Made by a program: the position numbers and the translations under genes. The notes beneath the pieces were generated by a model, which searched no databases, was not told where the DNA came from, and worked only from the letters and a program-made list of their open reading frames with translations. A stretch of 64,000 nucleotides of DNA from the NCBI GenBank assembly GCA_903939735.1, contig CAJAIA010000023.1:62001-126000 (forward strand), given 5' to 3'. The stretch is from an uncultured Ignavibacteria bacterium. GTDB lineage: Bacteria > Bacteroidota > Ignavibacteria > Kapaibacteriales > Kapaibacteriaceae. This document shows positions 1 through 64,000 of the stretch, piece by piece (the stretch's first letter is position 1; each line of letters opens with the position of its first letter).

Positions 1-1526
1 GCGTTTGCAAGGAATGCGTTCCTCGGATTCGAACGGTCTGCTCCATTGCTGAAGTCCTGCTTTGAAATCCAGTTTGCATCCATGCCAGCTGGCGCAGTAC
101 CACCGGCAAGATTAAGCCATGATCCCTTTACACCGAACCAGTTTGACGTGCGGACTGCAAGCGAATCAGTGAATGCAGCGGCCATGGTTGGGGCTTGTGC
201 GATTTCGATACCGCGTGGCCATCCAACAACAACAGTGTTGAATACGCTCAAGCGTGAGTTGCGGCGAATCTGCATCGCAGCACCGTAACGGCTGTTGTAC
301 TGATTCGCACCACTACCTGTTGTCCATGACGTGTCTTCGATTGGACCGATGAGTGTGAGATTTGAAAATGTCGCCGATGTGAGCGGACGATTAAACGAGC
401 TGTTCGCATCGTTATCTGTCTCGATAGCTTGCGATGTTGATACGTCAGCAACGGTGCGGAAACGCTTTACGAGACCGAACTGGAGCTTGCCGCTGTATCC
501 GTTGTCAGCATCAAAGTCGTCGTCCAGAATGCCGTACGAGATGAAGTACTTGCCATTCACTGTGCCACCGAACCACTCGAAGCCGTCGTCATTACCATAC
601 GACACTTGAATGTGGTGCATAACAGTCTTACGTCCGACGCTACCCATCGTAAGGGAGTTGAGCTCGTTGTTCGGTGCTACAGCGATGCCAGCGAATTCGA
701 TACGTACATACTGAAGCGAACCGCTTGAGTCATCGTCATCCTGTCCGCCGAACCAACCACGTCCACCCGGTGTAGATTCTGCGATACCGCCTTCAATGGC
801 TGCCTGACCACCTGGATGGTTTGTGCGAGCACGACCGCAGATTACGATGCCACCCCAGTCGCCACGTGCACGCTGGCCAGGAGCTGCTGATGATGTGAAG
901 ACGATCGGCTGCTGCTTAGTACCGTTAGCGACAAGCTTGCCGCCACGGTTCACACAGAGAACCGAATTCTGTCCGACAGTATCGCCGACAATGATTGTGC
1001 CTGGTTCTACTTCCAGCACGGCACCATCGTTAACGTATACGTAGCCATCGAGACCGTAGATCTTGGTGTTGCGGAGTGTTACACGACCAGTAATCTCACC
1101 GCGAAGCACCGAATCAGGCTTCACCACCGACGGTGATTCGATCGTGAAGGGGTTGTCCGTGATATCGAACACGTTATTTGAGTCAGAGATCAGCTCCATG
1201 CGGATGTAGCCGCTTGTTGTACCCTGAGCCGGTACGCGCCATCCACCACTCGCAGATGGTACAGATTGACCACGCGATGTCGCCGAGTCGAGAACGTTGC
1301 CACGTCCAGCAAGCGTCGTCCAAGGTCCTGCAGGCGACGTACCGTACTTGAAACGCCAGCGCGCACGGAACGTGCCCGCTGTGTCCCAACGAAGCTCTTG
1401 CGTTGAGCCCGGACGGAATGACTCACCGCCATTCGGAAATGTGAGACGGCATGATGATGGGTTCTGTGCTGAGGCCACAGAAACCATGATCGTGAGTGCA
1501 ACGAGGAGAAGACTCAATGTCTTCAT
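1..1526 (-). CDS. Secreted beta-helix-like surface protein (3' end cut by window)
   Basis: The frame stays open from the ATG at 1526 to the window edge, about 508 codons, so the C-terminus is missing. It begins with a clear signal peptide (MKTLSLLLVALTIMVSVASA, then QN). Residues 25-110 contain NGGESFRPGSTQELRWDT, like the small Ig-like domains of fungal Kre9/KNH-type and bacterial secreted proteins. Later segments such as YVYVNDGAVLEVEPGTIIVG, ARGDWGGIVICGRA and NDDGFEWFGGTVNGKYF are typical of large Bacteroidota secreted proteins with beta-helix-like repeats, which usually end in a T9SS sorting domain. That domain would lie outside the window. The gene starts 31 bp after the stop of the TonB-dependent receptor and is probably co-transcribed with it. 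The protein may be the surface partner of that receptor; this is inference. The ligand is unknown. Confidence 0.75.
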   Translation of the reverse strand, partial: MKTLSLLLVALTIMVSVASAQNPSSCRLTFPNGGESFRPGSTQELRWDTAGTFRARWRFKYGTSPAGPWTTLAGRGNVLDSATSRGQSVPSASGGWRVPAQGTTSGYIRMELISDSNNVFDITDNPFTIESPSVVKPDSVLRGEITGRVTLRNTKIYGLDGYVYVNDGAVLEVEPGTIIVGDTVGQNSVLCVNRGGKLVANGTKQQPIVFTSSAAPGQRARGDWGGIVICGRARTNHPGGQAAIEGGIAESTPGGRGWFGGQDDDDSSGSLQYVRIEFAGIAVAPNNELNSLTMGSVGRKTVMHHIQVSYGNDDGFEWFGGTVNGKYFISYGILDDDFDADNGYSGKLQFGLVKRFRTVADVSTSQAIETDNDANSSFNRPLTSATFSNLTLIGPIEDTSWTTGSGANQYNSRYGAAMQIRRNSRLSVFNTVVVGWPRGIEIAQAPTMAAAFTDSLAVRTSNWFGVKGSWLNLAGGTAPAGMDANWISKQDFSNGADRSNPRNAFLAN

Positions 1527-1557
1527 GACTACCCCTAGAGAAATGACGAAACAGTCG

Positions 1558-4383
1558 TTACTGGAATCGGTATCCGACGCCGAACGTGAAGGTCCGGCCA
1601 CGAATGTTTGATTGAATGTTGATACCACCCTGTTCCCAGTACAATGGCTGGTTGAGGATGTCGCGCACAGCGAACTTGAGTTCAAGCGCACTGCTCAGCG
1701 TTTGTGTAAAGCTCAGGTCAAGCACATGGCGAGGCATCTCGTACACATGTGGATCATCAAACTGATAGGCACCGCGCTGACCAACCTTGATAATGCGAGC
1801 ACCATACGTGTTGTAGCCGAGGTTGATGGTCGAGCCAGACGCGAAGTTTGTGTAGAACAGACCAATGTTGATCGTGTATGGACTCTGACCCCACATGGCG
1901 CGCTCGTCTACAACACCACCTTGATTCACACTGATGCTCGATGTAATGAGTGCAGCATTGAGCGAGAGTGTGAACGGCTTGAGGAAGTCAGCAACAAAAC
2001 CGAGTTGCTTGCGCATCTCAAGCTCAACACCGTAATTCTGCGCAAGACCGTTTGCATTCTGGAAGCTGAAGATCAATTCAGATGTCGATGGAAGAATTGT
2101 TTCTTCAATCGCATTTTCGAATGTCTTGTAGAACGCGCTCACACTGATAACCTCACCCGGATTCGGGAAGAGCTCCCAGCGCAGGTCGTAGTTCTGCACA
2201 AGTGCACGCGTGAGATTTGGATTACCAGTCGTGACAGCCTGGATCTGGAAGTTGTAGAAGGAGAACGGAGCGAACTCACGCAGCGATGGACGAGCAAGTG
2301 TCTGCGTTGCGCTCGCGCGAATGTTCATTGATTCCGACGGGCTCACAACAAGATTGATCGACGGGAGAATGTCCGTGACATCAACGATTGGGTTAACCGC
2401 ACGATCCTGTACGTCGAACGATGCAAGCTCTTGAATGCTACTTTCAATGCGAGCTCCACCAATAAAGCGCACCTTGACATCGGCAATATCGAACGGGACA
2501 TCAGCCATAGCATAACCAGCAGCGATCTGCTCGTTCGCAACGTACTTATCCGAGAGTCGCGTCTCTTCCGACATCATGAGGCGGTCGGCTCGGAAGTTTG
2601 AATCAGCAAATGCCGTTGATGGGTTGATTGCGCCGAACTCGCTGCCACGGAAAAGATCATCAACATCGCCAGCGTAGTTGCGCGATTGAATGATGGTAAA
2701 TGAGCGTGCTGAAAAGTCGCGATTACGGAACTCATAGAGTCCGCCGAACTTGATCTTTGCTGACTGCACAGGAACAAGAGTGTTCAACGAGGCAATGCGG
2801 TAGTACTCAGACATGTCAGAGTAGAACCGTCCAGCTGTTGTGCCGTCGCCAGTTGGTGATGGTGAGAAGTTGATCGTCATCGTACCTGGCTCGTCGGTTG
2901 TCTGGCGCGAGTACTGCAGACGGCGATAGTCTGGCTCGTTCCGCTGCGTCTCAGAGTATCCAAGCTTCCAGTCAACAACTGCGTTATTGGCAAAGCCGAG
3001 CACGTGCTCACCGCTTGCCTGCGACGAGAGAAGTTCTTTTTGAACGTAGTTGAAGCCGAACTCACGACGCGTTTGCGCCTGCGTATAGCTTTCGCCATAC
3101 AACTCAAGCGACTCATCGTCCATCGAACGATTGTACACGTTCTTGAGCGACAACGTGCTGCTCTCACCAATGCGATACGCCAGGTTGAGAAGTCCACCAA
3201 GGCTTGCACTCCGTGTTGCCGTTGTACCCGTCTTTTCAAAACCGAGTGTACGATCTGCCTGCAGACCACTGCGCGTCATGCGATTGATAGCATACGACGA
3301 ACCGTAGTTCACATTTGCTACAAGGCCAAACGCATCGGACTCGCCAATATCAAATGGAGCGGTGAGTGTGACACCTAGGCCACCGTTGGTTGGCGCTGTC
3401 TCATAGGCCGTTTGCCAATCACGGTTCGGGAAACCACCACCGATTTCGGCAACGCGCGCTACTGCATCCGCATCACCGATCTGTGCCTTCGAGTTCAGGT
3501 CGAGAAACTGCTGACGATTCGCTGGAAGATTCGTTGGCGCGCTGCGATCGCTCGCGCCACCAGCGAACCAGTCGCGCGATGATCCTGCGTACGACAGGAA
3601 CTGGCCCTGATGGCCCGTTACAAAGTCATTGATAGACTGAGAAGCGCTGAGCTTTACACCAAAAGCGGTTGGAAAGTCAATTGTGTTCAGCTGAACCAAA
3701 CCACCAGCAAAGTTGCCTGGCAGATCAGGAGTGAACGACTTTGCAACATTCGCGTTTTCAAGAAGCTCCGCTGGGAACATATCGAAGGCGAATGCCTTCT
3801 TGTCTGGCTCGGTCGATGAGAGTGCTGCGCCGTTCAGCGTTGTGTTGCTGTAGCGGTCGCTAACACCGCGGACGTACACATACTTGCCCTCGACAAGAGT
3901 TACGCCCGAAACGCGCTTCATCGCCTGTCCAGCATCGCTATCAGGAAGCTTCGAGATCTCTTCCTTGCCGATGCCATCACTTACTTGCGATGCGTTCTTG
4001 CGTTGATTGAGCAGAGCCGCAGCATTGTCCATTGCACGATCGGCCTGTACGACAACTTCTTTGCCGACCTTCTTTGTTGCACCAAGGAGGATGCTGACAG
4101 ACGCTGGCTCGGTTTCGCCGACGACGATACCTTCGACGACCTTTGGATCGTAGCCGATGAACGTAACGCGGATCGCGTACGTCCCAGGTGTGATTTTCTT
4201 GATGCGAAACGTGCCCTTGGAATCCGTGTAGGAGCCCTTCTTTGTCGAAACGACGCTTACACTTGCACCGCGGAGGGCTTCACCCGTCTCCGCATCCGTA
4301 ACTTTGCCTTCAATTGCGCCTTGTTGCGCGTGTGTAACGACTGTGCCAAAGGCTAGCAGCAGCGTTATGATGAGATGTTTCAT
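1558..4383 (-). CDS. TonB-dependent outer-membrane receptor with carboxypeptidase-like N-terminal domain
   Basis: A 941-residue outer-membrane active transporter. The start is placed at MKHLIITLLLAFG, a good signal peptide; an in-frame ATG five codons upstream adds no signal function. Residues 20-110 form a carboxypeptidase-D regulatory-like (CarboxypepD_reg) domain (GAIEGKVTDAETGEALRGA). The plug follows, with the motif KLPDSDAGQAMKRVSGVTLV then YVYVRGVSDRYSNTTLNG, characteristic of the receptor subfamily whose members carry VRG(V/L)xxRYSNTxLNGA. The rest is a 22-strand-type barrel ending in an aromatic strand (FTFGVGYRFQ). The C-terminal residue is Q rather than the usual F. The secreted protein gene at 1-1526 follows directly. 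The substrate cannot be told from sequence. Confidence 0.93.
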   Translation of the reverse strand: MKHLIITLLLAFGTVVTHAQQGAIEGKVTDAETGEALRGASVSVVSTKKGSYTDSKGTFRIKKITPGTYAIRVTFIGYDPKVVEGIVVGETEPASVSILLGATKKVGKEVVVQADRAMDNAAALLNQRKNASQVSDGIGKEEISKLPDSDAGQAMKRVSGVTLVEGKYVYVRGVSDRYSNTTLNGAALSSTEPDKKAFAFDMFPAELLENANVAKSFTPDLPGNFAGGLVQLNTIDFPTAFGVKLSASQSINDFVTGHQGQFLSYAGSSRDWFAGGASDRSAPTNLPANRQQFLDLNSKAQIGDADAVARVAEIGGGFPNRDWQTAYETAPTNGGLGVTLTAPFDIGESDAFGLVANVNYGSSYAINRMTRSGLQADRTLGFEKTGTTATRSASLGGLLNLAYRIGESSTLSLKNVYNRSMDDESLELYGESYTQAQTRREFGFNYVQKELLSSQASGEHVLGFANNAVVDWKLGYSETQRNEPDYRRLQYSRQTTDEPGTMTINFSPSPTGDGTTAGRFYSDMSEYYRIASLNTLVPVQSAKIKFGGLYEFRNRDFSARSFTIIQSRNYAGDVDDLFRGSEFGAINPSTAFADSNFRADRLMMSEETRLSDKYVANEQIAAGYAMADVPFDIADVKVRFIGGARIESSIQELASFDVQDRAVNPIVDVTDILPSINLVVSPSESMNIRASATQTLARPSLREFAPFSFYNFQIQAVTTGNPNLTRALVQNYDLRWELFPNPGEVISVSAFYKTFENAIEETILPSTSELIFSFQNANGLAQNYGVELEMRKQLGFVADFLKPFTLSLNAALITSSISVNQGGVVDERAMWGQSPYTINIGLFYTNFASGSTINLGYNTYGARIIKVGQRGAYQFDDPHVYEMPRHVLDLSFTQTLSSALELKFAVRDILNQPLYWEQGGINIQSNIRGRTFTFGVGYRFQ

Positions 4384-4407
4384 TGGAAATGCGACCACGA
4401 GTACGAC

Positions 4408-5481
4408 ATGAACAGAACGAACGTCTTCGAAACTATCGGTAGCCCATTAGGTGTGTTTTACCGGGGTGTTACCAATTGGAAACACGCGGCTACATGCACC
4501 ATGGCGGCACTTCTCGTTTTGGCCACCTTCACAGCGTCGGCCGTTGCCCAGCAGCGGATCATGCTGGGTGGTGCGTCGTTTCCGAAGACAGACACGCTCC
4601 TTTCTGCCTATAAGGCGGAAGCAGCCCTCGCGCTTGCGTGTGAACTATCGGGATCCTACATGCTGATCCCAAATGATGTGCGCGACTCAGTTGCACGCAT
4701 ACTGCCCGACTCGGCACGTACAGCACAACGCGTGGCGGATCGACTCGGCGCGGAACTGATCGTCTTCATCGATATCGCTCGGATCGTCAATCTCGTACGC
4801 GTACAGATAACGCTCGTGGGTGGCGAGGGATGGATCATCAGCACCGAGGGTACAGGCTATGCAACCTCCTTCCTTACCGAAGATGGAACGGGTCGACGTG
4901 TCATCGACCCAGCGATCCTCACAGCCACGCAACGCGCGCTGTGCGGTGCGGTGCTGCAACCAAATCTGTATGCAAAGGCCGACTCAGCGTTTCGTGTTCA
5001 ACCAACGCAGCTCACCGCTCTTGGTGGAACGCACTTCGTACGTGAGGATAAGGATCTTGCACCGTGGGCGCTGTTCCGCGAGAAGGTTGCTGCGTCGTAC
5101 GATGTTGCGTCGACAATCGTTGCGGCGATGCGCAACCATGATAGCCTGACGGTGATCGACATGGAGACACGCGATAGTATCTATGCGATGGCAGGCCTCT
5201 TCATGGTCGAGAACTACAACCCTGCTTCGAAAACGGAGCTCAAGATTCTCAAGGGTTTCGAAGTCACGCGACTCATCACTGGTGTCTGTGAGCGCATTCG
5301 CGGTGGCGCCGGACTCCGCATAACGCACAACGAGCTGATGCAGGATGCGACCTACACTCCGTTGTCGAAGGCAGAGGTTATCATCCCGGCAGACTCAAAG
5401 GTTGCACTTCGGGACGGTGTTCGCTTCTGTTTGAAGAACCTCTACGGAACACTTACCGAACAACGGGAACCGTCGCGGTAG
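4408..5481 (+). CDS. Exported protein of unknown function
   Basis: A protein of about 357 residues, not assigned to a family. The start is uncertain: ATG at 4408 is used here, GTG at 4453 would give the best-shaped signal peptide, and ATG at 4501 removes its positive charges. The hydrophobic stretch TMAALLVLATFTASAVAQQ is a probable signal peptide. The following region (AQRVADRLGAELIVFIDIAR, then VRVQITLVGGEGWIIS) resembles the alpha/beta domain of CsgG/FlgO/TolB-N-like lipoproteins, which test combinations of paralogue synthesis; this is a weak, pattern-based guess. No lipobox cysteine is seen. It is divergent from the TonB receptor and overlaps the convergent gene at 5453 by 29 bp. Confidence 0.7.
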   Translation: MNRTNVFETIGSPLGVFYRGVTNWKHAATCTMAALLVLATFTASAVAQQRIMLGGASFPKTDTLLSAYKAEAALALACELSGSYMLIPNDVRDSVARILPDSARTAQRVADRLGAELIVFIDIARIVNLVRVQITLVGGEGWIISTEGTGYATSFLTEDGTGRRVIDPAILTATQRALCGAVLQPNLYAKADSAFRVQPTQLTALGGTHFVREDKDLAPWALFREKVAASYDVASTIVAAMRNHDSLTVIDMETRDSIYAMAGLFMVENYNPASKTELKILKGFEVTRLITGVCERIRGGAGLRITHNELMQDATYTPLSKAEVIIPADSKVALRDGVRFCLKNLYGTLTEQREPSR

Positions 5482-8400
5482 TCGAACCAGATGTTCGCGT
5501 GGCTACACGCACAATGTACCAGCCAGATGCGATCGCTGAAGGGAACGGGACGTCGATAAGCGTCTCGCCCTTAGGAAGCAACACAGTCGTTGTCTCGGCA
5601 ACGTGTGTTCCCATGAGGTCGACAACCTCAATACGGACGTCATCAGAAGCGCCAAGCGATACGGCAATACGGAGATGCTCTTGCACGGGCAGTTGTGATA
5701 CGATGCGCATCGCAGCCAGTGCTCCAAGGCGGATCAAGAAACGAGGTCCGCACGCATCAACAACAAGCGAGCCATCATCTGCTGTAACGTTTACGTCGTC
5801 TCGTGACCAGATACTCACCGATGCGAATGTCAACGGCGTACTGTCAGGGATGGCAGAGAAGGCGGTACCATACAGCACGCCAACCGATCCGGGGGTTCCG
5901 GCATCGGCGCCACGTCGACGAACCGTGAACGCAACACGTCCAGGTGTCGGCTCAGCGACGACGTCAACATCTCGCATGGTACCAGGCAGGATACTATCAA
6001 CGCGAAGATTGAGACGCGAAAACGTCACGTCGATACGCGCACTGTCCATCATAGCATCGCGTACTGATTGTTGCCAATCTATTGGGATACGAACTGACGC
6101 TCCGGGCTGCGCAACGTAGTCGTCAATGTGAAGCGTGAGATCGTACGATGGTGGTTGGCCGGGATCACGTCCTGTACCACGAAGATCAACAACGGTTGTC
6201 GTGGTGCATTGCGCCACACTCGTTACCGAGATCTGCGCATCATCTGCACCAACACGGACCGGTGCGAACTCGAGTTCAAATGATGTGGTGTCGCCAGCAG
6301 CTAGCACGCGACCGACAAGCGACTGTAGCACACGGTAGCGAGTGGTCGATGGGTTGATCTCCAGCTGCGTAATCGTACGTGGAATAGTATCAGTGTTGCG
6401 TAGGACCACAGTGTGCTTCGAGACTGATCCAATTGCTACTGCTTCAACAATGAACGACGGATTAGCTACGATGGGAAGCTCCGAGCTTGCGACTACCATT
6501 ATGGGGAGCTCTTCCCTGCCCGGACAGGTAAGGTTCTGCACAACGAGACGTCCGCGAGACTGTCCGACGCGTAAGAGCGCGGGATCGAACTGGAGCACAA
6601 CAACACCACTATCACCGGCAGCAACGCGTGTCGGAGATGAGATCAGTTGCAGTCCGGGGAATGACTGTTCAAGATTCACAGAGAGCTCAGCGGGGATAGT
6701 CCCCACATTCCGAACAACGACCGACGTCGTGAAGACAGGAAGACACGTCGTGATGTCCCCCGCATCTACGATCGTTGGTGCAACTGTGATGGCCGCAACA
6801 TCTGCTCTTCCACGAAGCTCAACGGTGAGGAGTTCATCGTTGATCCGCAATTCAACGCGAGCCGTCTGCGCATCAAACAATGTTGGTAGGTATTCAACCA
6901 CGTACCATGTGCGCGTATTCGGCTGGAGCGTAGGCGTGGACGGACCGCGCACAATGCTGAATGGTGCGTTCTGCGGTACTATGGCTGCAGACTGTACAAC
7001 AACAGAACGGTCGCCCTTGACGTCGACATAGAAGCTATCCCGTTGTGGTCGCAACGAACATTGCTGTTGCCACACCAATGATGTCGGACCATACGTGACG
7101 TTCGTCGACATTGCTCGCAAATACACATCCGAGGCTATAGTGGTGCTGCATGATGTTGCCGCAACTACTTCGAGGACACCTCGATATTCTGCCGGTGTCG
7201 CAGAAGTCCATTCAATGGTGACAACAGCGCTGTCACCACGACGCAGAACAAAGGGCAGCGGCGGGATGTTAGTTGTCATGGTCATCGGCAGTGGACGCAT
7301 GCGTATGTCCAGCACACGTGCGCTGTCACCACCCGCAAGTCGTATCACAAAACGATGTCGCATCGGAACGCCTACATCGGCAGAATCACGAAGAGATGCC
7401 GGTGTGATCGTAAGTGCGAGGTCTTCTACAAGCCCCTTAACCACAACATATTCAACGGCATCGCAGGTGGATAGGCGTATCGCAATGGTATCTGCAAACG
7501 GACCCTTCACACGTGCCGTGTAGGTAAACGTAAACGATCTCTGCTGTCCGCTAATGAGCGACACATTGCTCTGCGGAAGTCCTGTGATGTGTGCTGAGGA
7601 CGTTGTGAATCGCATCGAAGCAGTCGACGTACCGGTATTGGTAACTGAAATGCTACGATCGTAAAACGTGCCAACGCACATCGATCCGAGATCAATCACA
7701 CGTGGCGTAACAGCTACGATCGTTCGTTGCGATGTTCCACGAAGCGCTACAATCCACGGCGTCTTTGAACCGCGCGCTGTCGAGCGATCGTCGTGTTCAA
7801 TTGTTAGCGTTACGTTATCTGCGCTCGACTGAGGAACGTAGTCAATCTCTAAGGTATCTACTTCGCCCGGTGCAAGCTTCCACGGCGCACCAAAGCGTCC
7901 GCTTACAAATCCACGCACACGGAATGGCTGCACACCCATCGTGGTAGCGTCTATCCGTGTGATGATCAACGGGATGTTTCCCGTATTCGAGATTGGCACC
8001 TTCAACAACTTCGTAGAGTCGCAGCCTGCGGCAACGCTCACAGCGGATATCGAATTGAAGATTGGAGATTCACCGTAGATCCGCACAGTGACGAGCGTAT
8101 CACGTCCACATGGGGCGAGCGTAACACGGAATGTTGCCTCCACCCAACCCGTATCGCGAACATTGGCCGTGATGTACGTAAGCGTCACACCTCCACCAAC
8201 AGTAGCAGGCATTGTAGCCGTCATCACGATGCCTGTATCACCCCGTACGCGAACGATACGAACAATTGATTCAAGCTCCGTTGCAGATGTTGAACGCCAC
8301 ATCATCGATCGCTGTATTGGTGTACCGACGCGATCACGGAAGCTGATCAGCGTATCAACAGGATAGGCAGTTCTTCCGCGCTGATCACCCTGGAGCGATA

Positions 8401-9682
8401 CCACAAGAGTTGTCTCTGGTTGTTGAATGCTCACCGTCAGCACAGCATTATGTGCTGCACGTGTCAACGGCTTGTACTCAACAACGATGTCGCTCCACAA
8501 GCAGGACGGAATCGATGCCGGCAGAGTGTTCACAATGCGGAAGTGCGCTGCGTCCGGACCCGAGATCGCAGCTATCCATGGTGATGACAGCCAGTTGATG
8601 TTGGTCACGCGAACAGTATCTCGTTTCACCGAATCCGGACACACACCTCGAAAGACCAGGAGTGAATCACTTACTGTTCGCAGTGGACTTGCCGTGCGGA
8701 AAACTCCCTCGCCTGCAACCCATCCCGTTGTGTCATTCTGAAAGAACACATCATCAAGGTCGGCACCGTTCAACCCGCACGACCGCAGCGTCCAATTGAT
8801 ACCAGCATTCGTTGTCTGATACGCAGACCCTGCCCATCCGGCAGCCCATCCATGCGTTGGCGAATGGAGGAACGTGCCGAACATCTCTTCACCCGAGTTG
8901 AATTCACGCCACGTCGTTCCGTTATCCGGACTGAACCGCATGCCCGTCGTCACACCAGGGACGTTCGAACATTTTGCACCACCGAGAGGAACACACATCG
9001 ACGAGCCCTTGATGGCAAGTTCTTCATGCCACGGCGCATTCGTCCCTGTGTATGAATGCACATTCCACGTAACGCCGTCATCTTCGGACTTCCAAATTGT
9101 AGCGGAGCCGACGGCATAGACCGTGTTCAGTGGCAGCGTTGAATCCCAATACGGATCCGACAGCACACTTCGCTTGATCGTTGTGTCAGTAAACCGTGTG
9201 TAGGTAACGCCGCCATCCATTGTGCGAAACACAACGTTGTTGCCACATCCACCTCCACCGGCGAACCACCCCTCGGTGGCAGAGCGGAATGCTCCACCCC
9301 AAAGCGAGACTGATGGATCGGGATGTATTGACGTCCATGTCACTCCGCCATCGATGGACTTGTAGACGCCGCACGGACCCGACACGTAGCCAATGTTCGC
9401 ATCCAGGAATTGCACGAATTCTAAGTGGCATGCATTCAGTGCAGGATCAACTTTGACGCCCGCCCAGGTTTTGCCACCATCGACCGTGCGGATCACATAT
9501 CCACCTCGTTGATCACACGCCCATCCACGGCTAGGATCGCTCGGGAGGAAGAAGATGTCGAGGTAGTATCCCGTGTTGTAGGGCGCGGGGAGCGTAACCT
9601 TTTCCCAGCGCTGGGCGCGCATGGAACTCGCACTGCCGAGCAGCACGAGAAAAAGGAGAAGCATGGTTACGCGGACTCTCAT
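5453..9682 (-). CDS. Giant secreted protein: Ycf48-like propeller, Hydin-type repeats, T9SS sorting domain
   Basis: A 1409-residue secreted protein. Residues 1-24 are a signal peptide. Residues 25-330 contain BNR/Ycf48-like propeller blades, seen as repeated phrases such as VIRTVDGGKTW, VYKSIDGGVTWTSIH and IWKSEDDGVTWNVHS. From about 340 to 1150 there are roughly eight Ig-like repeats of the ASPM/SPD-2/Hydin (choice-of-anchor D) type, recognisable from blocks like LLKVPISNTGNIPLIITRID and VVVRNVGTIPAELSVN. A cohesin-like beta domain follows (PPSYDLTLHIDDYVAQPG, SVGVLYGTAF). The C-terminus (ASGWYIVRVATRTSG, ending VPVVR) matches a type A T9SS sorting domain. It probably sits on the cell surface or is released. 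The function is unknown beyond that. It follows purA by 72 bp and may have its own promoter. Confidence 0.88.
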   Translation of the reverse strand: MRVRVTMLLLFLVLLGSASSMRAQRWEKVTLPAPYNTGYYLDIFFLPSDPSRGWACDQRGGYVIRTVDGGKTWAGVKVDPALNACHLEFVQFLDANIGYVSGPCGVYKSIDGGVTWTSIHPDPSVSLWGGAFRSATEGWFAGGGGCGNNVVFRTMDGGVTYTRFTDTTIKRSVLSDPYWDSTLPLNTVYAVGSATIWKSEDDGVTWNVHSYTGTNAPWHEELAIKGSSMCVPLGGAKCSNVPGVTTGMRFSPDNGTTWREFNSGEEMFGTFLHSPTHGWAAGWAGSAYQTTNAGINWTLRSCGLNGADLDDVFFQNDTTGWVAGEGVFRTASPLRTVSDSLLVFRGVCPDSVKRDTVRVTNINWLSSPWIAAISGPDAAHFRIVNTLPASIPSCLWSDIVVEYKPLTRAAHNAVLTVSIQQPETTLVVSLQGDQRGRTAYPVDTLISFRDRVGTPIQRSMMWRSTSATELESIVRIVRVRGDTGIVMTATMPATVGGGVTLTYITANVRDTGWVEATFRVTLAPCGRDTLVTVRIYGESPIFNSISAVSVAAGCDSTKLLKVPISNTGNIPLIITRIDATTMGVQPFRVRGFVSGRFGAPWKLAPGEVDTLEIDYVPQSSADNVTLTIEHDDRSTARGSKTPWIVALRGTSQRTIVAVTPRVIDLGSMCVGTFYDRSISVTNTGTSTASMRFTTSSAHITGLPQSNVSLISGQQRSFTFTYTARVKGPFADTIAIRLSTCDAVEYVVVKGLVEDLALTITPASLRDSADVGVPMRHRFVIRLAGGDSARVLDIRMRPLPMTMTTNIPPLPFVLRRGDSAVVTIEWTSATPAEYRGVLEVVAATSCSTTIASDVYLRAMSTNVTYGPTSLVWQQQCSLRPQRDSFYVDVKGDRSVVVQSAAIVPQNAPFSIVRGPSTPTLQPNTRTWYVVEYLPTLFDAQTARVELRINDELLTVELRGRADVAAITVAPTIVDAGDITTCLPVFTTSVVVRNVGTIPAELSVNLEQSFPGLQLISSPTRVAAGDSGVVVLQFDPALLRVGQSRGRLVVQNLTCPGREELPIMVVASSELPIVANPSFIVEAVAIGSVSKHTVVLRNTDTIPRTITQLEINPSTTRYRVLQSLVGRVLAAGDTTSFELEFAPVRVGADDAQISVTSVAQCTTTTVVDLRGTGRDPGQPPSYDLTLHIDDYVAQPGASVRIPIDWQQSVRDAMMDSARIDVTFSRLNLRVDSILPGTMRDVDVVAEPTPGRVAFTVRRRGADAGTPGSVGVLYGTAFSAIPDSTPLTFASVSIWSRDDVNVTADDGSLVVDACGPRFLIRLGALAAMRIVSQLPVQEHLRIAVSLGASDDVRIEVVDLMGTHVAETTTVLLPKGETLIDVPFPSAIASGWYIVRVATRTSGSTTATVPVVR

Positions 9683-9754
9683 ACCATAGTGCTAAATCTA
9701 TGGCTTCGGGGTGAAACACCCTCATAGAAACGTCAGTTAGGGGGCTGGCAGTTC

Positions 9755-11361
<1,607 letters not shown>

Positions 11362-11366
11362 AGGAG

Positions 11367-12311
11367 TTAGGCTTTCTTCGTGTGGAGTTCGCCGACATTC
11401 TTGTGCTGTACACGATCCGAGTACCAAATCAAGAATGCTGATGCGATGTAGATCGACGAGAAGGTACCGATGACGATACCGATGAACATCGTGAAGGCAA
11501 ATCCTTCAAGAACGTCACCGCCGAGGAACACCATCACAAGGAGAGCTGCGAGAACCGACACACCAGTGATGATTGTACGGCTCAGAGTTTCGTTCAGCGA
11601 GAGATTCACGAGATCAACAAGCGACATACCCTTGTGCTTTTCGCGATTCTCACGAATACGGTCGAACACCACCACCTTATCGTTGATGGAGTAGCCGAGG
11701 ATTGTCAGGTATGCAGCAAGCGAGTTGATCGAAAGCTCGAGATTCAGCAGACCTGTCTTGTTGAACAGGACCGAAATAACGAATGCCAACACAACGTCGT
11801 GCGCAAGAGCGACAATAGCCGACAAACCGTAGGCGAATTGGAATCGGAACGCAACGTAGAGAAGGATGATGATCGTTGCAAGGAACAGCGACAGCGCTGA
11901 GTCGAACGCCAACTCACTCGAAACCTTCGGATCAACGTTATCAGCACCAAGCAGCGTTACTGTGTCGTTTGCGAATGACTTCTGCAAACCAGCAACGATT
12001 GCTGCGGAGATCTCAGAAGCGCGGCCTGTTTCATTCACACGGATAAGGTACTCACCCGTGCTACCGAAGCTCTTGATTTCAGCACTGCCGTAGCCAATCG
12101 AACCAACGGCTACGCGTACCTGATCGGCACTCGCCGACTGGTTCGCAAACTTCACCGTGATCTGCGTACCACCCGTGAAATCGATACCGAGATCGATCAT
12201 ACCAGGAAGAAACGTGGCGGCAAGTCCGATCAGCGTGATGATAACCGACGTACGGAAGATCGCAACGCGGCTCGATACGAAATCGATATTGGTCTTTTTG
12301 ATCAGGTCCAT
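11367..12311 (-). CDS. secF: Protein translocase subunit SecF
   Basis: The membrane subunit that works with SecD to use the proton gradient late in Sec-dependent export. 314 residues from MDLIKKTNIDF; an upstream in-frame ATG at 12335 would overlap secD. One TM helix near residues 16-36 is followed by the conserved GIDFTGGTQITVKF, a periplasmic domain (to about 130), then five TM helices including the family motif DKVVVFDRIREN. The start codon is separated from the secD stop by one base, the normal secDF arrangement. Confidence 0.97.
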   Translation of the reverse strand: MDLIKKTNIDFVSSRVAIFRTSVIITLIGLAATFLPGMIDLGIDFTGGTQITVKFANQSASADQVRVAVGSIGYGSAEIKSFGSTGEYLIRVNETGRASEISAAIVAGLQKSFANDTVTLLGADNVDPKVSSELAFDSALSLFLATIIILLYVAFRFQFAYGLSAIVALAHDVVLAFVISVLFNKTGLLNLELSINSLAAYLTILGYSINDKVVVFDRIRENREKHKGMSLVDLVNLSLNETLSRTIITGVSVLAALLVMVFLGGDVLEGFAFTMFIGIVIGTFSSIYIASAFLIWYSDRVQHKNVGELHTKKA

Positions 12312-12312
12312 G

Positions 12313-14376
12313 TTATGCCGTCCTCTTCTGTCCAATGTTGAAAGTTGTCGCGCCGCTCGCTGCGATCAGCGTGAACATTGCGCGCGTAACAACCACAGCT
12401 GTGAAGAGCGTGATAACAGCACCCACAAGCAGTGTTACAGCAAAGCCGCGAACCGGACCCGAGCCCCAGATGAGCAGAGGAATGGTTGCGAGAATGTTTG
12501 TCAAGTTCGAGTCGATAATAGCAGACCATGCCTTTTCGAAGCCGAGGTCAATCGCCACCTTCAGGGTCTTACCAGCGTACAACTCTTCGCGCATACGCTC
12601 GAAGATCAGGATGTTCGCATCGACCGCCATCGCCGTCGAAAGGATGATACCTGCGATACCAGGCAACGAGAGCGTTCCACCGAAGCCAGCAAGGCCGGCA
12701 ACAACGAGCAGGACGTTCATCAGAAGTGCGATGTCGGCAAGTCCACCGCCCCATACGTAGTATGCGAGCATGAACAGGACGATCAGTGCGAAGGAAAGAA
12801 TCGAGCTCGTGATACCGCGGCGAATCGAGTCTTCACCAAGCGATGGTCCAACAACGCGCTCTTCGATGATCTTTACCGGAGCCTTCAGAGCACCAGCCTT
12901 GAGCACAACGGCCAAGAGGTTTGCTTCTTCAGGACTTGTCGCGCCGGTGATTTGTGATGAACCGCCAGTGATCTTGTTCTGAACCGTTGGAGCAGAATAC
13001 ACGCGGCCGTCGAGAATGATCGCGATGCGCTTACCAATGTTCGCGCCCGTGATTTGTGCCCAACGCTCGCCACCCTCGCCCGTCATTTCCATCAGCACCA
13101 TCGGCTGGTTGCTTGACTGGTCGAAGCTTGGGAAGGCCTCAGTCACAACGTCACCCGTGAGGTCCGCTTCACGCACCACACCGTATACGTTGTAGAATTC
13201 CGGTGTGCCGTCCTTCGCTGGTGTGCCCTCTGGGCGTGCAGCAACAACGATATCAAGGTCAGTTGGGATGGCGCGCTTTACGTCAGCACGCTCGAGGTAC
13301 TTCAGAAACTGTGGCAGAACCGTACCGCTCACAACGAAGTTGTAGATGCCTTGCTCTGGGAAGTCTTCAGCCTTCTTGAGGACGAGGTCGAAGTTCTGGA
13401 ACGACGACTTTTCGCTCTGTGCGAAGAGGCCTGTGAGCATGTACGAGAACGGATAATCGCGCTTCACACGGCGAGCAACTTCGTCGTCGCTCAGACCGGC
13501 GTACGGATTCGCGTTCTTCTTGGACGTGTCAACCTTAGCCGCAGCTGTGTCTTTCGTTGCTGTGTCAGCCTTCGCGATGGCTGTTGTATCCTTCGCCTTC
13601 GCTGTCGAATCAACTGCTGTTGTGTCGACTACCGGTTCGGCAGCAACAACACCCTTGAGCACGTTGTCGATCGCGTAGAACGTACGGATAAGATCACGTG
13701 TCATCATCACACGCTTGAACTCAAGACGAGCTGTCGTCTGAATCAACGCACGAATTTCCTTTTCGTCCTTGACGTCAGGAAGCTCGATCGCAATGCGACG
13801 TGCGCCTTGCTTCTGGATGTTGACTTCCGAGAGGTCGTACTTGTTGATACGCTGGCGGATGACTTCCATCGCCTGATCAACAGCACCGGCCGCATCGTTG
13901 CGCAGCTTTTCCTCGATAGCCTTCTCAGGATCGCCGCCCTTGGCTTCATCCGAGCTGCTCAGCGGGAAGTACTGCAGAAGCGACTTGCCAGAGGCACGGA
14001 AGTTCACCAAGTACGTGTCGAGCACATCGAGATCGGTGTTGTCCGTCTGCGCACGCGTCTTCTCGAGGATGTTCGTAAAGTCTTCGTCCACACTGAGTGG
14101 ATCGGCAGACTCTTCGATCAGCTTGAGGATGTCCACCTCAAGTGTCACGTACATACCGCCCCGAAGGTCAAGACCGAGCTTCAGGCGCGCGTTGCGAGCC
14201 TTGGCGAAGTCCTCACCGTTGGCGAGGTCCCAGCTTTCAAGTGCAGCTGAGTCACCAAGAAGGCCTTCGCGTTCCTGGTTCATGCGGTAATAATTGTACG
14301 TTGGCCAAAGCAGGTAAGCACCCGCTACGATGGGCAACAAGATGAGCAGCCATTTGCTCCACGTCTTCGAACTCAA
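12313..14376 (-). CDS. secD: Protein translocase subunit SecD
   Basis: The larger SecDF subunit, 687 residues, starting at TTG with a strong GGAGG site four bases upstream. A TM helix lies at residues 9-27. GLDLRGGMYVTLEV is the conserved motif after it, and the periplasmic P1 domain contains RRIAIELPDVKDEKEIRALI. Five TM helices occupy about 515-680, with AMAVDANILIFERMREEL. The odd feature is a low-complexity linker at about residues 240-287, made of Asp, Thr, Ala and Lys (for example VDTTAVDSTAKAKDTTA), inserted in the periplasmic region. Similar inserts occur in SecD of the Bacteroidota/Chlorobi group. Confidence 0.97.
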   Translation of the reverse strand: MSSKTWSKWLLILLPIVAGAYLLWPTYNYYRMNQEREGLLGDSAALESWDLANGEDFAKARNARLKLGLDLRGGMYVTLEVDILKLIEESADPLSVDEDFTNILEKTRAQTDNTDLDVLDTYLVNFRASGKSLLQYFPLSSSDEAKGGDPEKAIEEKLRNDAAGAVDQAMEVIRQRINKYDLSEVNIQKQGARRIAIELPDVKDEKEIRALIQTTARLEFKRVMMTRDLIRTFYAIDNVLKGVVAAEPVVDTTAVDSTAKAKDTTAIAKADTATKDTAAAKVDTSKKNANPYAGLSDDEVARRVKRDYPFSYMLTGLFAQSEKSSFQNFDLVLKKAEDFPEQGIYNFVVSGTVLPQFLKYLERADVKRAIPTDLDIVVAARPEGTPAKDGTPEFYNVYGVVREADLTGDVVTEAFPSFDQSSNQPMVLMEMTGEGGERWAQITGANIGKRIAIILDGRVYSAPTVQNKITGGSSQITGATSPEEANLLAVVLKAGALKAPVKIIEERVVGPSLGEDSIRRGITSSILSFALIVLFMLAYYVWGGGLADIALLMNVLLVVAGLAGFGGTLSLPGIAGIILSTAMAVDANILIFERMREELYAGKTLKVAIDLGFEKAWSAIIDSNLTNILATIPLLIWGSGPVRGFAVTLLVGAVITLFTAVVVTRAMFTLIAASGATTFNIGQKRTA

Positions 14377-14380
14377 GCGT

Positions 14381-14385
14381 CCTCC
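14381..14385 (-). promoter_or_regulatory. Shine-Dalgarno site deciding the secD TTG start
   Basis: On the minus strand GGAGG is followed by four bases and then TTG at 14376. This supports the TTG as the secD start, and it is one of few clear SD sequences in the window. Confidence 0.7.
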
Positions 14386-14462
14386 GTTCTAACTCTATCG
14401 GCATGGAACTTCCCTGCCTAGCTAAATGGGAAGGCAGAGAAGACGGCGAATATACGGAATGG

Positions 14463-14470
14463 TACATTTG
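14463..14470 (+). promoter_or_regulatory. Bacteroidota-type -7 box of trmB (TACATTTG)
   Basis: A perfect match to the TAnnTTTG -7 consensus, followed by C. Only seven bases separate it from the trmB ATG at 14478. Transcription normally begins about that distance downstream, so the mRNA would be leaderless or nearly so. Confidence 0.65.
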
Positions 14471-14477
14471 CAGAACT

Positions 14478-15203
14478 ATGGATCGACGCATCAACGATAG
14501 TCCGGAGATTAATTGGGCCGCCTACCCTATGCCACGGGTGCGCCACCACGTGAACTCCCAAGCCTATCTCCCAGCCTCCCAACACCACATTTTACCCACA
14601 TGGTACCCGCCGGTACGCACCGAGGGCGAGTGGGCCTCCTGGTTCGCAAATGGACGCACAGCGGACGTGCTAGACGTGGGCTGCGGACGTGGCGCGTTCC
14701 TGATGCGCCATGCGTTGGCCTTCCCAGAGCTCAATATTCTCGGACTCGAGGTGCGCCAAATCCTCACCGAGTGGATTGGTGGCGTGGTCGCGGGTGAGCA
14801 CCTGGGCAATGCCCACGCGGAATGGTACTCGATCGCAAATGGCCTGGATTGGATTCCCGAGGCCTCGGTTCAGTACGCGGTGTATTTGTTCCCCGATCCG
14901 TGGCCGAAGAAACGCCACCATAAGCGCCGAGCTTTTTCCGAGGAATTTCTCGGTATGCTCCACCGCGTCCTGGTGCCAAGGGGCAAGCTCTGGCTGGCTA
15001 CCGACCGCGAAGATGTGGATGCCTACCAACGCGAGGTCCTGGCTAATTCGCGCTTCTTTCAGCTTCGCGAGGTCGATGAGGTTACTCCGTGGCCCTTCCC
15101 GTTCGCAACCGATCAGCAAATGTTTTGTGATGCCAAAGGCATCCCCTACGTAACGTACTACGCCGAACGGATCGATGAGCGCTCTCAACCTGCTGGTGCC
15201 TGA
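14478..15203 (+). CDS. trmB: tRNA (guanine-N7)-methyltransferase
   Basis: It methylates N7 of G46 in the variable loop of tRNA using S-adenosylmethionine. 241 residues from MDRRINDSPEINW; an ATG at 14403 upstream would place the promoter inside the gene. DVGCGRGAFLMRHA is the SAM-binding motif (about residues 64-77). YLFPDPWPKKRHHKRR is the diagnostic TrmB signature. The stop lies inside the start of aat (29 bp overlap), so the two are co-translated. Confidence 0.95.
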   Translation: MDRRINDSPEINWAAYPMPRVRHHVNSQAYLPASQHHILPTWYPPVRTEGEWASWFANGRTADVLDVGCGRGAFLMRHALAFPELNILGLEVRQILTEWIGGVVAGEHLGNAHAEWYSIANGLDWIPEASVQYAVYLFPDPWPKKRHHKRRAFSEEFLGMLHRVLVPRGKLWLATDREDVDAYQREVLANSRFFQLREVDEVTPWPFPFATDQQMFCDAKGIPYVTYYAERIDERSQPAGA

Positions 15204-15762
15204 TCTGTTGGTGATCGGCTATCGGAATGGCTTCTTTCCGATGGGCGACCCCACCACGGGCGATATTCAATGGCACCGACCGGACCCACGTGCGATTATT
15301 CCACTTGAAGACATCCGGGTCTCCTCCTCCTTGCGCGCAACGATCCGAAAGGGGCTCTTCACGATCACGGTCGATACGGCGTTTCACGAGGTGATTACGG
15401 CCTGCGCAGATCGACCGGATTGCTGGATCACACCAGCGGTGATCGATGCCTACACGGAACTGCACCACCTTGGTCTGGCGCACAGCGTTGAATCATGGCA
15501 CGAGGGCCGTCTTGTGGGCGGACTCTATGGTGTGGCACTGGGCGGGGCGTTTTTTGGCGAATCGATGTTCTCACGCATGAACGATGCATCAAAGGTTAGC
15601 TTTGTAGCGCTTGTTCAACGTCTGCGTGAACGGGGCTTCAGCCTCCTCGACACTCAGTACATCAATGACTTCACAGCGTCATTGGGTGCGATCGAGATTT
15701 CTGATGCCTTGTATCAACGGATGCTAGAAGCATGCATCGACGACGATGTGTCGTTTCGGTAA
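15175..15762 (+). CDS. aat: Leucyl/phenylalanyl-tRNA-protein transferase
   Basis: It transfers Leu or Phe from aminoacyl-tRNA to N-terminal Arg/Lys of proteins, creating N-degrons for ClpAP. 195 residues, close to the usual 190-240. The motifs GYRNGFFPMGDP, WHRPDPRAIIPLE, GLYGVALGGAFFGESMFSR and LLDTQYINDF are all family hallmarks. It overlaps trmB by 29 bp and is followed 33 bp later by the penicillin-binding protein gene. Confidence 0.96.
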   Translation: MSALNLLVPDLLVIGYRNGFFPMGDPTTGDIQWHRPDPRAIIPLEDIRVSSSLRATIRKGLFTITVDTAFHEVITACADRPDCWITPAVIDAYTELHHLGLAHSVESWHEGRLVGGLYGVALGGAFFGESMFSRMNDASKVSFVALVQRLRERGFSLLDTQYINDFTASLGAIEISDALYQRMLEACIDDDVSFR

Positions 15763-15795
15763 CTGACTGATTACACAATCCCCGCGAACGTAGCC

Positions 15796-17946
15796 GTGGC
15801 ACCACGTTGGAACATCGACCCGCTTCGTACAACGAAGATCGCCCTGTGGATTCTCGGCATCACCGTTGCCGCCGTAATCCTGCTGGTTACCGTTATCCTC
15901 AGCGAGGGTCTGCCAACACTTGATCAGCTCGAAGATCCCCGGCAAGACCTAGCCACCCAGGTCTACAGCTCGGATGGTGTCCTCCTCGAGCACTTCGCAA
16001 CAACACGCCGCACATACACTCCGTACGATTCGATTCCGCAGTCGTTTGTACACGCATTGATTGCAACCGAGGATCGTGAGTTCTACCATCATTGGGGCGT
16101 TCACGCTGTACGCATTGCGAAAGCGGCAGTGAAGAATGTTCTCTCACTCCGTACGAAAGAGGGCGCGTCAACGATCACCCAGCAGCTTGCACGCAATCTG
16201 TATTTCTCGCGAGAGCAAACTCTGGCACGTAAGGTTCGTGAGGCGTGGACGGCATTCCAGATCGAGCGTACGTACACGAAGAACGAGATCCTCGAAATGT
16301 ACTCGAACACGGTGTACTACGGTCGTGGCGCATACGGTATTCGCGTGGCTTCGCAGGTGTACTTCAACAAAGAGCCAATGAAACTCACGGTAGCCGAGAG
16401 CGCTTACCTGGTTGGGTTGTTCAAGGCACCCGAAAAGTTTGGACAAGATGATTCGGCCGGTATTTCGCGTCGCAACCTCATCCTTGGTATGATGCACGAC
16501 GAGGGATACATCAACGATGATGTTCTGACGCGCTCGCTTGCTGAGCCCCTTTCCAAGCCAGCCCTCGCCGAGGTACGACGCGGGATTGCTCCGCACTTTG
16601 TTGAGACTATTCGTCAGCTTCTGGGTCGTGATGGTGACCTCGCTGATAAGCTGAAGGGACATGATCTCTATCGTGATGGTCTTGTGATTTACACGACGTT
16701 GGACTCCCGCGTTCAACAGTATGCAAACGAGGCTGTGCGCGAACACCTCGATCAGTATCAACGCACATTCGAGTCGTCATGGACCTGGAAGTCCCGACCA
16801 GAGCTCCTCGACGCGATGATGCGGAAAGCAGCCTCGAAGCGAAGCGACTATATCGCGGCGTCGTCAGCAGAACGCGAAGAGATTCTTCGGCAGCTCAAGC
16901 GTAATCGCTCATTCGTCGATAGCGTGAAACGCGACGTCACAACAATTCAAACTGGCGTTGTTGTACTTGATGTGCGTACAGGAGCAATCCTTGGCATGGT
17001 TGGCGCATCGCCACTGAGCATGAAGATGAATACGGCATCACGGTACTCTCTGAACCATGCATCGCAGATTCGACGTCAACCAGGCTCGTCGTTCAAGCCG
17101 TTCGTGTATGCGAGCGCGCTGCAACACGGATTGACTCCCGACTCAAAGATCGAGAGCGGTCCGTTCAGCAAGACTCTAGGTGATGGAACACTCTGGGCTC
17201 CTCGTGGTTCGAGCAAGGCTGGCGGACCGATGCCGCTTCGTACTGCATTGAAATTCTCAACAAACTCGGTTGCCGCACGGTTGATCACAGAACACACAAC
17301 ACCAAGTGATGTTGTTACGCTGTGTCGCGACCTCGGCATCACATCGCCGTTAGTAGCTGTTCCCGCGTTGTGCTTGGGCACGTCGGAACTCTCTCCGTTG
17401 GAAATCACTTCGGCGTATGCTGCATTCGGCAACGATGGCGTGCATGTTTCGCCTACCTACATCACACGTATCGAGGATCGCATGGGCAATGTGCTCTACC
17501 AAGCACGCATGCCGGCGCAAGCAATCGATGCAATTCCGGATTCGGTTGCAGCACAAATGCTGTCGATGATGCAGGGCGTTGTTGATGGTGGCACTGCGTC
17601 GAGTATTCGTCGCTTCTACAAGGGGCCAGCAGCCGGTAAGACGGGCACGACGAATGATTTTGCCGATGCATGGTTTGTGGGACTCACACCGGAGCTCGCC
17701 TGTGGAGTGTGGGTGGGGTTTGATGATCGACGCATCCAGTTTACCGGTGACTATGGTCAGGGTGGCCGTGCAGCAGCACCCGTGTTCGGACGTTTGATGC
17801 AGCGCGTGTATGCTGATCAGGGTCTGCCATGGCGTCGCACATCATTCACGGTTGCGCGCGACTCAACCGATACGGTGAGTGTGGAGATGATGCGCAACCC
17901 ACCGTCGGATCAGATTCTCGACGAGGTTCAGGATACCATACGATGA
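15796..17946 (+). CDS. ponA: Class A penicillin-binding protein 1A (glycosyltransferase/transpeptidase)
   Basis: A bifunctional enzyme that polymerises lipid II and crosslinks peptidoglycan in the periplasm. 716 residues starting at GTG. One N-terminal TM helix lies at about 15-37. GT51 motifs are ATEDREFYHHWGV (catalytic Glu), GASTITQQLARNLYF, and ERTYTKNEILEMYSNTVYYG. Transpeptidase motifs are SSFKP (SxxK, nucleophile Ser), STN (SxN) and KTGTT. The stop overlaps the next ATG (ATGA). The C-terminus is short, without a PASTA or OB extension. Confidence 0.95.
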   Translation: MAPRWNIDPLRTTKIALWILGITVAAVILLVTVILSEGLPTLDQLEDPRQDLATQVYSSDGVLLEHFATTRRTYTPYDSIPQSFVHALIATEDREFYHHWGVHAVRIAKAAVKNVLSLRTKEGASTITQQLARNLYFSREQTLARKVREAWTAFQIERTYTKNEILEMYSNTVYYGRGAYGIRVASQVYFNKEPMKLTVAESAYLVGLFKAPEKFGQDDSAGISRRNLILGMMHDEGYINDDVLTRSLAEPLSKPALAEVRRGIAPHFVETIRQLLGRDGDLADKLKGHDLYRDGLVIYTTLDSRVQQYANEAVREHLDQYQRTFESSWTWKSRPELLDAMMRKAASKRSDYIAASSAEREEILRQLKRNRSFVDSVKRDVTTIQTGVVVLDVRTGAILGMVGASPLSMKMNTASRYSLNHASQIRRQPGSSFKPFVYASALQHGLTPDSKIESGPFSKTLGDGTLWAPRGSSKAGGPMPLRTALKFSTNSVAARLITEHTTPSDVVTLCRDLGITSPLVAVPALCLGTSELSPLEITSAYAAFGNDGVHVSPTYITRIEDRMGNVLYQARMPAQAIDAIPDSVAAQMLSMMQGVVDGGTASSIRRFYKGPAAGKTGTTNDFADAWFVGLTPELACGVWVGFDDRRIQFTGDYGQGGRAAAPVFGRLMQRVYADQGLPWRRTSFTVARDSTDTVSVEMMRNPPSDQILDEVQDTIR

Positions 17947-18623
17947 TGCACGCAAAGGACGAACAGACATCGCATCCGACATGGACGTTCAGCGATGGAC
18001 GAACAATGCCGGTGGGAACACTCTACTGCATTGGGCGCAACTATGCAGATCATGCAGCGGAAATGAACGCATCAGTGCCAACTGATCCGATCGTCTTTCT
18101 CAAGCCTCCAGCTGCATATCTCGCATCAGGCAGCACGCTTGTCCTACCATCGTGGACGGATGATGTGCATCACGAGGTTGAATGCGTTGTAGTTGTCGGG
18201 CGCGACATCGACACTTGTGATGAAGCCTCGGCATGGTCTGCTATTGCTGGCATTGGCGTCGGACTCGATCTCACTGCGCGTGATGTGCAACAGCGTGCGA
18301 AAAGCGCTGGGCACCCATGGGCTGTTGCGAAGTCGTGGCGAGGCTCTGCGCCAGTGAGCACAATCGTTCCCTGTGATGGCAACGTGGTGGGTCCGCTTGA
18401 ACTCCGCTGCACTGTGAACGGCGTACTCCGCCAACACGGATCAACCGCATCCATGGAACGAAGTATCCCAACGCTGATGAAGTTCCTTGCGCAGGTATTT
18501 ACACTTCGCCGTGGTGATGCAATCTTTACGGGTACACCGGCTGGAGTCGGACCCATAACATCGGGCGATCATGTGGTCGGCGAACTCTCGTCGATCGCAC
18601 GCGTGGAACTTCACGTCGGCTGA
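17943..18623 (+). CDS. Fumarylacetoacetate hydrolase-family protein
   Basis: A 226-residue compact FAH-fold enzyme of the size of YcgM/FAHD1-type acylpyruvate hydrolases or oxaloacetate decarboxylases. The ATG at 17943 overlaps the ponA stop (ATGA). Motifs: CIGRNYADHAAEM, HEVECVVVVGRD with the metal-binding Glu pair, GLDLTARDVQQRAK, WAVAKSW, and FTGTPAGVGPITSGD. The family acts on C-C bonds of 2-oxo acids with Mg2+. The exact substrate is not clear. It lies directly upstream of kmo, so a role near aromatic breakdown is possible, though FAH proteins of this type are widespread. Confidence 0.9.
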   Translation: MMHAKDEQTSHPTWTFSDGRTMPVGTLYCIGRNYADHAAEMNASVPTDPIVFLKPPAAYLASGSTLVLPSWTDDVHHEVECVVVVGRDIDTCDEASAWSAIAGIGVGLDLTARDVQQRAKSAGHPWAVAKSWRGSAPVSTIVPCDGNVVGPLELRCTVNGVLRQHGSTASMERSIPTLMKFLAQVFTLRRGDAIFTGTPAGVGPITSGDHVVGELSSIARVELHVG

Positions 18624-18677
18624 CGTGTTTCACACTATCACGAACTTCAACACTCTCATCTGGAATTCTACGTACCT

Positions 18678-20054
18678 ATGGCTGATCGCATTACGATTGT
18701 TGGTGGTGGTCTCGTTGGAGCATTACTCGGAACAGTCCTCGCCAAGCGCGGTATGGACGTCCACATCTTCGAACGTCGCCCAGACATGCGTGCGGCTTCC
18801 ATGTCTGCCGGACGCTCGATCAACCTCGCGATGTCCGATCGCGGTCTGCGTGCATTGGAAGTAGCTGGTATTGCCGATGACATTCGCGCAATTTCAATCC
18901 CCATGCACGGACGCGTGATGCATGATGTGCAGGGCAACCAGACGTATCAACCCTACGGACGTGAGGGTGAGTTCATCAACAGTGTGTCGCGTGGCGAGTT
19001 GAATAAGACGTTGCTCACCGTCGCGGAACGTCATGGAGTAAAGGTCACGTTTGAAGCGCGCTGCACCGACATCGATTTCAAGACCGGAACAACAACCTTT
19101 GCTCTGCCGAATGATGAGACGGTGGTTGTAGAAGCCGATGTCGTGTTCGGTGCTGATGGCGCGTATAGCGCTGTCCGTGGTCGCATGCAGATGGTGGATC
19201 GCTTCAACTACTCGCAGACCTATCTCGAGCACGGATACAAGGAGCTTCATATTCCACCAGATGCGGCCGGAGCGTTTCAGCTCGAGAAGAATGCGCTGCA
19301 CATCTGGCCACGCAAAAGCTTCATGATGATTGCCCTGCCGAATCTTGACGGCAGCTTCACACTCACGCTGTTCTTCGCGCACGAAGGTGATCCGTCCTTC
19401 CAACAACTCCGCACACGTGAGGCAGTAACGCAGTTCTTCGACGAGCAATTCCCCGACGCTGTTCCGATGATGCCGACGCTCATCGACGATTTCTTTACCA
19501 ATCCGGAGTCGTCACTCGTAATGGTGCGTTGCTTCCCATGGGTAATGAACGATAAGATTGCGCTCATCGGCGACTCCGCACATGCGATTGTTCCGTTTTA
19601 CGGACAAGGCATGAACTGCGGCTTCGAGGATTGCAGGATTCTGATCGAGTGCCTCGACCATCACAACAACGAGTGGGGTCCGGCTCTTGCCTCCTACCAA
19701 CGACTACGCAAACCAGCAGGTGATGGTATCCTTGATCTGGCGCTTGACAATTTCATTGAGATGCGCGACAAGGTAGCCGATCCACGGTTCCTATGGCGCA
19801 AGAAGATCGAAGCATGGATTCATGCAGAGTTTCCTGATCGCTTCATTCCGCTCTATACCATGGTCACATTCTCAAGCGACATTCCGTACAACGAGGCACG
19901 TCGTATTGGTCTCGAGCAGGATGTCCTGATGGAAGAACTCATGAGCATTCCATCGGTTGTGTCCGATTGGACATCCGATGATGCGAAGCAGGCAATGCGA
20001 GATGTGATGATGCAGCGTCCAACGATTACGATCGCGTCGGGATCACCAGCTTAA
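18678..20054 (+). CDS. kmo: Kynurenine 3-monooxygenase
   Basis: An FAD/NADPH enzyme converting L-kynurenine to 3-hydroxykynurenine in tryptophan breakdown, a route that in many Bacteroidota feeds quinolinate and NAD synthesis. 458 residues, the normal length for bacterial KMO. TIVGGGLVGALLG (residues 6-18) is the FAD dinucleotide fold. AGRSINLAMSDRG is family-specific, and IGDSAHAIVPFYGQGMNCGF is the second FAD motif. No other kynurenine-pathway gene is in the window. Its stop overlaps the convergent T9SS gene by 4 bp. Confidence 0.96.
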   Translation: MADRITIVGGGLVGALLGTVLAKRGMDVHIFERRPDMRAASMSAGRSINLAMSDRGLRALEVAGIADDIRAISIPMHGRVMHDVQGNQTYQPYGREGEFINSVSRGELNKTLLTVAERHGVKVTFEARCTDIDFKTGTTTFALPNDETVVVEADVVFGADGAYSAVRGRMQMVDRFNYSQTYLEHGYKELHIPPDAAGAFQLEKNALHIWPRKSFMMIALPNLDGSFTLTLFFAHEGDPSFQQLRTREAVTQFFDEQFPDAVPMMPTLIDDFFTNPESSLVMVRCFPWVMNDKIALIGDSAHAIVPFYGQGMNCGFEDCRILIECLDHHNNEWGPALASYQRLRKPAGDGILDLALDNFIEMRDKVADPRFLWRKKIEAWIHAEFPDRFIPLYTMVTFSSDIPYNEARRIGLEQDVLMEELMSIPSVVSDWTSDDAKQAMRDVMMQRPTITIASGSPA

Positions 20055-22636
20055 CGGGTCACAATCACAGGCTCGACGAACGTTTGAAGCGGCGTCGCAA
20101 AGCGAACGATGTAGCTACCTTGCTGCCACTGATTCGTAGGCAGCGCGATGTGCATCTTGCGTTCTGCATCACCCGGCTGCATGCGTTCGCCGTGGTGATA
20201 GATGGTGTTGCCCTGAAGGTCGATCACCGATAGCTCGTATGATCCTGTTGCATGCATCGTAGCATCAACCTCGATCACATCATGTGCTGGATTAGGTCCA
20301 ACACGGAGCGTTGTTGGTGTAAGGAACTTCACAATGCGAGCATCCGTGAAGCATGTCGGCGCTACATCAAGTGTGCCGTCCTGAATGATCGTGATTGGTG
20401 TCTGTTCGACAACGATCCATTGCACGCTGTCGATATCGAGAACTGTGTTGTCAACTCCACTGAGCAGCACCGTGCCACGAATCGACGTCAGGGTTGACCG
20501 TCCTGCTGGAATCGTTAGCGTATCGAATTCAATCGTGAGCGTTCGACGCGATCGGAGAACGTCGATTACATCATCAACGACGCGACCACGTGTGATTGAT
20601 GACGGTGCAAACAGCGTTGAGTTCATCGAAACCGTGATACGCAGCTGAACGTTTGGAAGCGCGAGACTGTCTGGCAGCAACAACGTTGAGATTGGTAGCT
20701 CCACGTTTGTGGCACCACGCTGCGCTGTTGTATCTGGCATAGAGAACCGCACACGTATCGGATCAACCTTCGCGCGGAACACAACGGGATAGAGCACGCG
20801 ACATGGCGACGTAACGTCAACTGTGAGTGTCTCGAAGTATTCGTCCGGTACCTTCGTCACGAATTCGATCGGAATAGTTGCGACGCTGTTCGGAGCGATG
20901 GCCAGCGGGAATACTGACGGATCGATCACCCGGAAATGCTGTCCGTTGGCAATTGCTGCAACAATAATGGTGTCATCATCATCTGAACTGGTAATCACAA
21001 GGTTCTTCGTGAAACCTGTTCGATAGTCAACTGTTCCAAAGTCAATTTTCGTTGGCACTACGAGCCGCACTGGGTCGAGCCGCACTACCATGCCCGACAC
21101 CGTCTGCGAGCATCCCGTGCTATCGATTGCTGTTACACTGTATTCGCCAGGTACTGCGGCAGTTATTGAACGCTCCGTAGCACCATTACTCCAGCGGTAG
21201 AACATGAACCCTGCACTTGCTGTGAGTTCGCGTGAGCCCCCTGGACAGATATCACCACCACCTGATGCTGTGAGCACGAGCGGTGTATAGGTTTTCCATG
21301 TGAAGCCATTGACGATGCGTCCTGCATCACCCGTTGTAGCACCCCATGATGTGTTGCGGACTTCGTCTGCGGTTTCTGGTGAGAGGTGTACACCAGGAAC
21401 GCCACCGTCAAGACGAGCAGTGAGACCGTTTACTGGTTGGGCGAGAATGATCGCACCACCGCCACCACCACCGCCGGGTCCGTTCGGTTGATACCGTGCA
21501 CCCACATGTCCACCATTGCCACCACGTACGTCAACCGTTGCCGTACCGCGTGTTGTACGGATGTCGAGCAGAACTGTTCCACCCGCACCGCCGCCGCCAG
21601 CACCATCACCCGGTTGCAAGAACTGCTTACCGTCCCATGCTGCTGTGTCGCGAACTGCATGTCCGCGCGCGATGATTGCACCGCCCATCATATTCAGTCC
21701 GTTTGCGACGATCACAACAACTCCACCACCGGCAGCACCTGCTGTACCTTGGTTGTTGTTCTGATGACCACCGCCACCGCCGCCGCCGAGGAACACGCGC
21801 TGCTTCAAGAACAGTGTGTCGACGGTTACACCAGGGTAACCACCGATACCACGGAAGCCAACGCACCACGTGTTGGCATCACCACCGCGTCCGCCACTTC
21901 CGGCATTACTTCCACCAGCTCCGCCGGCATTTGCACCGTTACCGCCACCACCACCATTAGCGAATGGACCCTTGCTGGCGAGTGCTTGTGAGGATGGTGT
22001 TGTTGCGATTCCGTCTCCCTTTTCACCACCTTCACCAAACAGGTAGTAGGATCCCCAAAGGTCCGGTTTGCATACATCCCGAGGGAACGACGCATAGCCG
22101 CCACGAAATCCTTTTCCGGAGACATCGATATCAGCATCGAGCGTAAGTGTTCCGTCTGCACGCAGCACGACAACGCCACCGACCATACCATTCCAGGCTG
22201 GTGCCGTGACATCCCCGTCGGTGACAACATCGTTGTAGCGCGGTACGCTTACAAGTTGGATTGATCCGCTCGCATCGTATGGGTGCACCCATGGTCGGGT
22301 AAAGAAGATGCGATCCTGATCGACACGCTTGATCGTTAGGAACTCAACACATCCGGCACCATTCATCGATTGAATGCGGCCATATGTGGAATCGTTCTGT
22401 TCGAGAATCTGCGCGCCCTTCATCTGAATCATCAAAACTTCATCACCGGCACGAAACTGGGTCGCAGTCCGGACGCGGGCCATTGTGTCGCATGGAACAA
22501 TGGCTGATACCGATTCATACCGATTGATTTGCCCTGAGATCGGCGTTGCTGCCGACGGAATTCCCTGCTGCGCGATGGCAGAATATCCTGCAACAAGCAG
22601 GAGGATGAGGGCGAATTGCGTGCGAAGTAGTATCAT
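20051..22636 (-). CDS. Glycine-rich secreted protein with T9SS sorting domain
   Basis: An 861-residue protein; the start at MILLRTQFALILLLVAG gives a signal peptide (to about residue 23), and an ATG at 22705 would run past the divergent gene start. A glycine-rich beta region spans about residues 185-420, with runs such as GGGGGNGANAGGAGG and GPGGGGGGGAIIL interleaved with hydrophobic beta strands (VVVIVANGL, TVLLDIRTT). A PKD/Ig-like segment follows (GFMFYRWSNGATERSI), then a Hydin-like domain (KIDFGTVDYRTGFTKNLVI). The C-terminus (VGPNPAHDVIEV to SYIVRF) is a T9SS type A sorting domain. It is likely a surface or matrix protein; no catalytic motif is seen. Confidence 0.87.
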   Translation of the reverse strand: MILLRTQFALILLLVAGYSAIAQQGIPSAATPISGQINRYESVSAIVPCDTMARVRTATQFRAGDEVLMIQMKGAQILEQNDSTYGRIQSMNGAGCVEFLTIKRVDQDRIFFTRPWVHPYDASGSIQLVSVPRYNDVVTDGDVTAPAWNGMVGGVVVLRADGTLTLDADIDVSGKGFRGGYASFPRDVCKPDLWGSYYLFGEGGEKGDGIATTPSSQALASKGPFANGGGGGNGANAGGAGGSNAGSGGRGGDANTWCVGFRGIGGYPGVTVDTLFLKQRVFLGGGGGGGHQNNNQGTAGAAGGGVVVIVANGLNMMGGAIIARGHAVRDTAAWDGKQFLQPGDGAGGGGAGGTVLLDIRTTRGTATVDVRGGNGGHVGARYQPNGPGGGGGGGAIILAQPVNGLTARLDGGVPGVHLSPETADEVRNTSWGATTGDAGRIVNGFTWKTYTPLVLTASGGGDICPGGSRELTASAGFMFYRWSNGATERSITAAVPGEYSVTAIDSTGCSQTVSGMVVRLDPVRLVVPTKIDFGTVDYRTGFTKNLVITSSDDDDTIIVAAIANGQHFRVIDPSVFPLAIAPNSVATIPIEFVTKVPDEYFETLTVDVTSPCRVLYPVVFRAKVDPIRVRFSMPDTTAQRGATNVELPISTLLLPDSLALPNVQLRITVSMNSTLFAPSSITRGRVVDDVIDVLRSRRTLTIEFDTLTIPAGRSTLTSIRGTVLLSGVDNTVLDIDSVQWIVVEQTPITIIQDGTLDVAPTCFTDARIVKFLTPTTLRVGPNPAHDVIEVDATMHATGSYELSVIDLQGNTIYHHGERMQPGDAERKMHIALPTNQWQQGSYIVRFATPLQTFVEPVIVTR

Positions 22637-22698
22637 GACAGTCGGGAACGACCAACTTCCGTGCCAATCTTCATGAGTTTTCCCCATTTTTACCACAG

Positions 22699-23637
22699 AT
22701 GACACCTAGGTTTCCCACAGCCCTGCGCAAAAAAGCCACTATTGGCATCGTTTCACCTGCCTCTCCGCAGCGTGATATGTCGAGACTTGACAAGGGGATA
22801 CGGTATTTGGAGGGCCTCGGATATACCGTTGTTCTCGGACAGCACGCCCGCGATCGCCATGCAGGGTACCTAGCCGGCACAGACGATCAGCGACTGTCAG
22901 ATCTTCACACAATGTTCGCCGACAAGCGTATCGACGCGATTTTTTGCGCTCGAGGGGGCTATGGGTCATCCCGACTTCTCAACCGCCTCGACTACGGGTT
23001 GATTCGTAAGAACCCGAAGATTCTCGTGGGGTACAGCGACATCACATCGCTGCAATTGGCACTATGGCAGAAGGCACGTCTTGTGACCTTTTCTGGTGCG
23101 ATGCCAAGCGTCGACATGGTTGAGAACATCGATCCGCGTTCTGAAGAACAGTTCTGGCGCGTTCTCACATCGCGGCGTCCGCTTGGACGCTTGCGGCAAC
23201 CGTGGCCAACAACGACGCTCCAACCTGGTGATGCTGAAGGTCGACTGCTTGGCGGAAATCTTAGCGTCCTAGTTTCCCTACTCGGCACCGACTACATGCC
23301 TTCGCTGCGCGGAAGCATCCTTGCACTTGAAGACATCGGTGAAGAAACATACCGCATCGATCGCATGCTCGTACAGCTCTTGCTCGCCACGCCTCGGCGG
23401 CGGCCAGCAGGGATCGCCTATGGATTCTGGTCGCAGTCGGCACGCCCACTGGGATCGACGCCACATCGCGAGATCACCGAGGTGCTGGAAGAGCGTCGCG
23501 ATTTGTCGCGTGGACCGATCATTGCCGACTTCATGTATGGACATGAGCGGACAAAGTTTACGCTTCCATTTGGCGTTCGCACGCGTCTCTCTACACGTAC
23601 TGGCGAACTAGCGCTTCTCGAATCCGCTGTCCAATGA
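22699..23637 (+). CDS. ldcA: LD-carboxypeptidase (muramoyltetrapeptide carboxypeptidase, S66)
   Basis: It removes the terminal D-Ala from muropeptide tetrapeptides during cytoplasmic peptidoglycan recycling. 312 residues. ARGGYGSSRLLNRLDY and GYSDIT (nucleophile Ser at the elbow) are conserved. LEDIGEETYRIDRML contains the catalytic Glu, and FMYGHERTKFTLPFGVRTRL the catalytic His. There is no signal peptide, as expected. The 3' end overlaps the convergent BadF-type kinase gene by 30 bp. That gene may also act in cell-wall amino-sugar recycling, though it is on the other strand. Confidence 0.93.
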   Translation: MTPRFPTALRKKATIGIVSPASPQRDMSRLDKGIRYLEGLGYTVVLGQHARDRHAGYLAGTDDQRLSDLHTMFADKRIDAIFCARGGYGSSRLLNRLDYGLIRKNPKILVGYSDITSLQLALWQKARLVTFSGAMPSVDMVENIDPRSEEQFWRVLTSRRPLGRLRQPWPTTTLQPGDAEGRLLGGNLSVLVSLLGTDYMPSLRGSILALEDIGEETYRIDRMLVQLLLATPRRRPAGIAYGFWSQSARPLGSTPHREITEVLEERRDLSRGPIIADFMYGHERTKFTLPFGVRTRLSTRTGELALLESAVQ

Positions 23638-24519
23638 CGCCGCGACGGCTTCAAGTATGTCGTTGACGCGCGGCAGGGGGCGATCTGCAAACCGCTCAAC
23701 ACATGTGTGATACACCACGTTGTGAAAGAGCGAACCGTACACCATCGCACGGCATTCCGCCTGTGGGTCGAGAGCGCGAAACAGGTTGCCAAGCTCTTCA
23801 GCACCTCGTGTGCGAAGTGCGATTGCAACCTCATCTCCCTCGTCGGCATAGGTAAGAACAGCAGATCCAATCCGTGCAACGCCATCGATGGAGCTACGAC
23901 GCAACCCATCACGAACACTATCGGGATCCTCTGCGTCTGCACGCACGTATGATGCAACGGGACGAATCAACAGCGTGGATGGACCACGTCCATCAAGCAT
24001 GTGCGCGACAGCCTTGCATGCTTCACGTCCAAGCCAGAAACCACCACCTGCATCATCAATGCGCGGACCCCATCCTCCGCAACGAAGGAGGCGCGCGTCC
24101 GCCATGCGACGCAGACCAATGGAGCCAGTTCCAGCAATCACTACAACGCCTTCACCACGTCCATGAGCGGCAACCATCACCAGCTCTGCATCACTCATCA
24201 CAACAAGTTGCGGTACATCCATGCCGACATACGTCTGCCACGAATCACGCAATGCAATTTGATAGCGATACACCTCTACCGGTGACCATACGCCAGCCAT
24301 TCCCACAACCACGCCGTCGAGTCGGGATGCGGCATCGGCATCGGGTGCAATTGACGTTGATGCGAGGAACGTCCCGAGCATTCGGCACAGCTCATCTGTG
24401 TGCAGATCGGAACCCGAGGGCTTAACGCTAGGAAGAATTGTACGCGCAGCAACGTGACCATCGATGGCAACAGCAACATCTGTTGTTGAACCACCGCCAT
24501 CAACAATGACCGTGCGCAT
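23608..24519 (-). CDS. BadF/BadG-type ATPase, probable N-acetylglucosamine kinase
   Basis: A 303-residue actin-fold (ASKHA) kinase. The start is MRTVIVDGGGST; ATG at 24600 would overlap the upstream gene. Nucleotide-site motifs: DGGGSTTDVAV (phosphate 1), VIAGTGSIGLRR (phosphate 2), and the GGWGPRIDDAGGGFWLG segment found in GlcNAc kinases of this family. It likely phosphorylates an amino sugar such as GlcNAc, as in Bacteroidota homologues; that substrate is inferred. It starts 10 bp after the DUF3108 gene stop, forming a likely pair. Confidence 0.85.
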   Translation of the reverse strand: MRTVIVDGGGSTTDVAVAIDGHVAARTILPSVKPSGSDLHTDELCRMLGTFLASTSIAPDADAASRLDGVVVGMAGVWSPVEVYRYQIALRDSWQTYVGMDVPQLVVMSDAELVMVAAHGRGEGVVVIAGTGSIGLRRMADARLLRCGGWGPRIDDAGGGFWLGREACKAVAHMLDGRGPSTLLIRPVASYVRADAEDPDSVRDGLRRSSIDGVARIGSAVLTYADEGDEVAIALRTRGAEELGNLFRALDPQAECRAMVYGSLFHNVVYHTCVERFADRPLPRVNDILEAVAASLDSGFEKR

Positions 24520-24529
24520 GAGCGACGTG

Positions 24530-25324
24530 TTAGTTGGCCTTTGGTGGCTGCCACGAGCCACGACGCCACTTCTGCAGTTCGATCGTGACCGAACCGACAT
24601 AGACCTTCATCTTCGCCTTTACGGGAATACGCGCTTCGTCATCGCTAAACCAGCCCTCGAAGCGACCTGACAATCCGTAGATACCCGTCCAGTTGGCTTC
24701 GCCATTAAGGTATGTGGTCTTGATCGGATACGACACCGCATCGATCGAAACGGCTTCTTGCTTACCGTTGAAGTTGACAACCGTACTTACCGTGTCTTCC
24801 ATGATAACGGTTGGCATACGCAGGCTCTTCTTCGAGAGCAGCAGCGAACGCGCAGCAAACAGCAACGAGCTTCCGTCGTTGTAACGCTTCTTGATATCGA
24901 AATCGCGCGACTTCACCTTCTTGTTGTCACGATACTTTTCCATCGTGAGATTCTTGTTTGGGTAGTCAAACAGATACTTGTCGAGCTCCCACTTCTTTTC
25001 CTCACGTTCGGTGTTCGCAATGAACTGCATCGAGTACGTGGCCGTCGCATCCATCCATGACTCATACACGGAGTGCAGCGACACAAACGGGATGTTCGGA
25101 TGCGAATCGATGAAGACCTTCACCTTGATTGCTTTTTGTCCGTTCAGCGTTGTTGTTTGCTCTGTCAACGTGCGGATCGTGCCAAGGGTGATGTTGAGAT
25201 ACGACACACGATAGGTGAGCTCTTCGCCTGGCGACAAGAAGCTTGGATCTTGTGCGCGGGCGGAGAATGTAGCTACCAGCGCTACGCAGACAATCAGAAG
25301 TGTGCGGATAGGAGAAGTCGTCAT
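24530..25324 (-). CDS. Periplasmic DUF3108-family protein
   Basis: 264 residues with signal peptide MTTSPIRTLLIVCVALVATF then SARAQ. The domain starts with FLSPGEELTYRVSYLNITLG, the hallmark of DUF3108. The later GRFEGWFSDDEARIPVKAKM matches the C-terminal signature of the family (LW.SDD..R.PV). DUF3108 proteins are predicted beta-rich envelope proteins of unknown role, often near outer-membrane or LPS functions. It lies 36 bp after the ctpA stop and 10 bp before the kinase. Confidence 0.88.
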   Translation of the reverse strand: MTTSPIRTLLIVCVALVATFSARAQDPSFLSPGEELTYRVSYLNITLGTIRTLTEQTTTLNGQKAIKVKVFIDSHPNIPFVSLHSVYESWMDATATYSMQFIANTEREEKKWELDKYLFDYPNKNLTMEKYRDNKKVKSRDFDIKKRYNDGSSLLFAARSLLLSKKSLRMPTVIMEDTVSTVVNFNGKQEAVSIDAVSYPIKTTYLNGEANWTGIYGLSGRFEGWFSDDEARIPVKAKMKVYVGSVTIELQKWRRGSWQPPKAN

Positions 25325-25360
25325 ACGTGGTTCGTGTGTCCGGAATGTTTTCGACTGTTG

Positions 25361-26974
25361 TTACTTGATCTTGGCAATCTTCTTTGCTTCAGGGAACAGC
25401 TCGATTGCCTTCTTCGCCTGCTTGTCGCTCGTGAGCATCACTGCTGTGTATCCATTGTTGTTGAATACGGCACGACCGATCAGTGCTTTCACAGCAAGGC
25501 GCAGATAGTCTTCGTCTTGCTTGTACTCATCGGCCTTCCATTCAACTTCCTTCGTGGCGGCGATGGTCTTCATGATCGACATGTCTTCGTCGGTTACGCG
25601 AAACTCGCGCAGGTACCTCTTCATGTCGGTACCATACATGGCGCGGATGTCTTTGCCGCGGTTCTTCATGATTTGGTCGGCAGTTTCCCAGAAGGCGTTC
25701 TTCGCACGCAGCTTGCGGGCAAGGAACCCAATGGTGTCCTGCTTAACGATGTAGTCTGGCGTGACGCCACCACCACCATACACGGTACGTCCACCGACGG
25801 TCTTGAACTTCGGACGTGTCTTCGAGCTGTCGTCGAGTGTGTGGTTGATGTTATCGACCTCATCACCTTCGTCGCGGCCATCACCAGAGTAATACTTCGC
25901 CTTGTCGTCGTACGGACGCTGAATAAGGCGACCTGATGGAGTGTAGTAGCGCGAGATTGTAAGTCGGAACGCCGAACCATCGCCAAGTGGGTATTGACGC
26001 TGTACAAGCCCCTTACCGAATGATGTTTCTCCAACAACAAGGCCACGATCAAGATCCTGCACAGCGCCCGAGACAATCTCGCTTGCCGATGCAGAACCAC
26101 CGTTAATCATGACAACAAGCGGAATGTTCTCGAGTGCACCGCCTGGTGTTGACCAGAAATCTTCGTCAAACTCTGGACGACGGCCCTTGGTATACACGAG
26201 CTTCTGTCCGGCAGGCACGATTTCATCAGCGATCCGGAATGCCTGATCCAAGAATCCACCCGGATTGTAGCGCAGATCCAACAGCAGTCGCTTCATGCCT
26301 TCGCCGCGTAGGCGCTCTGCTGCATTCATCATCTCGTCGTACGTCGTTGAGCTGAAGCGATTGATCGTGATGTAGCCGATGTCGGTGCCATCGATCATGA
26401 ATGATGCATCGACGGAGTTAATCGGAATTTTATCACGTGTTACGTCAAAGACGAGGAGTTCTTTCTCGCCTGCACGTTTGATGTGAAGCTTGACCACGGT
26501 GCCTTTCGGACCGCGGAGTTTCTTCGGAACCATTTCACGCGTGAGCTTGATGGCCGTGCTATCGTTGATGCGCACGATCTTATCGCCAGCCTGGATACCG
26601 AGCGCTTCACTTGGTCCGCCAATGATCGGCGCAACTACCGTTACGGTGTCGTTGATGATGTCGAACTCAACACCAATACCATCGAACGATCCGCGGAAGT
26701 CTTCTTCGACCTTCTGCATTTCCTTCGCCGTGATGTACACCGAATGAGGATCGAGCTCGTTGAGCATACCCTTAATTGCAGCTTCGGTGAGTTTCTGTGT
26801 GTCGACATCTTCCACGTAGTTCTTCACGGCCATTGAGAGCACGTCGGAGAACTTGCGCGTTTGATCCATCACAGAGTCGCCGGAGAATGCCGGTTGCACG
26901 ACAAGTCCGATTCCGATTCCCGCGATAGCTGCAACGGCAGCAATGAGTACGATGCGAAGTGGGCGTTTCTTCAT
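25361..26974 (-). CDS. ctpA: C-terminal processing protease (S41, Prc/CtpA family)
   Basis: A serine protease of the envelope that cleaves C-termini of periplasmic proteins and cell-wall hydrolases. 537 residues from MKKRPLRIVLIAA; an upstream ATG at 27043 would swallow the promoter. A signal/TM helix is at 8-30. The PDZ domain spans about 85-170 (FRGSFDGIGVEF, LGIQAGDKIVRINDS). The catalytic core contains GGSASASEIVSGAVQD (Ser) and GETSFGKGLVQ (Lys). The C-terminal 150 residues carry the helical extension seen in Bacteroidota homologues. A perfect TAnnTTTG box lies 23 bp upstream. Confidence 0.95.
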   Translation of the reverse strand: MKKRPLRIVLIAAVAAIAGIGIGLVVQPAFSGDSVMDQTRKFSDVLSMAVKNYVEDVDTQKLTEAAIKGMLNELDPHSVYITAKEMQKVEEDFRGSFDGIGVEFDIINDTVTVVAPIIGGPSEALGIQAGDKIVRINDSTAIKLTREMVPKKLRGPKGTVVKLHIKRAGEKELLVFDVTRDKIPINSVDASFMIDGTDIGYITINRFSSTTYDEMMNAAERLRGEGMKRLLLDLRYNPGGFLDQAFRIADEIVPAGQKLVYTKGRRPEFDEDFWSTPGGALENIPLVVMINGGSASASEIVSGAVQDLDRGLVVGETSFGKGLVQRQYPLGDGSAFRLTISRYYTPSGRLIQRPYDDKAKYYSGDGRDEGDEVDNINHTLDDSSKTRPKFKTVGGRTVYGGGGVTPDYIVKQDTIGFLARKLRAKNAFWETADQIMKNRGKDIRAMYGTDMKRYLREFRVTDEDMSIMKTIAATKEVEWKADEYKQDEDYLRLAVKALIGRAVFNNNGYTAVMLTSDKQAKKAIELFPEAKKIAKIK

Positions 26975-26997
26975 GAGATTCCAAGCCAGATTGGCGA

Positions 26998-27005
26998 CAA
27001 AAGTA
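26998..27005 (-). promoter_or_regulatory. Bacteroidota-type -7 box of ctpA (TACTTTTG)
   Basis: A perfect TAnnTTTG match on the minus strand followed by T, 23 bases before the ctpA ATG at 26974. It gives a short leader of about 16 bases. Confidence 0.6.
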
Positions 27006-27051
27006 CGAAGGAGTACGGGTACGCAGACGGTACGGGGTGCCAATGAGTGTC

Positions 27052-30000
27052 TTAGCGGACGAGGCAGACCGCCTGAGACACCCCATGTTCGGTCGTCACA
27101 ATACAGGCGTAGAGTCCGGTCGGCACCTGTTCAAGAGCCATTGAAATGGCTTGGGAGGGCGAACCTTCGGCAATGGATCGGTCCAAAACAACTCCTCCGG
27201 CGAGGTCTACCAGTTGGACGCGAATCTGCTGAGATGGCTCGGTGAGTACAATCGTCACCCACTCACCTGCTGGCTGCGGCATCACCTGCAGAGCGCCCAA
27301 CTTGCGCTGCGTACGAGCTCCGACGGGCACATCACAACGTGAAATGCCGGAATAGAGCTGACTTGTGCCGCGACCAGTGAGGACCAGCTTACGAATAAGG
27401 CATCCCTGCCAAAGTTCTACCGTATCACTGAGAACGAGCGATGTGTCTGCCGCAACAGGCGCAAAGCATACAACCAGTTTCGCAGTTCCACCGCGTGCTG
27501 CAATGTTCACCGTGAACTGCGACAGTGGAGCACTGAAGAGCACATTACCTTGCATAAACACGCGGGGTAGCGCGATGCTCCTACTGCCGGTGTTCGCGAG
27601 GTCGATGGTATCACATGCCAATTGCGACATCGGCACGATGCCGAAGTCGTGCGTTGTCACGACAGCTGTATCACCATCAACACTGAGCTCGAACCCCGGA
27701 ATTGTATCGATGCGTCGCGTGACGTTCAGCGCGGAGTCGATCGCCTCGAAGCCGACAATGGCGTCTCGATAGCTATCGAGAATCGTAACACGATAGCGGC
27801 GATCGCGAATCGTTGAGTCGGTCATTACTACCGTACAGTTCTCAAGCACGTCCGTAAGCACACGTGCCGACATCAAGCCGAGATCTGCACCAGTTTCATC
27901 CTCGACAACCACCGTACGAACTGTGGCACAGGAATCGGCCGGATCCTCGAGAATGGTCGGACCCTTTTCGTCGAGCCGTTCATCGAGAAGCATCGCGAGG
28001 ATCGGACGTGACAGACAACTGTCGCTGATGCGAAGTGTGTCCTCAATACGCTGCGTTGCAAGACCAGTATGACAGAACTGGATCCATGTTCGCTCACCCG
28101 GCGCAAGCGTAACCGGCATCGCTGTCGAGATGCGTGTTGTGCCCGTAAACGATGCCGTGAATGTCTGCGGATACAGACCATAGTTCTCAAGCTCAAGAGA
28201 ATCACAACGTTCACGTCCAACGGGTACGACGCGTTCATACAGGCGCACGGTGCGCGATGAACGCAACCCCAACTCCGAAACGGTAAACCCAGGAACAATA
28301 ATCGTATCGCGAACCTTCTGCTCCACACCATCAACAGCTTCAATCACGACCGAACCGTCTTGATACACGTCTTGCAGTCCGATACGAATCGGCACAACTG
28401 CTTGCGGCGGTGTGAACTGCGGCAAGGCAACGGTCACATTACGCTCCGTGCCGGGGATCGCTGCAACACTCACGACACGCGTGTCAGCGATCACCGAGTC
28501 GGTAACAGCACCTTCGAATGTGTGGCACTTCACATCGCCGATCACGACTGGAGGATTTACGTCAAGGGGCCGGAAGGACATCCCACCGATGTAGCCGTAC
28601 GAGTTAGCTAGACCGTATCCGTAGACGTAGATGCCAAATGTTGTATCACTCCGAATCTCGTGCACGCCATCTGTCATGCGAATGCTTGCGCGTGCGTAAC
28701 GCGATCCCGGGAAGTTCGAGAAGATGTTCGGATCCACCGGCACACCGTCAAGTGTCAGCGATGAAAGGCCAATCACTGGGTGTACGATATTAAGCCACTG
28801 CTCTGTATAGATCGAATCATCGACGATGATCGAACCATTTGGTCCATTGCGGTAGTTGTACGACTGGATGCTGATGAAGCGATACGAATCCATGAATTGC
28901 TCGGCTGGAGGCACGAGCATCATAAATGGATCCCCAATGCGCGTGAAGTCGAATTGCGATGCTGCTCCACTGCTCTTCTTGTACTGGGCAACCATCGCTG
29001 GACGTGACGTCTCAATCTCCTTCGCGCCCGTTACACCCTCTTCATAGAACTCGCCAGCATCAATGATGCGACGCAACACGCCATCAATAATCACTTCTGT
29101 CGAGTCGAATCCTGCGATCACGCGCATGATATCATTGCCGGCATCAATCTCATCAGACGCTTGTATGAACGGCACGATGAATGCGCTCTTTCCCCATGTT
29201 CGAATCGGATTCATCTGTTCGACGAGGCAATCACGCGATGCAAGCGTGCCACGCCAAGCGATCGGCAATAGTGCTCGGTGATGTCCCGCAAACACTGCTA
29301 CAGGCTTCGACGCTCGAACGAGAGAACCTGTAAGATCCGGATCGACGCCAACGCGCAGATCTGCTTGCACGAGGTACGAGTCGCCCTGATCAAGGAACAC
29401 GGTATCGATGGTGCGGCGCGGATTGCGTGGTGTTTGCGCACGTGGTGTGATGTAGATAAACGTGCTGTCCTCAGTGGCAACGACAGCAAACTGCGACGGT
29501 GTTGCGTTGTTGCTAACGGTCTGCGTCGATCCGACCTTGGTGACGTCGGAGTTGTAACTCGCAATCACATAGTCTTCAGCAAGCGCGTCGGTTGGGAGCA
29601 CAAGAAACGCATCACTGGTAAGATTCGCCTGATTCAATGCATAGACCGTGACCTCGTCGCTTGCAACGATATGCACGCTCTGTGGAGCTACGGATTCGTT
29701 GTCGGACGTGGAGTAATTAAAACCTTCGCCATTGTTGCTGATGCCGCGCAATTCCTGATTGCGATAGTACACACTCGTTGTGTAGAGTTTACTAACGTCG
29801 GCAATGGTGAAATTCTCTGTGCGCGTCTGACCACTTGCATTGCGGTAGGTTATTGTTCCTGTTGTTGGACGTTCAGCGCCGATGTAGATGTACAGCTGAT
29901 GCTCTCGCTGCCTCAACGGGTCGGTAGCGAGGGTTGTTTCACCATTGTGCCAGTTCGGCAGAAACGTAAACCAGAAATCACGTCCCTTACTATCGGGCCA

Positions 30001-30072
30001 CTTCTGTGCTGCTCCACTCACAACAACGAGCAGCATACACAAAAGGGTTGCGATGATCCGGCTGTTGTTCAC
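27052..30072 (-). CDS. IgGFc-binding-domain surface protein with T9SS sorting domain
   Basis: 1006 residues, starting at GTG that overlaps the phosphatase stop (GTGA). The signal peptide ends near residue 22. Residues 25-500 match the IgGFc-binding N-terminal domain, a beta-rich domain also known from mucin-like FCGBP: GRDFWFTFLPNW, EVTVYALNQ, TDAFLVLPTDALAEDYVIAS and VFAGHHRALLP are diagnostic. Two or three Hydin-like domains follow (about 560-900; LELENYGLYPQTFTASF, VVTTHDFGIVPMSQLACDTI), then a T9SS sorting domain (residues about 925-1006, LQVMPQPAGEWVTIVL to TGLYACIVT). A paralogous domain is present in the gene at 41093. The role is unknown; adhesion is a guess. Confidence 0.87.
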   Translation of the reverse strand: MNNSRIIATLLCMLLVVVSGAAQKWPDSKGRDFWFTFLPNWHNGETTLATDPLRQREHQLYIYIGAERPTTGTITYRNASGQTRTENFTIADVSKLYTTSVYYRNQELRGISNNGEGFNYSTSDNESVAPQSVHIVASDEVTVYALNQANLTSDAFLVLPTDALAEDYVIASYNSDVTKVGSTQTVSNNATPSQFAVVATEDSTFIYITPRAQTPRNPRRTIDTVFLDQGDSYLVQADLRVGVDPDLTGSLVRASKPVAVFAGHHRALLPIAWRGTLASRDCLVEQMNPIRTWGKSAFIVPFIQASDEIDAGNDIMRVIAGFDSTEVIIDGVLRRIIDAGEFYEEGVTGAKEIETSRPAMVAQYKKSSGAASQFDFTRIGDPFMMLVPPAEQFMDSYRFISIQSYNYRNGPNGSIIVDDSIYTEQWLNIVHPVIGLSSLTLDGVPVDPNIFSNFPGSRYARASIRMTDGVHEIRSDTTFGIYVYGYGLANSYGYIGGMSFRPLDVNPPVVIGDVKCHTFEGAVTDSVIADTRVVSVAAIPGTERNVTVALPQFTPPQAVVPIRIGLQDVYQDGSVVIEAVDGVEQKVRDTIIVPGFTVSELGLRSSRTVRLYERVVPVGRERCDSLELENYGLYPQTFTASFTGTTRISTAMPVTLAPGERTWIQFCHTGLATQRIEDTLRISDSCLSRPILAMLLDERLDEKGPTILEDPADSCATVRTVVVEDETGADLGLMSARVLTDVLENCTVVMTDSTIRDRRYRVTILDSYRDAIVGFEAIDSALNVTRRIDTIPGFELSVDGDTAVVTTHDFGIVPMSQLACDTIDLANTGSRSIALPRVFMQGNVLFSAPLSQFTVNIAARGGTAKLVVCFAPVAADTSLVLSDTVELWQGCLIRKLVLTGRGTSQLYSGISRCDVPVGARTQRKLGALQVMPQPAGEWVTIVLTEPSQQIRVQLVDLAGGVVLDRSIAEGSPSQAISMALEQVPTGLYACIVTTEHGVSQAVCLVR

Positions 30073-30950
30073 AATGTCATGCTTTCCACGGTCAACCCTG
30101 ATGCATCACACATGTCGATCTTGAGAGCACCATTTGACAGGACGTGCAGTTCAGCGAATCCACCCGCGTCGTGAAACGCCTTCGTGTGATCTCCACGACG
30201 TGACGGACGTGTTCCTCCGCCTGCACCCGAGACCAGACAGCCGAACGCATCTGATGGGTTCTTGATTCCCTGCAAATCATGGTCGTGACCAGACGTGTAG
30301 AGTCGAACCTTATGCTTATCGAGAAGTGGTTTCACATGTGTAATCAAGAACGCTGAATCTCCGTAGTGACCGTAACTCCGCAGTGGATGATGTCCGGCTA
30401 CAATGTTGACTGTGGCCTTCGACGCTGCAAGTGTCTCATCGAGCCATGCGAGCTGCTTCTTCCATCCGTCCTGCGTTTGCATGAGCGCAGTTGTGTCGAT
30501 GCCTGTAATACCAAGCGACGTCGAAGAAGTTACAGGCAACGTCGTGGACCATGTCCTGCCGGGCATATTCCATTGACGATTGTTCTTGCTGTAGGCAACC
30601 TGTGCGTCGACATTTCCCCGGTGATCATGATTACCTAGGATTGCCCACCATGGAACATCAATTCCCGCGTAGATCGATGTGTATTTCGACCCCCATTGCT
30701 GGTCGTCAGCAGAATCCACCCCGCTCGGATAAATGTTGTCGCCAGTGCTGAGGATGATGGCCGGTGGCACGCCACTCTTGGCGATGCGGTTACGCATTCC
30801 TTGCGCTACGCGCCGTTGGAGCTTCCCACCTGTACCCCAATCGCCGATCACATAGATCGACGACGCACCCATCCCAGACGATGCAAGCCCCCTGAGGGGT
30901 CCGACCGTGAGACCAAGTGCAAGCGTGGTGAGGAATTGTCGGCGAATCAT
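30069..30950 (-). CDS. Tat-exported purple-acid-phosphatase-like metallophosphoesterase
   Basis: 293 residues. The N-terminus IRRQFLTTLALGL fits a twin-arginine signal, so the folded metal enzyme is probably exported by Tat. All metal motifs of the ACP5 (tartrate-resistant acid phosphatase) type are present in order: VIGDWGTGG, LSTGDNIYPSGVD, WAILGNHDHRGN, VAGHHPLRSYG and YTSGHDHDLQG. It likely hydrolyses phosphomonoesters outside the cytoplasm. The IgGFc-domain gene overlaps its stop by four bases, so the two are co-translated. It is divergent from the SpoU methylase gene, with 27 bp between starts. Confidence 0.92.
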   Translation of the reverse strand: MIRRQFLTTLALGLTVGPLRGLASSGMGASSIYVIGDWGTGGKLQRRVAQGMRNRIAKSGVPPAIILSTGDNIYPSGVDSADDQQWGSKYTSIYAGIDVPWWAILGNHDHRGNVDAQVAYSKNNRQWNMPGRTWSTTLPVTSSTSLGITGIDTTALMQTQDGWKKQLAWLDETLAASKATVNIVAGHHPLRSYGHYGDSAFLITHVKPLLDKHKVRLYTSGHDHDLQGIKNPSDAFGCLVSGAGGGTRPSRRGDHTKAFHDAGGFAELHVLSNGALKIDMCDASGLTVESMTL

Positions 30951-30957
30951 AGGCCAG

Positions 30958-30965
30958 CAAAGTAC
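30958..30965 (-). promoter_or_regulatory. Degenerate -7 box (GTACTTTG) before the phosphatase gene
   Basis: It keeps the TTTG half of the TAnnTTTG consensus, followed by C, but lacks the TA. It lies seven bases before the ATG at 30950, the same spacing as the perfect boxes of trmB and the 44223 gene. It is a weak call. Confidence 0.3.
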
Positions 30966-30977
30966 GATATTCGCATT

Positions 30978-31520
30978 GTGAACAAGCTTACCTACGACGA
31001 ACTCGTCGCAACACGATTAACAACCGCCGAGGCGGCTTCCGTTCCTCGCCATCCGGTGGTGGTGATTCTCGACGATATCCGAAGTCTGTACAACGTTGGA
31101 TCGATCTTCCGCACGGCAGACGCATTTCATGTTGCATGTGTTGCGACGTGCGGGTTTACGCCGGCGCCCCCTCGTCCGGAGATCTCCAAGACGGCGCTTG
31201 GGGCTGATGCCGTAGTGCCGACACTGGCGTTTTCCAGCACGGTAGAGGCCATCGAGCACTACCGCTCGGCAGGGTTTACCATTATGGCAGCCGAGATCGG
31301 TCATGGTTCGCGCACCACGCAAGAACTTGCGTCAGGCGACTACCCTCTCGCTGTCGTCGTTGGCAATGAGCTTACAGGGGTTTCGCAGCAAGCGCTTTCG
31401 CTGTGTGATGGTATGATCGAGATTCCGATGTTTGGTACGAAACACTCTCTTAATGTTGCTGTAGCAACAGGCATTATTCTCGCTGGTACAGTTCAGCGCT
31501 ATCGAATGTTCTCCTCATGA
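30978..31520 (+). CDS. SpoU/TrmH-family RNA 2'-O-methyltransferase
   Basis: 180 residues from GTG at 30978 (VNKLTYDELVATR); the frame extends further upstream but that would cross the divergent gene. It contains the SPOUT knot motifs: ILDDIRSLYNVGSIFRTADA (motif 1), LAVVVGNELTGVSQQAL (motif 2) and IPMFGTKHSLNVAVATGIIL (motif 3). It has no substrate-binding L30e extension, as in TrmL-like or stand-alone SpoU enzymes of Bacteroidota. The target (tRNA or rRNA) cannot be told. Its stop overlaps the next ATG (ATGA). Confidence 0.92.
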   Translation: MNKLTYDELVATRLTTAEAASVPRHPVVVILDDIRSLYNVGSIFRTADAFHVACVATCGFTPAPPRPEISKTALGADAVVPTLAFSSTVEAIEHYRSAGFTIMAAEIGHGSRTTQELASGDYPLAVVVGNELTGVSQQALSLCDGMIEIPMFGTKHSLNVAVATGIILAGTVQRYRMFSS

Positions 31521-32257
31521 AGATTGCTATTCCACGACTTGCGCTTGCCCAGCCCCTTCTCGAGCATGCAGCAGAGCTTGCTGCGCAGAACGGCTTCACG
31601 TTGATCGAGGCTTCACTCGAAGAGTGTGGCACGATGCTCCTCAACAACAACGTCGATGTTGCGCTGATGAGTCCACACGGATACGGACTCGGTGTTGGGA
31701 AGGTCGATTATCGCATCATTCCTGGTCCGTGCGTTGCACTCGAAGAATACACGCATGCCTACGGACTCTGGTTTCCGGAATCAGGATCTGCGCTGGAGTC
31801 GTTCTACGCCACCAACCCCGATGCCTACCTCAGCGTGATCAGTCGGCTGGTGATGGCCGAAAAGTTTGATGTACATCTCACGTTTACCGAATCCGCGCAC
31901 GACGCAGATGTAACGATCGGTCCAACCAGCGAGAATCCCGTACCAGCCATGGACCTTGGCGAGGAATGGTTCGATATCGTGGAATCCCCATTGCCCCTTG
32001 CCGTGTGGGTACACCGCGTGGACACGGAACATCTCGAGCAGGTTGAGCGTGTCAAGGAGTTCGCGAACCAGCAGCTGTTGCACCGCGAAGTGTCAGAGAT
32101 CGTGCCCATAACGGCCGACCACATGCCGCGTGAAGGGAAAATCCTCTACCGCTGGAACGACGATGTCCAGGAGGGCATGGAAGCCGCCCTGCACATGCTC
32201 TTCTACCACCAGCTTCTGTCGGAGATTCCGGCAATCAAGCTCTTCGGTACGAACTGA
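31517..32257 (+). CDS. MqnA/MqnD-family menaquinone (futalosine) pathway protein, divergent
   Basis: 246 residues with a periplasmic-binding-like fold but no signal peptide. The block NVDVALMSPHGYG and, near residue 150, DLGEEWFDIVESPLPLAVWVHR match the family of MqnA (chorismate dehydratase) and MqnD. In MqnA the motif is DLGEEW followed by LPFVFAVW. The protein is divergent elsewhere, so an MqnA-like role is probable rather than sure. It could also be a binding protein of another small acid. It is translationally coupled to the SpoU gene (ATGA). No other futalosine gene is in the window. Confidence 0.65.
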   Translation: MKIAIPRLALAQPLLEHAAELAAQNGFTLIEASLEECGTMLLNNNVDVALMSPHGYGLGVGKVDYRIIPGPCVALEEYTHAYGLWFPESGSALESFYATNPDAYLSVISRLVMAEKFDVHLTFTESAHDADVTIGPTSENPVPAMDLGEEWFDIVESPLPLAVWVHRVDTEHLEQVERVKEFANQQLLHREVSEIVPITADHMPREGKILYRWNDDVQEGMEAALHMLFYHQLLSEIPAIKLFGTN

Positions 32258-32268
32258 CCGTAGAGCGG

Positions 32269-32276
32269 TATCTTTG
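32269..32276 (+). promoter_or_regulatory. Bacteroidota-type -7 box of the transaldolase operon (TATCTTTG)
   Basis: A perfect TAnnTTTG match followed by T, 24 bases before the ATG at 32301. It would drive the transaldolase-redoxin-TetR unit. Confidence 0.6.
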
Positions 32277-32300
32277 TGTTCATCTACACGGAGAACACAC

Positions 32301-32951
32301 ATGCAATTGTACGTTGATAGTGCGAACCTCACAGAGATTCAACACGCCGCATCGCTTGGTTTCATCAGTGGTGTAACTACCAACCCTTCGCTGCTCGCGA
32401 AGGAAGATCCATCGATCGACATCCGCTCGCTGATCCTCGACATTCACAAGTCTGTCGGTGGCCATACGAGCGTTGAAGTGATCAGCACAGAGACTGACGG
32501 AATGCTGCGCGAAGCCGATGAGATCCTGAAGTGGTTTCCAGAAGCAACGATCAAGATCCCGTTCATTCCGGCTGGTCTGACGGCTGTCCGCAAGCTTGCC
32601 GACCAGAACATCCCTACGAACGTCACGCTGCTCTTCACAGCAACACAGGCGCTGATCGCTGCCAATGCCGGTGCAACGTACGTGAGCCTCTTCATGGGTC
32701 GTCTCGACGACATCGGCACAGATTCGCTGCAAGCACTCAACGATACATGTGAGATCTGGGACACACAGGGTCTCGAGTCGCTGATCATCGCCGCTTCTAT
32801 CCGCACACCGATTCATCTGCTCGAATGTGCCAAAGCTGGCGCGCACATCGCAACAGTGCCATACAAGGTGCTCATGCAGTCTATCAAGCATCCTCTCACC
32901 GACGCTGGTCTTGCATCGTTCCTGAAGGATGCAACCAAGCTGAAGATGTAA
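32301..32951 (+). CDS. tal: Transaldolase / fructose-6-phosphate aldolase family (short type)
   Basis: 216 residues, the compact class (FSA/TalC-type) of transaldolase in the pentose phosphate pathway. The ATG at 32301 gives MQLYVDSANLTEIQ with the active-site Asp. GVTTNPSLLAKE and ATIKIPFIPAGLTAVRKL (Schiff-base Lys) are hallmarks, as are NVTLLFTATQA and SLFMGRLDDIG. True transaldolase and FSA activity cannot be separated without more testing; genome context of Bacteroidota favours transaldolase. The redoxin gene follows by 4 bp. Confidence 0.94.
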   Translation: MQLYVDSANLTEIQHAASLGFISGVTTNPSLLAKEDPSIDIRSLILDIHKSVGGHTSVEVISTETDGMLREADEILKWFPEATIKIPFIPAGLTAVRKLADQNIPTNVTLLFTATQALIAANAGATYVSLFMGRLDDIGTDSLQALNDTCEIWDTQGLESLIIAASIRTPIHLLECAKAGAHIATVPYKVLMQSIKHPLTDAGLASFLKDATKLKM

Positions 32952-32955
32952 TCTG

Positions 32956-33480
32956 ATGCGCACAATCCTCACCACAGCTCTTCTCTTCTGTGCAATGGTC
33001 TGCGCCACGTCAGTGCGCGCAGATCGCACAGCTGTTGGCAAGCGTGCCTTCGACTTCACGATTGAAGACCAATTCGAGAAATCGTGGTCGTGGTCTGCTA
33101 CCTACAAAGGCAAGCCAACGGTCATCGTCATGAGCGATCGCTCTGGAGCCGAATTCATCACTGCATGGACTACTCCGCTGACGAAGCAATACGCCAAGCG
33201 CGTGAGCTTTGCAGCGATGGCTGATGTGTCTGCTGCTCCGTTCTTTATCAAGGGTTTGCTCCGGAGCAAGTTCCGTGACGCGTACTCTGTGAGCATCCTT
33301 ATGGACTGGGACGGCGACGCCTTCGAATACTACCTTGTGCACGAGGGCGTTCCGAATGTGCTCTACATCAGCCCTGACGGTATCGTTCGACTTCATGTAT
33401 GGGGCAAGGGTACGCAGGGTGAGATATCTGCCTTCACGCGTGAACTCGACCGTTGTATTTCGCAACCTTCTTCCAAGTAG
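32956..33480 (+). CDS. Exported thioredoxin-fold protein without catalytic cysteines
   Basis: 174 residues with signal peptide MRTILTTALLFCAMVCATSV then RADR. The fold is like YtfJ/redoxin: GKRAFDFTIEDQFEKSW, KPTVIVMSDRSGAEFITAW, and NVLYISPDGIVRLHVWGKG. At the position where redoxins carry the peroxidatic or CxxC cysteine, this protein has SDRSGAEF. The only mature cysteine is near the C-terminus (LDRCIS). Thiol-redox chemistry at the usual site is therefore unlikely. It lies between tal and the TetR gene, with 4 and 6 bp gaps. Confidence 0.75.
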   Translation: MRTILTTALLFCAMVCATSVRADRTAVGKRAFDFTIEDQFEKSWSWSATYKGKPTVIVMSDRSGAEFITAWTTPLTKQYAKRVSFAAMADVSAAPFFIKGLLRSKFRDAYSVSILMDWDGDAFEYYLVHEGVPNVLYISPDGIVRLHVWGKGTQGEISAFTRELDRCISQPSSK

Positions 33481-33486
33481 CCATCG

Positions 33487-34143
33487 ATGCCTGCCATCGT
33501 CGATAAAGCAGCGAAACGTGCCGAGATCGTGCGTCATGCCGCCGACGTGTTCTCGCGGTTTGGATATAACGCCACGAAGATGCAGGATATCGCCAATGCT
33601 GCTGACATTGGCAAAGGCACCATTTACGAATACGTCCGCACGAAAGAAGAACTCTTCCTCGCTGTGTACGACGCATGGATGTCTGCTTACGAAACATTGA
33701 TTCGCGAGCGTGTTGCTGCATGCACAGATCCACTTGCGAAGGTCGACGCTATTCGCGACAGCGCTGTTGAGTTCTACACGTCGCGTGCTGAACAAGCCCC
33801 CTTGCTCCTCGAATTCTGGGCGCATGCATTGCGTACCGACAACCCAGCGTTTCTCGAGCGCATCACGCGCACACGCACCTTCTTGCGCGACCTCGGTTCG
33901 AAACTCACACGCGAGCTTGTGGCTGCGGGATGGTTCACGGACGTCGATGCACGATCGTTCGCAGATCTCGAAACAGGCATTAGCGACGGCATCTTCTTAG
34001 CATGGGTCCTTGAAGGTCGCACCTTCCCTCTGCAAAAGGCCTTCACGTTCCGTCAGAGTGTGATCGGCTTAGGTCTGCTCTCGGGAGACGCGCGTGCATT
34101 GCTCAACGAACGCCTCTCAGACAAGCTCAAGCGCGGGATTTAG
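33487..34143 (+). CDS. TetR/AcrR-family transcriptional regulator
   Basis: 218 residues. The N-terminal HTH is clear at about residues 9-55: RAEIVRHAADVFSRFGYNAT, then MQDIANAADIGKGTIYEYVR. The C-terminal half is a helical ligand domain without recognisable ligand residues. It ends the tal-redoxin-tetR unit and may regulate it or the divergent/convergent acyltransferase and CrtI genes; no operator was identified. Its stop overlaps the convergent acyltransferase gene by four bases. Confidence 0.92.
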   Translation: MPAIVDKAAKRAEIVRHAADVFSRFGYNATKMQDIANAADIGKGTIYEYVRTKEELFLAVYDAWMSAYETLIRERVAACTDPLAKVDAIRDSAVEFYTSRAEQAPLLLEFWAHALRTDNPAFLERITRTRTFLRDLGSKLTRELVAAGWFTDVDARSFADLETGISDGIFLAWVLEGRTFPLQKAFTFRQSVIGLGLLSGDARALLNERLSDKLKRGI

Positions 34144-35315
34144 AACCACGCCAGCGGCGTACCCAGTGCAAGCAGGAACACCAATACGGCATAGAACGCG
34201 AGCTTCGCACGACGCTTCGTTTCCTCACTCGCCGACGATCGCATAAAGGCGTCGATCGCCCACACAATGCCGAGTGTGGCGCACATGATCAGAGCCATCA
34301 CACCAAGACCTTGCTCTAGTGTGAGCGCGCGATAGCGCGAACGTGCAATGCCGTCCCACCATGGTGTGCCCCATAACATCACAATGTGAATCACATAGAT
34401 GTACAATGCACGACGTCCGAACATCATGTACCAATGATGGAGTGGACGTGTCCACCGCGCGAGATGATAACTCGCACCGAATACAAGGAGCACTACACCG
34501 ACACGACTCATAAAGGTGGTCGTGCTTGCAGGCGATCCAAAGAAGTCTGTGTGGAAGCTCGACTTCCAGATTGCCATGTTGACGAAGTACTCGACAGCAA
34601 CGACAGCTGCACCAAGTGCGGGAATGCCATACGCCATCATAGTTGTTCTGCGCTCAGGCGTGCACGACCACAAATACGATCCCACGGCAACGCCCAGAAA
34701 GAGGTACGCTGCAAAGGGGGCAAGTGGAAACATGCTCCACTGCGTGAAGCCGATGTACGGGGCGAGTGGCATTGGCATCCACCAGGCATTTGCTAGGTCT
34801 GATGCCCACGGTGTTACAAGCAACACTGCACCAGCAGCAAGAGCAGCCACCTTGCCAAGATGCTGCACCGACGTGGTGCGTCGTAGCAACACGGTAAGAA
34901 TCAGCATCGCTGCACCTGTGAGATGCAAGATGTTCACCGACAGAAACTGCGGCCATGCAGCAGCGTCGATAAATGGTAGATCGATCAGGCGATTCGCGGG
35001 GAAATGCATCAGATAGCCAACACCGATTATCGTGAGTGCCCACCGCATGCGTCGCTGGAGAATGTCTTCGCGTACATGTCCATCCGCTGTACGCTTGGCA
35101 GCGAATACGTGCACAACGCCCGATACCATCAGGAACAATGGCGCCGTTACACCCCGAAGCGCATGCCACCTACTCCATGGGAAGACGGTGACGTCGATGA
35201 AGCTCTGTGACACGAGCGCGTCAAGGACGTGACCCTGCATCATGAGCAACATGGCCACGAACCTCGCGAGGTCCAGCGCAATCAGGCGGTCACGGGAATG
35301 GTCGTTCGAACTCAT
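34140..35315 (-). CDS. Multi-pass membrane acyltransferase (DUF1624 / HGSNAT-like)
   Basis: 391 residues from MSSNDHSRDRLIALDLARF. About ten TM helices follow, with the family opening DRLIALDLARFVAMLLMMQG and GVTAPLFLMVSGVVHVFA. Such proteins resemble heparan-alpha-glucosaminide N-acetyltransferase and acyltransferase_3 enzymes, which acetylate surface sugars across the inner membrane. FGRRALYIYVIHIVMLW near the C-terminus is also typical. The substrate is unknown. A near-consensus -7 box (GAACTTTG, 35322-35329) sits six bases before the start. The gene diverges from the CrtI-like gene. Confidence 0.86.
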   Translation of the reverse strand: MSSNDHSRDRLIALDLARFVAMLLMMQGHVLDALVSQSFIDVTVFPWSRWHALRGVTAPLFLMVSGVVHVFAAKRTADGHVREDILQRRMRWALTIIGVGYLMHFPANRLIDLPFIDAAAWPQFLSVNILHLTGAAMLILTVLLRRTTSVQHLGKVAALAAGAVLLVTPWASDLANAWWMPMPLAPYIGFTQWSMFPLAPFAAYLFLGVAVGSYLWSCTPERRTTMMAYGIPALGAAVVAVEYFVNMAIWKSSFHTDFFGSPASTTTFMSRVGVVLLVFGASYHLARWTRPLHHWYMMFGRRALYIYVIHIVMLWGTPWWDGIARSRYRALTLEQGLGVMALIMCATLGIVWAIDAFMRSSASEETKRRAKLAFYAVLVFLLALGTPLAWF

Positions 35316-35368
35316 ACGTGGCAAAGTTCGTGAAACAACCCTCACATCGGAACGCAACGACCTAGGCG

Positions 35369-35376
35369 TATGTTTG
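35369..35376 (+). promoter_or_regulatory. Bacteroidota-type -7 box of the CrtI-like gene (TATGTTTG)
   Basis: A perfect TAnnTTTG match followed by T, 30 bases before the GTG at 35407. It supports the GTG start over upstream in-frame ATGs. Confidence 0.6.
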
Positions 35377-35406
35377 TACTTCCTCATTTGCACATCAGAG
35401 GTTCAC

Positions 35407-36903
35407 GTGAAAGTCGTCGTCATTGGTAGCGGATTCGGTGGTTTGGTCGCAGCTATTCGCCTGCGCGCCAAGGGTTTCGATGTCGAAATCGTTGAAAAGC
35501 GCGACAAACCAGGCGGACGTGCCTATGTCTACGAGCAAGACGGCTTCGTCTTCGATGGTGGTCCAACCATCATTACAGCCCCCTGGCTGATCCACGAGCT
35601 CTTCGAATTGTGTGGCAAGAAGACTGACGACTACGTGAAGATCGTACCGATCGATCCGTTCTATAACGTGCGATTCCAAGACGGAACGGTGTTCCGCTAC
35701 AACGGGAAGCGCGAGGAAGTGATTGAGCAGATTCGTTCGTTCAACCCGAGCGATGTGCGTGGGTACGAGAAGTTCTATGCCAAGACCGCGGCGATCTTCC
35801 GCGCTGGATTCAATTTGATCGATCAGCCGTTCTCGCGGTTGGTCGACATGTTGAAGGTGCTCCCAGATTTGATTCGTCTGCGCTCTGATCGCAGTGTCGC
35901 TGCATTTGTCAACTCGCACATTAAGGATCACCGACTCCGTCAGGTGTTCTCCTTCCACCCGTTGCTGGTGGGCGGCAATCCGTTTCAGACCACAAGCATC
36001 TATGCGCTGATCCACAAGCTTGAGCAGGAATGGGGCGTGTGGTTCGCGATGGGTGGTACTGGTGCACTCGTCAAGGCGATGGTGAAACTCTTCACTGACA
36101 TCGGTGGTACGATTCGCCTCGATACCGAAGTAGCAGAGATTCGTGTAGCGCCAGGAGCAGACGGACGTCCAGTTACGAAGGGCATCCGTTGTGCGGATGG
36201 TACACTAATCGACGCAGATATTGTTGTGTGCAACGGCGATGTAGCGCAAGCATACCGCACCCTGATTCCAGCACGGTATCGCAAGAAGAACACCGATGCG
36301 CATTACGAGAAGATGCGCTACTCGATGTCGCTGGTGGTTATCTACTTCGGCACAAAGAAGAAGTACGAGGACATTGCGCACCACGAGATCTTGATGGGAC
36401 CGCGCTACAAGGAACTCATCGAGGACATCTTCACGAAGAAGCATCTGTCGGAAGACTTCTCGTTGTATCTGCACCGTCCAACTGCAACAGATCCATCGCT
36501 CGCACCGGAAGGCTGCGATTCGTGGTATGTGTTGTCGCCTGTTCCACACTTGGATTCAGGCACCGATTGGGCGACAGAAGGACCCAAGTATCGCGACCGC
36601 ATCATGGAAGAGCTGGAGCGTCGCTATATGCCGGACCTGCGCAAGAACATTGTGACGGAGTACATGATCGACCCTGTGCACTTCCGCGATACGCTGAATT
36701 CATACAAGGGCAGCGCGTTCTCGGTTGAGCCAATTCTCTTCCAGAGCGCATGGTGGCGTCCGCACAACAAGAGTGAAGATGTCGACGGACTGTACTTCGT
36801 TGGTGCTGGTACACACCCGGGTGCGGGACTGCCAGGCGTAATGAGTAGCGGTACGATCGCGTCACGCATGATTGCTGCTGATGTTGTGGAGCGCGCTCAG
36901 TAA
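35407..36903 (+). CDS. crtI: Phytoene desaturase-like carotenoid oxidoreductase
   Basis: 498 residues from GTG at 35407. It is an FAD-dependent amine-oxidase-fold enzyme. VIGSGFGGLVAAIRLRAKG is the dinucleotide motif, DKPGGRAYVYEQDGFVFDGG matches CrtI, and GLYFVGAGTHPGAGLPGVMS is the C-terminal CrtI signature. It likely adds double bonds to phytoene or isomerises a carotene. No phytoene synthase or other carotenoid gene is in the window, so a related desaturase or isomerase role stays possible. It is convergent with and overlaps the outer-membrane protein gene by 7 bp. Confidence 0.9.
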   Translation: MKVVVIGSGFGGLVAAIRLRAKGFDVEIVEKRDKPGGRAYVYEQDGFVFDGGPTIITAPWLIHELFELCGKKTDDYVKIVPIDPFYNVRFQDGTVFRYNGKREEVIEQIRSFNPSDVRGYEKFYAKTAAIFRAGFNLIDQPFSRLVDMLKVLPDLIRLRSDRSVAAFVNSHIKDHRLRQVFSFHPLLVGGNPFQTTSIYALIHKLEQEWGVWFAMGGTGALVKAMVKLFTDIGGTIRLDTEVAEIRVAPGADGRPVTKGIRCADGTLIDADIVVCNGDVAQAYRTLIPARYRKKNTDAHYEKMRYSMSLVVIYFGTKKKYEDIAHHEILMGPRYKELIEDIFTKKHLSEDFSLYLHRPTATDPSLAPEGCDSWYVLSPVPHLDSGTDWATEGPKYRDRIMEELERRYMPDLRKNIVTEYMIDPVHFRDTLNSYKGSAFSVEPILFQSAWWRPHNKSEDVDGLYFVGAGTHPGAGLPGVMSSGTIASRMIAADVVERAQ

Positions 36904-37487
36904 CGAATCACGTCGTAGCGTATCCGAAGTCCAGCACCGAGTGCAACGATTCCGCGTCCGCTCAGTACATGAAGATGAAGTTCTGGTCCGAAGCTTAGTC
37001 GATCGACCACCTCAATATCGTAGCCTATCCATGAGCTCACGCCGAGCTCGGTGGCGGTGCTATTGACGCGTTGTTCTCCGTTAACGCGCCATATCGATTC
37101 TAAGAGATAGATGCCGATTCCCGTACCAACCTCAACCCCGTATGCGCGCATTGAGAGTACAAGCTGGAGAGGTATGGCGCGGAGCGATGCATAGGCGTTC
37201 GTTTGTTGTACGGGCAGATTTTCGCCAAACTCCTCAGCACTGAATGTCGTGTATCCTGTCTGGAAGCCTATACCCAACAAGTGATTCGGACGCCAGATCG
37301 CTCGCCCCGTAAGTGACGATCCTGTAAAGCGATCCGTTGCGCTGAGCGATGTCGGTGCAACATCATACGACGTCGCTTGCACCAGCACGGAGCCAACAAG
37401 CTCTATGCGATACAAAGAGTCGCGCAGCGCAGCATGCGCAGATGCGGCACACAGGAAGAGCGTAAGGATGAGAAGACGATGCCTCAT
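36897..37487 (-). CDS. Outer-membrane beta-barrel protein (unknown)
   Basis: 196 residues. Signal peptide MRHRLLILTLFLCAASAHAA. The mature part alternates beta strands with turns (LVGSVLVQATSY, HLLGIGFQTGYTTF, VEVGTGIGIYLLES, ALGAGLRIRYDVIRY), and the terminal aromatic residue Y fits an OM barrel of about eight strands. No specific family is recognised. It is the last gene of the seven-gene unit; its ATG overlaps the GDPD stop (ATGA). Confidence 0.8.
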   Translation of the reverse strand: MRHRLLILTLFLCAASAHAALRDSLYRIELVGSVLVQATSYDVAPTSLSATDRFTGSSLTGRAIWRPNHLLGIGFQTGYTTFSAEEFGENLPVQQTNAYASLRAIPLQLVLSMRAYGVEVGTGIGIYLLESIWRVNGEQRVNSTATELGVSSWIGYDIEVVDRLSFGPELHLHVLSGRGIVALGAGLRIRYDVIRY

Positions 37488-38740
37488 GGTTCGATCTGCC
37501 GTGTATAGAATCCCCACGCCAAGAGCGTTGGGTAGTTCGTGAGAATGCCATCGAAGAGGTCGGCAGCGATATATCGTCGGATAAAGGCCGCATCATCTAA
37601 TGTCCATACATAGACATCGCAGCCATCACGTTGCAGCTCACGCACAACGGATTCCTGTGTGCCGAGCGTGAATCGAGGTGCCCATACGGCGGCTTTCAAT
37701 CGCCGCGCCGTGGTTGGATCTAACTCGCACAGCACGGGAACACTACCGACGAGCGGACTTGCCTCATAGGCCTGAAGAATATCATTCGATGGGATACCAA
37801 AGAGGATTTGCAGCTTCCGTCCTTTTCGCGTTCCGTAGTCGATCATCTCTCGCTGGATCTGAAGAATCGAATCAACAACGCTTGCGTTCTTTACGTCTAG
37901 CCAAACTAACGTAAGCTCCGTACTGTCAATCACTGCTGAGAGTGCTTCGCGCAGCGTTGGTATCTGCTCCCCATACACCAATCGCGCTGCAATGCGCATC
38001 TGCGACAAGGAGTAGTTGTTGACGTCGCCAATCATGTACGGACTCGGCACGGTGCGCGCAGTAAACGTTGGATCGTGAAACACAATCGGCACACCATCCT
38101 TCGTCGCATGTACATCGATCTCGATACCGGTAGCACCAAGCGAGGACGCAAGCAGCATCATCGGGATGCTGTTCTCTGATCGTCCCAAGCGCTCTGAGTT
38201 TCGTCCACCACCGCGATGTGCGATAATCTGGAAACCTCGCAAACGTGCCTTAATCGCTCCGAGCTTGCGCAGAACAAGACCGTCTGTTTTGGAACCTATA
38301 CGGACGGTGCCGCGCAGAATAAGCCCCCTGCCATTCCCCTTCCCTTGCACGAGGTCACGTCCGCCCTCACCCGCCGATACAACAAGATCAACCCTTCCAG
38401 CATCTTGATTCGTGATAGCGCGCCATGTGCCTATGACGATCGCTGAATCACCACGCGATGCACCGATTGCACCAACAAAGGTCACATTGCGCTCTGCGTA
38501 GATACCAAGACGACGTCCGTCAAAGCGCACGGCAACTGTATCGCCAAGACGTCCTTGTCCGGTTTCCACAACGTAGACGCCACTCAGAATGGATGGACGT
38601 GATCCCTCCGTGAGAGGGTCTGTGCCGGCGAGTTCAGCAGCATAGTCGATCACCGGCATATCAACAGGTGTGAGCTCACTCACGCATGAACTCAGCACGA
38701 CAGCAACAGTGCACCAGAGGACGAGATATCTGTACATCAT
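37484..38740 (-). CDS. Lipoprotein glycerophosphodiester phosphodiesterase
   Basis: 418 residues. The start is ATG at 38740, overlapping the upstream stop. The N-terminus ends in VAVVLSSC, a lipobox, so the protein is lipid-anchored. Residues about 25-165 form a beta-rich domain of no known family. The GDPD domain (about 175-415) has HRGGGRNSE, GIEIDVHATKDGVPIVFHDP and IPTLREALS with all usual metal and catalytic residues. It likely cleaves deacylated phospholipids into glycerol-3-phosphate and alcohol outside the cytoplasm. It sits between two outer-membrane protein genes. Confidence 0.92.
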   Translation of the reverse strand: MMYRYLVLWCTVAVVLSSCVSELTPVDMPVIDYAAELAGTDPLTEGSRPSILSGVYVVETGQGRLGDTVAVRFDGRRLGIYAERNVTFVGAIGASRGDSAIVIGTWRAITNQDAGRVDLVVSAGEGGRDLVQGKGNGRGLILRGTVRIGSKTDGLVLRKLGAIKARLRGFQIIAHRGGGRNSERLGRSENSIPMMLLASSLGATGIEIDVHATKDGVPIVFHDPTFTARTVPSPYMIGDVNNYSLSQMRIAARLVYGEQIPTLREALSAVIDSTELTLVWLDVKNASVVDSILQIQREMIDYGTRKGRKLQILFGIPSNDILQAYEASPLVGSVPVLCELDPTTARRLKAAVWAPRFTLGTQESVVRELQRDGCDVYVWTLDDAAFIRRYIAADLFDGILTNYPTLLAWGFYTRQIEP

Positions 38741-39456
38741 AGGTAGAACCCTACGATGAACTCCGTGGTGATGAGTCGATCCTGAAAGGTGTTGTAGAGA
38801 AACCATGACTGATACGGATTGGATGATCGAGCAATCGTCACGCCGAGCAACACATTTGTTGTCCCAAAGAATGGTTGTTCGAGTGTGAGTGTTGCCGATG
38901 CCCCTGTGAACAGATTCGCATTCGAGCCAACGACCTGCTCATCAATTGTTCGGTCTTGCGATGTCGTGAGCTCTGCTTCAATGCGCGCCGACAGCGTGTA
39001 CTCAGCAATGCTCCAGGATGTTGCGATCATCGGATGATTCATCCAGCGCTGTTCCAGCGAGTTGAATCCATCGATGTAGGTGAGATTGCCATAGACGAAG
39101 CTCACCGAGTACCCTACCGCTAGCGTCAATGGACCAACATCACGGGCGTAGTATCCACCAGCCTGTGCAATTGATGTTGCAACGTTCGATCCTGCGCGAC
39201 CAAACGCGTGGAGACCGAAGGGAAATGCTAGACGCCAACGCACATCAATCATGGGTGCAGGCACACTGTACTCTGTGAGTGGCTTTGGAAGCATTGTTAG
39301 TGTTCCACCAACCGATGCCGACATCGTGGTGTGTTGTACGGCGCGCGTAGACATCACATAGGCGCTATCGTTGCTCTGCGCGTAAATGCTGCAAGGAACA
39401 CACAGCATTGCGCAGAGAATACACACGTAGGATAGTATCGTCGTGATAGAACACAT
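38737..39456 (-). CDS. Outer-membrane protein of unknown family
   Basis: 239 residues with a cysteine-rich signal peptide (MCSITTILSYVCILCAMLC, then VPCSIYAQ). Mature strands such as VRWRLAFPFGLHAFGRAG, LTLAVGYSVSFVYG and NVLLGVTIARSS, and the ending ITTEFIVGFYL, indicate a beta barrel. The family was not recognised. It starts 8 bp after the phosphoesterase stop, and its stop overlaps the GDPD start. Confidence 0.75.
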   Translation of the reverse strand: MCSITTILSYVCILCAMLCVPCSIYAQSNDSAYVMSTRAVQHTTMSASVGGTLTMLPKPLTEYSVPAPMIDVRWRLAFPFGLHAFGRAGSNVATSIAQAGGYYARDVGPLTLAVGYSVSFVYGNLTYIDGFNSLEQRWMNHPMIATSWSIAEYTLSARIEAELTTSQDRTIDEQVVGSNANLFTGASATLTLEQPFFGTTNVLLGVTIARSSNPYQSWFLYNTFQDRLITTEFIVGFYL

Positions 39457-39464
39457 TCTCTAGT

Positions 39465-40418
39465 CTATGGAATAGAAGGGCCAAGCGAATCTACAACAAA
39501 GGACTCCTCGCGTGCATACAATCCATCAAGGGGCACCATCGATACACACAGGGACGCATCTCCTCGCATAAGTGTCAGATAATGGAATGGACGAATGGGT
39601 CCACCCCGATATCGATCGTGATCAGAATGCATCACAGAGTCGATTCGGAGAAACTGGCGCGGTCCGCCCCCTCCTCCAGACACAAGAAAGTGCACGTTGC
39701 CGTGCTCAAAGTGCTCGTACGCATGCGAATGTCCGCTCAACCACAACCGTGCCTTCGGTGAGCGCAGAAAGACAGGCACGAAGTATTGCTGTTGAATGTA
39801 ATCAGGGGGCACAACAGTCGAGTTCGTAAACGGCGGATGATGCCCACAGGTGACAATGCACCGCACGGAGGGATCAGCGGTGAGCTCCTCAATACGGTTG
39901 ATGTACCATCGGCGCAGACTTGCCGTTGAGTCACGATCATACTCATCAAAGTTGGTGTCAAGCATCACGAATGCTATTGAGTCGATCACCACCACGTAGT
40001 AGCGATGTGTCATTCCTGGGAAGCGCGACGCAACGTTATCGAGCATCACGCGATCCATGCCGAAGTACTCGTGGTTGCCAAGCAGCGGGAACACGGGAAT
40101 CTGCGCGCGTTGTACAGGACGCATGATGCTGTCGAAGAACATCCAGTCGTCCTGACTATCACCGCGGAACACCTGATCACCAAGCAGTAACAATGCCGAC
40201 GGATTCGACTTCACCATCTGTCGAACTAACTGTCCGTGCATGGTGTTGCGCTCGCGCCACACTTCAAATGGACTTGTTCGCTGCTGATCTCCGATCACAG
40301 CTATAGACGCCACGCCTGTGGGAACGCGATGTAGAAATGGCGAGGGGGCTCGCATGGGCGAACTACATGCGATGAAGCCGAGGAGGCAGGCGAAGGCGAT
40401 GAGCCATCCAAGCCGCAT
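39465..40418 (-). CDS. Lipoprotein metallophosphoesterase
   Basis: 317 residues. The signal ends in LLGFIAC, a lipobox (Cys18), so it is a lipid-anchored calcineurin-like phosphatase. Metal motifs appear in order: VIGDQQRTS (variant of the first GD motif), LLLLGDQVFRGD, LLGNHEYFG, VTCGHHPPF and LSGHSHAYEHF. The overall type matches the purple-acid-phosphatase-like group. The start shares one base with the ccmB stop (TAATG). Together with the downstream GDPD lipoprotein, it makes a pair of exported phosphoesterases in one unit. Confidence 0.9.
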   Translation of the reverse strand: MRLGWLIAFACLLGFIACSSPMRAPSPFLHRVPTGVASIAVIGDQQRTSPFEVWRERNTMHGQLVRQMVKSNPSALLLLGDQVFRGDSQDDWMFFDSIMRPVQRAQIPVFPLLGNHEYFGMDRVMLDNVASRFPGMTHRYYVVVIDSIAFVMLDTNFDEYDRDSTASLRRWYINRIEELTADPSVRCIVTCGHHPPFTNSTVVPPDYIQQQYFVPVFLRSPKARLWLSGHSHAYEHFEHGNVHFLVSGGGGGPRQFLRIDSVMHSDHDRYRGGPIRPFHYLTLMRGDASLCVSMVPLDGLYAREESFVVDSLGPSIP

Positions 40419-41089
40419 TATTCAGTCCACACGACGTCGAATACGAGATACGATACCGTTGCGACGATACCGGTATGACTCAGCATCAGAGCGAGATCTG
40501 ACCATACGTCGCTGATCGCTACGTCGGCCATGGCAAGAAGCGTTGCATTCATGCCAGGCATAATGAGCGGAAGCAACACGGGGAAGGACAACACAGGAAG
40601 CAGCGGACTCCGCGTGCCGGCCGTGGCAACGATTGCCGATGTAATCGTGATCACCGTAGCAAGACCAACACTTCCGACAAGCAAGACAAGGAGCAGAAGC
40701 CATGGTGATCCAATCGGAATAGTACCGATCAACATCACGAACAGGAGTAGGACTGTTAGGTTCGACAGTGACGACACGAGCACATTGCTGATGAGCTTGC
40801 CAAGGATCACTGCATGCGATGGAGCGCTTAGCTGCAAGTAGAGTGTTGTGCCACGTTCTTCTTCGCTGATGAAGCCGCGACCCAGACCCGTCATGGCTGT
40901 GAAGAACATCACCACCCACAACACACCAGCAGCTATCGGTCGATGCAGTTGTTCATCAGCGGTTGCAAACGCAACAAGTGCGACAGCTGTAACGACGAAC
41001 AACGCAATTGCTGTCAGTCCGTACCGTGTGCGAATCTCACTGCGGAGATCCTTCATAACAACGGCCGTGAGCGACTGCATGCGTGTCAT
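40418..41089 (-). CDS. ccmB: CcmB-like heme exporter permease
   Basis: 223 residues, six TM helices. The N-terminal VMKDLRSEIRTRYGL, GRGFISEEERGTTLYLQLSAP and HAVILGKLISN match CcmB, the membrane subunit of the CcmAB transporter in cytochrome c maturation. Neither ccmA nor ccmC is next to it. It sits in a unit of surface-protein and phosphoesterase genes. It may be an ordinary ccmB in an unusual place, or a CcmB-type permease with another job. The start is ATG at 41089; a GTG codon lies just upstream. Confidence 0.82.
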   Translation of the reverse strand: MTRMQSLTAVVMKDLRSEIRTRYGLTAIALFVVTAVALVAFATADEQLHRPIAAGVLWVVMFFTAMTGLGRGFISEEERGTTLYLQLSAPSHAVILGKLISNVLVSSLSNLTVLLLFVMLIGTIPIGSPWLLLLVLLVGSVGLATVITITSAIVATAGTRSPLLPVLSFPVLLPLIMPGMNATLLAMADVAISDVWSDLALMLSHTGIVATVSYLVFDVVWTE

Positions 41090-41092
41090 CAC

Positions 41093-43450
41093 TTAAAAGC
41101 GGAATCGCAGGCCAACATTCAACCCAAATCGTTGCGCCGTCCAGTCGCCGTCGCTCGTCATTGACGACATCCACCTCGTGTACATCGCTTCTGCGAAGAG
41201 TGATGCGCGGAAGGTTATAGGATACGAAAAGCCAAGTCCGCCGTACACGCCAACATTAAACGTCGTGAGTGAGCTCAGGCCATCGTTCTGTACGTCTTGC
41301 GTGCGCTCACCACCCGGATATGTCCAGTTCGACGGACGTAGGATAGTGCGCTGGATATCTGTACTTGTGCCAAGCAGCATTGTTGCCTGCACACCCGTTG
41401 ACAGGTAGAAGTAGCGATGTGGGAACCACTCGATTCCAGCACCAATCTGGACGAGCGGCGATGTAACACGTAGCGTTGTCGCCTCTTGATAGGAAACCAC
41501 ACGGCGTGCGATCGAATCATAGATCGGCGTAACAGTGCTATCTGGCGCAAGGAGTGTTCCTCCCACGGATGTTACTCCGAGTCGTGCGTTGAGCACCAGG
41601 TCCTGCGTAACACGACGTCCTACAAGTGCACCACCACCGACGAAGGAACCAACCGAAGCCTGATTGAATGATGTCTGCGCGACATTTACCGATGGCATGC
41701 GCACATCGACATCATGGAACATTGTGCCAGTTGAGAAGAATGCTCCGACCATCCATGCCCCTTCCGAAGCACACATGACGTCGGACCCCTCATTGAGCAT
41801 GTATGTGTAGCGCTCGCTGCGACTATCGAACACGTAGCAGATCGTTACATCACTTGTGTTACCGGCAACATCTTCAGAGCGCAAGACAACCCGTCCTGAC
41901 TGTCCACCAACGGACTGTCGAATCCGGACACCGACTTGCGGAGCTCCTTCGTCGACCTTTGGGATCTGTGCTGTTAGTCCATCAGATGCCAGAACTGAAA
42001 TCTTGCGAAGCCCCTTATCCGTTGGTCGATCGTCGCGAATCGTCACCATGTAATCATCGCGCATACGTTTACCATCGGCTACCGGAGGCAACGTATCGAC
42101 GAGCGCTTTCAGTTCGAGGAATGACTGTCCGGCCATATTCCCATACGCATCATAAGCGTCCGCCTTAAATCCGAAGCCGTAGGAGTACAATCCGAACGGC
42201 GTTTCACTACGGATCACATGCGAGCCGAACGGAATCGGGACTTGGGCGATCGAGTAACGACTTTCGCCGAGCACGCTAAACGTAGCCGAATCAATCTTCC
42301 GTCCGTTCAGCTTGATCTGTGTGATCGAGCTCGTCGGTGCTACAAGATTGATGTAGTGATGCCAATCACCACTAATCGGTGTAGCGATGCGATACTCATT
42401 GAGGAACTGCTGCGTTGGACTCACCAGGATCATCATCGGATCGCCTACGCTATCGCCATTCTTAAAGCCCTGAGCAAACTGTGCGACCAGCACTGGCTTG
42501 TCGGCAGTGATCTGCACGTGGCGCGACACGTTGAGGTTCTCGTAGAATTCGCCAGCGCGCATCACTGCAACAAGACGTGAGTCTTCGAACACCTTTGTCT
42601 GGTCTTGCGATGCAATCACACGGAAGGTGTACTTGGACCGTTCCTTGAGCATGCCCAAGTAGTAGTGCTTTCCCCATGCACTCACAGGTGGCAGTTGCTC
42701 GACGAGGTGGTTACATGCATCAATCTTCGGTGGCACGTAGGCGCAGTTATGTCCGCTGAAGACAGCGATGTTCTTGTTCGACGTGATCAATGTTCCGGTC
42801 AAATCGCACTGTCCGATTGACTCCCATCGCGCCCCTACACTGTAGACATCGCCCTTGCGAAGGCGCACGGAAAACGGCACGCCCGCTGGACGTCCCGTTG
42901 ATGTCGTAACTGAGGGCGTAATGGTAACGTCGGTTTCATCTTCTGTTGCAATCACCGAAAGTGCCGACAGCAGATCTGACGAAAGCTTCGTGTAACCCAC
43001 AGCGCGGTACTCTTTGCCTAACACTTGAATCGGCAGACCCAAGAACGTGTCTGTCGTTTGATAGCGGCTGTTCAAGCCATACACACTCACCGTGGTATCG
43101 GCAGTAACGTGTACGGCAAGACGCTCCGGTTGTTCAGACAGGCGCAGCTGTGCTCGTGCAGGAATCTGCACTGGCACCACTGCATTTGCGCGAATGGTAA
43201 TCGTATTGTCGTAGTTCAGCTCTTCGATCTGAATACGCACGGTAGCATCATAGCTACTCGTAATGAAAAGCTGAAGTCGAAGATTCTCCTGATTGCGGCC
43301 ATCACGTTGCGCAGCTTCACGAAAATTCTTCATGAAGACCAACCAGAACTCACGTCCTTCAGAGTTCTTCGTTATCACTTCAGGATCACCGCACAGGGCA
43401 GTCGTTGCGACTGATGCAAGCAGCATGAGAACCAGGAGGGCGCGCATCAT
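41093..43450 (-). CDS. IgGFc-binding domain fused to a C-terminal outer-membrane beta barrel
   Basis: 785 residues. Signal peptide about 1-20. Residues 25-450 form the IgGFc-binding N-terminal domain: EGREFWLVFMKNF, TVSVYGLNSRYQTTDTFLGL, AVFSGHNCAYVPP and GSHVIRSETPFGLYSYGFGF. A short Ig-like part follows (to about 560). From about residue 575 there is a new beta-barrel region (FVGGGALVGRRVTQDLVLNA, FPHRYFYLSTGVQA, NVGVYGGLGFSYPITF), ending in GLNVGLRFRF, a classic outer-membrane end. There is no T9SS domain here. The paralogue at 27052 has one instead. The start overlaps the stop of the T9SS cargo gene (ATGA). Confidence 0.85.
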   Translation of the reverse strand: MMRALLVLMLLASVATTALCGDPEVITKNSEGREFWLVFMKNFREAAQRDGRNQENLRLQLFITSSYDATVRIQIEELNYDNTITIRANAVVPVQIPARAQLRLSEQPERLAVHVTADTTVSVYGLNSRYQTTDTFLGLPIQVLGKEYRAVGYTKLSSDLLSALSVIATEDETDVTITPSVTTSTGRPAGVPFSVRLRKGDVYSVGARWESIGQCDLTGTLITSNKNIAVFSGHNCAYVPPKIDACNHLVEQLPPVSAWGKHYYLGMLKERSKYTFRVIASQDQTKVFEDSRLVAVMRAGEFYENLNVSRHVQITADKPVLVAQFAQGFKNGDSVGDPMMILVSPTQQFLNEYRIATPISGDWHHYINLVAPTSSITQIKLNGRKIDSATFSVLGESRYSIAQVPIPFGSHVIRSETPFGLYSYGFGFKADAYDAYGNMAGQSFLELKALVDTLPPVADGKRMRDDYMVTIRDDRPTDKGLRKISVLASDGLTAQIPKVDEGAPQVGVRIRQSVGGQSGRVVLRSEDVAGNTSDVTICYVFDSRSERYTYMLNEGSDVMCASEGAWMVGAFFSTGTMFHDVDVRMPSVNVAQTSFNQASVGSFVGGGALVGRRVTQDLVLNARLGVTSVGGTLLAPDSTVTPIYDSIARRVVSYQEATTLRVTSPLVQIGAGIEWFPHRYFYLSTGVQATMLLGTSTDIQRTILRPSNWTYPGGERTQDVQNDGLSSLTTFNVGVYGGLGFSYPITFRASLFAEAMYTRWMSSMTSDGDWTAQRFGLNVGLRFRF

Positions 43451-44223
43451 TTCATCACCGTCACAGGGTGATAGTACGTTCCCTCATCGGTCGTGATTGT
43501 TACCACGTACGCACCAGCTGCAATCTCCCATGCAATCACGTTGAGGTCGATCGCATTCTCTCCAGCCGTTGCCTCCATTGGAGCAACACTCGTAACGATA
43601 CGACCTTGATATGTGCGAAGAGCGCAGCTTACCGTTCCGGGGGCACGCATTACGAACACCACGCGAGTGCGATCACGAAACGGATTGGGATACGTGCCGG
43701 TAATACCCTGCGTAATGGTATACCCACCACGTGAGCCACCACCACGACGCACTTCGCATTCGTTTGCGGCGAGATCGAGGACGGGTACATCGTTGATCGC
43801 GATAGAGTCTACACCAAGCGCACCAATAGAGTCGGTTCCCAGCACACCCTGCACATCCAAGGCCACGAGTGTATCGTTGGTGACTCCGACGCTGAATGCA
43901 CATCGAATCGTGACATACGCGCGCGTTGAGGATTCAATCACTGGCTCGGAACGTTGTGGCTCCGCGCATCGAATGGCGTACGTTTCAGATCCTCGTGCAC
44001 CGATGATTTGCATAACGCTTGGGTTGTAGCGTATCGTAATTGCAATATCACCACCTTGTGGAAGACTGCCAGTAATAGCGATACGTGCTACCGAACCTGG
44101 CTCAAGGAGAAGTTGCGTAGGCACATTCGCTTCTGCACCTATCGTATACTGGAAGGTACCAGCAAGTACGACGAGTACAATGATGAGGCGGTGCAAGAGG
44201 TGATACGACAGCGGTGTTTGCAT
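43447..44223 (-). CDS. Small T9SS cargo protein
   Basis: 258 residues. Signal peptide with HRLIIVLVVLAGTFQYTIGA. Residues 35-150 look like a cohesin-type beta domain (GGDIAITIRYNPSVMQIIGA). A Gly/Arg linker (RRGGGSRGG) leads to the C-terminal sorting domain (TYPNPFRDRTRVVFVM, then AAGAYVVTITTDEG). It is first in the seven-gene unit. The promoter box is seven bases upstream of the ATG, which suggests a leaderless transcript. The function is unknown. Confidence 0.83.
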   Translation of the reverse strand: MQTPLSYHLLHRLIIVLVVLAGTFQYTIGAEANVPTQLLLEPGSVARIAITGSLPQGGDIAITIRYNPSVMQIIGARGSETYAIRCAEPQRSEPVIESSTRAYVTIRCAFSVGVTNDTLVALDVQGVLGTDSIGALGVDSIAINDVPVLDLAANECEVRRGGGSRGGYTITQGITGTYPNPFRDRTRVVFVMRAPGTVSCALRTYQGRIVTSVAPMEATAGENAIDLNVIAWEIAAGAYVVTITTDEGTYYHPVTVMK

Positions 44224-44230
44224 GCAACGA

Positions 44231-44238
44231 CAAATATA
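44231..44238 (-). promoter_or_regulatory. Bacteroidota-type -7 box of the seven-gene unit (TATATTTG)
   Basis: A perfect TAnnTTTG match on the minus strand followed by T, seven bases before the ATG at 44223. Same spacing as for trmB. Confidence 0.65.
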
Positions 44239-44252
44239 CCACGTCCAGAGAG

Positions 44253-46217
44253 CTAGAACTCCTGCGTGACGATGACTTCGTAACCTGTTTCTTTCCGTCC
44301 AACAACGATCAAACTGAAGTTGCTACCGAGAGGGGCCAGCTGAACTGGCAACGTATACAGTTGCGTTACCGTAGATGGGTCGTAGACGTAGTACGTTCCA
44401 CGTCTGTCGAGATCCGTCACAGATACGTCGGAGGCCACGCCGTAGGGCACATTTTGTGCAAGATGTTCACCCGTCCCGGCGATCTTCGGCATTGAGTCAA
44501 TACAGACCGAGATAGATGGAATGTCCTCCGTCGCATTGATGACACGCCGACGCGTGATTCCCGCTTGCGGCACCAGCGGCGCCGAGGTGAGAGAGATAAC
44601 ATTCGGTGATCCGCCACCTTCGGCGTAGAGCAGAATCGACCGCTCACCGTTGCGTGTCGTGCAGGTCCCATCGATTCCGTTGATGGCATAGGTGTTCGAC
44701 CCAACCGGCAACGTCGTGGCAACTGTATTTCCTGCGAAGATCGATCCTGCAGTTATCACATCACCGAGTCGAACGGGAATGGTTGTTCGTCGAGCCGATC
44801 CGTTGATGACATATACGAATGCACCCTCGTCGAGCCTGCGAAGCGGTCCTGCTGCTTGCCGTTCCTCAACAAGCATCGTTTGCGCCTGTCCGTTTTCATC
44901 ATAGACAACGAGGTCGTAATTCTTGTCTGGCTCAACACGAATCGTGGTGAGATCGACAATGCGTGTCGGCCGCGCTGCCGTTGTTACTGTGAGGGGTACA
45001 ACACCTGCGCGGACTGTTACGGGCGTTGAGAAGGATCCGAGACGGACATCGCGCGCAATGGTCGACCCAGCAACAATGCCATTCGGCGCTGTAGCGTCTT
45101 GCCGTGCACCAACTGACACGACCACGTTTGGTATCGTCGTAGACGTATTCACAACGCGGATTACAGCTGAGCCAACTGAGCCGAAAGGACGTTGAATTGC
45201 GGGTGTGATCACCATGCTCGCGCGTGATCCTGAGTCGCTTGCATACACCGTGTACGTGCCCCGTACCATCAGCGAGATACTGTCGACCACTTCCCTACCA
45301 TCGTCAAGTGTCGCAACAACAACATCGGGTCGCTCAGACTCGCAGGTAACGGCAGGCACGAACTGACTACTCGTGCTTTGCGGCAACCCCGATGTAATCG
45401 TGGTGGATGTCCGCGGTAATGTGACGCGCACAGCACTGCGTGCAAGGTTGATCACTCGAATGTCTGCCGTTCGCGCCTGAATCGGGACGAATGGACGTGC
45501 CGCTTGGCGTGTGAAGTCGTCTTCCTGTACAAAGAGTATCAACGCGTCGTCAGACGTGGCATCACGGTAGACGACAATGCTATACGGAACGCGCTCAGCA
45601 AGCTGACACTCAAACGTTCCGATCACTGTTGGTTGCTGATTGCGGATATCAACGATGGAGAACACCGTTGGACCAGGGTACACTTCCGTGTACAGCGAGG
45701 CCTGTCCAAACGCAACAGGAGCGCGCACCAGGGTTGTTCCACTCGGACATCCCAAACGCACGTCAAACTGCCGCGTTGTATCGGGAATGAGATTCACAAG
45801 GCGAACCTGCGCCACCGGGACCGTTGTGAGCGTAGCATTCGCGTTTGTGACAAGCACGGTGTCAAACACCGTAGGACGTCCGATCTCCGAGAGTGTGAAC
45901 ACATCGTAGATCGCATTCTGAACGAATCGTGCACGAACACCCGATCGAAACTCACGCGTCCCACCAGCAAGGATTTCCAGGAAGCTTGAATCTCCTGGTG
46001 AACGAACGGAATCGCTGAACTGCAGCGGTGCTATGTCGGCTGTTTGAAAGCCCTGCTCAAGGACGAGCCTCCTGTTGGCTCCGTCGGGGATCATATTGAA
46101 CAAGCGCACCAAGATCCGTCGACTACCTGGAGCTGGGTCAACAATCGACATGTCCTCGCTGGCGCAGCCAGCAAGCAGAACAAGAGCGGTCAGGAATGGT
46201 AAAACGAGGCGTTTCAT
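44253..46217 (-). CDS. DUF4397-repeat lipoprotein
   Basis: 654 residues. Signal peptide and lipobox: PFLTALVLLAGC, so it is lipid-anchored. The rest has several DUF4397-type beta domains, seen as recurring openings ILVRLFNMIPDGANRRLVL, VPVAQVRLVNLIPDTTRQFD, TADIRVINLARSAVRVTL and SAVIRVVNTSTTIPNVVVS. DUF4397 proteins are surface proteins of unknown function. It lies 29 bp upstream of the T9SS cargo gene, but that gene has its own promoter box in between. Confidence 0.87.
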   Translation of the reverse strand: MKRLVLPFLTALVLLAGCASEDMSIVDPAPGSRRILVRLFNMIPDGANRRLVLEQGFQTADIAPLQFSDSVRSPGDSSFLEILAGGTREFRSGVRARFVQNAIYDVFTLSEIGRPTVFDTVLVTNANATLTTVPVAQVRLVNLIPDTTRQFDVRLGCPSGTTLVRAPVAFGQASLYTEVYPGPTVFSIVDIRNQQPTVIGTFECQLAERVPYSIVVYRDATSDDALILFVQEDDFTRQAARPFVPIQARTADIRVINLARSAVRVTLPRTSTTITSGLPQSTSSQFVPAVTCESERPDVVVATLDDGREVVDSISLMVRGTYTVYASDSGSRASMVITPAIQRPFGSVGSAVIRVVNTSTTIPNVVVSVGARQDATAPNGIVAGSTIARDVRLGSFSTPVTVRAGVVPLTVTTAARPTRIVDLTTIRVEPDKNYDLVVYDENGQAQTMLVEERQAAGPLRRLDEGAFVYVINGSARRTTIPVRLGDVITAGSIFAGNTVATTLPVGSNTYAINGIDGTCTTRNGERSILLYAEGGGSPNVISLTSAPLVPQAGITRRRVINATEDIPSISVCIDSMPKIAGTGEHLAQNVPYGVASDVSVTDLDRRGTYYVYDPSTVTQLYTLPVQLAPLGSNFSLIVVGRKETGYEVIVTQEF

Positions 46218-46262
46218 GCAATGAAGTTTGGGTGTAGTCCCAGAACGAACGGCAAGTTGCGA

Positions 46263-46270
46263 TATTTTTG
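46263..46270 (+). promoter_or_regulatory. Bacteroidota-type -7 box of prfA (TATTTTTG)
   Basis: A perfect TAnnTTTG match followed by T. It ends three bases before the GTG start at 46274, so the predicted transcript has no leader. Confidence 0.55.
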
Positions 46271-46273
46271 TGC

Positions 46274-47350
46274 GTGGTAGAACGCATACACGCCCTCATC
46301 GATCGATTTGCCGAAGTCGAACAGTCGCTTAACGACCCATCCGTCGTGAACGATCCACGATTACTCCGCGAAGCATCACGCGAATACAAGAGCCTCCTCC
46401 CGATTGTAACGGCCGGACGTCTGTACCTGCGTGTGCTCGATGAGCTCCGCGAGAACAGAGCGCTCATTGCCGATTCCGCAACCGATCAGGATATGCGCGA
46501 CATGGCGTATGAGGACTGTCGCGCGCTCGAAGAGCGCAAGGATGCTATCGAGGCAGAACTAACGGTGTTGCTGATTCCACGCGATCCGAATGATTTCAAG
46601 AACTGCATCATGGAGCTCCGTGCTGGCACGGGTGGTGATGAAGCGGCTCTCTTCGTAGGCGATCTGTTCCGTATGTATCAGCGGTTCTGTGAGCGTCGTG
46701 GGTGGACCACAGAGGTGATCGATATCACGGAGAGCGAACGCGGCGGCTTCAAGGAAATCACCTTCGGCGTCAATGGCGACGAGGCCTACGGCGTGCTGAA
46801 GTACGAAAGCGGCGTGCACCGCGTGCAACGCGTACCGGAGACCGAGACGCAAGGACGTATCCATACGTCGGCAGCTACAGTAGCGGTTCTGCTCGAAGCA
46901 GAGGAAGTGGACGTACAAATCAATGAGAGCGACCTCCGCATCGACATATTTCGGTCAGGGGGCAAGGGCGGACAGAACGTTAACAAGGTTGAAACGGCAG
47001 TACGTATCGTTCACAACCCTACTGGTATCGTCGTTCAGTGTCAGGACGAACGCTCGCAGCTGAAGAACAAGGACAAAGCGATGAAGGTCCTTCGCGCTCG
47101 TCTGTATGAACTTGAGCTCGAAAAGCAGCAGGCAGCTATTGCGGGCGCACGCAAGTCAATGGTTCGATCTGGTGATCGCTCCGAAAAGATTCGTACCTAC
47201 AACTGGCCACAAAATCGCGTCACAGATCATCGGCTGGAAGGTGATGCGAAAAACTACCCGCTGCAGGGTGTGGTCGACGGCGATCTGGAATCCATCATAA
47301 CGGCTCTTCGTGTAGCCGATCAGGGCGACGACGGTTCATCGTCGCGATAG
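46274..47350 (+). CDS. prfA: Peptide chain release factor 1
   Basis: It recognises UAA and UAG and triggers peptide release on the ribosome. 358 residues from GTG at 46274; TTG at 46268 is less likely since it lies in the promoter box. Coiled N-terminal domain; the core has [19 protein letters not shown], and [20 protein letters not shown] carries the catalytic GGQ. The codon-recognition PxT motif is not read as the standard form: [18 protein letters not shown] includes the PET triplet (P-E-T), a known RF1 variant of PAT/PVT. Confidence 0.97.
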
Positions 47351-47358
47351 ACGCATAG

Positions 47359-47376
47359 TGTGTGTTATACCACACA
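47359..47376. promoter_or_regulatory. MarR operator-like imperfect palindrome
   Basis: TGTGTGTTATACCACACA reads nearly the same on both strands (one mismatched pair). It lies 18 bases before the MarR ATG, a usual place for an autoregulatory site. No second copy was seen in the window. Confidence 0.55.
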
Positions 47377-47394
47377 TTAATGTAGATTACGGAC

Positions 47395-47862
47395 ATGTCA
47401 TCTGTCATCCTTACGCGACTCAAGCAGCGATCCTTCGATAATCCATACCAGGAGGCTATCCTCAGCCTACTGGTCGCAGCAGATCGTTTCAACCGTGAGA
47501 TCGAATCACGGTGTGAGCAGTACGGCCTTACTGCTGCGCAGTACAACGTGTTGCGAATCCTGCGTGGCGTGCATCCCGACGGTCATCCGCGGAGTGAGAT
47601 CATTGCACGCATGATTCATGTTGCGCCCGACGTAACGCGCTTGATTGATCGCCTAGAACGTCTTGATTTGGCTGTACGCGCAAAGAGCGATGCTGACCGT
47701 CGACTATCATTGACATTCATCACACCGAAGGGGCTTACGCTCCTCGACAACATGCGTGATGAGTTCGACAACATCAATCGCGCACTTGCTGATCGCCTTA
47801 CCGAAGCGGAAGCACTTCAACTCGCACAACTCGCTGAAAAGGTCTACTCGATATCCGAGTAG
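47395..47862 (+). CDS. MarR-family transcriptional regulator
   Basis: 155 residues. The winged-helix core is at about residues 30-115: AAQYNVLRILRGVHPDGHPR, IIARMIHVAPDVTRLIDRLE, and the wing motif AKSDADRRLSLTFITPKG (DxR). Such repressors respond to phenolics, antibiotics or oxidants. It sits in front of a DoxX gene, a common MarR-DoxX pairing linked to redox or quinone stress. It probably controls its own unit through the palindrome at 47359. Confidence 0.93.
   Translation: MSSVILTRLKQRSFDNPYQEAILSLLVAADRFNREIESRCEQYGLTAAQYNVLRILRGVHPDGHPRSEIIARMIHVAPDVTRLIDRLERLDLAVRAKSDADRRLSLTFITPKGLTLLDNMRDEFDNINRALADRLTEAEALQLAQLAEKVYSISE
47844..47862 (+). other. Hairpin spanning the marR stop codon
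   Basis: The arms CTACTCG and CGAGTAG pair perfectly (7 bp) around a 5-base loop, and the second arm contains the MarR stop. The sequence after it is only moderately T-rich. It might act as an attenuator between marR and doxX, or be incidental. Confidence 0.35.
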
Positions 47863-47882
47863 TACATGTTTGTTCAATTCTT

Positions 47883-47887
47883 GGAGG
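47883..47887 (+). promoter_or_regulatory. Shine-Dalgarno site of the DoxX gene
   Basis: GGAGG lies four bases before the ATG at 47892. The GTG at 47889 is too close to the site, so ATG is preferred. Confidence 0.65.
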
Positions 47888-47891
47888 TGTG

Positions 47892-48260
47892 ATGAACATC
47901 CCGACGTTACTTCTTGGCCGTATTCTCCTCGCCGTGCCGTTTCTGGTATTCGGCGTAATGCACTTTCCCGGAGCTGCACAGATGAGCGGCATGGTCCCGA
48001 GCTGGATACCGGGCGGTGTGCTCTGGGTGTATCTGACGGGAGCTGCACAAATCGCTGCGGGGATTGCGTTCATTACAGGTAAGCAAGCGCGTCTTGCTGG
48101 TCTGCTCACAGCTCTCATGCTGTTCATCTTTGTCGTGACGATTCACGTTCCAGGACTGTCGAATCCAGCGATGTCGCAGATGGCATTCATGTCGATTCTC
48201 AAGGACCTTGGCCTTGCTGGCGGCGCACTCCTGATCTGTCATCTCGCTGAATCAAAATGA
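47892..48260 (+). CDS. DoxX-family membrane protein
   Basis: 122 residues with four TM helices. The opening LLGRILLAVPFLVFGVMHF and the middle GAAQIAAGIAFITGKQARLAG match the DoxX/TQO small subunit and DoxX-like membrane proteins. The family is tied to quinone or thiosulfate redox and oxidative stress. It is downstream of the MarR gene and coupled to the CAP gene by an ATGA overlap. Confidence 0.86.
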   Translation: MNIPTLLLGRILLAVPFLVFGVMHFPGAAQMSGMVPSWIPGGVLWVYLTGAAQIAAGIAFITGKQARLAGLLTALMLFIFVVTIHVPGLSNPAMSQMAFMSILKDLGLAGGALLICHLAESK

Positions 48261-48856
48261 ACATTGTACTAGCATCAGCAATTGCACTGATGATGGTGTG
48301 TGGACAGCCCCTTACATCAAGGGGCTTTACACAAGACCGCTCAGCAACGCTTGTTCAAGAGATCATGGTTTCGCTGAATACGCTTCGGACGAATCCATCA
48401 TCCTTCATTCCAAAGCTGCGTGCCTACCGCGACTACATGCGCTCTCGCACAAAGAATCTCTCTGCGTTAGATGCCGCAATCACCGAGGCAACAGCACGAT
48501 TGTCGTCAGTAAAGGGGCTACCTGCCATCAATACCAACGGCGGACTTCTGCTGGCAGCACAAGATCATGCAACGGACATCACGAAGAATGCCGTGATGGG
48601 CCACACCGGCTCCAACACGTCAACACCTGTGCAGCGCGTCAAGAAGTATTCGCCCATCACATTGATTGGCGAAGTCGTTACCTACGGCTTTCCAACAGCC
48701 GATCTCATCCTCGCATCGTTTATCGTTGATCAGGACACTCCCGATCGTGGACACCGCGAGAACCTGCTAAACGCGAAATACACCATGGCCGGCGTCGCCA
48801 TAGGCGCGCACACGAAGTACGGCACGGCGTGCGTGATCGTCCTCGGCGGAATGTAA
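48257..48856 (+). CDS. Exported CAP-domain (SCP/PR-1) protein
   Basis: 199 residues. An N-terminal hydrophobic stretch (NIVLASAIALMMVCG) serves as signal peptide. The CAP domain spans about 35-195: VSLNTLRTNPSSFIPKLRAY, LLLAAQDHATDITKNAVMGH, GEVV and DRGHRENLLNAKY, all typical of bacterial SCP/CAP proteins. The role is unknown; family members bind lipids or sterols, or act in stress. Its stop is 7 bp from that of the convergent carboxylase gene. Confidence 0.9.
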   Translation: MNIVLASAIALMMVCGQPLTSRGFTQDRSATLVQEIMVSLNTLRTNPSSFIPKLRAYRDYMRSRTKNLSALDAAITEATARLSSVKGLPAINTNGGLLLAAQDHATDITKNAVMGHTGSNTSTPVQRVKKYSPITLIGEVVTYGFPTADLILASFIVDQDTPDRGHRENLLNAKYTMAGVAIGAHTKYGTACVIVLGGM

Positions 48857-48863
48857 GCCTGCG

Positions 48864-50408
48864 TTAGAGAGGGATGTTTCCGTGCTTCTTCCACGGATTG
48901 GTGTCAACCTTCGTGCGCAGTGATCGGAGTGCTTTGATCAACTCCGTGCGCGTCTCTTGTGGTTCGATGACGTCGTCCACATAGCCGCGCTCTGCCGCTT
49001 CGTATGGGTTGGCAAATTCCTCGTTGTATTGATTCTGAAGTTCGAGCATACGCTCGGCAGGATTTCCAGACTTTTGGATGTCCTTGCGATAGAGAATCTC
49101 TACAGCCCCCTTTGCACCCATCACAGCAATCTCAGCTGTTGGCCATGCCACGTTGTAGTCACCACGAATGTGCTTGGAGCTCATTACGTCGTACGCTCCG
49201 CCATAGGCCTTACGTGTGATAACAGTAAGCTTCGGCACGGTAGCCTCGCAGAATGCGTAGAGGAGCTTCGCGCCGTGACGGATGATACCGCGCCACTCTT
49301 GCTCTGTACCGGGCAAGAAGCCTGGCACATCTTCAAAGATCACAAGCGGAATACCGAATGCATCGCAGAAGCGCACGAAACGCGCGCCCTTCACACTGCT
49401 GTTGATGTCGAGCACGCCAGCAAGCGACGCTGGCTGGTTTGCCACGATACCAACGGGCGTTCCATCGAGCGTTGCGAATCCGACGACAATGTTCGTTGCG
49501 TAGTCGGCATGAACCTCAAAAAAGTCGGCTTCGTCGACGACATCGCGAATCACTTCTTTGATGTCATACGGCATGTTCGGATTCGCAGGAATGATCGTGC
49601 GAAGGCGCTCACACGAACGTGTTGGCGAATCGTTTGTTGGCTTAATAGGGGGCTTCTCACGATTATTCAGCGGTACGTATGTGAGCAGTTTGCGCACGGC
49701 AAGAAGTGTTTCAACTTCATTGTCGAGTGCAAAGTGTGCAACGCCACTGCGCGACGCGTGTGTATCGGCGCCACCAAGTTCTTCGAAGGTTACTTCTTCA
49801 TGCGTCACCGTCTTCACCACTTCGGGTCCGGTAACAAACATGTACGAGCTACCCTTAGCCATAAAGACGAAGTCGGTAAGTGCTGGCGAATACACGGCGC
49901 CACCAGCACACGGACCCAAGATGACGCTGATTTGTGGGATCACGCCACTGGCCAGAGTGTTGCGCAGGAAGATGTCGGCATAGCCGCCGAGCGACACAAC
50001 GCCCTCTTGAATACGCGCACCGCCGGAGTCGTTAAGTCCGATGACGGGCGCACCAATCTTCATGGCATAGTCCATCAGCTTGCAGATCTTTTCCGCGTGT
50101 ACCTCGCCAAGCGACCCACCGTATGTCGTAAAGTCCTGCGAGAACACGCAGACCGTACGGTCGTGAATTGTACCGACGCCAGTTACAACGCCATCTCCGA
50201 GTGGACGGTTGCCTTCGAGACCAAATTTGGTAGAGCGGTGACGCGCCAACATATCGAGTTCGCGAAACGAGTCGGCATCGAGCAGCACATCCAGACGTTC
50301 GCGTGCTGTGAGCTTACCCTTTGCATGTTGTGCATCAATACGGTCCTGCCCGCCGCCAAGGCGTGCTTGCTCTTTCAATGAGCGCAGTTGCGCGATCTTT
50401 GGATCCAC
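48864..50408 (-). CDS. pccB: Acyl-CoA carboxylase / methylmalonyl-CoA decarboxylase carboxyltransferase subunit
   Basis: 514 residues from GTG at 50408, supported by an SD site. It is the biotin-dependent carboxyltransferase subunit, acting on propionyl-, acetyl- or methylmalonyl-CoA. The N-terminal half has [31 protein letters not shown] and [18 protein letters not shown]. The C-terminal half has [39 protein letters not shown] and [18 protein letters not shown]. The biotin carrier and biotin carboxylase genes are not adjacent, so the exact partner and substrate are open. The frame runs on upstream to 50834, but that part is antisense to another gene. Confidence 0.93.
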
Positions 50409-50414
50409 GATTTT

Positions 50415-50419
50415 CTCCT
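50415..50419 (-). promoter_or_regulatory. Shine-Dalgarno site deciding the pccB GTG start
   Basis: AGGAG on the minus strand lies six bases before GTG at 50408. A near-consensus -7 box (TATTTTCG) lies at 50433-50440. Confidence 0.6.
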
Positions 50420-50459
50420 GAGGTTCAATCAGCGAAAATAGGCAGTATTTTAGCAGCCT

Positions 50460-50840
50460 ATGACGCACCGCCTCGTTCTTATGCTCTCCGCAATCCTCAT
50501 GATGTTCGCCATCTTCGGTCTGGTGATGTGGATTGGCGCTATCGAAGGCGAAAATGAGAAAGCTGCCTACGGCAACATGATGCTCTGCTTTGTGATGTCG
50601 GCACTCATGATCATTACGCTCATCGTTGGCATCCGGATGCGTGCTTCGATGAATCTTCGCATCGAGAATCTGTTGACGGAGATGTTTCAGCGTGAAGGCT
50701 CCGTTCAAGCTACGTCGTTTGCCGAGCGCATGGGTATCTCCCTCGACGACGCACGCGATGTGCTTGATAAGCGCTCGCGCGATCGCGGTTGGTTGCGCAC
50801 AGAGTATGCGCAGTACGACGCGCGTTACGTACAAGGGTAA
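50460..50840 (+). CDS. Small membrane protein with a cytoplasmic winged-helix-like tail
   Basis: 126 residues. Two TM helices: about 5-26 ([20 protein letters not shown]) and 40-62 ([19 protein letters not shown]). The tail from residue 70 ([20 protein letters not shown], then [20 protein letters not shown]) looks like a small helix-turn-helix fold with charged surface. No family was recognised. It is 6 bp upstream of the GT2 gene and likely co-transcribed. A one-mismatch -7 box (TATTTTAG, 50446-50453) ends six bases before the ATG. Confidence 0.75.
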
Positions 50841-50846
50841 CAGCGG

Positions 50847-51536
50847 ATGTCCGGCCTACGAACGGCTGTGATCATTCCCGCGCTCAACGAAGAACGTTCG
50901 ATCGGTATCGTTGTCGGTTCCATCATTCGTGATGTGGATCGCGTGATCGTTGTCGACAATGGTTCCTCTGATCGAACGATTGATGTCGCACGAGACGCTG
51001 GTGCACGTGTCGTACATCAACACGAGCGTGGTTATGGCGCTGCATGTTTGCGCGGACTCGACGAGCTGCGCAGTGATCCACCCAACATTGTGCTGTTTAT
51101 GGATGGCGATGCAAGCGATCATCCAGACGATGCACGCCGCATCATAGAGCATGTAGCCAGCGGCGATACTGAGTTCTGTCTTGGCAGCCGCGTACTCGGT
51201 ACGGCAGAGCGCGGCGCGCTGACGCCCCAGCAGCGCTTTGGCAATTGGCTGGCGACTACATTGATAGCACTGCGGTGGCGCGTACGCTACACGGATTTGG
51301 GTCCGCTCCGCGCTGTGCGATGGACAACGCTTGCGTCGATGAATATGGTTGATCGTACCTGGGGTTGGACCGTAGAGATGCAGATCAAAGCTGCACGTGA
51401 CGGTGTACAGGTGCTGGAGGTACCGGTGAGGTATCGCAAGCGCATTGGTGTGTCGAAGATCAGCGGAACGGTTATCGGTTCGGTGCGTGCCGGTGTGAAA
51501 ATCATCGCGACGATTGTCCGCTATGCGATTCAATAA
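50847..51536 (+). CDS. Family 2 glycosyltransferase (dolichyl-phosphate-mannose-synthase-like)
   Basis: 229 residues, GT-A fold. [34 protein letters not shown] and [13 protein letters not shown] (DxD metal motif) place it in GT2, near DPM1-like and polyprenyl-phosphate sugar synthases. There is no membrane domain. It is followed by a GT-C-type membrane glycosyltransferase, which suggests a pair that makes and then uses a lipid-linked sugar. Donor and acceptor are unknown. Confidence 0.92.
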
Positions 51537-52863
51537 CACGTTTGCCCTTGTTCTGTGTGGTACGAGTATCATCATGCTCGTCGGCACGCACATGCTCTTC
51601 ACGAGTTCCGCACTATTCGACACTGCGATGTGGTGTGTTGGCTCGATTGGCTGGTTACTCCTTGTGATCAGCGCACTTCGATCCGATGCTGAGCAACCTC
51701 ATCGATTGCATCAAGGCTTAATGATTGGTGTTGCCTTCTGTGCAATGCTTGCTGCACCATTGCACGATGTGTTTTCTGACGATGCACAGCGGTATCTCTG
51801 GGATGGCATCGTGGTAGCCTCTGGCGATAACCCGTATGCATCCTCGCCGTTGCGCGAGCCCCTTATCCAGCATCGCACATTGCTTCCCGACGGCACAGTA
51901 CTTCCTGATGATATGCCGTATGCATCAATGCGGACGATCTACCCGCCCGGCATGCAGCTCATTGCGGGTGCGCTGGTGTCGGTCATTGGCACGCCATCAC
52001 GAGTTGGGTTTGAGATTGCATGGTGGGTTGTTGTTGTAGTACTACTCGGCATCGCACTGCGGACTGCGGAAGCACGAGATCGATCCTGGATCGCAGTCGC
52101 ATGCATAAGTCCTCTTGTGGTCCTTCACGGTGTAGGCGACATTCACAGCGACGTGCTTATGGCGGCTATGGCACTGCTCGGTGTGATTGCACTCACACGT
52201 GACAGATGGATTGTTGCAGCGGTGTTGATCGCTCTCGCGATCAGTATCAAGTATGTGCCGATCCTTCTTATTCCTGCGCTGCTTCGGGGTCGTACGCGGC
52301 GTGAGCAGATACTCGTGCTCGGCGTCGTGTGCGCAGTAGTGATCGCAACGTATCTACCATTTGTTGCGTCATCGAGCTCTGTAGTTGGATCGCTGCCTGT
52401 GTTTGCTGCGCACTGGCAGGCGAACTCGCTGTTGTACAGCATGCTGACATGGCTGAGCTCGGCCTGGCTCGCACTGGATCATATTCGTCTTGTGCTGGGC
52501 GTGCTAGCTCTTGTGCTCGCTGCAGCGATTTGGCGTCGGCATCACATGCAGCCTATTGGTGCGGCGATGATGACCTACCTTGCGTTGCTGATCTGTTCGC
52601 CTGTTGTACACGCATGGTACATCATCCTACCCGTGATATTGCTGCCGTTCGCCCCATTGCGATCTACCATCACATGGGCGACCACGATGTGTGTCTACGG
52701 AGTATTCTATGCAACGTACAAGGGCGACGGAGTGTGGTTTGAACACCCCGTCGCCCTTGCGATTGAATACATTCCTGTGTTGTTCGCGTTTGCACGCGAC
52801 GTCCAGCGTGGACCCTTACTGCTTCGTGATCAGAAGCGTGCGAGTAGCACGGCCTTGGCGTAG
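51523..52863 (+). CDS. Polytopic membrane glycosyltransferase (GT-C/GT87-like)
   Basis: 446 residues, start ATG at 51523 inside the end of the GT2 gene. About 10-12 TM helices. The first loop DVFSDDAQRYLWDGIVVASG carries the acidic DDxxR pattern of GT-C enzymes, and NPYASSPLREPLI and IYPPGMQLIAGA match the mannosyltransferase-like families. It likely uses a polyprenyl-phosphate sugar made by the upstream GT2. The 3' end overlaps the convergent SBBP gene by 48 bp, the longest such overlap in the window. Confidence 0.87.
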   Translation: MRFNNTFALVLCGTSIIMLVGTHMLFTSSALFDTAMWCVGSIGWLLLVISALRSDAEQPHRLHQGLMIGVAFCAMLAAPLHDVFSDDAQRYLWDGIVVASGDNPYASSPLREPLIQHRTLLPDGTVLPDDMPYASMRTIYPPGMQLIAGALVSVIGTPSRVGFEIAWWVVVVVLLGIALRTAEARDRSWIAVACISPLVVLHGVGDIHSDVLMAAMALLGVIALTRDRWIVAAVLIALAISIKYVPILLIPALLRGRTRREQILVLGVVCAVVIATYLPFVASSSSVVGSLPVFAAHWQANSLLYSMLTWLSSAWLALDHIRLVLGVLALVLAAAIWRRHHMQPIGAAMMTYLALLICSPVVHAWYIILPVILLPFAPLRSTITWATTMCVYGVFYATYKGDGVWFEHPVALAIEYIPVLFAFARDVQRGPLLLRDQKRASSTALA

Positions 52864-54900
52864 TGTGACAACGTAGGTACCAACACCACCGTCGATCGTA
52901 AGTACCTCAGTTGCACCGATTGATGCCGAACGTGTTACGAGGCGACCGAGCATATCTGTCACTGTGACCTCACTACCTTCTGCACCAGCAATCGTGAACT
53001 GACCGACCGTTGGATTTGGATAGAGCGTGATCATCGCACCCGTTTCGTCGTTGAAGACGCTTGTCGTGCCGACAACAAAGTTCTCTGACCAGCGGTCACA
53101 ACCAGTTGTGTCCATAATCTGCACGCGGTAGTTACCATCGCCAACAATGTTTACAGTCTGGCTGGTCTGACCATTAATTGCCTTACCCTCGCGATACCAC
53201 TGATACTTCATGTTCGCTACCGAGCATGTAAGTACATCGCCATTACGAGAGATCGTTGGGATTGGCAAGCCTGCGCGAACTGTTACCGTAATTGTATCGG
53301 TGTTCTTGATACAATCGTCGAAACCTGTGACGCGGCAATACACCTTGTACGAGCCAATGCCGAGTGTGCCTGTGCGATAGCGATAGCCAGTTGTCGCATC
53401 CTTCTGTCCGTTGACATACCACTCGTATGCCGGGTATCCAAAGCGCGACGCGATCAGGCTATCCTGTCCTTCGCAGATGGTAAGCTCGGCAAGGCGCGGT
53501 GTGAGAACTGTTGACGGACCGCAATCAAGAGCTGCGACGAAGATGTCAGAGAAACCATCGCCCTCAATCTCAATGTCTTCGAATGAGCAGCGTGTGTCGA
53601 AGATGCCTGTGATGTATGGCACATTCTTCGAATCGACAACGATACCACGACCTTCGTCGTCGTACTCGCCACCAAAACTGCGATACCAGTCGACATCACC
53701 ATTCGACTTAATGCGCGTAACGAACCCATCACGACCACCGACGGCTTCTTCGATAAATCCTTCAACCGTGGTTGTTGAATCGTAGTAGCCCGTTACGAAG
53801 ATTGCACCCTTGGCATCGGTGTAGACAGCTTTGCCCGCGTCTTCGAACGTACCGCCATAGCGCTTGAGCAATTCAATTGCTCCGTCCTTCGTGATGCGGC
53901 TGATGAAGAAGTCTGATTCGAATTCACCGTTCGCAGAGATCGTCTGCGTGTCGAACGTTGTTGTCTGACGAATAGCACCCGTAAGCACGAGCTTGCCATC
54001 CGTCTGTGTTGTTGAAGCAATGATGCGATCATCACCGCTATAGCCGATGCGCTTTGCCCAGCGTGCGCCACCGTTTGCGTCGAATGCACGGACAAAGAAG
54101 TCCATCTTGTTAGCAAAGCTCTCATACGTCGCATTGCCGAACGACACATTGCCAATGAATGTACCCGAGACGTAAATGCGATCGCCATTTGGAGATACCG
54201 ACACCGCTGTTGCCATGTCGTTCTCCGTGCTACCCCAGCCTTGCACCCAGATGAAATCGCCGTTGGCTGACATCTTCGCAACAAACGCATCCATCTTTCC
54301 GCCCGATGTTGCTTTGCGTGTACCAAACTCGGCTGTTCCACCGAAGCCCCCTGCCACATAGACAGCACCAAGGGAGTCAACCGCGATGTATGGAGCGCCT
54401 TCGTCATAGGTTGTCGATCCGAAGACCTTCACCCATTGAAGAATGCCAATGTTGTTGAACTTGGCAATGAACATATCTGTCGAGCTTGGATCGAGCGCCT
54501 CAATCAGTTCTGTTGCGATAGATGCCTCTGTTGAGAAGCTTCCACCGACGTAGTAGTTGCCATTCTTATCGACAACAACTGATTGTGCATCATCGGCATC
54601 GAAGCTGCCATAGTTTAGTCCACCGATGAAGCGTCCCTTGTTGTTGTAACGTGCGGTAAGGACATCGTAGTTACCGAAGGACTTAATCTGCTGTGTTCCG
54701 AACATCAGCGAGTCGGAGAACACTCCGCCTACCATCAGATCGCCGTTTGGGAACATTGCCAGTGACCGGCTTTCATCGAAGCTTGGACCAACGGCAGGAA
54801 CAACCCAGTTCCAACGTTGAGCAACCGATGTTTGAGTGGCAAGGGCAAACAGCACAAGGCAGAGCCCGATGAACGAGTGAAACCAACGTTGTGCAACCAT
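52816..54900 (-). CDS. SBBP-repeat propeller protein with T9SS sorting domain
   Basis: 694 residues from MVAQRWFHSFIGLCLVLF; an ATG nine codons upstream is also possible. Signal peptide to about residue 28. About eight SBBP-like propeller blades occupy residues 30-440, for example VVVDKNGNYYVGGSFS, IAVDSLGAVYVAGGFGGTA and VVDSKNVPYITGIFDT. An Ig-like region follows (YPAYEWYVNGQKD, MKYQWYREGKAINGQTSQTV). The C-terminus (LYPNPTVGQFTI to VGTYVVTLRQG) is a T9SS sorting domain. It lies 40 bp after nusB and may be read with it. Confidence 0.9.
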   Translation of the reverse strand: MVAQRWFHSFIGLCLVLFALATQTSVAQRWNWVVPAVGPSFDESRSLAMFPNGDLMVGGVFSDSLMFGTQQIKSFGNYDVLTARYNNKGRFIGGLNYGSFDADDAQSVVVDKNGNYYVGGSFSTEASIATELIEALDPSSTDMFIAKFNNIGILQWVKVFGSTTYDEGAPYIAVDSLGAVYVAGGFGGTAEFGTRKATSGGKMDAFVAKMSANGDFIWVQGWGSTENDMATAVSVSPNGDRIYVSGTFIGNVSFGNATYESFANKMDFFVRAFDANGGARWAKRIGYSGDDRIIASTTQTDGKLVLTGAIRQTTTFDTQTISANGEFESDFFISRITKDGAIELLKRYGGTFEDAGKAVYTDAKGAIFVTGYYDSTTTVEGFIEEAVGGRDGFVTRIKSNGDVDWYRSFGGEYDDEGRGIVVDSKNVPYITGIFDTRCSFEDIEIEGDGFSDIFVAALDCGPSTVLTPRLAELTICEGQDSLIASRFGYPAYEWYVNGQKDATTGYRYRTGTLGIGSYKVYCRVTGFDDCIKNTDTITVTVRAGLPIPTISRNGDVLTCSVANMKYQWYREGKAINGQTSQTVNIVGDGNYRVQIMDTTGCDRWSENFVVGTTSVFNDETGAMITLYPNPTVGQFTIAGAEGSEVTVTDMLGRLVTRSASIGATEVLTIDGGVGTYVVTLRQGRATRTLLITKQ

Positions 54901-54940
54901 GTGCAAACTCCTGAAAGGAAGGGACAACAGTTTCGAGGTG

Positions 54941-55525
54941 TTAGGAGACTAGTCCGCGACCAGTCTTGGCTATCAGAGATTTTTCCTGCAATTCCAATAC
55001 AACAGCGTCGAGGATACCGTTGATGAACGTTCCGCTCTTGTCTGTTGAGTATCGCTTTGCAAGTTCAATGACTTCGTTGATGGTCACCTTCACGGGGATG
55101 TCCTTGCATGCGGTGAGTTCCGCAACGGCAAGACGCATAAGGATACGGTCGAGCAACGCAATGCGCTCGAGATCCCAGTTACGTGAATGTCGATCGATGA
55201 GCTCCGTACTCATTTCGAGTTGCTCACGCGCCGTCACGATCACCTCACGTGCGTACTCCACGTCCTCGTCGCTCCACTGGATTGCAACATCGGCCTCGAG
55301 CTCGTGGACTTCTTCGGGACGAAGAATGCGCGACTCGGTTGCTTCCTTAGGGTCGAAGGTAAACTGGCGGTAAAACACGTGATTAAACGCAACGTCGAGA
55401 CTCACCTCGTCGAGCATCGTCGCAGCAATAACCTGCAACACCTTCTCGCGCGCGAGGTGGCGTGTGCCTTTAACCGTGGCTGTTCGACGAACGGGAAAGT
55501 CGTTGTCAGAATCAATGGATGTCAC
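54941..55525 (-). CDS. nusB: Transcription antitermination factor NusB
   Basis: 194 residues, start GTG with an AAGGA-like site upstream. It binds NusE (S10) and boxA RNA in rRNA antitermination. The C-terminal domain has RNWDLERIALLDRILMRLAV and KVTINEVIELAKRYSTDKSG followed by FINGILDAV, the standard NusB pattern. The N-terminal arm is longer than in E. coli NusB (139 residues), as usual for Bacteroidota. It lies 14 bp after the leucine dehydrogenase gene. Confidence 0.94.
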   Translation of the reverse strand: MTSIDSDNDFPVRRTATVKGTRHLAREKVLQVIAATMLDEVSLDVAFNHVFYRQFTFDPKEATESRILRPEEVHELEADVAIQWSDEDVEYAREVIVTAREQLEMSTELIDRHSRNWDLERIALLDRILMRLAVAELTACKDIPVKVTINEVIELAKRYSTDKSGTFINGILDAVVLELQEKSLIAKTGRGLVS

Positions 55526-55539
55526 TGTGTTTCCTTGGA

Positions 55540-56628
55540 TCAGACGCCACGGATCGTTGGCGATCCGATGTAGCTACCATGAACGTGACGGACCTTCCGC
55601 AGACGCTCTTCAGCGATCGCATTGGATGCTTCGATCGTAAGCATGTTGCGCTCTTCGGCCGTCTTGATGATGTTCATGGTGATGTCGTATACACCCTCCG
55701 CTTGACGCATCACCTTTGCGCGATCGTAGCCTTCAACTTCAGAAGCTACGTTCATCAGTCCACCTGAGTTCACGACGTAATCCGGTGCATACATGATCTT
55801 GCGATCACGCAGCATCGGTGCGTGCGTAGCTTCATCCTTGAGCTGGTTGTTTGCACCACCGCACACGATTGCACATGTGAGTTGTGGGATTGTTTCGTCG
55901 TTAATGACGGCACCAAGTGCATTTGGCGAAAACACATCGCATGGCGTTGTGAACACCTCGCTCGGTGCGATCAACGTAGCGCCCGTGCGTGTTGCCAGAG
56001 CCTTTGCCTTCTCTTCGTAGATGTCAGCAACAAAGACTGTAGCGCCATCCTTGACAAGGCTTTCGACGAGATAGGTAGCAACATTGCCTGCCCCTTGCAC
56101 TACAACGCGCTTGCCTGCAAGGCTATCCGAGCCCCAGGTAGCGTGCGCCGCAGCGCGCATACCCGAGAATACGCCCAGGGCTGTCACTGGACTAGGATCG
56201 CCCGAACCGCCAGGACCGCCGACGCCCGTGACATACTTTGTTTCCATGCGGATCCATTCCATGTCGCGCACGCTTGTGCCAACGTCTTCAGCCGTGATGT
56301 AGCGTCCGCGCAGGCTTTCGACCATGCGACCGAAGGCACGGAAGAGACCCTCGCTCTTGTCCTTGCGTGGATCGCCGATGATCACGGCCTTACCACCGCC
56401 AAGATTCACACCGCTGACGGCTGCCTTGTAGGTCATGCCGCGAGACAGGCGGAGCACGTCTGTGATCGCCTCTTCGTCGGTATCGTACTGCCAAAAGCGC
56501 GTACCACCGAGGGACGGACCCAACGATGTGTTGTGAATACCGATGATGGCGCGAAGACCTGTTGTTGGATCTGAGCACAGGACAACTTGTTCGTGTCCCA
56601 TGGAGTAAAGCGTTTCAAAGATCTGCAT
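55540..56628 (-). CDS. ldh: Leucine (branched-chain amino acid) dehydrogenase
   Basis: 362 residues. It reversibly deaminates leucine, valine or isoleucine with NAD+ to 2-oxo acids. LGPSLGGTRFWQY and GMTYKAAVSGVNLGGGKAVI hold the catalytic Lys pair of the Glu/Leu/Phe/Val dehydrogenase family. RVVVQGAGNVATYLVESLV is the NAD-binding motif. Leu versus Phe/Val preference is not resolved by eye. It heads a unit with nusB. A one-mismatch -7 box (TATTTTTA) lies within the upstream terminator tail at 56662-56669. Confidence 0.93.
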   Translation of the reverse strand: MQIFETLYSMGHEQVVLCSDPTTGLRAIIGIHNTSLGPSLGGTRFWQYDTDEEAITDVLRLSRGMTYKAAVSGVNLGGGKAVIIGDPRKDKSEGLFRAFGRMVESLRGRYITAEDVGTSVRDMEWIRMETKYVTGVGGPGGSGDPSPVTALGVFSGMRAAAHATWGSDSLAGKRVVVQGAGNVATYLVESLVKDGATVFVADIYEEKAKALATRTGATLIAPSEVFTTPCDVFSPNALGAVINDETIPQLTCAIVCGGANNQLKDEATHAPMLRDRKIMYAPDYVVNSGGLMNVASEVEGYDRAKVMRQAEGVYDITMNIIKTAEERNMLTIEASNAIAEERLRKVRHVHGSYIGSPTIRGV

Positions 56629-56661
56629 GTCAATAGAAGAGGGTTCGTGAATCGAATGGGC

Positions 56662-56697
56662 TAAAAATACGAACGGCCGCCCTATTGGGCGGCCGTT
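56662..56697 (-). terminator. Rho-independent terminator of the RRM gene
   Basis: A perfect 11-bp stem (AACGGCCGCCC with its complement) encloses a four-base loop at 56672-56697. On the minus strand it is followed by GTATTTTTA. It ends the RRM transcript and lies just upstream of the leucine dehydrogenase gene. Confidence 0.85.
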
Positions 56698-56721
56698 TCT
56701 GACTCGATCTCGAATTCGGGA

Positions 56722-57000
56722 TCAATAGCGAGGACCGCGCTCAAAGCGTGGACGCTCTTCGCGTGGACGTGCTTCGTTAACTACGAGCGGACGACCGCCC
56801 ATGTTACGGCCATTCATTGCTTCAATGGCTTGGTTGCCAGATGCAGCATCGGCCATCTCAACGAAGCCGAATCCGCGCGAGCGACCAGTGAACTTGTCCT
56901 TCACTACAGAAGCTGACGTCACGGCGCCGAATTCTGAAAACGATGAGCGAAGCTCATTGTCGTCCATTGAATACGGCAGGTTGCCTACATAGATATTCAT
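56722..57000 (-). CDS. RRM-type RNA-binding protein
   Basis: 92 residues with one RNA recognition motif. RNP2 is IYVGNLPYS (residues 3-11) and RNP1 is RGFGFVEM (residues 43-50), as in cyanobacterial Rbp and Bacteroidota RNA-binding proteins. An Arg/Glu-rich tail (RPREERPRFERGPRY) follows. Such proteins are often cold-induced and act as RNA chaperones. The leader is unusually long if the weak box at 57101-57108 is used (about 95 bases), which fits cold-shock-style control, but this is inference. Confidence 0.94.
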   Translation of the reverse strand: MNIYVGNLPYSMDDNELRSSFSEFGAVTSASVVKDKFTGRSRGFGFVEMADAASGNQAIEAMNGRNMGGRPLVVNEARPREERPRFERGPRY

Positions 57001-57393
57001 ACATCGACCCTTTGCGGAACAGATTACGACACCAGGTTAGAAACATTGATTTACACTCGACTTGGTGCTACTGACCGTCGTTCCGCCTACGACCAGCTCT
57101 GCAATATACCCTATAATCACGTGGATGCAAGAAGTTTTCCACATCCACCAAAAAACACCCCTAAACTCCTAATCATCGAAAACCTAGGGCTACGCCCATT
57201 ACCATCTCATCGAAAACCTAGGGCTACGCCCTAGGCTGATATAGGTCGGGCCTTTGGCCCTCGATCGTCAAGCGCCTTTGGGCCGCATCCATTGAAGCGC
57301 CAACGGCGCGATCTATGCCCGCCCGGGGCAACGCCCCGGGTTTTCGAGGGATTTCGAGATAGAGTTCTCGATCGTCAAGCGCGAGGCGAGCCT
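57001..57393. other. Longest gene-free stretch, with a palindrome array
   Basis: 393 bp between the RRM start and the sod stop. No open frame with support was seen. 57001-57120 is the RRM leader, with a weak TATATTGC box on the minus strand at 57101-57108. 57121-57148 has a 7-base inverted repeat (GTGGATG/CATCCAC). 57173-57382 holds direct repeats and five short palindromes described separately. Confidence 0.8.
57173..57382. repeat. REP-like palindrome and direct-repeat cluster
   Basis: A 25-bp perfect direct repeat occurs at 57173-57197 and 57207-57231. Palindromes with tiny loops follow: CCTAGGGCTACGCCCTAGG (57217-57235), GGGCCTTTGGCCC (57248-57260), GCGCCAACGGCGC (57297-57309) and CCCGGGGCAACGCCCCGGG (57322-57340). 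A 16-bp direct repeat (CTCGATCGTCAAGCGC) is at 57260-57275 and 57367-57382. The style resembles REP/BIME elements mobilised by RAYT transposases. No such transposase gene is in the window. Confidence 0.8.
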
Positions 57394-58098
57394 TTACTTG
57401 GCGGCCTTGAGATTGGCCTCAACGTTCTTCCAATTGACCACATTCCACCATGCAGCGATGTAGTCGGGACGCTTGTTCTGGTACTTGAGGTAGTAGGCGT
57501 GCTCCCAGACGTCAACGCCAAGGATCGGCGTGGTGCCCCAGGAGCTGAGCTTTTGTTGATTCTCTGCTTGGAGGATGATCAGGCGCTGATCGTCCCGACG
57601 ATAATGCAGCAAGCCCCATCCGCTACCTTCAACAGCAGCTGCGGCTGCTGAAAACTGCTTTTTGAATGCATCAAACGATCCGAAGCTGTCTGTGATGGCT
57701 GCGGCAAGCTCTCCCGTGGGTTCACCGCCGCCCCCTACCGAAGGGGGTGCCATGATCTTCCAGAACATTGAATGCAGCCAATGTCCGCCTCCGTGGAAGG
57801 CGGCCTGACGTGACCAGTGCTGAATCATGGAGAAGTCCCCACTTTGGCGTGCCTTGGCGAGCTCTTCTTCTGCCTTGTTTAAGCCGTTGACATAGGCCAG
57901 GTGATGCTTGCCGTGATGGATCTGCATGGTCTGCGCATCGATGTGCGGCTCGAGTGCTGCGGGATCATACGGCAGCGCTGGGAGCTCGTGCTTGCCACCA
58001 GCAGCAACTGGCTCGGCGCCAATCACGTGAAGAGACGGGGCTGCAAACGCAGCTGCACCGAGCGCGGTGGTAGCGAGAAACGATCGACGTGTTGCCAT
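57394..58098 (-). CDS. sodA: Superoxide dismutase (Fe/Mn type), Tat-exported
   Basis: 234 residues. The start MATRRSFLATTALGAAAFAA is a twin-arginine signal, so the folded enzyme is exported. Metal ligands: MQIHHGKHHLAYVNG (His), FHGGGHWLHSMFW (His) and DVWEHAYYLKY (Asp, His). The GGH motif and NQ ahead of the last metal motif fit the Mn rather than Fe pattern, though cambialistic use is possible. It disproportionates superoxide. It is 17 bp after fbp and ends the usp-fbp-sod unit, with the palindrome cluster behind it. Confidence 0.94.
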   Translation of the reverse strand: MATRRSFLATTALGAAAFAAPSLHVIGAEPVAAGGKHELPALPYDPAALEPHIDAQTMQIHHGKHHLAYVNGLNKAEEELAKARQSGDFSMIQHWSRQAAFHGGGHWLHSMFWKIMAPPSVGGGGEPTGELAAAITDSFGSFDAFKKQFSAAAAAVEGSGWGLLHYRRDDQRLIILQAENQQKLSSWGTTPILGVDVWEHAYYLKYQNKRPDYIAAWWNVVNWKNVEANLKAAK

Positions 58099-58115
58099 CG
58101 TGATACTCCTTGGTG

Positions 58116-59144
58116 TTACTGGTGTTCTGCTGCGTGAAGGAAGCGAACGCATTCATCAACATCGTCTGGACTTCCCATGAAGCACGGTACGCGCTGATGG
58201 AGTGACGTTGGCGTGAGATCAAGAATACGGCGATGTCCGTCGGTTGCCTTGCCCCCTGCCTGCTCGATGATGAATGCCATCGGGTTGCATTCATATACAA
58301 GACGCAGCTTACCGGTGGACATGGAACTGTCGGATGGATACATGAAGATCCCGCCGTAGTGGAGCGTTCGATGTATGTCGGCGACCATTGTTCCAACGTA
58401 GCGCAGGGAGTACGGACGCATTCCATCGTCTGACGGACGGAGCAAGTGCGAGACGTAGTCGCGCATGCCCTGCGGCCACTTGTACGCATTGCCACTGTTC
58501 ACGGAGTAGATCTTTCCGCGTGATGGAATTTTGATCTTCTCGAACGTCAACAAGAATTCACCAATGGTTGGATCGAACGTAAACACATCTACGCCGTTGC
58601 CACTCGTGTACACCAGCTGTGTGCTCGACCCGTACATCGCGTATCCGGCGGCAACCTGTTTCCAGCCCGGTTGTAGGCAGTCTTCGAGCGACCCTGGTGT
58701 TGTGAGATCCGGATCGACACGCTTGTAGATCGAGAAGATGGTTCCGATCGAGACGTTCACATCAATGTTCGACGATCCGTCGAGCGGGTCGAAGACGAGC
58801 ACATACTTGCCCGTGCGATACTCCGGCGGAATTGGTATCAATCCATCGGCTTCCTCTGATGCCATCACACAGAGGTGTCCTCCGTGATCCATCGCGCGGA
58901 AAATCACTTCATTGGCGTGAATGTCGAGTCGCTTTACGCGCTCTCCATGGACGTTAACATCCTCGGTTACACCGAGTACATCGTTCAATCCGGAACGTCG
59001 CACGTCACGCGCAAGGATGCGCAGGGCGAGCGTGAAATCACGGAGAAGATGCGAGAACTCTCCCGTCGCCTTGGGATGCAGCGCACCCTCCTCGGCAATG
59101 TGGCGCTCAATGGTAATGAGCTTACTTGTGCTGAGAAATGGCAT
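58116..59144 (-). CDS. fbp: Fructose-1,6-bisphosphatase class 1
   Basis: 342 residues. It removes the 1-phosphate of fructose-1,6-bisphosphate in gluconeogenesis, with Mg2+. VFDPLDGSSNIDVNVSIGT is the metal-binding signature. Other conserved parts are KRLDIHANEVIFRAM, LRYVGTMVADIHRTLHYGG and GKLRLVYECNPMAFIIEQAG. Length and order are normal. It is 6 bp after the usp gene. Confidence 0.97.
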   Translation of the reverse strand: MPFLSTSKLITIERHIAEEGALHPKATGEFSHLLRDFTLALRILARDVRRSGLNDVLGVTEDVNVHGERVKRLDIHANEVIFRAMDHGGHLCVMASEEADGLIPIPPEYRTGKYVLVFDPLDGSSNIDVNVSIGTIFSIYKRVDPDLTTPGSLEDCLQPGWKQVAAGYAMYGSSTQLVYTSGNGVDVFTFDPTIGEFLLTFEKIKIPSRGKIYSVNSGNAYKWPQGMRDYVSHLLRPSDDGMRPYSLRYVGTMVADIHRTLHYGGIFMYPSDSSMSTGKLRLVYECNPMAFIIEQAGGKATDGHRRILDLTPTSLHQRVPCFMGSPDDVDECVRFLHAAEHQ

Positions 59145-59150
59145 GCAGAC

Positions 59151-59597
59151 CTAGCTATCGAGGCGAACACTGAGCACTGGGCAAGGGGCTTTGCGAAGCA
59201 CACGCTCGGTAGTGCTTCCGAACAAGAAGTGCTCGAATCCGCTACGTCCGTGCGTACCAATCGCGATGATGCTGATGCTGTGCTCCTGTGCATACGTGCA
59301 GATCTCATCAGATGCCCGACCGCGGCGTACGGAAGTTTCTACCGCAAAGCCTTCCGCTTTGAGCGCAGCAGAGAGTTTCTCGAGTTCCTTCGTCGCATTG
59401 TCTTGCAGCTCCTGCTCAATGTCTGCGAACCCTACTTGGGCGTAGCTCCAGTCGGCCGGATACACAACGGGCTCAACAATGTGCATGATGTGAAGCGTGG
59501 CCTTGGTTCCGCGTGCAATTTCTTTTGCCAGCGCAAGTGCTTTACCGGCGTTTTCCGAAAAGTCCGTCGGAACGAGTAGTGAGGATACGGTAAGCAT
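59151..59597 (-). CDS. Universal stress protein (UspA family)
   Basis: 148 residues from MLTVSSLLVPTDFSENAGKA. The C-terminal ATP site GTHGRSGFEHFLFGSTTERV follows the G2xG9xG(S/T) rule, so it is probably a nucleotide-binding Usp. The partner genes fbp and sod suggest a stress or starvation unit. A weak box (TATGTTGC, 59627-59634) lies 29 bases upstream of the start. Confidence 0.93.
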   Translation of the reverse strand: MLTVSSLLVPTDFSENAGKALALAKEIARGTKATLHIMHIVEPVVYPADWSYAQVGFADIEQELQDNATKELEKLSAALKAEGFAVETSVRRGRASDEICTYAQEHSISIIAIGTHGRSGFEHFLFGSTTERVLRKAPCPVLSVRLDS

Positions 59598-59689
59598 GGC
59601 TTTTTGGTACTTTGAATAAGATGGATGCAACATAGCAAACCACGTTGTACCCTCAGCATGACTTTCATCATTTGAACTTTCGTCCAGCT

Positions 59690-62600
59690 ATGCGATTCAT
59701 CACCACGCTCTTCTTGGTTGTTTCCTGCACATTGCACCTCACAGCACAGTCTCCGGACGAGGGCTGGAGGGCCCTGGCAGACAACAACGATTCGGCAGCA
59801 CGCGCGGCATTTGCACGCGTAACTGCAGCCGATCCTACAAACGCTCTTGCGTGGTTTGGTGCGTCCATCGAGGCGAGTCTTCGAAACGACGACAGCGCCG
59901 GCTGGCAGAGTCTCGTTGCTGCATTACGGCATGTTGATTCACTGCATCCCTATCTGTATGCTGTGGCTGCGTCGGATTTGTTTCGCGCGGCTTCGGTGCG
60001 CCAGCAACCAGAGGTAACGGAGCTTCTCACGAAGGTGGTCGATACTCCGGATCCCCAGGGCGTGATGTGGGCAACAGCGTTGCATCGGCTTGGTCATGCA
60101 GCGGCGGCACGTGAGAATATCAGCAAGGCGCGCGATTGGTACAATCGTCTGGGCGCAATCCGAACGTGGCGGATCGTGGGCCCGTTCGATAATGTTTCGA
60201 ACTCCGGACACGACCATGCATTTCAGCCTGAAGAGTCCGACGAGCCAGAGGCTTTATATATGTCGGCCGATGGGGGTGAGCTTCGTTGGATTACGCCTCC
60301 AGAGCAACGCCTTGATGGTTGGATTGATATGACGTACTTCTCTCCTCGTGTGGAAGGACAGTACTACGCGGTCGTCTACGTGAAGTCAGATGCGCAGCAG
60401 CGCGTACAGTTTCGCCTTGGCACCTCTGGCTCGTTTAAGCTCTTCTTGAATGACTCCGTGATACGTGAGAGTCGCGACGAGCTCAACAACGACGTTGACA
60501 CCTACATCACGGAGTGTACACTTGCAGCAGGATGGAACAAGGTGATGGTGAAGGTTGGAGCAAGCCGCATCGATGCATGCAACTTCCTCCTTCGCATCAC
60601 AGCGTCGAATGGAATGCCGATTGGCGGTCTGTCCTATGCAACATCTCCGCAGCCATATACCGCGACCGCAGCAGGTGCTCGTCCTATCCCACATCCGTTT
60701 GCGTCGTTCTTCCGAACGCGCATCGCTGAGCAACCATCAGTTCTGCTCAATTACCTGCTCCTAGCGGATGTGTACCTCCATAACGATCAGTCTGATTCAG
60801 CTCTGTCGGTCATCCGCGCATCGCGAAGTATTGCGCCAGACTGTATCCTGGCTCATACGCGCTCGATGATTGCATATGCACGTACCGACCAAAAGAGTGC
60901 CGCCGAATCGACGCGTGAGCACATTATGGCGCTGAATCCGCGCTCAGCCTACGCAGCAAGTCAGCGCTTCTCTCGTGCACTCGAGCAAGAGAAGCTCGAC
61001 GATGCAGAACGTGCGCTGGCCGACTATCGCCTGTACGACAGCACAAGCAAACTCTTCTACGATCACAGTATATCTCTCGCTCTTGCGCGAAAGGAATACG
61101 ACGCTGTTTCGTTGCTGATCACGCAAGCACGCATGTTGTTTCCCGACAACGCTACATATGCCGTGATCGCGGCCAACATTGCCGAGAGCACACGGAGTGC
61201 AAAGCAACGTCCGATTGAGATAATCGAAGTACATCTTTCACACACGGTCTCATTCGAGGGTCTGAGTGCACTTGGCGCGCTGTACCTCAAGGAATCAAAT
61301 GTCGCGAAGACACTCGAATGCTATGAGCGCAAACTTCAGTTACTCCCTGTAGGATGCGGCGTCTATTCGCAGATGGCCGACCTGCACATCACACGAAAAG
61401 ATTGGATGAGCGCTCTTACGTCGATCGACAATGCACTTCGTGTGTCGCCGATGATTCCAGCATACTGGAAGACACGCGGTTTGATCTTCCAGAACATGGG
61501 AGCTGTTGATTCTGCACTTGCTAGCTACAAGCGTTGTCTTGCAATCGATCCTGCAAGCTTCGAATCGCGCGATGCTATTCGCCGTCTGCAAGGAAAGCCA
61601 CATCCATTTACATATATGCCACAGGTGAATGTCGACAGTTTGATTCGCAACGCTCCGTCGGCGCGCGATTATCCGGGCGAATCACTTGTCACGGTGTATG
61701 AGGGTGAGAATGATGTGGTGTATGATGGCAGTCGTATCGAATATGAATTCGAGATGCTGCTGCGCGTTCTTACCTCAGATGGCATCGATGATGCAACTTC
61801 CTTGCCGATCTCGTCGGACGTTACGATCGAGAAGGCCTTTGTTCGGAAGCCGAACGGACGTGAGATACCGGCTGACCGCGGTCCTGATGAACTGGTGTTT
61901 ACAGGACTCGAGCCGGGCGATTTCGTGTATTGCAAGATGCGCTCGACGAGTTGGCTACGAGGTCGCCTCGGACGCTTCTATTCACGTCGGTTCGCTCTCT
62001 CCTTCGCTAATGCTCCTGCACAACACGTGCGATTTGCTCTACTCACACCAACCGATCTGCCGTTATCATGGGTCGCGCACGGTCTTGAGTCGGAGATGAA
62101 GACATCGCGAACCGCGGGCGGCGATCTCTATGTCTGGGAAACGCGCAACGAGCCACGGATCACAATCGAGGACGATATGCCGGAGGTTGAGGATGTTCAG
62201 AAGGTCCTCGAGCTGTCGACAATGACTTCGTGGGAGCAGCTGATCTCCTGGTACGACGACGTATCACGCTCGGCAACGGAATCGACATATGAGCTTCGCA
62301 GCGTTGTCGATTCAATCCTGCCCCCTTCACGCACTTTTACGCGCGACGAGATTATCGCTGCCGTGTACAGCTACATCACACGCGAAATCCGCTATTCCTA
62401 CGTGTCCTTCCGTCAATCGGGCTATGTGCCACAACATTCACGCACTGTGCTCAACACGCGCATTGGCGATTGCAAGGATGTGGCGATGCTCTGTATCGCA
62501 ATGTTGAGGGAGCGCGGCATTCCTGCCTACCCAGTCCTCGTAAATACAGAAACATCTCTCTTCGCACGTCGACCAATGCCAGGCGTCGTCTTTGATCATG

Positions 62601-63442
62601 TCATCGTGATGATCCCCAACGATCCAATCCCACTCTTCCTCGATCTCACTGCCGAGGGCATGCCTATTGGAAGTGTGCCGTATGCAGATCGCAACGCATT
62701 TGCACTTGTCATTCGCCGTGGACTGCGCGAACCGATGTATCTCACACGCGAGTACTTCCGTCCAAACGTGACAAACGTCGAAACGTCGATCGCAATAGAT
62801 GCCGACAACAACGCACGCATCGTGCAGACAACACGCGAGACAGGATCGACTACGCTTTCATATCGGAGAGCATGGCGGAACACGTCACGTGAAAAGATTG
62901 CGCAGAGCATCACCGAGATGTTGAGCGAGCACTTCCCGAACGTTATGCTTGATACGTTTGATCACGCGGATCTTACATCGATTGATTCGACGTTCTGGTA
63001 CACGGCGACGTTCACGGTACCAAACTTTCTTGCAGAGGCTGGTGACTTCCTGATTGCTCGCGTGCCATGGGAACGCCCCTTCACGCCGATGTCATCGTTG
63101 TCGTATCCAGTGCGTGAGCATCCGATGAGCTTTGCGTCGATCTATGACTCGACGTTGGAGATAATCTCGATGAACATCCCAGCTGGCTACGTTGTCTCCG
63201 AACGCGAGGGCACTGTCCAGCTGAAAAGTCCGCAGTTCACCTACGAACGCTCAACGACGGTCGCGAAAGACGCTCTGACGCTCCGGCGCGCAACAAGACG
63301 TGCATCACAGGTGGTTCACGTTGAATCGTATGCGGAGTTTAAGGAGCGCTACAATCGAGCAGTCAAGGAAGATCGTCGATCGATGCTCTTCATGCCAAAG
63401 GGTACAAAGGTGTCAGTACCGAAATCACGAACGTCACGATGA
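59690..63442 (+). CDS. Exported TPR / DUF3857 / transglutaminase-like protein
   Basis: 1250 residues, start MRFITTLFLVVSCTLHL. Signal peptide about 1-21. Residues 25-170 hold TPR-like helices. A jelly-roll-like segment follows (TWRIVGPFDNVSNSG, FRLGTSGSFKLFLNDSVI, AGWNKVMVKVGASR). Further TPRs run to about 640. DUF3857 lies at about 660-830 (RIEYEFEMLLRVLTSDGIDD). The transglutaminase-like core has TRIGDCKDVAMLCIAML (Cys), VVFDHVIVMI (His) and LFLDLTAEG (Asp), so the triad is intact. Such proteins occur widely in Bacteroidota; substrates are unknown. The stop overlaps the next gene (ATGA). Confidence 0.92.
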   Translation: MRFITTLFLVVSCTLHLTAQSPDEGWRALADNNDSAARAAFARVTAADPTNALAWFGASIEASLRNDDSAGWQSLVAALRHVDSLHPYLYAVAASDLFRAASVRQQPEVTELLTKVVDTPDPQGVMWATALHRLGHAAAARENISKARDWYNRLGAIRTWRIVGPFDNVSNSGHDHAFQPEESDEPEALYMSADGGELRWITPPEQRLDGWIDMTYFSPRVEGQYYAVVYVKSDAQQRVQFRLGTSGSFKLFLNDSVIRESRDELNNDVDTYITECTLAAGWNKVMVKVGASRIDACNFLLRITASNGMPIGGLSYATSPQPYTATAAGARPIPHPFASFFRTRIAEQPSVLLNYLLLADVYLHNDQSDSALSVIRASRSIAPDCILAHTRSMIAYARTDQKSAAESTREHIMALNPRSAYAASQRFSRALEQEKLDDAERALADYRLYDSTSKLFYDHSISLALARKEYDAVSLLITQARMLFPDNATYAVIAANIAESTRSAKQRPIEIIEVHLSHTVSFEGLSALGALYLKESNVAKTLECYERKLQLLPVGCGVYSQMADLHITRKDWMSALTSIDNALRVSPMIPAYWKTRGLIFQNMGAVDSALASYKRCLAIDPASFESRDAIRRLQGKPHPFTYMPQVNVDSLIRNAPSARDYPGESLVTVYEGENDVVYDGSRIEYEFEMLLRVLTSDGIDDATSLPISSDVTIEKAFVRKPNGREIPADRGPDELVFTGLEPGDFVYCKMRSTSWLRGRLGRFYSRRFALSFANAPAQHVRFALLTPTDLPLSWVAHGLESEMKTSRTAGGDLYVWETRNEPRITIEDDMPEVEDVQKVLELSTMTSWEQLISWYDDVSRSATESTYELRSVVDSILPPSRTFTRDEIIAAVYSYITREIRYSYVSFRQSGYVPQHSRTVLNTRIGDCKDVAMLCIAMLRERGIPAYPVLVNTETSLFARRPMPGVVFDHVIVMIPNDPIPLFLDLTAEGMPIGSVPYADRNAFALVIRRGLREPMYLTREYFRPNVTNVETSIAIDADNNARIVQTTRETGSTTLSYRRAWRNTSREKIAQSITEMLSEHFPNVMLDTFDHADLTSIDSTFWYTATFTVPNFLAEAGDFLIARVPWERPFTPMSSLSYPVREHPMSFASIYDSTLEIISMNIPAGYVVSEREGTVQLKSPQFTYERSTTVAKDALTLRRATRRASQVVHVESYAEFKERYNRAVKEDRRSMLFMPKGTKVSVPKSRTSR

Positions 63443-64000
63443 TGTACGGAATACCTCGACGCGTTGTGTGTCTGACGGAGGAAACCACCGAAACGATCTA
63501 TGCGCTTGGCGCAGAAGATCTTCTCGTGGGCATCTCGGGCTTCACCGTGCGTCCGCCTCGTGCACGCAAGGAAAAGCCTAAGGTGTCGACGTACCTTGAT
63601 GCGAAGTTCGACGAGATTCTTGCACTCAAGCCCGACCTTGTGTTCGCTTGGAGTGATCTTCAAGCTGACATCTCAGCGGAACTCATTCGACGTGGTGTGT
63701 CGGTAGTGTGCTTCAACCACCGCACTGTAGAAGGCATTCTCGAGATGATCGCCCAACTTGGCGCATTGCTCGGGAAGACACCAGAGGCGCAAGCATACGT
63801 TGATGCGCTCCAGCGGCGTCTCGATACTGCTGCTGATCTGGGATCATATCGTGCAGTGAAGCCGCGCGTGTATTTCGAGGAGTGGTATGATCCGCTCATC
63901 ACAGGCATTTGCTGGGTAAGCGAGATCATCGAGATCTGCGGTGGCGTTGATGTCTTCAGCGAGAATCGCGTGCATCCGGGTGCCAAGGAGCGCATCCTTG
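63439..64000 (+). CDS. BtuF-like ABC-transporter substrate-binding protein (cut by window end)
   Basis: 187 codons are visible and the frame is open at the edge. MMYGIPRRVVCLTEETTETI, LGAEDLLVGISGFT and FDEILALKPDLVFAWSDLQA match BtuF/FepB-type binding proteins of the helical-backbone fold. No signal peptide is present: the protein starts directly with the first beta strand. Homologues of this kind in Bacteroidota and archaea are annotated as cobalamin-binding proteins, with the ligand inferred. It is translationally coupled to the upstream transglutaminase-like gene. Confidence 0.85.
   Translation, partial: MMYGIPRRVVCLTEETTETIYALGAEDLLVGISGFTVRPPRARKEKPKVSTYLDAKFDEILALKPDLVFAWSDLQADISAELIRRGVSVVCFNHRTVEGILEMIAQLGALLGKTPEAQAYVDALQRRLDTAADLGSYRAVKPRVYFEEWYDPLITGICWVSEIIEICGGVDVFSENRVHPGAKERIL

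Follow-up and report, generated by a model that had tools for sequence, protein, structure and literature searches.

Leaderless mRNAs that arise because a promoter core element precedes the start codon by only a few bases are known from Deinococcus-Thermus (PMC12340547), and Deinococcus is the closest working analogue of the locus reported here. The two systems differ in their box, which is TANNNT of the standard sigma-70 type there and the Bacteroidota box TAnnTTTG here, and in the kind of evidence, as the arrangement of Deinococcus, which applies to about one third of the genes of D. radiodurans, has been tested by experiment (PMC12340547) whereas our case is built from sequence. The same logic, in which a gene counts as leaderless if a promoter signal precedes its start codon by about 10 bp, underlies the survey of Zheng et al. 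(PMC3160421), who used TANNNT as the signal and predicted such TA-led genes in one of 37 Bacteroidetes/Chlorobi genomes (2.4%); according to the same source, leaderless genes are frequent in Actinobacteria. Bacteroidota mostly do without Shine-Dalgarno sequences (PMC6847099, PMC9723704). Flavobacterium psychrophilum and Bacteroides thetaiotaomicron share the box type of the phylum, and a minority of their mRNAs is leaderless or has a very short leader, namely 5.5% leaderless of 890 CDSs in the former (PMC9723704) and 3.7% of 5′ UTRs under 10 nt in the latter (PMC7366714), and in F. johnsoniae 87% of the leaders are longer than 10 nt (PMC6847099). In these published maps the abutment of promoter and start codon is rare, and because leaderless mRNAs are few in Flavobacterium, leaderless translation has been set aside as an explanation, as far as the cited passages go (PMC6847099, PMC9723704). 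Among the literature matches listed, none connected Kapabacteria with leaderless mRNAs and none reported TAnnTTTG abutting start codons beyond the percentages given above. The arrangement as such is known from Deinococcus, Actinobacteria and a minority of Bacteroidota mRNAs; what is new is a strongly affected lineage with an unusually clear two-mode distribution.

The window, i.e. the whole stretch of 64,000 nucleotides that was analysed, contains three perfect -7 boxes of the Bacteroidota sigma-A (sigma-ABfr) promoter directly before genes. The box TACATTTG (14463..14470, plus strand) is followed by the seven-base linker CAGAACT and the ATG at 14478-14480 (together 14471..14480, plus strand), and the 5′ end predicted from the Flavobacterium offset would fall inside this segment. 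The gene, trmB (14478..15203, plus strand, 241 aa), encodes a tRNA (guanine46-N7)-methyltransferase-like protein (Pfam PF02390, E 3.4e-28), which also matches NCBIfam TIGR00091 with an E-value of 1.6e-26, yet under the curated cut-off. Its nearest named homologue, with 90% identity, belongs to a MAG labelled Candidatus Kapaibacterium sp., and MAGs labelled Ignavibacteria come next; on this ground the lineage is referred to as Kapabacteria here. Upstream of trmB a genus-conserved TATATTCG at 14447-14454 (minus strand) may be the promoter of a divergent secDF gene. The second box, TATATTTG (44231..44238, minus strand), ends seven bases before the ATG at 44223 of a gene (43447..44223, minus strand, 258 aa) for a protein with a C-terminal T9SS type A sorting domain (NCBIfam TIGR04183, 29.4 bits, cut-off 23), for which a Pfam search gave no match. 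The third, TATTTTTG (46263..46270, plus strand), ends three bases before the GTG at 46274 of prfA (46274..47350, plus strand), the gene for peptide chain release factor 1 (NCBIfam NF001859 and TIGR00019, both above their cut-offs). All three are read directly from the sequence, and the spacings of seven, seven and three bases given in an earlier note on this DNA are correct. The same note listed weaker boxes with spacings of seven, six and six bases, which are also right; all three, however, deviate from the consensus. These are GTACTTTG (30958..30965, minus strand; TA-n-TTTG with the spacer one base short) before the ATG at 30950 of a metallophosphoesterase gene, GAACTTTG (35322..35329, minus strand; one mismatch) before the ATG at 35315 of an acyltransferase-domain gene and TATTTTAG (50446..50453, plus strand; one mismatch) before the ATG at 50460.

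In order to place these boxes into the context of the genome, which comprises 2.47 Mb in 45 contigs, we used a sample of 857 kb (about 35% of the genome, window included, 54% GC), for which long contigs were picked so that the sampling is not random. Genes were called via codon usage with the box left out (639 genes, 640 on a rerun), and the start codons behind all gap counts stem from this home-made caller. The gap is the number of bases between the final G of TAnnTTTG and the start codon, and in the counts on called genes boxes with gaps of 3-7 and 21-60 are referred to as near and far, respectively. Perfect TAnnTTTG as such is not enriched in the window (9 seen vs 13.5 expected from shuffles), but three of the nine lie 3-7 bases before a called start where 0.018 would be expected with 51 called genes (P ~1e-6). 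Among the 640 genes of the sample 33 carry a box at 3-7 bases, one at 8-20 and 47 at 21-60, compared to 2, 4 and 4 with the reversed box GTTTnnAT as control; scrambled boxes gave no spacing peak near starts in this sample. The near gaps of 3, 4, 5, 6 and 7 bases occur 6, 17, 3, 4 and 3 times, so that the mode is 4 and the gap-7 examples of the earlier note represent the edge of the distribution. No called start of the sample was found at gaps of 0-2, where the transcript would lose part of the AUG. From 46 occurrences of TAnnTTTG-N3-7-ATG, 31 coincide with called starts and five more with alternative in-frame starts, although called starts make up 1.7% of all ATGs (P 4e-44 for the excess); with N8-20 as spacer this is the case for one of 32. 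The whole genome holds 141 matches to TANNTTTGN{3,9}ATG vs 64 to the reversed pattern, and 100 with N3-5 vs 19 with N11-13. Near genes, which account for 5.2% of all called genes, start with ATG in 31 of 33 cases (about 89% for all genes), which is no clear preference for AUG, and near boxes precede 17/168 genes having a divergent neighbour at least 30 bases away vs 6/189 operon-internal genes. The genome-wide search for an enriched box-start spacing that the earlier note had proposed is strongly positive, and its reading as leaderless or near-leaderless mRNAs, with the transcription step predicted, is supported by this enrichment and by the conservation among orthologues described below.

Near and far boxes have similar flanks with a G before the box and a pyrimidine followed by a purine after it, and therefore both classes look like one promoter type. 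A -33 TTTG element was not evident before near boxes of the family genomes; at leadered boxes TTG is slightly frequent at a distance of 23-24 bases upstream, which is not seen for near boxes, and the -33 element is also described as weak in F. johnsoniae (PMC6847099). In F. psychrophilum the box occupies positions -12 to -5 and transcripts start at the fifth base after it (PMC9723704), and 4 or 5 bases separate box and transcription start in F. johnsoniae (PMC6847099). The mode of 4 equals the offset mapped in these two species. From the observed spacing we infer the position of the transcription start and, with it, the mode of translation: if RNA polymerase starts about five bases past the final G of the box, a gap of 4 would let the transcript begin on the A of AUG, and gaps of 5-8 would place the 5′ end 1-4 bases upstream of it. 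For trmB and the 44223 gene with gaps of 7-8 this would result in a short leader of about 3-4 bases, not in a strictly leaderless mRNA. In both situations the promoter core element places the predicted 5′ end at the start codon or only a few bases away from it, and it is highly probable that the boxes are ordinary sigma-A type -7 elements abutting start codons and that they would yield leaderless or near-leaderless mRNAs. As a leaderless mRNA cannot carry a Shine-Dalgarno sequence or any other leader signal, the ribosome would have to recognise the 5′-terminal start codon itself. Where this box lies 21 bases or more upstream, leadered mRNAs would arise, with leaders of about 17 bases or more.

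A rather unlikely but serious alternative is that transcription in the host lineage starts already 2-3 bases after the box, which would lead to very short leaders of 2-6 bases instead of none. In 111 leadered promoters of the family a pyrimidine-purine step is present at bases 1-2 after the box and purines are depleted at bases 4-6 (66% and 58% purines at bases 2 and 3, 34% at base 5), and such leaders are conceivable for this reason. The offset of 4-5 bases mapped in two Flavobacterium species argues against this earlier start, as does the fact that the optimum for leaderless transcripts would then be gaps of 1-2, yet no called start is located there. With either transcription start the mRNAs would be leaderless or close to it.

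Another alternative is that the true start codons lie further downstream than the called ones, in which case the genes would be ordinary leadered ones. In-frame ATG or GTG codons are indeed present within codons 2-20 of 13 of the 33 near genes, seven of them at codons 7-14, and their first codons score slightly lower as coding (0.061 vs 0.108 and 0.129). The remaining 20 near genes, however, possess no in-frame ATG or GTG in codons 2-20, and the sharp peak at 4 refers to distances from the called start. Furthermore, within the genus the alignments of trmB and of most prfA orthologues begin at residue 1 and the start is kept, which makes mis-called starts improbable. Of the 23 family genomes, 22 have a perfect box at trmB that precedes an in-frame start by 3-8 bases, namely by 7-8 within the genus and by 3-7 elsewhere in the family, while the sequence of the linker varies. 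Two genomes (G202 and G203) show an extra ATG one base after the box, in two others (G086 and G200) the counted start is a GTG and an ATG follows the box directly, and the exception is G101 with the closest ATG 23 bases from the box. The longest open reading frame at trmB opens at 14403, 25 codons 5′ of 14478, but judged by the box and the orthologues 14478 is the likelier start. Thus, the box could be of practical use in pinning start codons that gene callers might misplace.

The conservation at prfA bears on the idea that the motif beside the start codon is a translation signal and not a promoter, for which its position, just where a ribosome-binding signal would be expected, might speak. 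Of 23 prfA orthologues 22 are informative, with gaps of 3-5 in 14 (box ending in TTTG or TTCG) and a single orthologue each at 7, 9 and 11, the latter two with ATG. In the other five the conserved block moves to 26-31 bases. TTCG replaces TTTG in four of these orthologues. Other genes carry the motif between similar flanks 21-60 bases upstream, and near boxes prefer divergent genes; together with the mobility at prfA this renders a translation signal very improbable. The GTG start of prfA is kept in 20 of the 22 informative orthologues, mostly 3-5 bases after the box, and such a leaderless GUG codon at the start of a translation factor gene may have a regulatory role. For the 44223 gene, whose orthology is uncertain with 23-30% identity only, a perfect box is located at 6-9 bases in 13 of 21 informative orthologues and at 11 in one, and is absent in seven. 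Motifs related to the degenerate boxes are kept 4-7 bases before the start in most genus members: TACTTTG of the 30958 box lies seven bases before the ATG in 10 of 11 genomes; GAnnTTTG of the 35322 box lies 4-6 bases before a start beside the match in seven of 11 loci, with two more at starts 35-38 codons upstream and two not found; and a TAnTTTnG-type box corresponding to the 50446 box lies 5-6 bases before the ATG in eight of 11 genomes, with TAATTTGC there in the other three. Between genera the class of a gene is less stable, as the six near genes of the host genome with an orthologue in the G101 sample are near in two, far in one and boxless in three cases, and with this weak gene-by-gene conservation trmB represents a favourable case. 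A chance meeting of a short AT-rich word with ATG, which the lacking overall enrichment in the window might suggest, is already refuted by the excess of near-box ATGs on called starts and by this conservation.

We also compared the host genome (G000) with others of its family (f1) and of the phylum. In the same pipeline three further f1 genomes gave 10/0/14 (G101), 14/2/20 (G059) and 3/0/5 (G136) boxes at gaps of 3-7/8-20/21-60. All four f1 genomes together have 60 near boxes, 3 at 8-20 and 86 far ones, and both the near peak (P 1e-25) and the void at 8-20 (3 of 149 boxes vs 33 expected, P 5e-13) deviate from uniform placement. Intermediate leader lengths being nearly absent points to two discrete initiation modes, and the void is consistent with the ribosome being engaged in two separate ways. 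Outside the family, G109 (same order, other family, 28% GC, 84 kb only) gave 1/0/27 and G115 (family f19, outside the class) 23/23/16, with the peak again at 4 and a leadered mode of 13-20. The leadered boxes of G115 cluster at these 13-20 bases and not at 21 or more, and the minimum leader may thus differ between lineages. Among genes having a perfect box no more than 110 bases away, near genes make up 33/89 in G000, 10/30 in G101, 14/43 in G059, 3/9 in G136, 1/29 in G109 and 23/71 in G115. We conclude that about one third of the host genes with a perfect box nearby give leaderless or near-leaderless mRNAs, as far as their 5′ ends follow the predicted offset. Put differently, judging by the box about one third of the host's recognisable promoters lie so close to the gene that the mRNA is expected to start at the start codon or just a few bases upstream of it. 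The published values of 3.7-5.5% (PMC7366714, PMC9723704) are lower, but the measures differ, since ours refers to genes that have a perfect box no further than 110 nt away and is not a share of all mRNAs.

A pattern survey of 198 phylum genomes showed more matches with N3-5 than with N11-13 in all eight f1 members (ratios 2.4 to 5.5) and a ratio of about 1 (0.9 to 1.3) in seven genomes of the order that belong to other families. The tabulated subset of 105 genomes is not random, as it includes all f1 members and at least one genome per family and omits repeats of large families. In this survey the near excess reaches its highest and clearest level in f1 (751 near vs 219 far matches in eight genomes), but a restriction to f1 was rejected as f32, f29, f30, f19, f16 and f24 also display a clear excess. 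GC content as the sole cause of the leaderless share was also rejected: across the 105 genomes a GC proxy shows a weak correlation with the near/far ratio (rho 0.30) and a negative one with the near excess per Mb (rho -0.24), and the GC-rich families f9, f20 and f37 among them have no near excess. On balance we favour, with some reservation, the broader view that promoter-bearing genes initiate in two discrete main modes, of which the leaderless one is the first, both in this Kapabacteria family and, as a separate matter, in certain other families of Bacteroidota, that leaders of about 4-16 bases are selected against and that genes such as prfA have switched modes repeatedly. If true, this would contradict the Flavobacterium- and Bacteroides-based view of leaderless initiation as marginal in the phylum. 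In the host lineage a sizeable share of promoters appears leaderless.

A 16S rRNA tail with CACCTCC was detected in 3 of 23 family genomes, not including G000, which we tentatively take as unassembled rRNA genes and not as absence of the tail. About 10% of the operon-internal genes in the sample and window have a Shine-Dalgarno-like motif before the start vs 0.5-2% at control positions; this exceeds the 1-2% cited for Bacteroidia, although the two measures differ. Variants of the box were also noticed in the sample and window. TAnnTTCG, with one mismatch, occurs seven times 3-5 bases before first genes vs 1.4 expected, and for TAnnTTGC/T, which resembles the SM5 motif of F. psychrophilum, 12 of 24 upstream matches are located at gaps of 3-7.

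Follow-up and report, generated by a model that had tools for sequence, protein, structure and literature searches.

The closest described systems to the locus are purple acid phosphatases, IgGFc-domain proteins, the attachment module of the type IX secretion system (T9SS) and phosphate-acquisition loci. TRAP/ACP5-type purple acid phosphatases bind their metals through seven residues, D, D, Y, N, H, H and H, spread over five motifs (PMC2553084). The proteins with an IgGFc_binding domain (PF17517) are named after FCGBP. PorU, PorV, PorQ and PorZ constitute the T9SS attachment module of Bacteroidota. According to passages of the review PMC10202324, PorQ belongs to this module, PorU with PorQ and PorZ attaches cargo to A-LPS in Porphyromonas gingivalis, and the phosphorylation of T9SS cargo affects secretion in this species; no phosphatase is named for the module in those passages. 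Phosphate-acquisition loci combine an exported phosphatase and a TonB receptor. The open-access literature yielded no paper that treats bacterial IgGFc genes together with phosphatases or the T9SS of Kapabacteriales.

The window, the whole stretch of 64,000 nucleotides analysed here, is from a Kapabacteriales bacterium; the genome collection lists its named relatives as Candidatus Kapaibacterium/Kapabacteriales. Kapabacteriales are little-known free-living bacteria, known mainly from metagenome-assembled genomes. The family of the window is designated f1, and f2 to f10 are further Kapabacteriales families. ORF calls and Pfam searches placed two metallophosphatase genes (MPE1 and MPE2) and two IgGFc genes (IgGFc1 and IgGFc2) where the sequence-only reading had put them (Table 1). 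MPE1 and IgGFc1 constitute pair 1, and MPE2 and IgGFc2 pair 2. The genome contains seven IgGFc and seven metallophosphatase genes, and only the two pairs in the window are paired; no phosphatase was found near the other five IgGFc genes in the gene tables of this genome. Under random placement of seven and seven genes, at least two pairs within 2.5 kb are observed in about 0.7% of cases, and at least one pair within 1 kb in 7%.

Table 1. Genes of the two IgGFc-phosphatase neighbourhoods, with positions counted from the first nucleotide of the window.
Feature	Position	Strand	Evidence
S41 C-terminal processing peptidase, downstream of IgGFc1	25361..27043	-	TIGR00225, E 4e-85
IgGFc1, 1006 aa, signal peptide, IgGFc and Ig-like domains, probable T9SS tail	27052..30072	-	Pfam, model, tree
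MPE1, predicted Tat-exported TRAP/ACP5-type purple acid phosphatase, 293 aa	30069..30950	-	Pfam, phmmer, ligands
TrmH/RlmB-type RNA methyltransferase, divergent, likely ancestral upstream neighbour of MPE1	30696..31520	+	NCBIfam
GDPD-family lipoprotein, travels with MPE2	37484..38806	-	PF03009, E 9e-23
MPE2, lipoprotein calcineurin-like phosphatase	39465..40418	-	PF00149, E 5e-12
CcmB-like permease, between IgGFc2 and MPE2	40418..41092	-	PF03379, E 1e-18
IgGFc2, 785 aa, IgGFc domain and OmpA-type 8-stranded barrel	41093..43450	-	Pfam, model
Exported protein, 258 aa, overlaps IgGFc2 by 4 bp, T9SS type A tail	43447..44223	-	TIGR04183, 29.4 bits, cut-off 23

MPE1 matches Metallophos (PF00149, E 1e-15) and, over residues 32-252, TRAP/uteroferrin structures (phmmer, E 9e-37 to 7ov8). 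All seven metal ligands (D37, D71, Y74, N107, H187, H222 and H224) are present, the purple-centre Tyr among them, and are invariant in the alignment of 16 homologues. MPE1 is thus classified, by its ligand set and the match over the catalytic domain, as a TRAP/ACP5-type purple acid phosphatase, which it also resembles in size. Unlike animal TRAP, it is bacterial, is predicted to be Tat-exported or apparently lipid- or membrane-anchored depending on the family, and is encoded in an operon with a T9SS-type surface protein. The N-terminus in the window, MIRRQFL, is a Tat motif, while the N-termini read from the sequences are lipoprotein-like in f7 and f3 and like an uncleaved anchor in f5. With a family-specific profile, MPE1 was detected in 50 of 60 genomes of the order; it is missing from all genomes of f2 (six) and f4 (three). 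Most members of the order, and nearly all genomes bearing MPE1, have one copy. The match in one f8 genome (G044) is weaker and may represent another subtype. In the tree, for which no root was inferred, kapabacterial MPE1 proteins form one clade apart from the TRAPs of other phyla. The pairing with IgGFc1 is scattered over this clade, a pattern that suits an old adjacency followed by losses.

IgGFc1 matches the full PF17517 profile (1-297) with 191.7 bits (E 2e-56, cut-off 25.6). Its IgGFc domain (154-485) is followed by Ig/ASH-like domains at about 500-905 and a putative T9SS type A C-terminal domain at 927-1006. The tail reaches 21.1 bits in Pfam, below the 27-bit cut-off, and no NCBIfam T9SS tail match was found in IgGFc1 of the window. 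The profile of the IgGFc1 family matches solved T9SS tails with E 4e-4, and in the AlphaFold model (pLDDT 83) residues 927-1006 resemble the tail of PorU (Z 9.2, rmsd 2.7, 79 aligned residues). The T9SS assignment made from the sequence alone is therefore sub-threshold in Pfam, but the family profile and the predicted fold indicate that IgGFc1 probably carries a T9SS type A tail. The other fold matches of the whole model are generic Ig arrays, and the viral library likewise gave only generic Ig-array matches. No ligand class emerged from the fold searches of the IgGFc1 and IgGFc2 models, in which the IgGFc domain itself was barely covered. In the tree, IgGFc1 belongs to a clade of ~1000-aa IgGFc proteins with an SH-like support of 99, separate from the IgGFc2 clade and other paralogues. 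All IgGFc proteins paired with MPE1 fall into this single clade. In passing, no fusion of IgGFc and phosphatase domains was noticed in the match tables.

Pair 1 is a real and ancient two-gene operon of Kapabacteriales. The overlap of a Tat-exported acid phosphatase gene with the IgGFc gene by GTGA, described in the sequence-only reading, is seen directly in the window (4 bp, 30072-30069). Reading of the surrounding DNA showed that IgGFc1 is the next gene downstream in 32 of the 50 genomes with MPE1, distributed over five families: f1 (23/23), f5 (6/6), f6 (1/1), f10 (1/1) and f8 (one), with none in f3, f7 or f9. The junction is a 4-bp ATGA or GTGA overlap in many f1 and several f5 genomes. Due to the overlapping reading frames, MPE1 and IgGFc1 are probably co-transcribed and translationally coupled, as far as gene order can indicate. 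IgGFc1 is kept without MPE1 in f2, and both are present but unlinked in f3, f7 and f9, so neither gene needs the other as a neighbour. The 21 genomes with complete tables, that of the window among them, contain 151 IgGFc genes; 12 of these lie no more than 1 kb from a phosphatase, where 1.3 would be expected. These 12 cases are one orthologous locus and share a single arrangement, in which 645-715 bp separate the domains.

The conservation of this adjacency should be compared with that of its surroundings. The ancestral order, reconstructed from synteny, is likely to have been TrmH (divergent), MPE1, IgGFc1 and the S41 peptidase. TrmH is retained beside MPE1 or IgGFc1 in f1, f2, f8, f9 and f10, and the S41 peptidase is next to IgGFc1 in f1 and f2. 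In f1, the entire block from TrmH to LdcA is kept, and conservation there is therefore not specific to MPE1 and IgGFc1. TrmH and MPE1, whose functions are unrelated, are conserved together about as widely (f1, f8, f9 and f10). In a 0.8-Mb sample from one f5 genome, adjacency is likewise seen for five of the ten neighbour pairs of the window that could be tested; the retention of the overlapping pair is thus ordinary. The block has been disrupted in different ways: MPE1 is missing from the block in the f2 genome G039, which leaves TrmH-IgGFc1-S41; in f9, TrmH-MPE1 remains and IgGFc1 is not adjacent; and f6 keeps MPE1-IgGFc1 with every other listed neighbour gone. The behaviour of MPE1-IgGFc1 is that of an operon, but retention by itself is no strong proof of a joint function.

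Pair 2 has a different composition. IgGFc2 matches the full PF17517 profile (1-297) with 256.5 bits (E 4e-76, cut-off 25.6), and no sequence match was found among solved structures. Its model (pLDDT 85) contains a barrel at about 560-785, the one part for which the fold searches gave matches, and this barrel matches OmpA (Z 17.3, rmsd 2.5, 162 aligned residues). Both ends of 8-stranded OmpA-type barrels face the periplasm. The IgGFc domain of IgGFc2 may therefore not be exposed on the surface at all. One orthologue of IgGFc2 is present in nearly every genome of the order examined (clade support 100), and its constant partner is the 258-aa exported protein, observed at 17 of 21 loci.

The gene order after IgGFc2 is CcmB, MPE2, one unassigned gene and the GDPD lipoprotein, so that the IgGFc-barrel gene lies, as had been read from the sequence, two genes upstream of the lipoprotein phosphatase; the gene in between is CcmB. 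CcmB is present at 11 of the 21 IgGFc2 loci; it adjoins IgGFc2 at ten of them and has moved off with MPE2 at the eleventh. Among these 21 loci, MPE2 is present only at those of f1. Within f1, seven genomes (G000, G004, G005, G010, G011, G018 and G021) have MPE2 no further than about 2 kb from IgGFc2; the distance is 8-9 kb in three (G012, G013 and G017), MPE2 lies away from IgGFc2 in four (G001, G006, G008 and G009), and four f1 genomes have no MPE2 match; these counts omit the remaining f1 genomes, which are broken by contig ends. In G012, CcmB, MPE2 and GDPD have stayed side by side at a distance of about 7 kb from IgGFc2; G014 has CcmB but lacks MPE2. For three clear relatives of MPE2 outside f1 (G031, G033 and G052), no IgGFc2 is listed nearby. 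MPE2 is, judging from synteny, found mainly in the family of the window and linked to CcmB and GDPD rather than to IgGFc2. It is weakly TRAP-like (E 3e-5) and 24% identical to MPE1. Both phosphatases keep metal motifs, as was claimed, but the MPE2 motif GDQVF has Phe at the position of the purple acid phosphatase Tyr ligand in GDxxY. Pair 2 does not count as a second case: it is the local setting of another phosphatase, shared with CcmB and GDPD at the level of the family. The claim of two independent pairings does not hold, as pair 2 is split by CcmB, confined to f1 and broken within f1. A segmental duplication as the origin of both pairs was also considered and rejected, because IgGFc1 and IgGFc2 form separate order-wide clades, MPE1 and MPE2 share the low identity given above and the gene order is opposite.

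Around IgGFc genes from outside the order, regions of 8.5-20 kb at 34 loci were searched for metallophosphatases, and none was found; the profile used recovered 33 of 33 phosphatases that had been withheld from it. PF17517 itself is present in 34 of the 148 genomes sampled from the phylum, a sample that includes the order of the window. No IgGFc neighbours of TRAP relatives were found in other phyla; the TRAP-type phosphatases outside the order are beside a TonB-receptor-like gene, as read from the sequence, at 8 of 22 loci. This arrangement resembles phosphate-acquisition loci, whereas MPE1 of the window has no TonB receptor alongside. The predicted enrichment of phosphatases beside IgGFc genes is thus real inside the order, where it traces to one locus, and absent at the 34 loci searched outside it. 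The functional link of the IgGFc domain to phosphoesters is unsupported, because a single lineage is paired, pair 2 is not independent, the count outside the order is nil, the other IgGFc genes are unpaired and IgGFc1 persists without MPE1.

In all six f7 genomes, where MPE1 has left IgGFc1, porQ is immediately downstream of MPE1. With the PorQ model NF033711 (cut-off 220), the genes next to MPE1 in G049 and G059 score 224 bits; G054 and G028 give 187 and 184 bits, below the cut-off. A C25 peptidase with a T9SS tail is close upstream of MPE1 at three f7 loci (L091, L092 and L100). The f7 case is limited to one genus and is therefore probably one event. A divergent Laminin_G/ASH protein adjoins MPE1 at f3 loci. 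In the genome of the window and in the other families, porQ and MPE1 are unlinked, and f2 genomes keep porQ with MPE1 missing. The two settings of MPE1 suggest T9SS surface biology as their common denominator, and the predicted PorU-tail fold of IgGFc1 is a further likeness to the attachment module. As f7 MPE1 sits beside porQ after leaving IgGFc1, a phosphatase working with the T9SS surface is a better lead than an IgGFc domain working with phosphoesters.

The explanation we favour, to which we give an even chance, is that pair 1 is an ancient operon serving one envelope task, specific to the IgGFc1 lineage and the T9SS surface, and that pair 2 is no second instance of it. The link is placed in this lineage and not in IgGFc proteins generally because of the porQ neighbourhood in f7. 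One operon would yield two products, a purple acid phosphatase for export and a large surface protein with an IgGFc head, an Ig-like stalk and a T9SS tail. Judging from the signals, MPE1 would fold with its metals in the cytoplasm and exit by Tat, and IgGFc1 would travel by Sec and then by T9SS to the cell surface. MPE1 may strip phosphate from exported molecules or surface glycolipids, and IgGFc1 may be a binding or scaffold protein displayed on the surface and made alongside it. A serious competitor, somewhat short of an even chance, is that only a neighbourhood has been inherited: MPE1 would be an ordinary acid phosphatase that scavenges phosphate, IgGFc1 would be a surface protein unrelated to it, one ancestral adjacency TrmH-MPE1-IgGFc1-S41 would have decayed at the normal rate and the overlap would only save space. 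The retention of TrmH-MPE1 and IgGFc1-S41 in overlapping sets of families, the half of testable neighbour pairs conserved even to f5, the loss of MPE1 alone in f2 and of adjacency alone in f9, and the nutrient-uptake setting implied by the TonB-receptor-like neighbours outside the order are all consistent with it. It accounts less well for the overlapping frames conserved through f1 and f5, the pair retained in f6 without other neighbours, and the recurrence of a T9SS setting after relocation in f7.

The same f7 locus raises the unlikely alternative that MPE1 is an accessory of T9SS attachment, which trims phosphate from an LPS-type glycolipid or from cargo before or after attachment of the PorU/PorQ/PorZ type. 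It draws on porQ in 6/6 f7 genomes with the C25 peptidase upstream in several, on the probable T9SS tail of IgGFc1, on the f3 neighbour, and on A-LPS attachment and the cargo phosphorylation effect in P. gingivalis, as described in the passages of PMC10202324. The absence of this linkage from the window's genome and other families, and the f2 genomes with porQ only, speak against it; T9SS cargo genes are also numerous, and some adjacency to MPE1 is therefore expected. A stronger form, in which MPE1 is an unrecognised accessory phosphatase of Kapabacteriales T9SS attachment, editing the phosphate of the anchor glycolipid or cargo, and IgGFc1 is a surface client dedicated to MPE1, is improbable. 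The least probable explanation is that of the sequence-only reading, in which molecules carrying phosphoesters are bound by IgGFc-like domains and the pairing of these domains with phosphatases is general. The two pairs in 17 kb and the enrichment below 1 kb within the order speak for it, but only one lineage among several is paired, the genome's remaining five IgGFc genes are unpaired and pair 2 is tied to CcmB rather than to IgGFc2. The neighbour count outside the order (0/34), the refuting outcome that the sequence-only reading had itself named, has already largely refuted it.

Returning to the favoured explanation, MPE1-IgGFc1 is a conserved and apparently undescribed operon, which combines an animal-type purple acid phosphatase with a predicted T9SS surface protein. 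PF17517 is found here in free-living bacteria, on a probable T9SS stalk in IgGFc1 and on a predicted OmpA-type barrel in IgGFc2, and its name implies no IgG binding. The bacterial IgGFc proteins are split into lineages that differ in their partners. Co-occurrences that lie close together in a single window can turn out to be one ancestral operon and one family-level neighbourhood. A role of MPE1 at the T9SS surface, although of low probability, is the more interesting reading, and the testable question moves from the binding of phosphoesters by IgGFc domains to a phosphatase that may serve the T9SS surface of Kapabacteriales.

Around the gene of the Tat-exported purple acid phosphatase (MPE1) and that of its IgGFc-domain neighbor (IgGFc1), the arrangement differs among families of Kapabacteriales. 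In all six genomes of the family f7, porQ, a T9SS gene, directly follows the MPE1 orthologue. In the family f2, synteny shows that IgGFc1 is kept between the TrmH-type RNA methyltransferase gene and the S41 peptidase gene, and MPE1 is gone from between them (L226, G039). Tandem pairs of IgGFc1 genes are frequent in f2, f8, f9, and f10, and are also observed in one genome from a different order of the same class.

TRAP-type phosphatases from other Bacteroidota and from gammaproteobacteria commonly have a large TonB-receptor-like neighbor. A typical Kapabacteriales block is present in a MAG titled Bradyrhizobiaceae (L083, JAGFIZ010000025.1); this title looks wrong.

Features and loci compared
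Feature	Position or loci	Strand
CcmB-like permease	40418-41092	-
IgGFc-OmpA-barrel (IgGFc2)	41093-43450	-
T9SS-tailed 258-aa protein	43447-44223	
porQ after MPE1 orthologue (f7)	L100:7797-10038; L091, L221, L250, L252, L255, L259, L262	
Tandem IgGFc1	L215, L216, L090, L094, L182, L228, L229	
TRAP-type phosphatase with TonB-receptor-like neighbor	L115, L117, L118, L122, L123, L141, L150, L151	

The synteny comparison across the order covered 21 loci of IgGFc2. The CcmB-like permease gene, which has no obvious adjoining ATPase gene in the window, adjoins IgGFc2 in 10 loci. IgGFc2 lies immediately after the gene for the T9SS-tailed protein in 17 loci, and these two proteins are the most constant among the IgGFc pairings seen.
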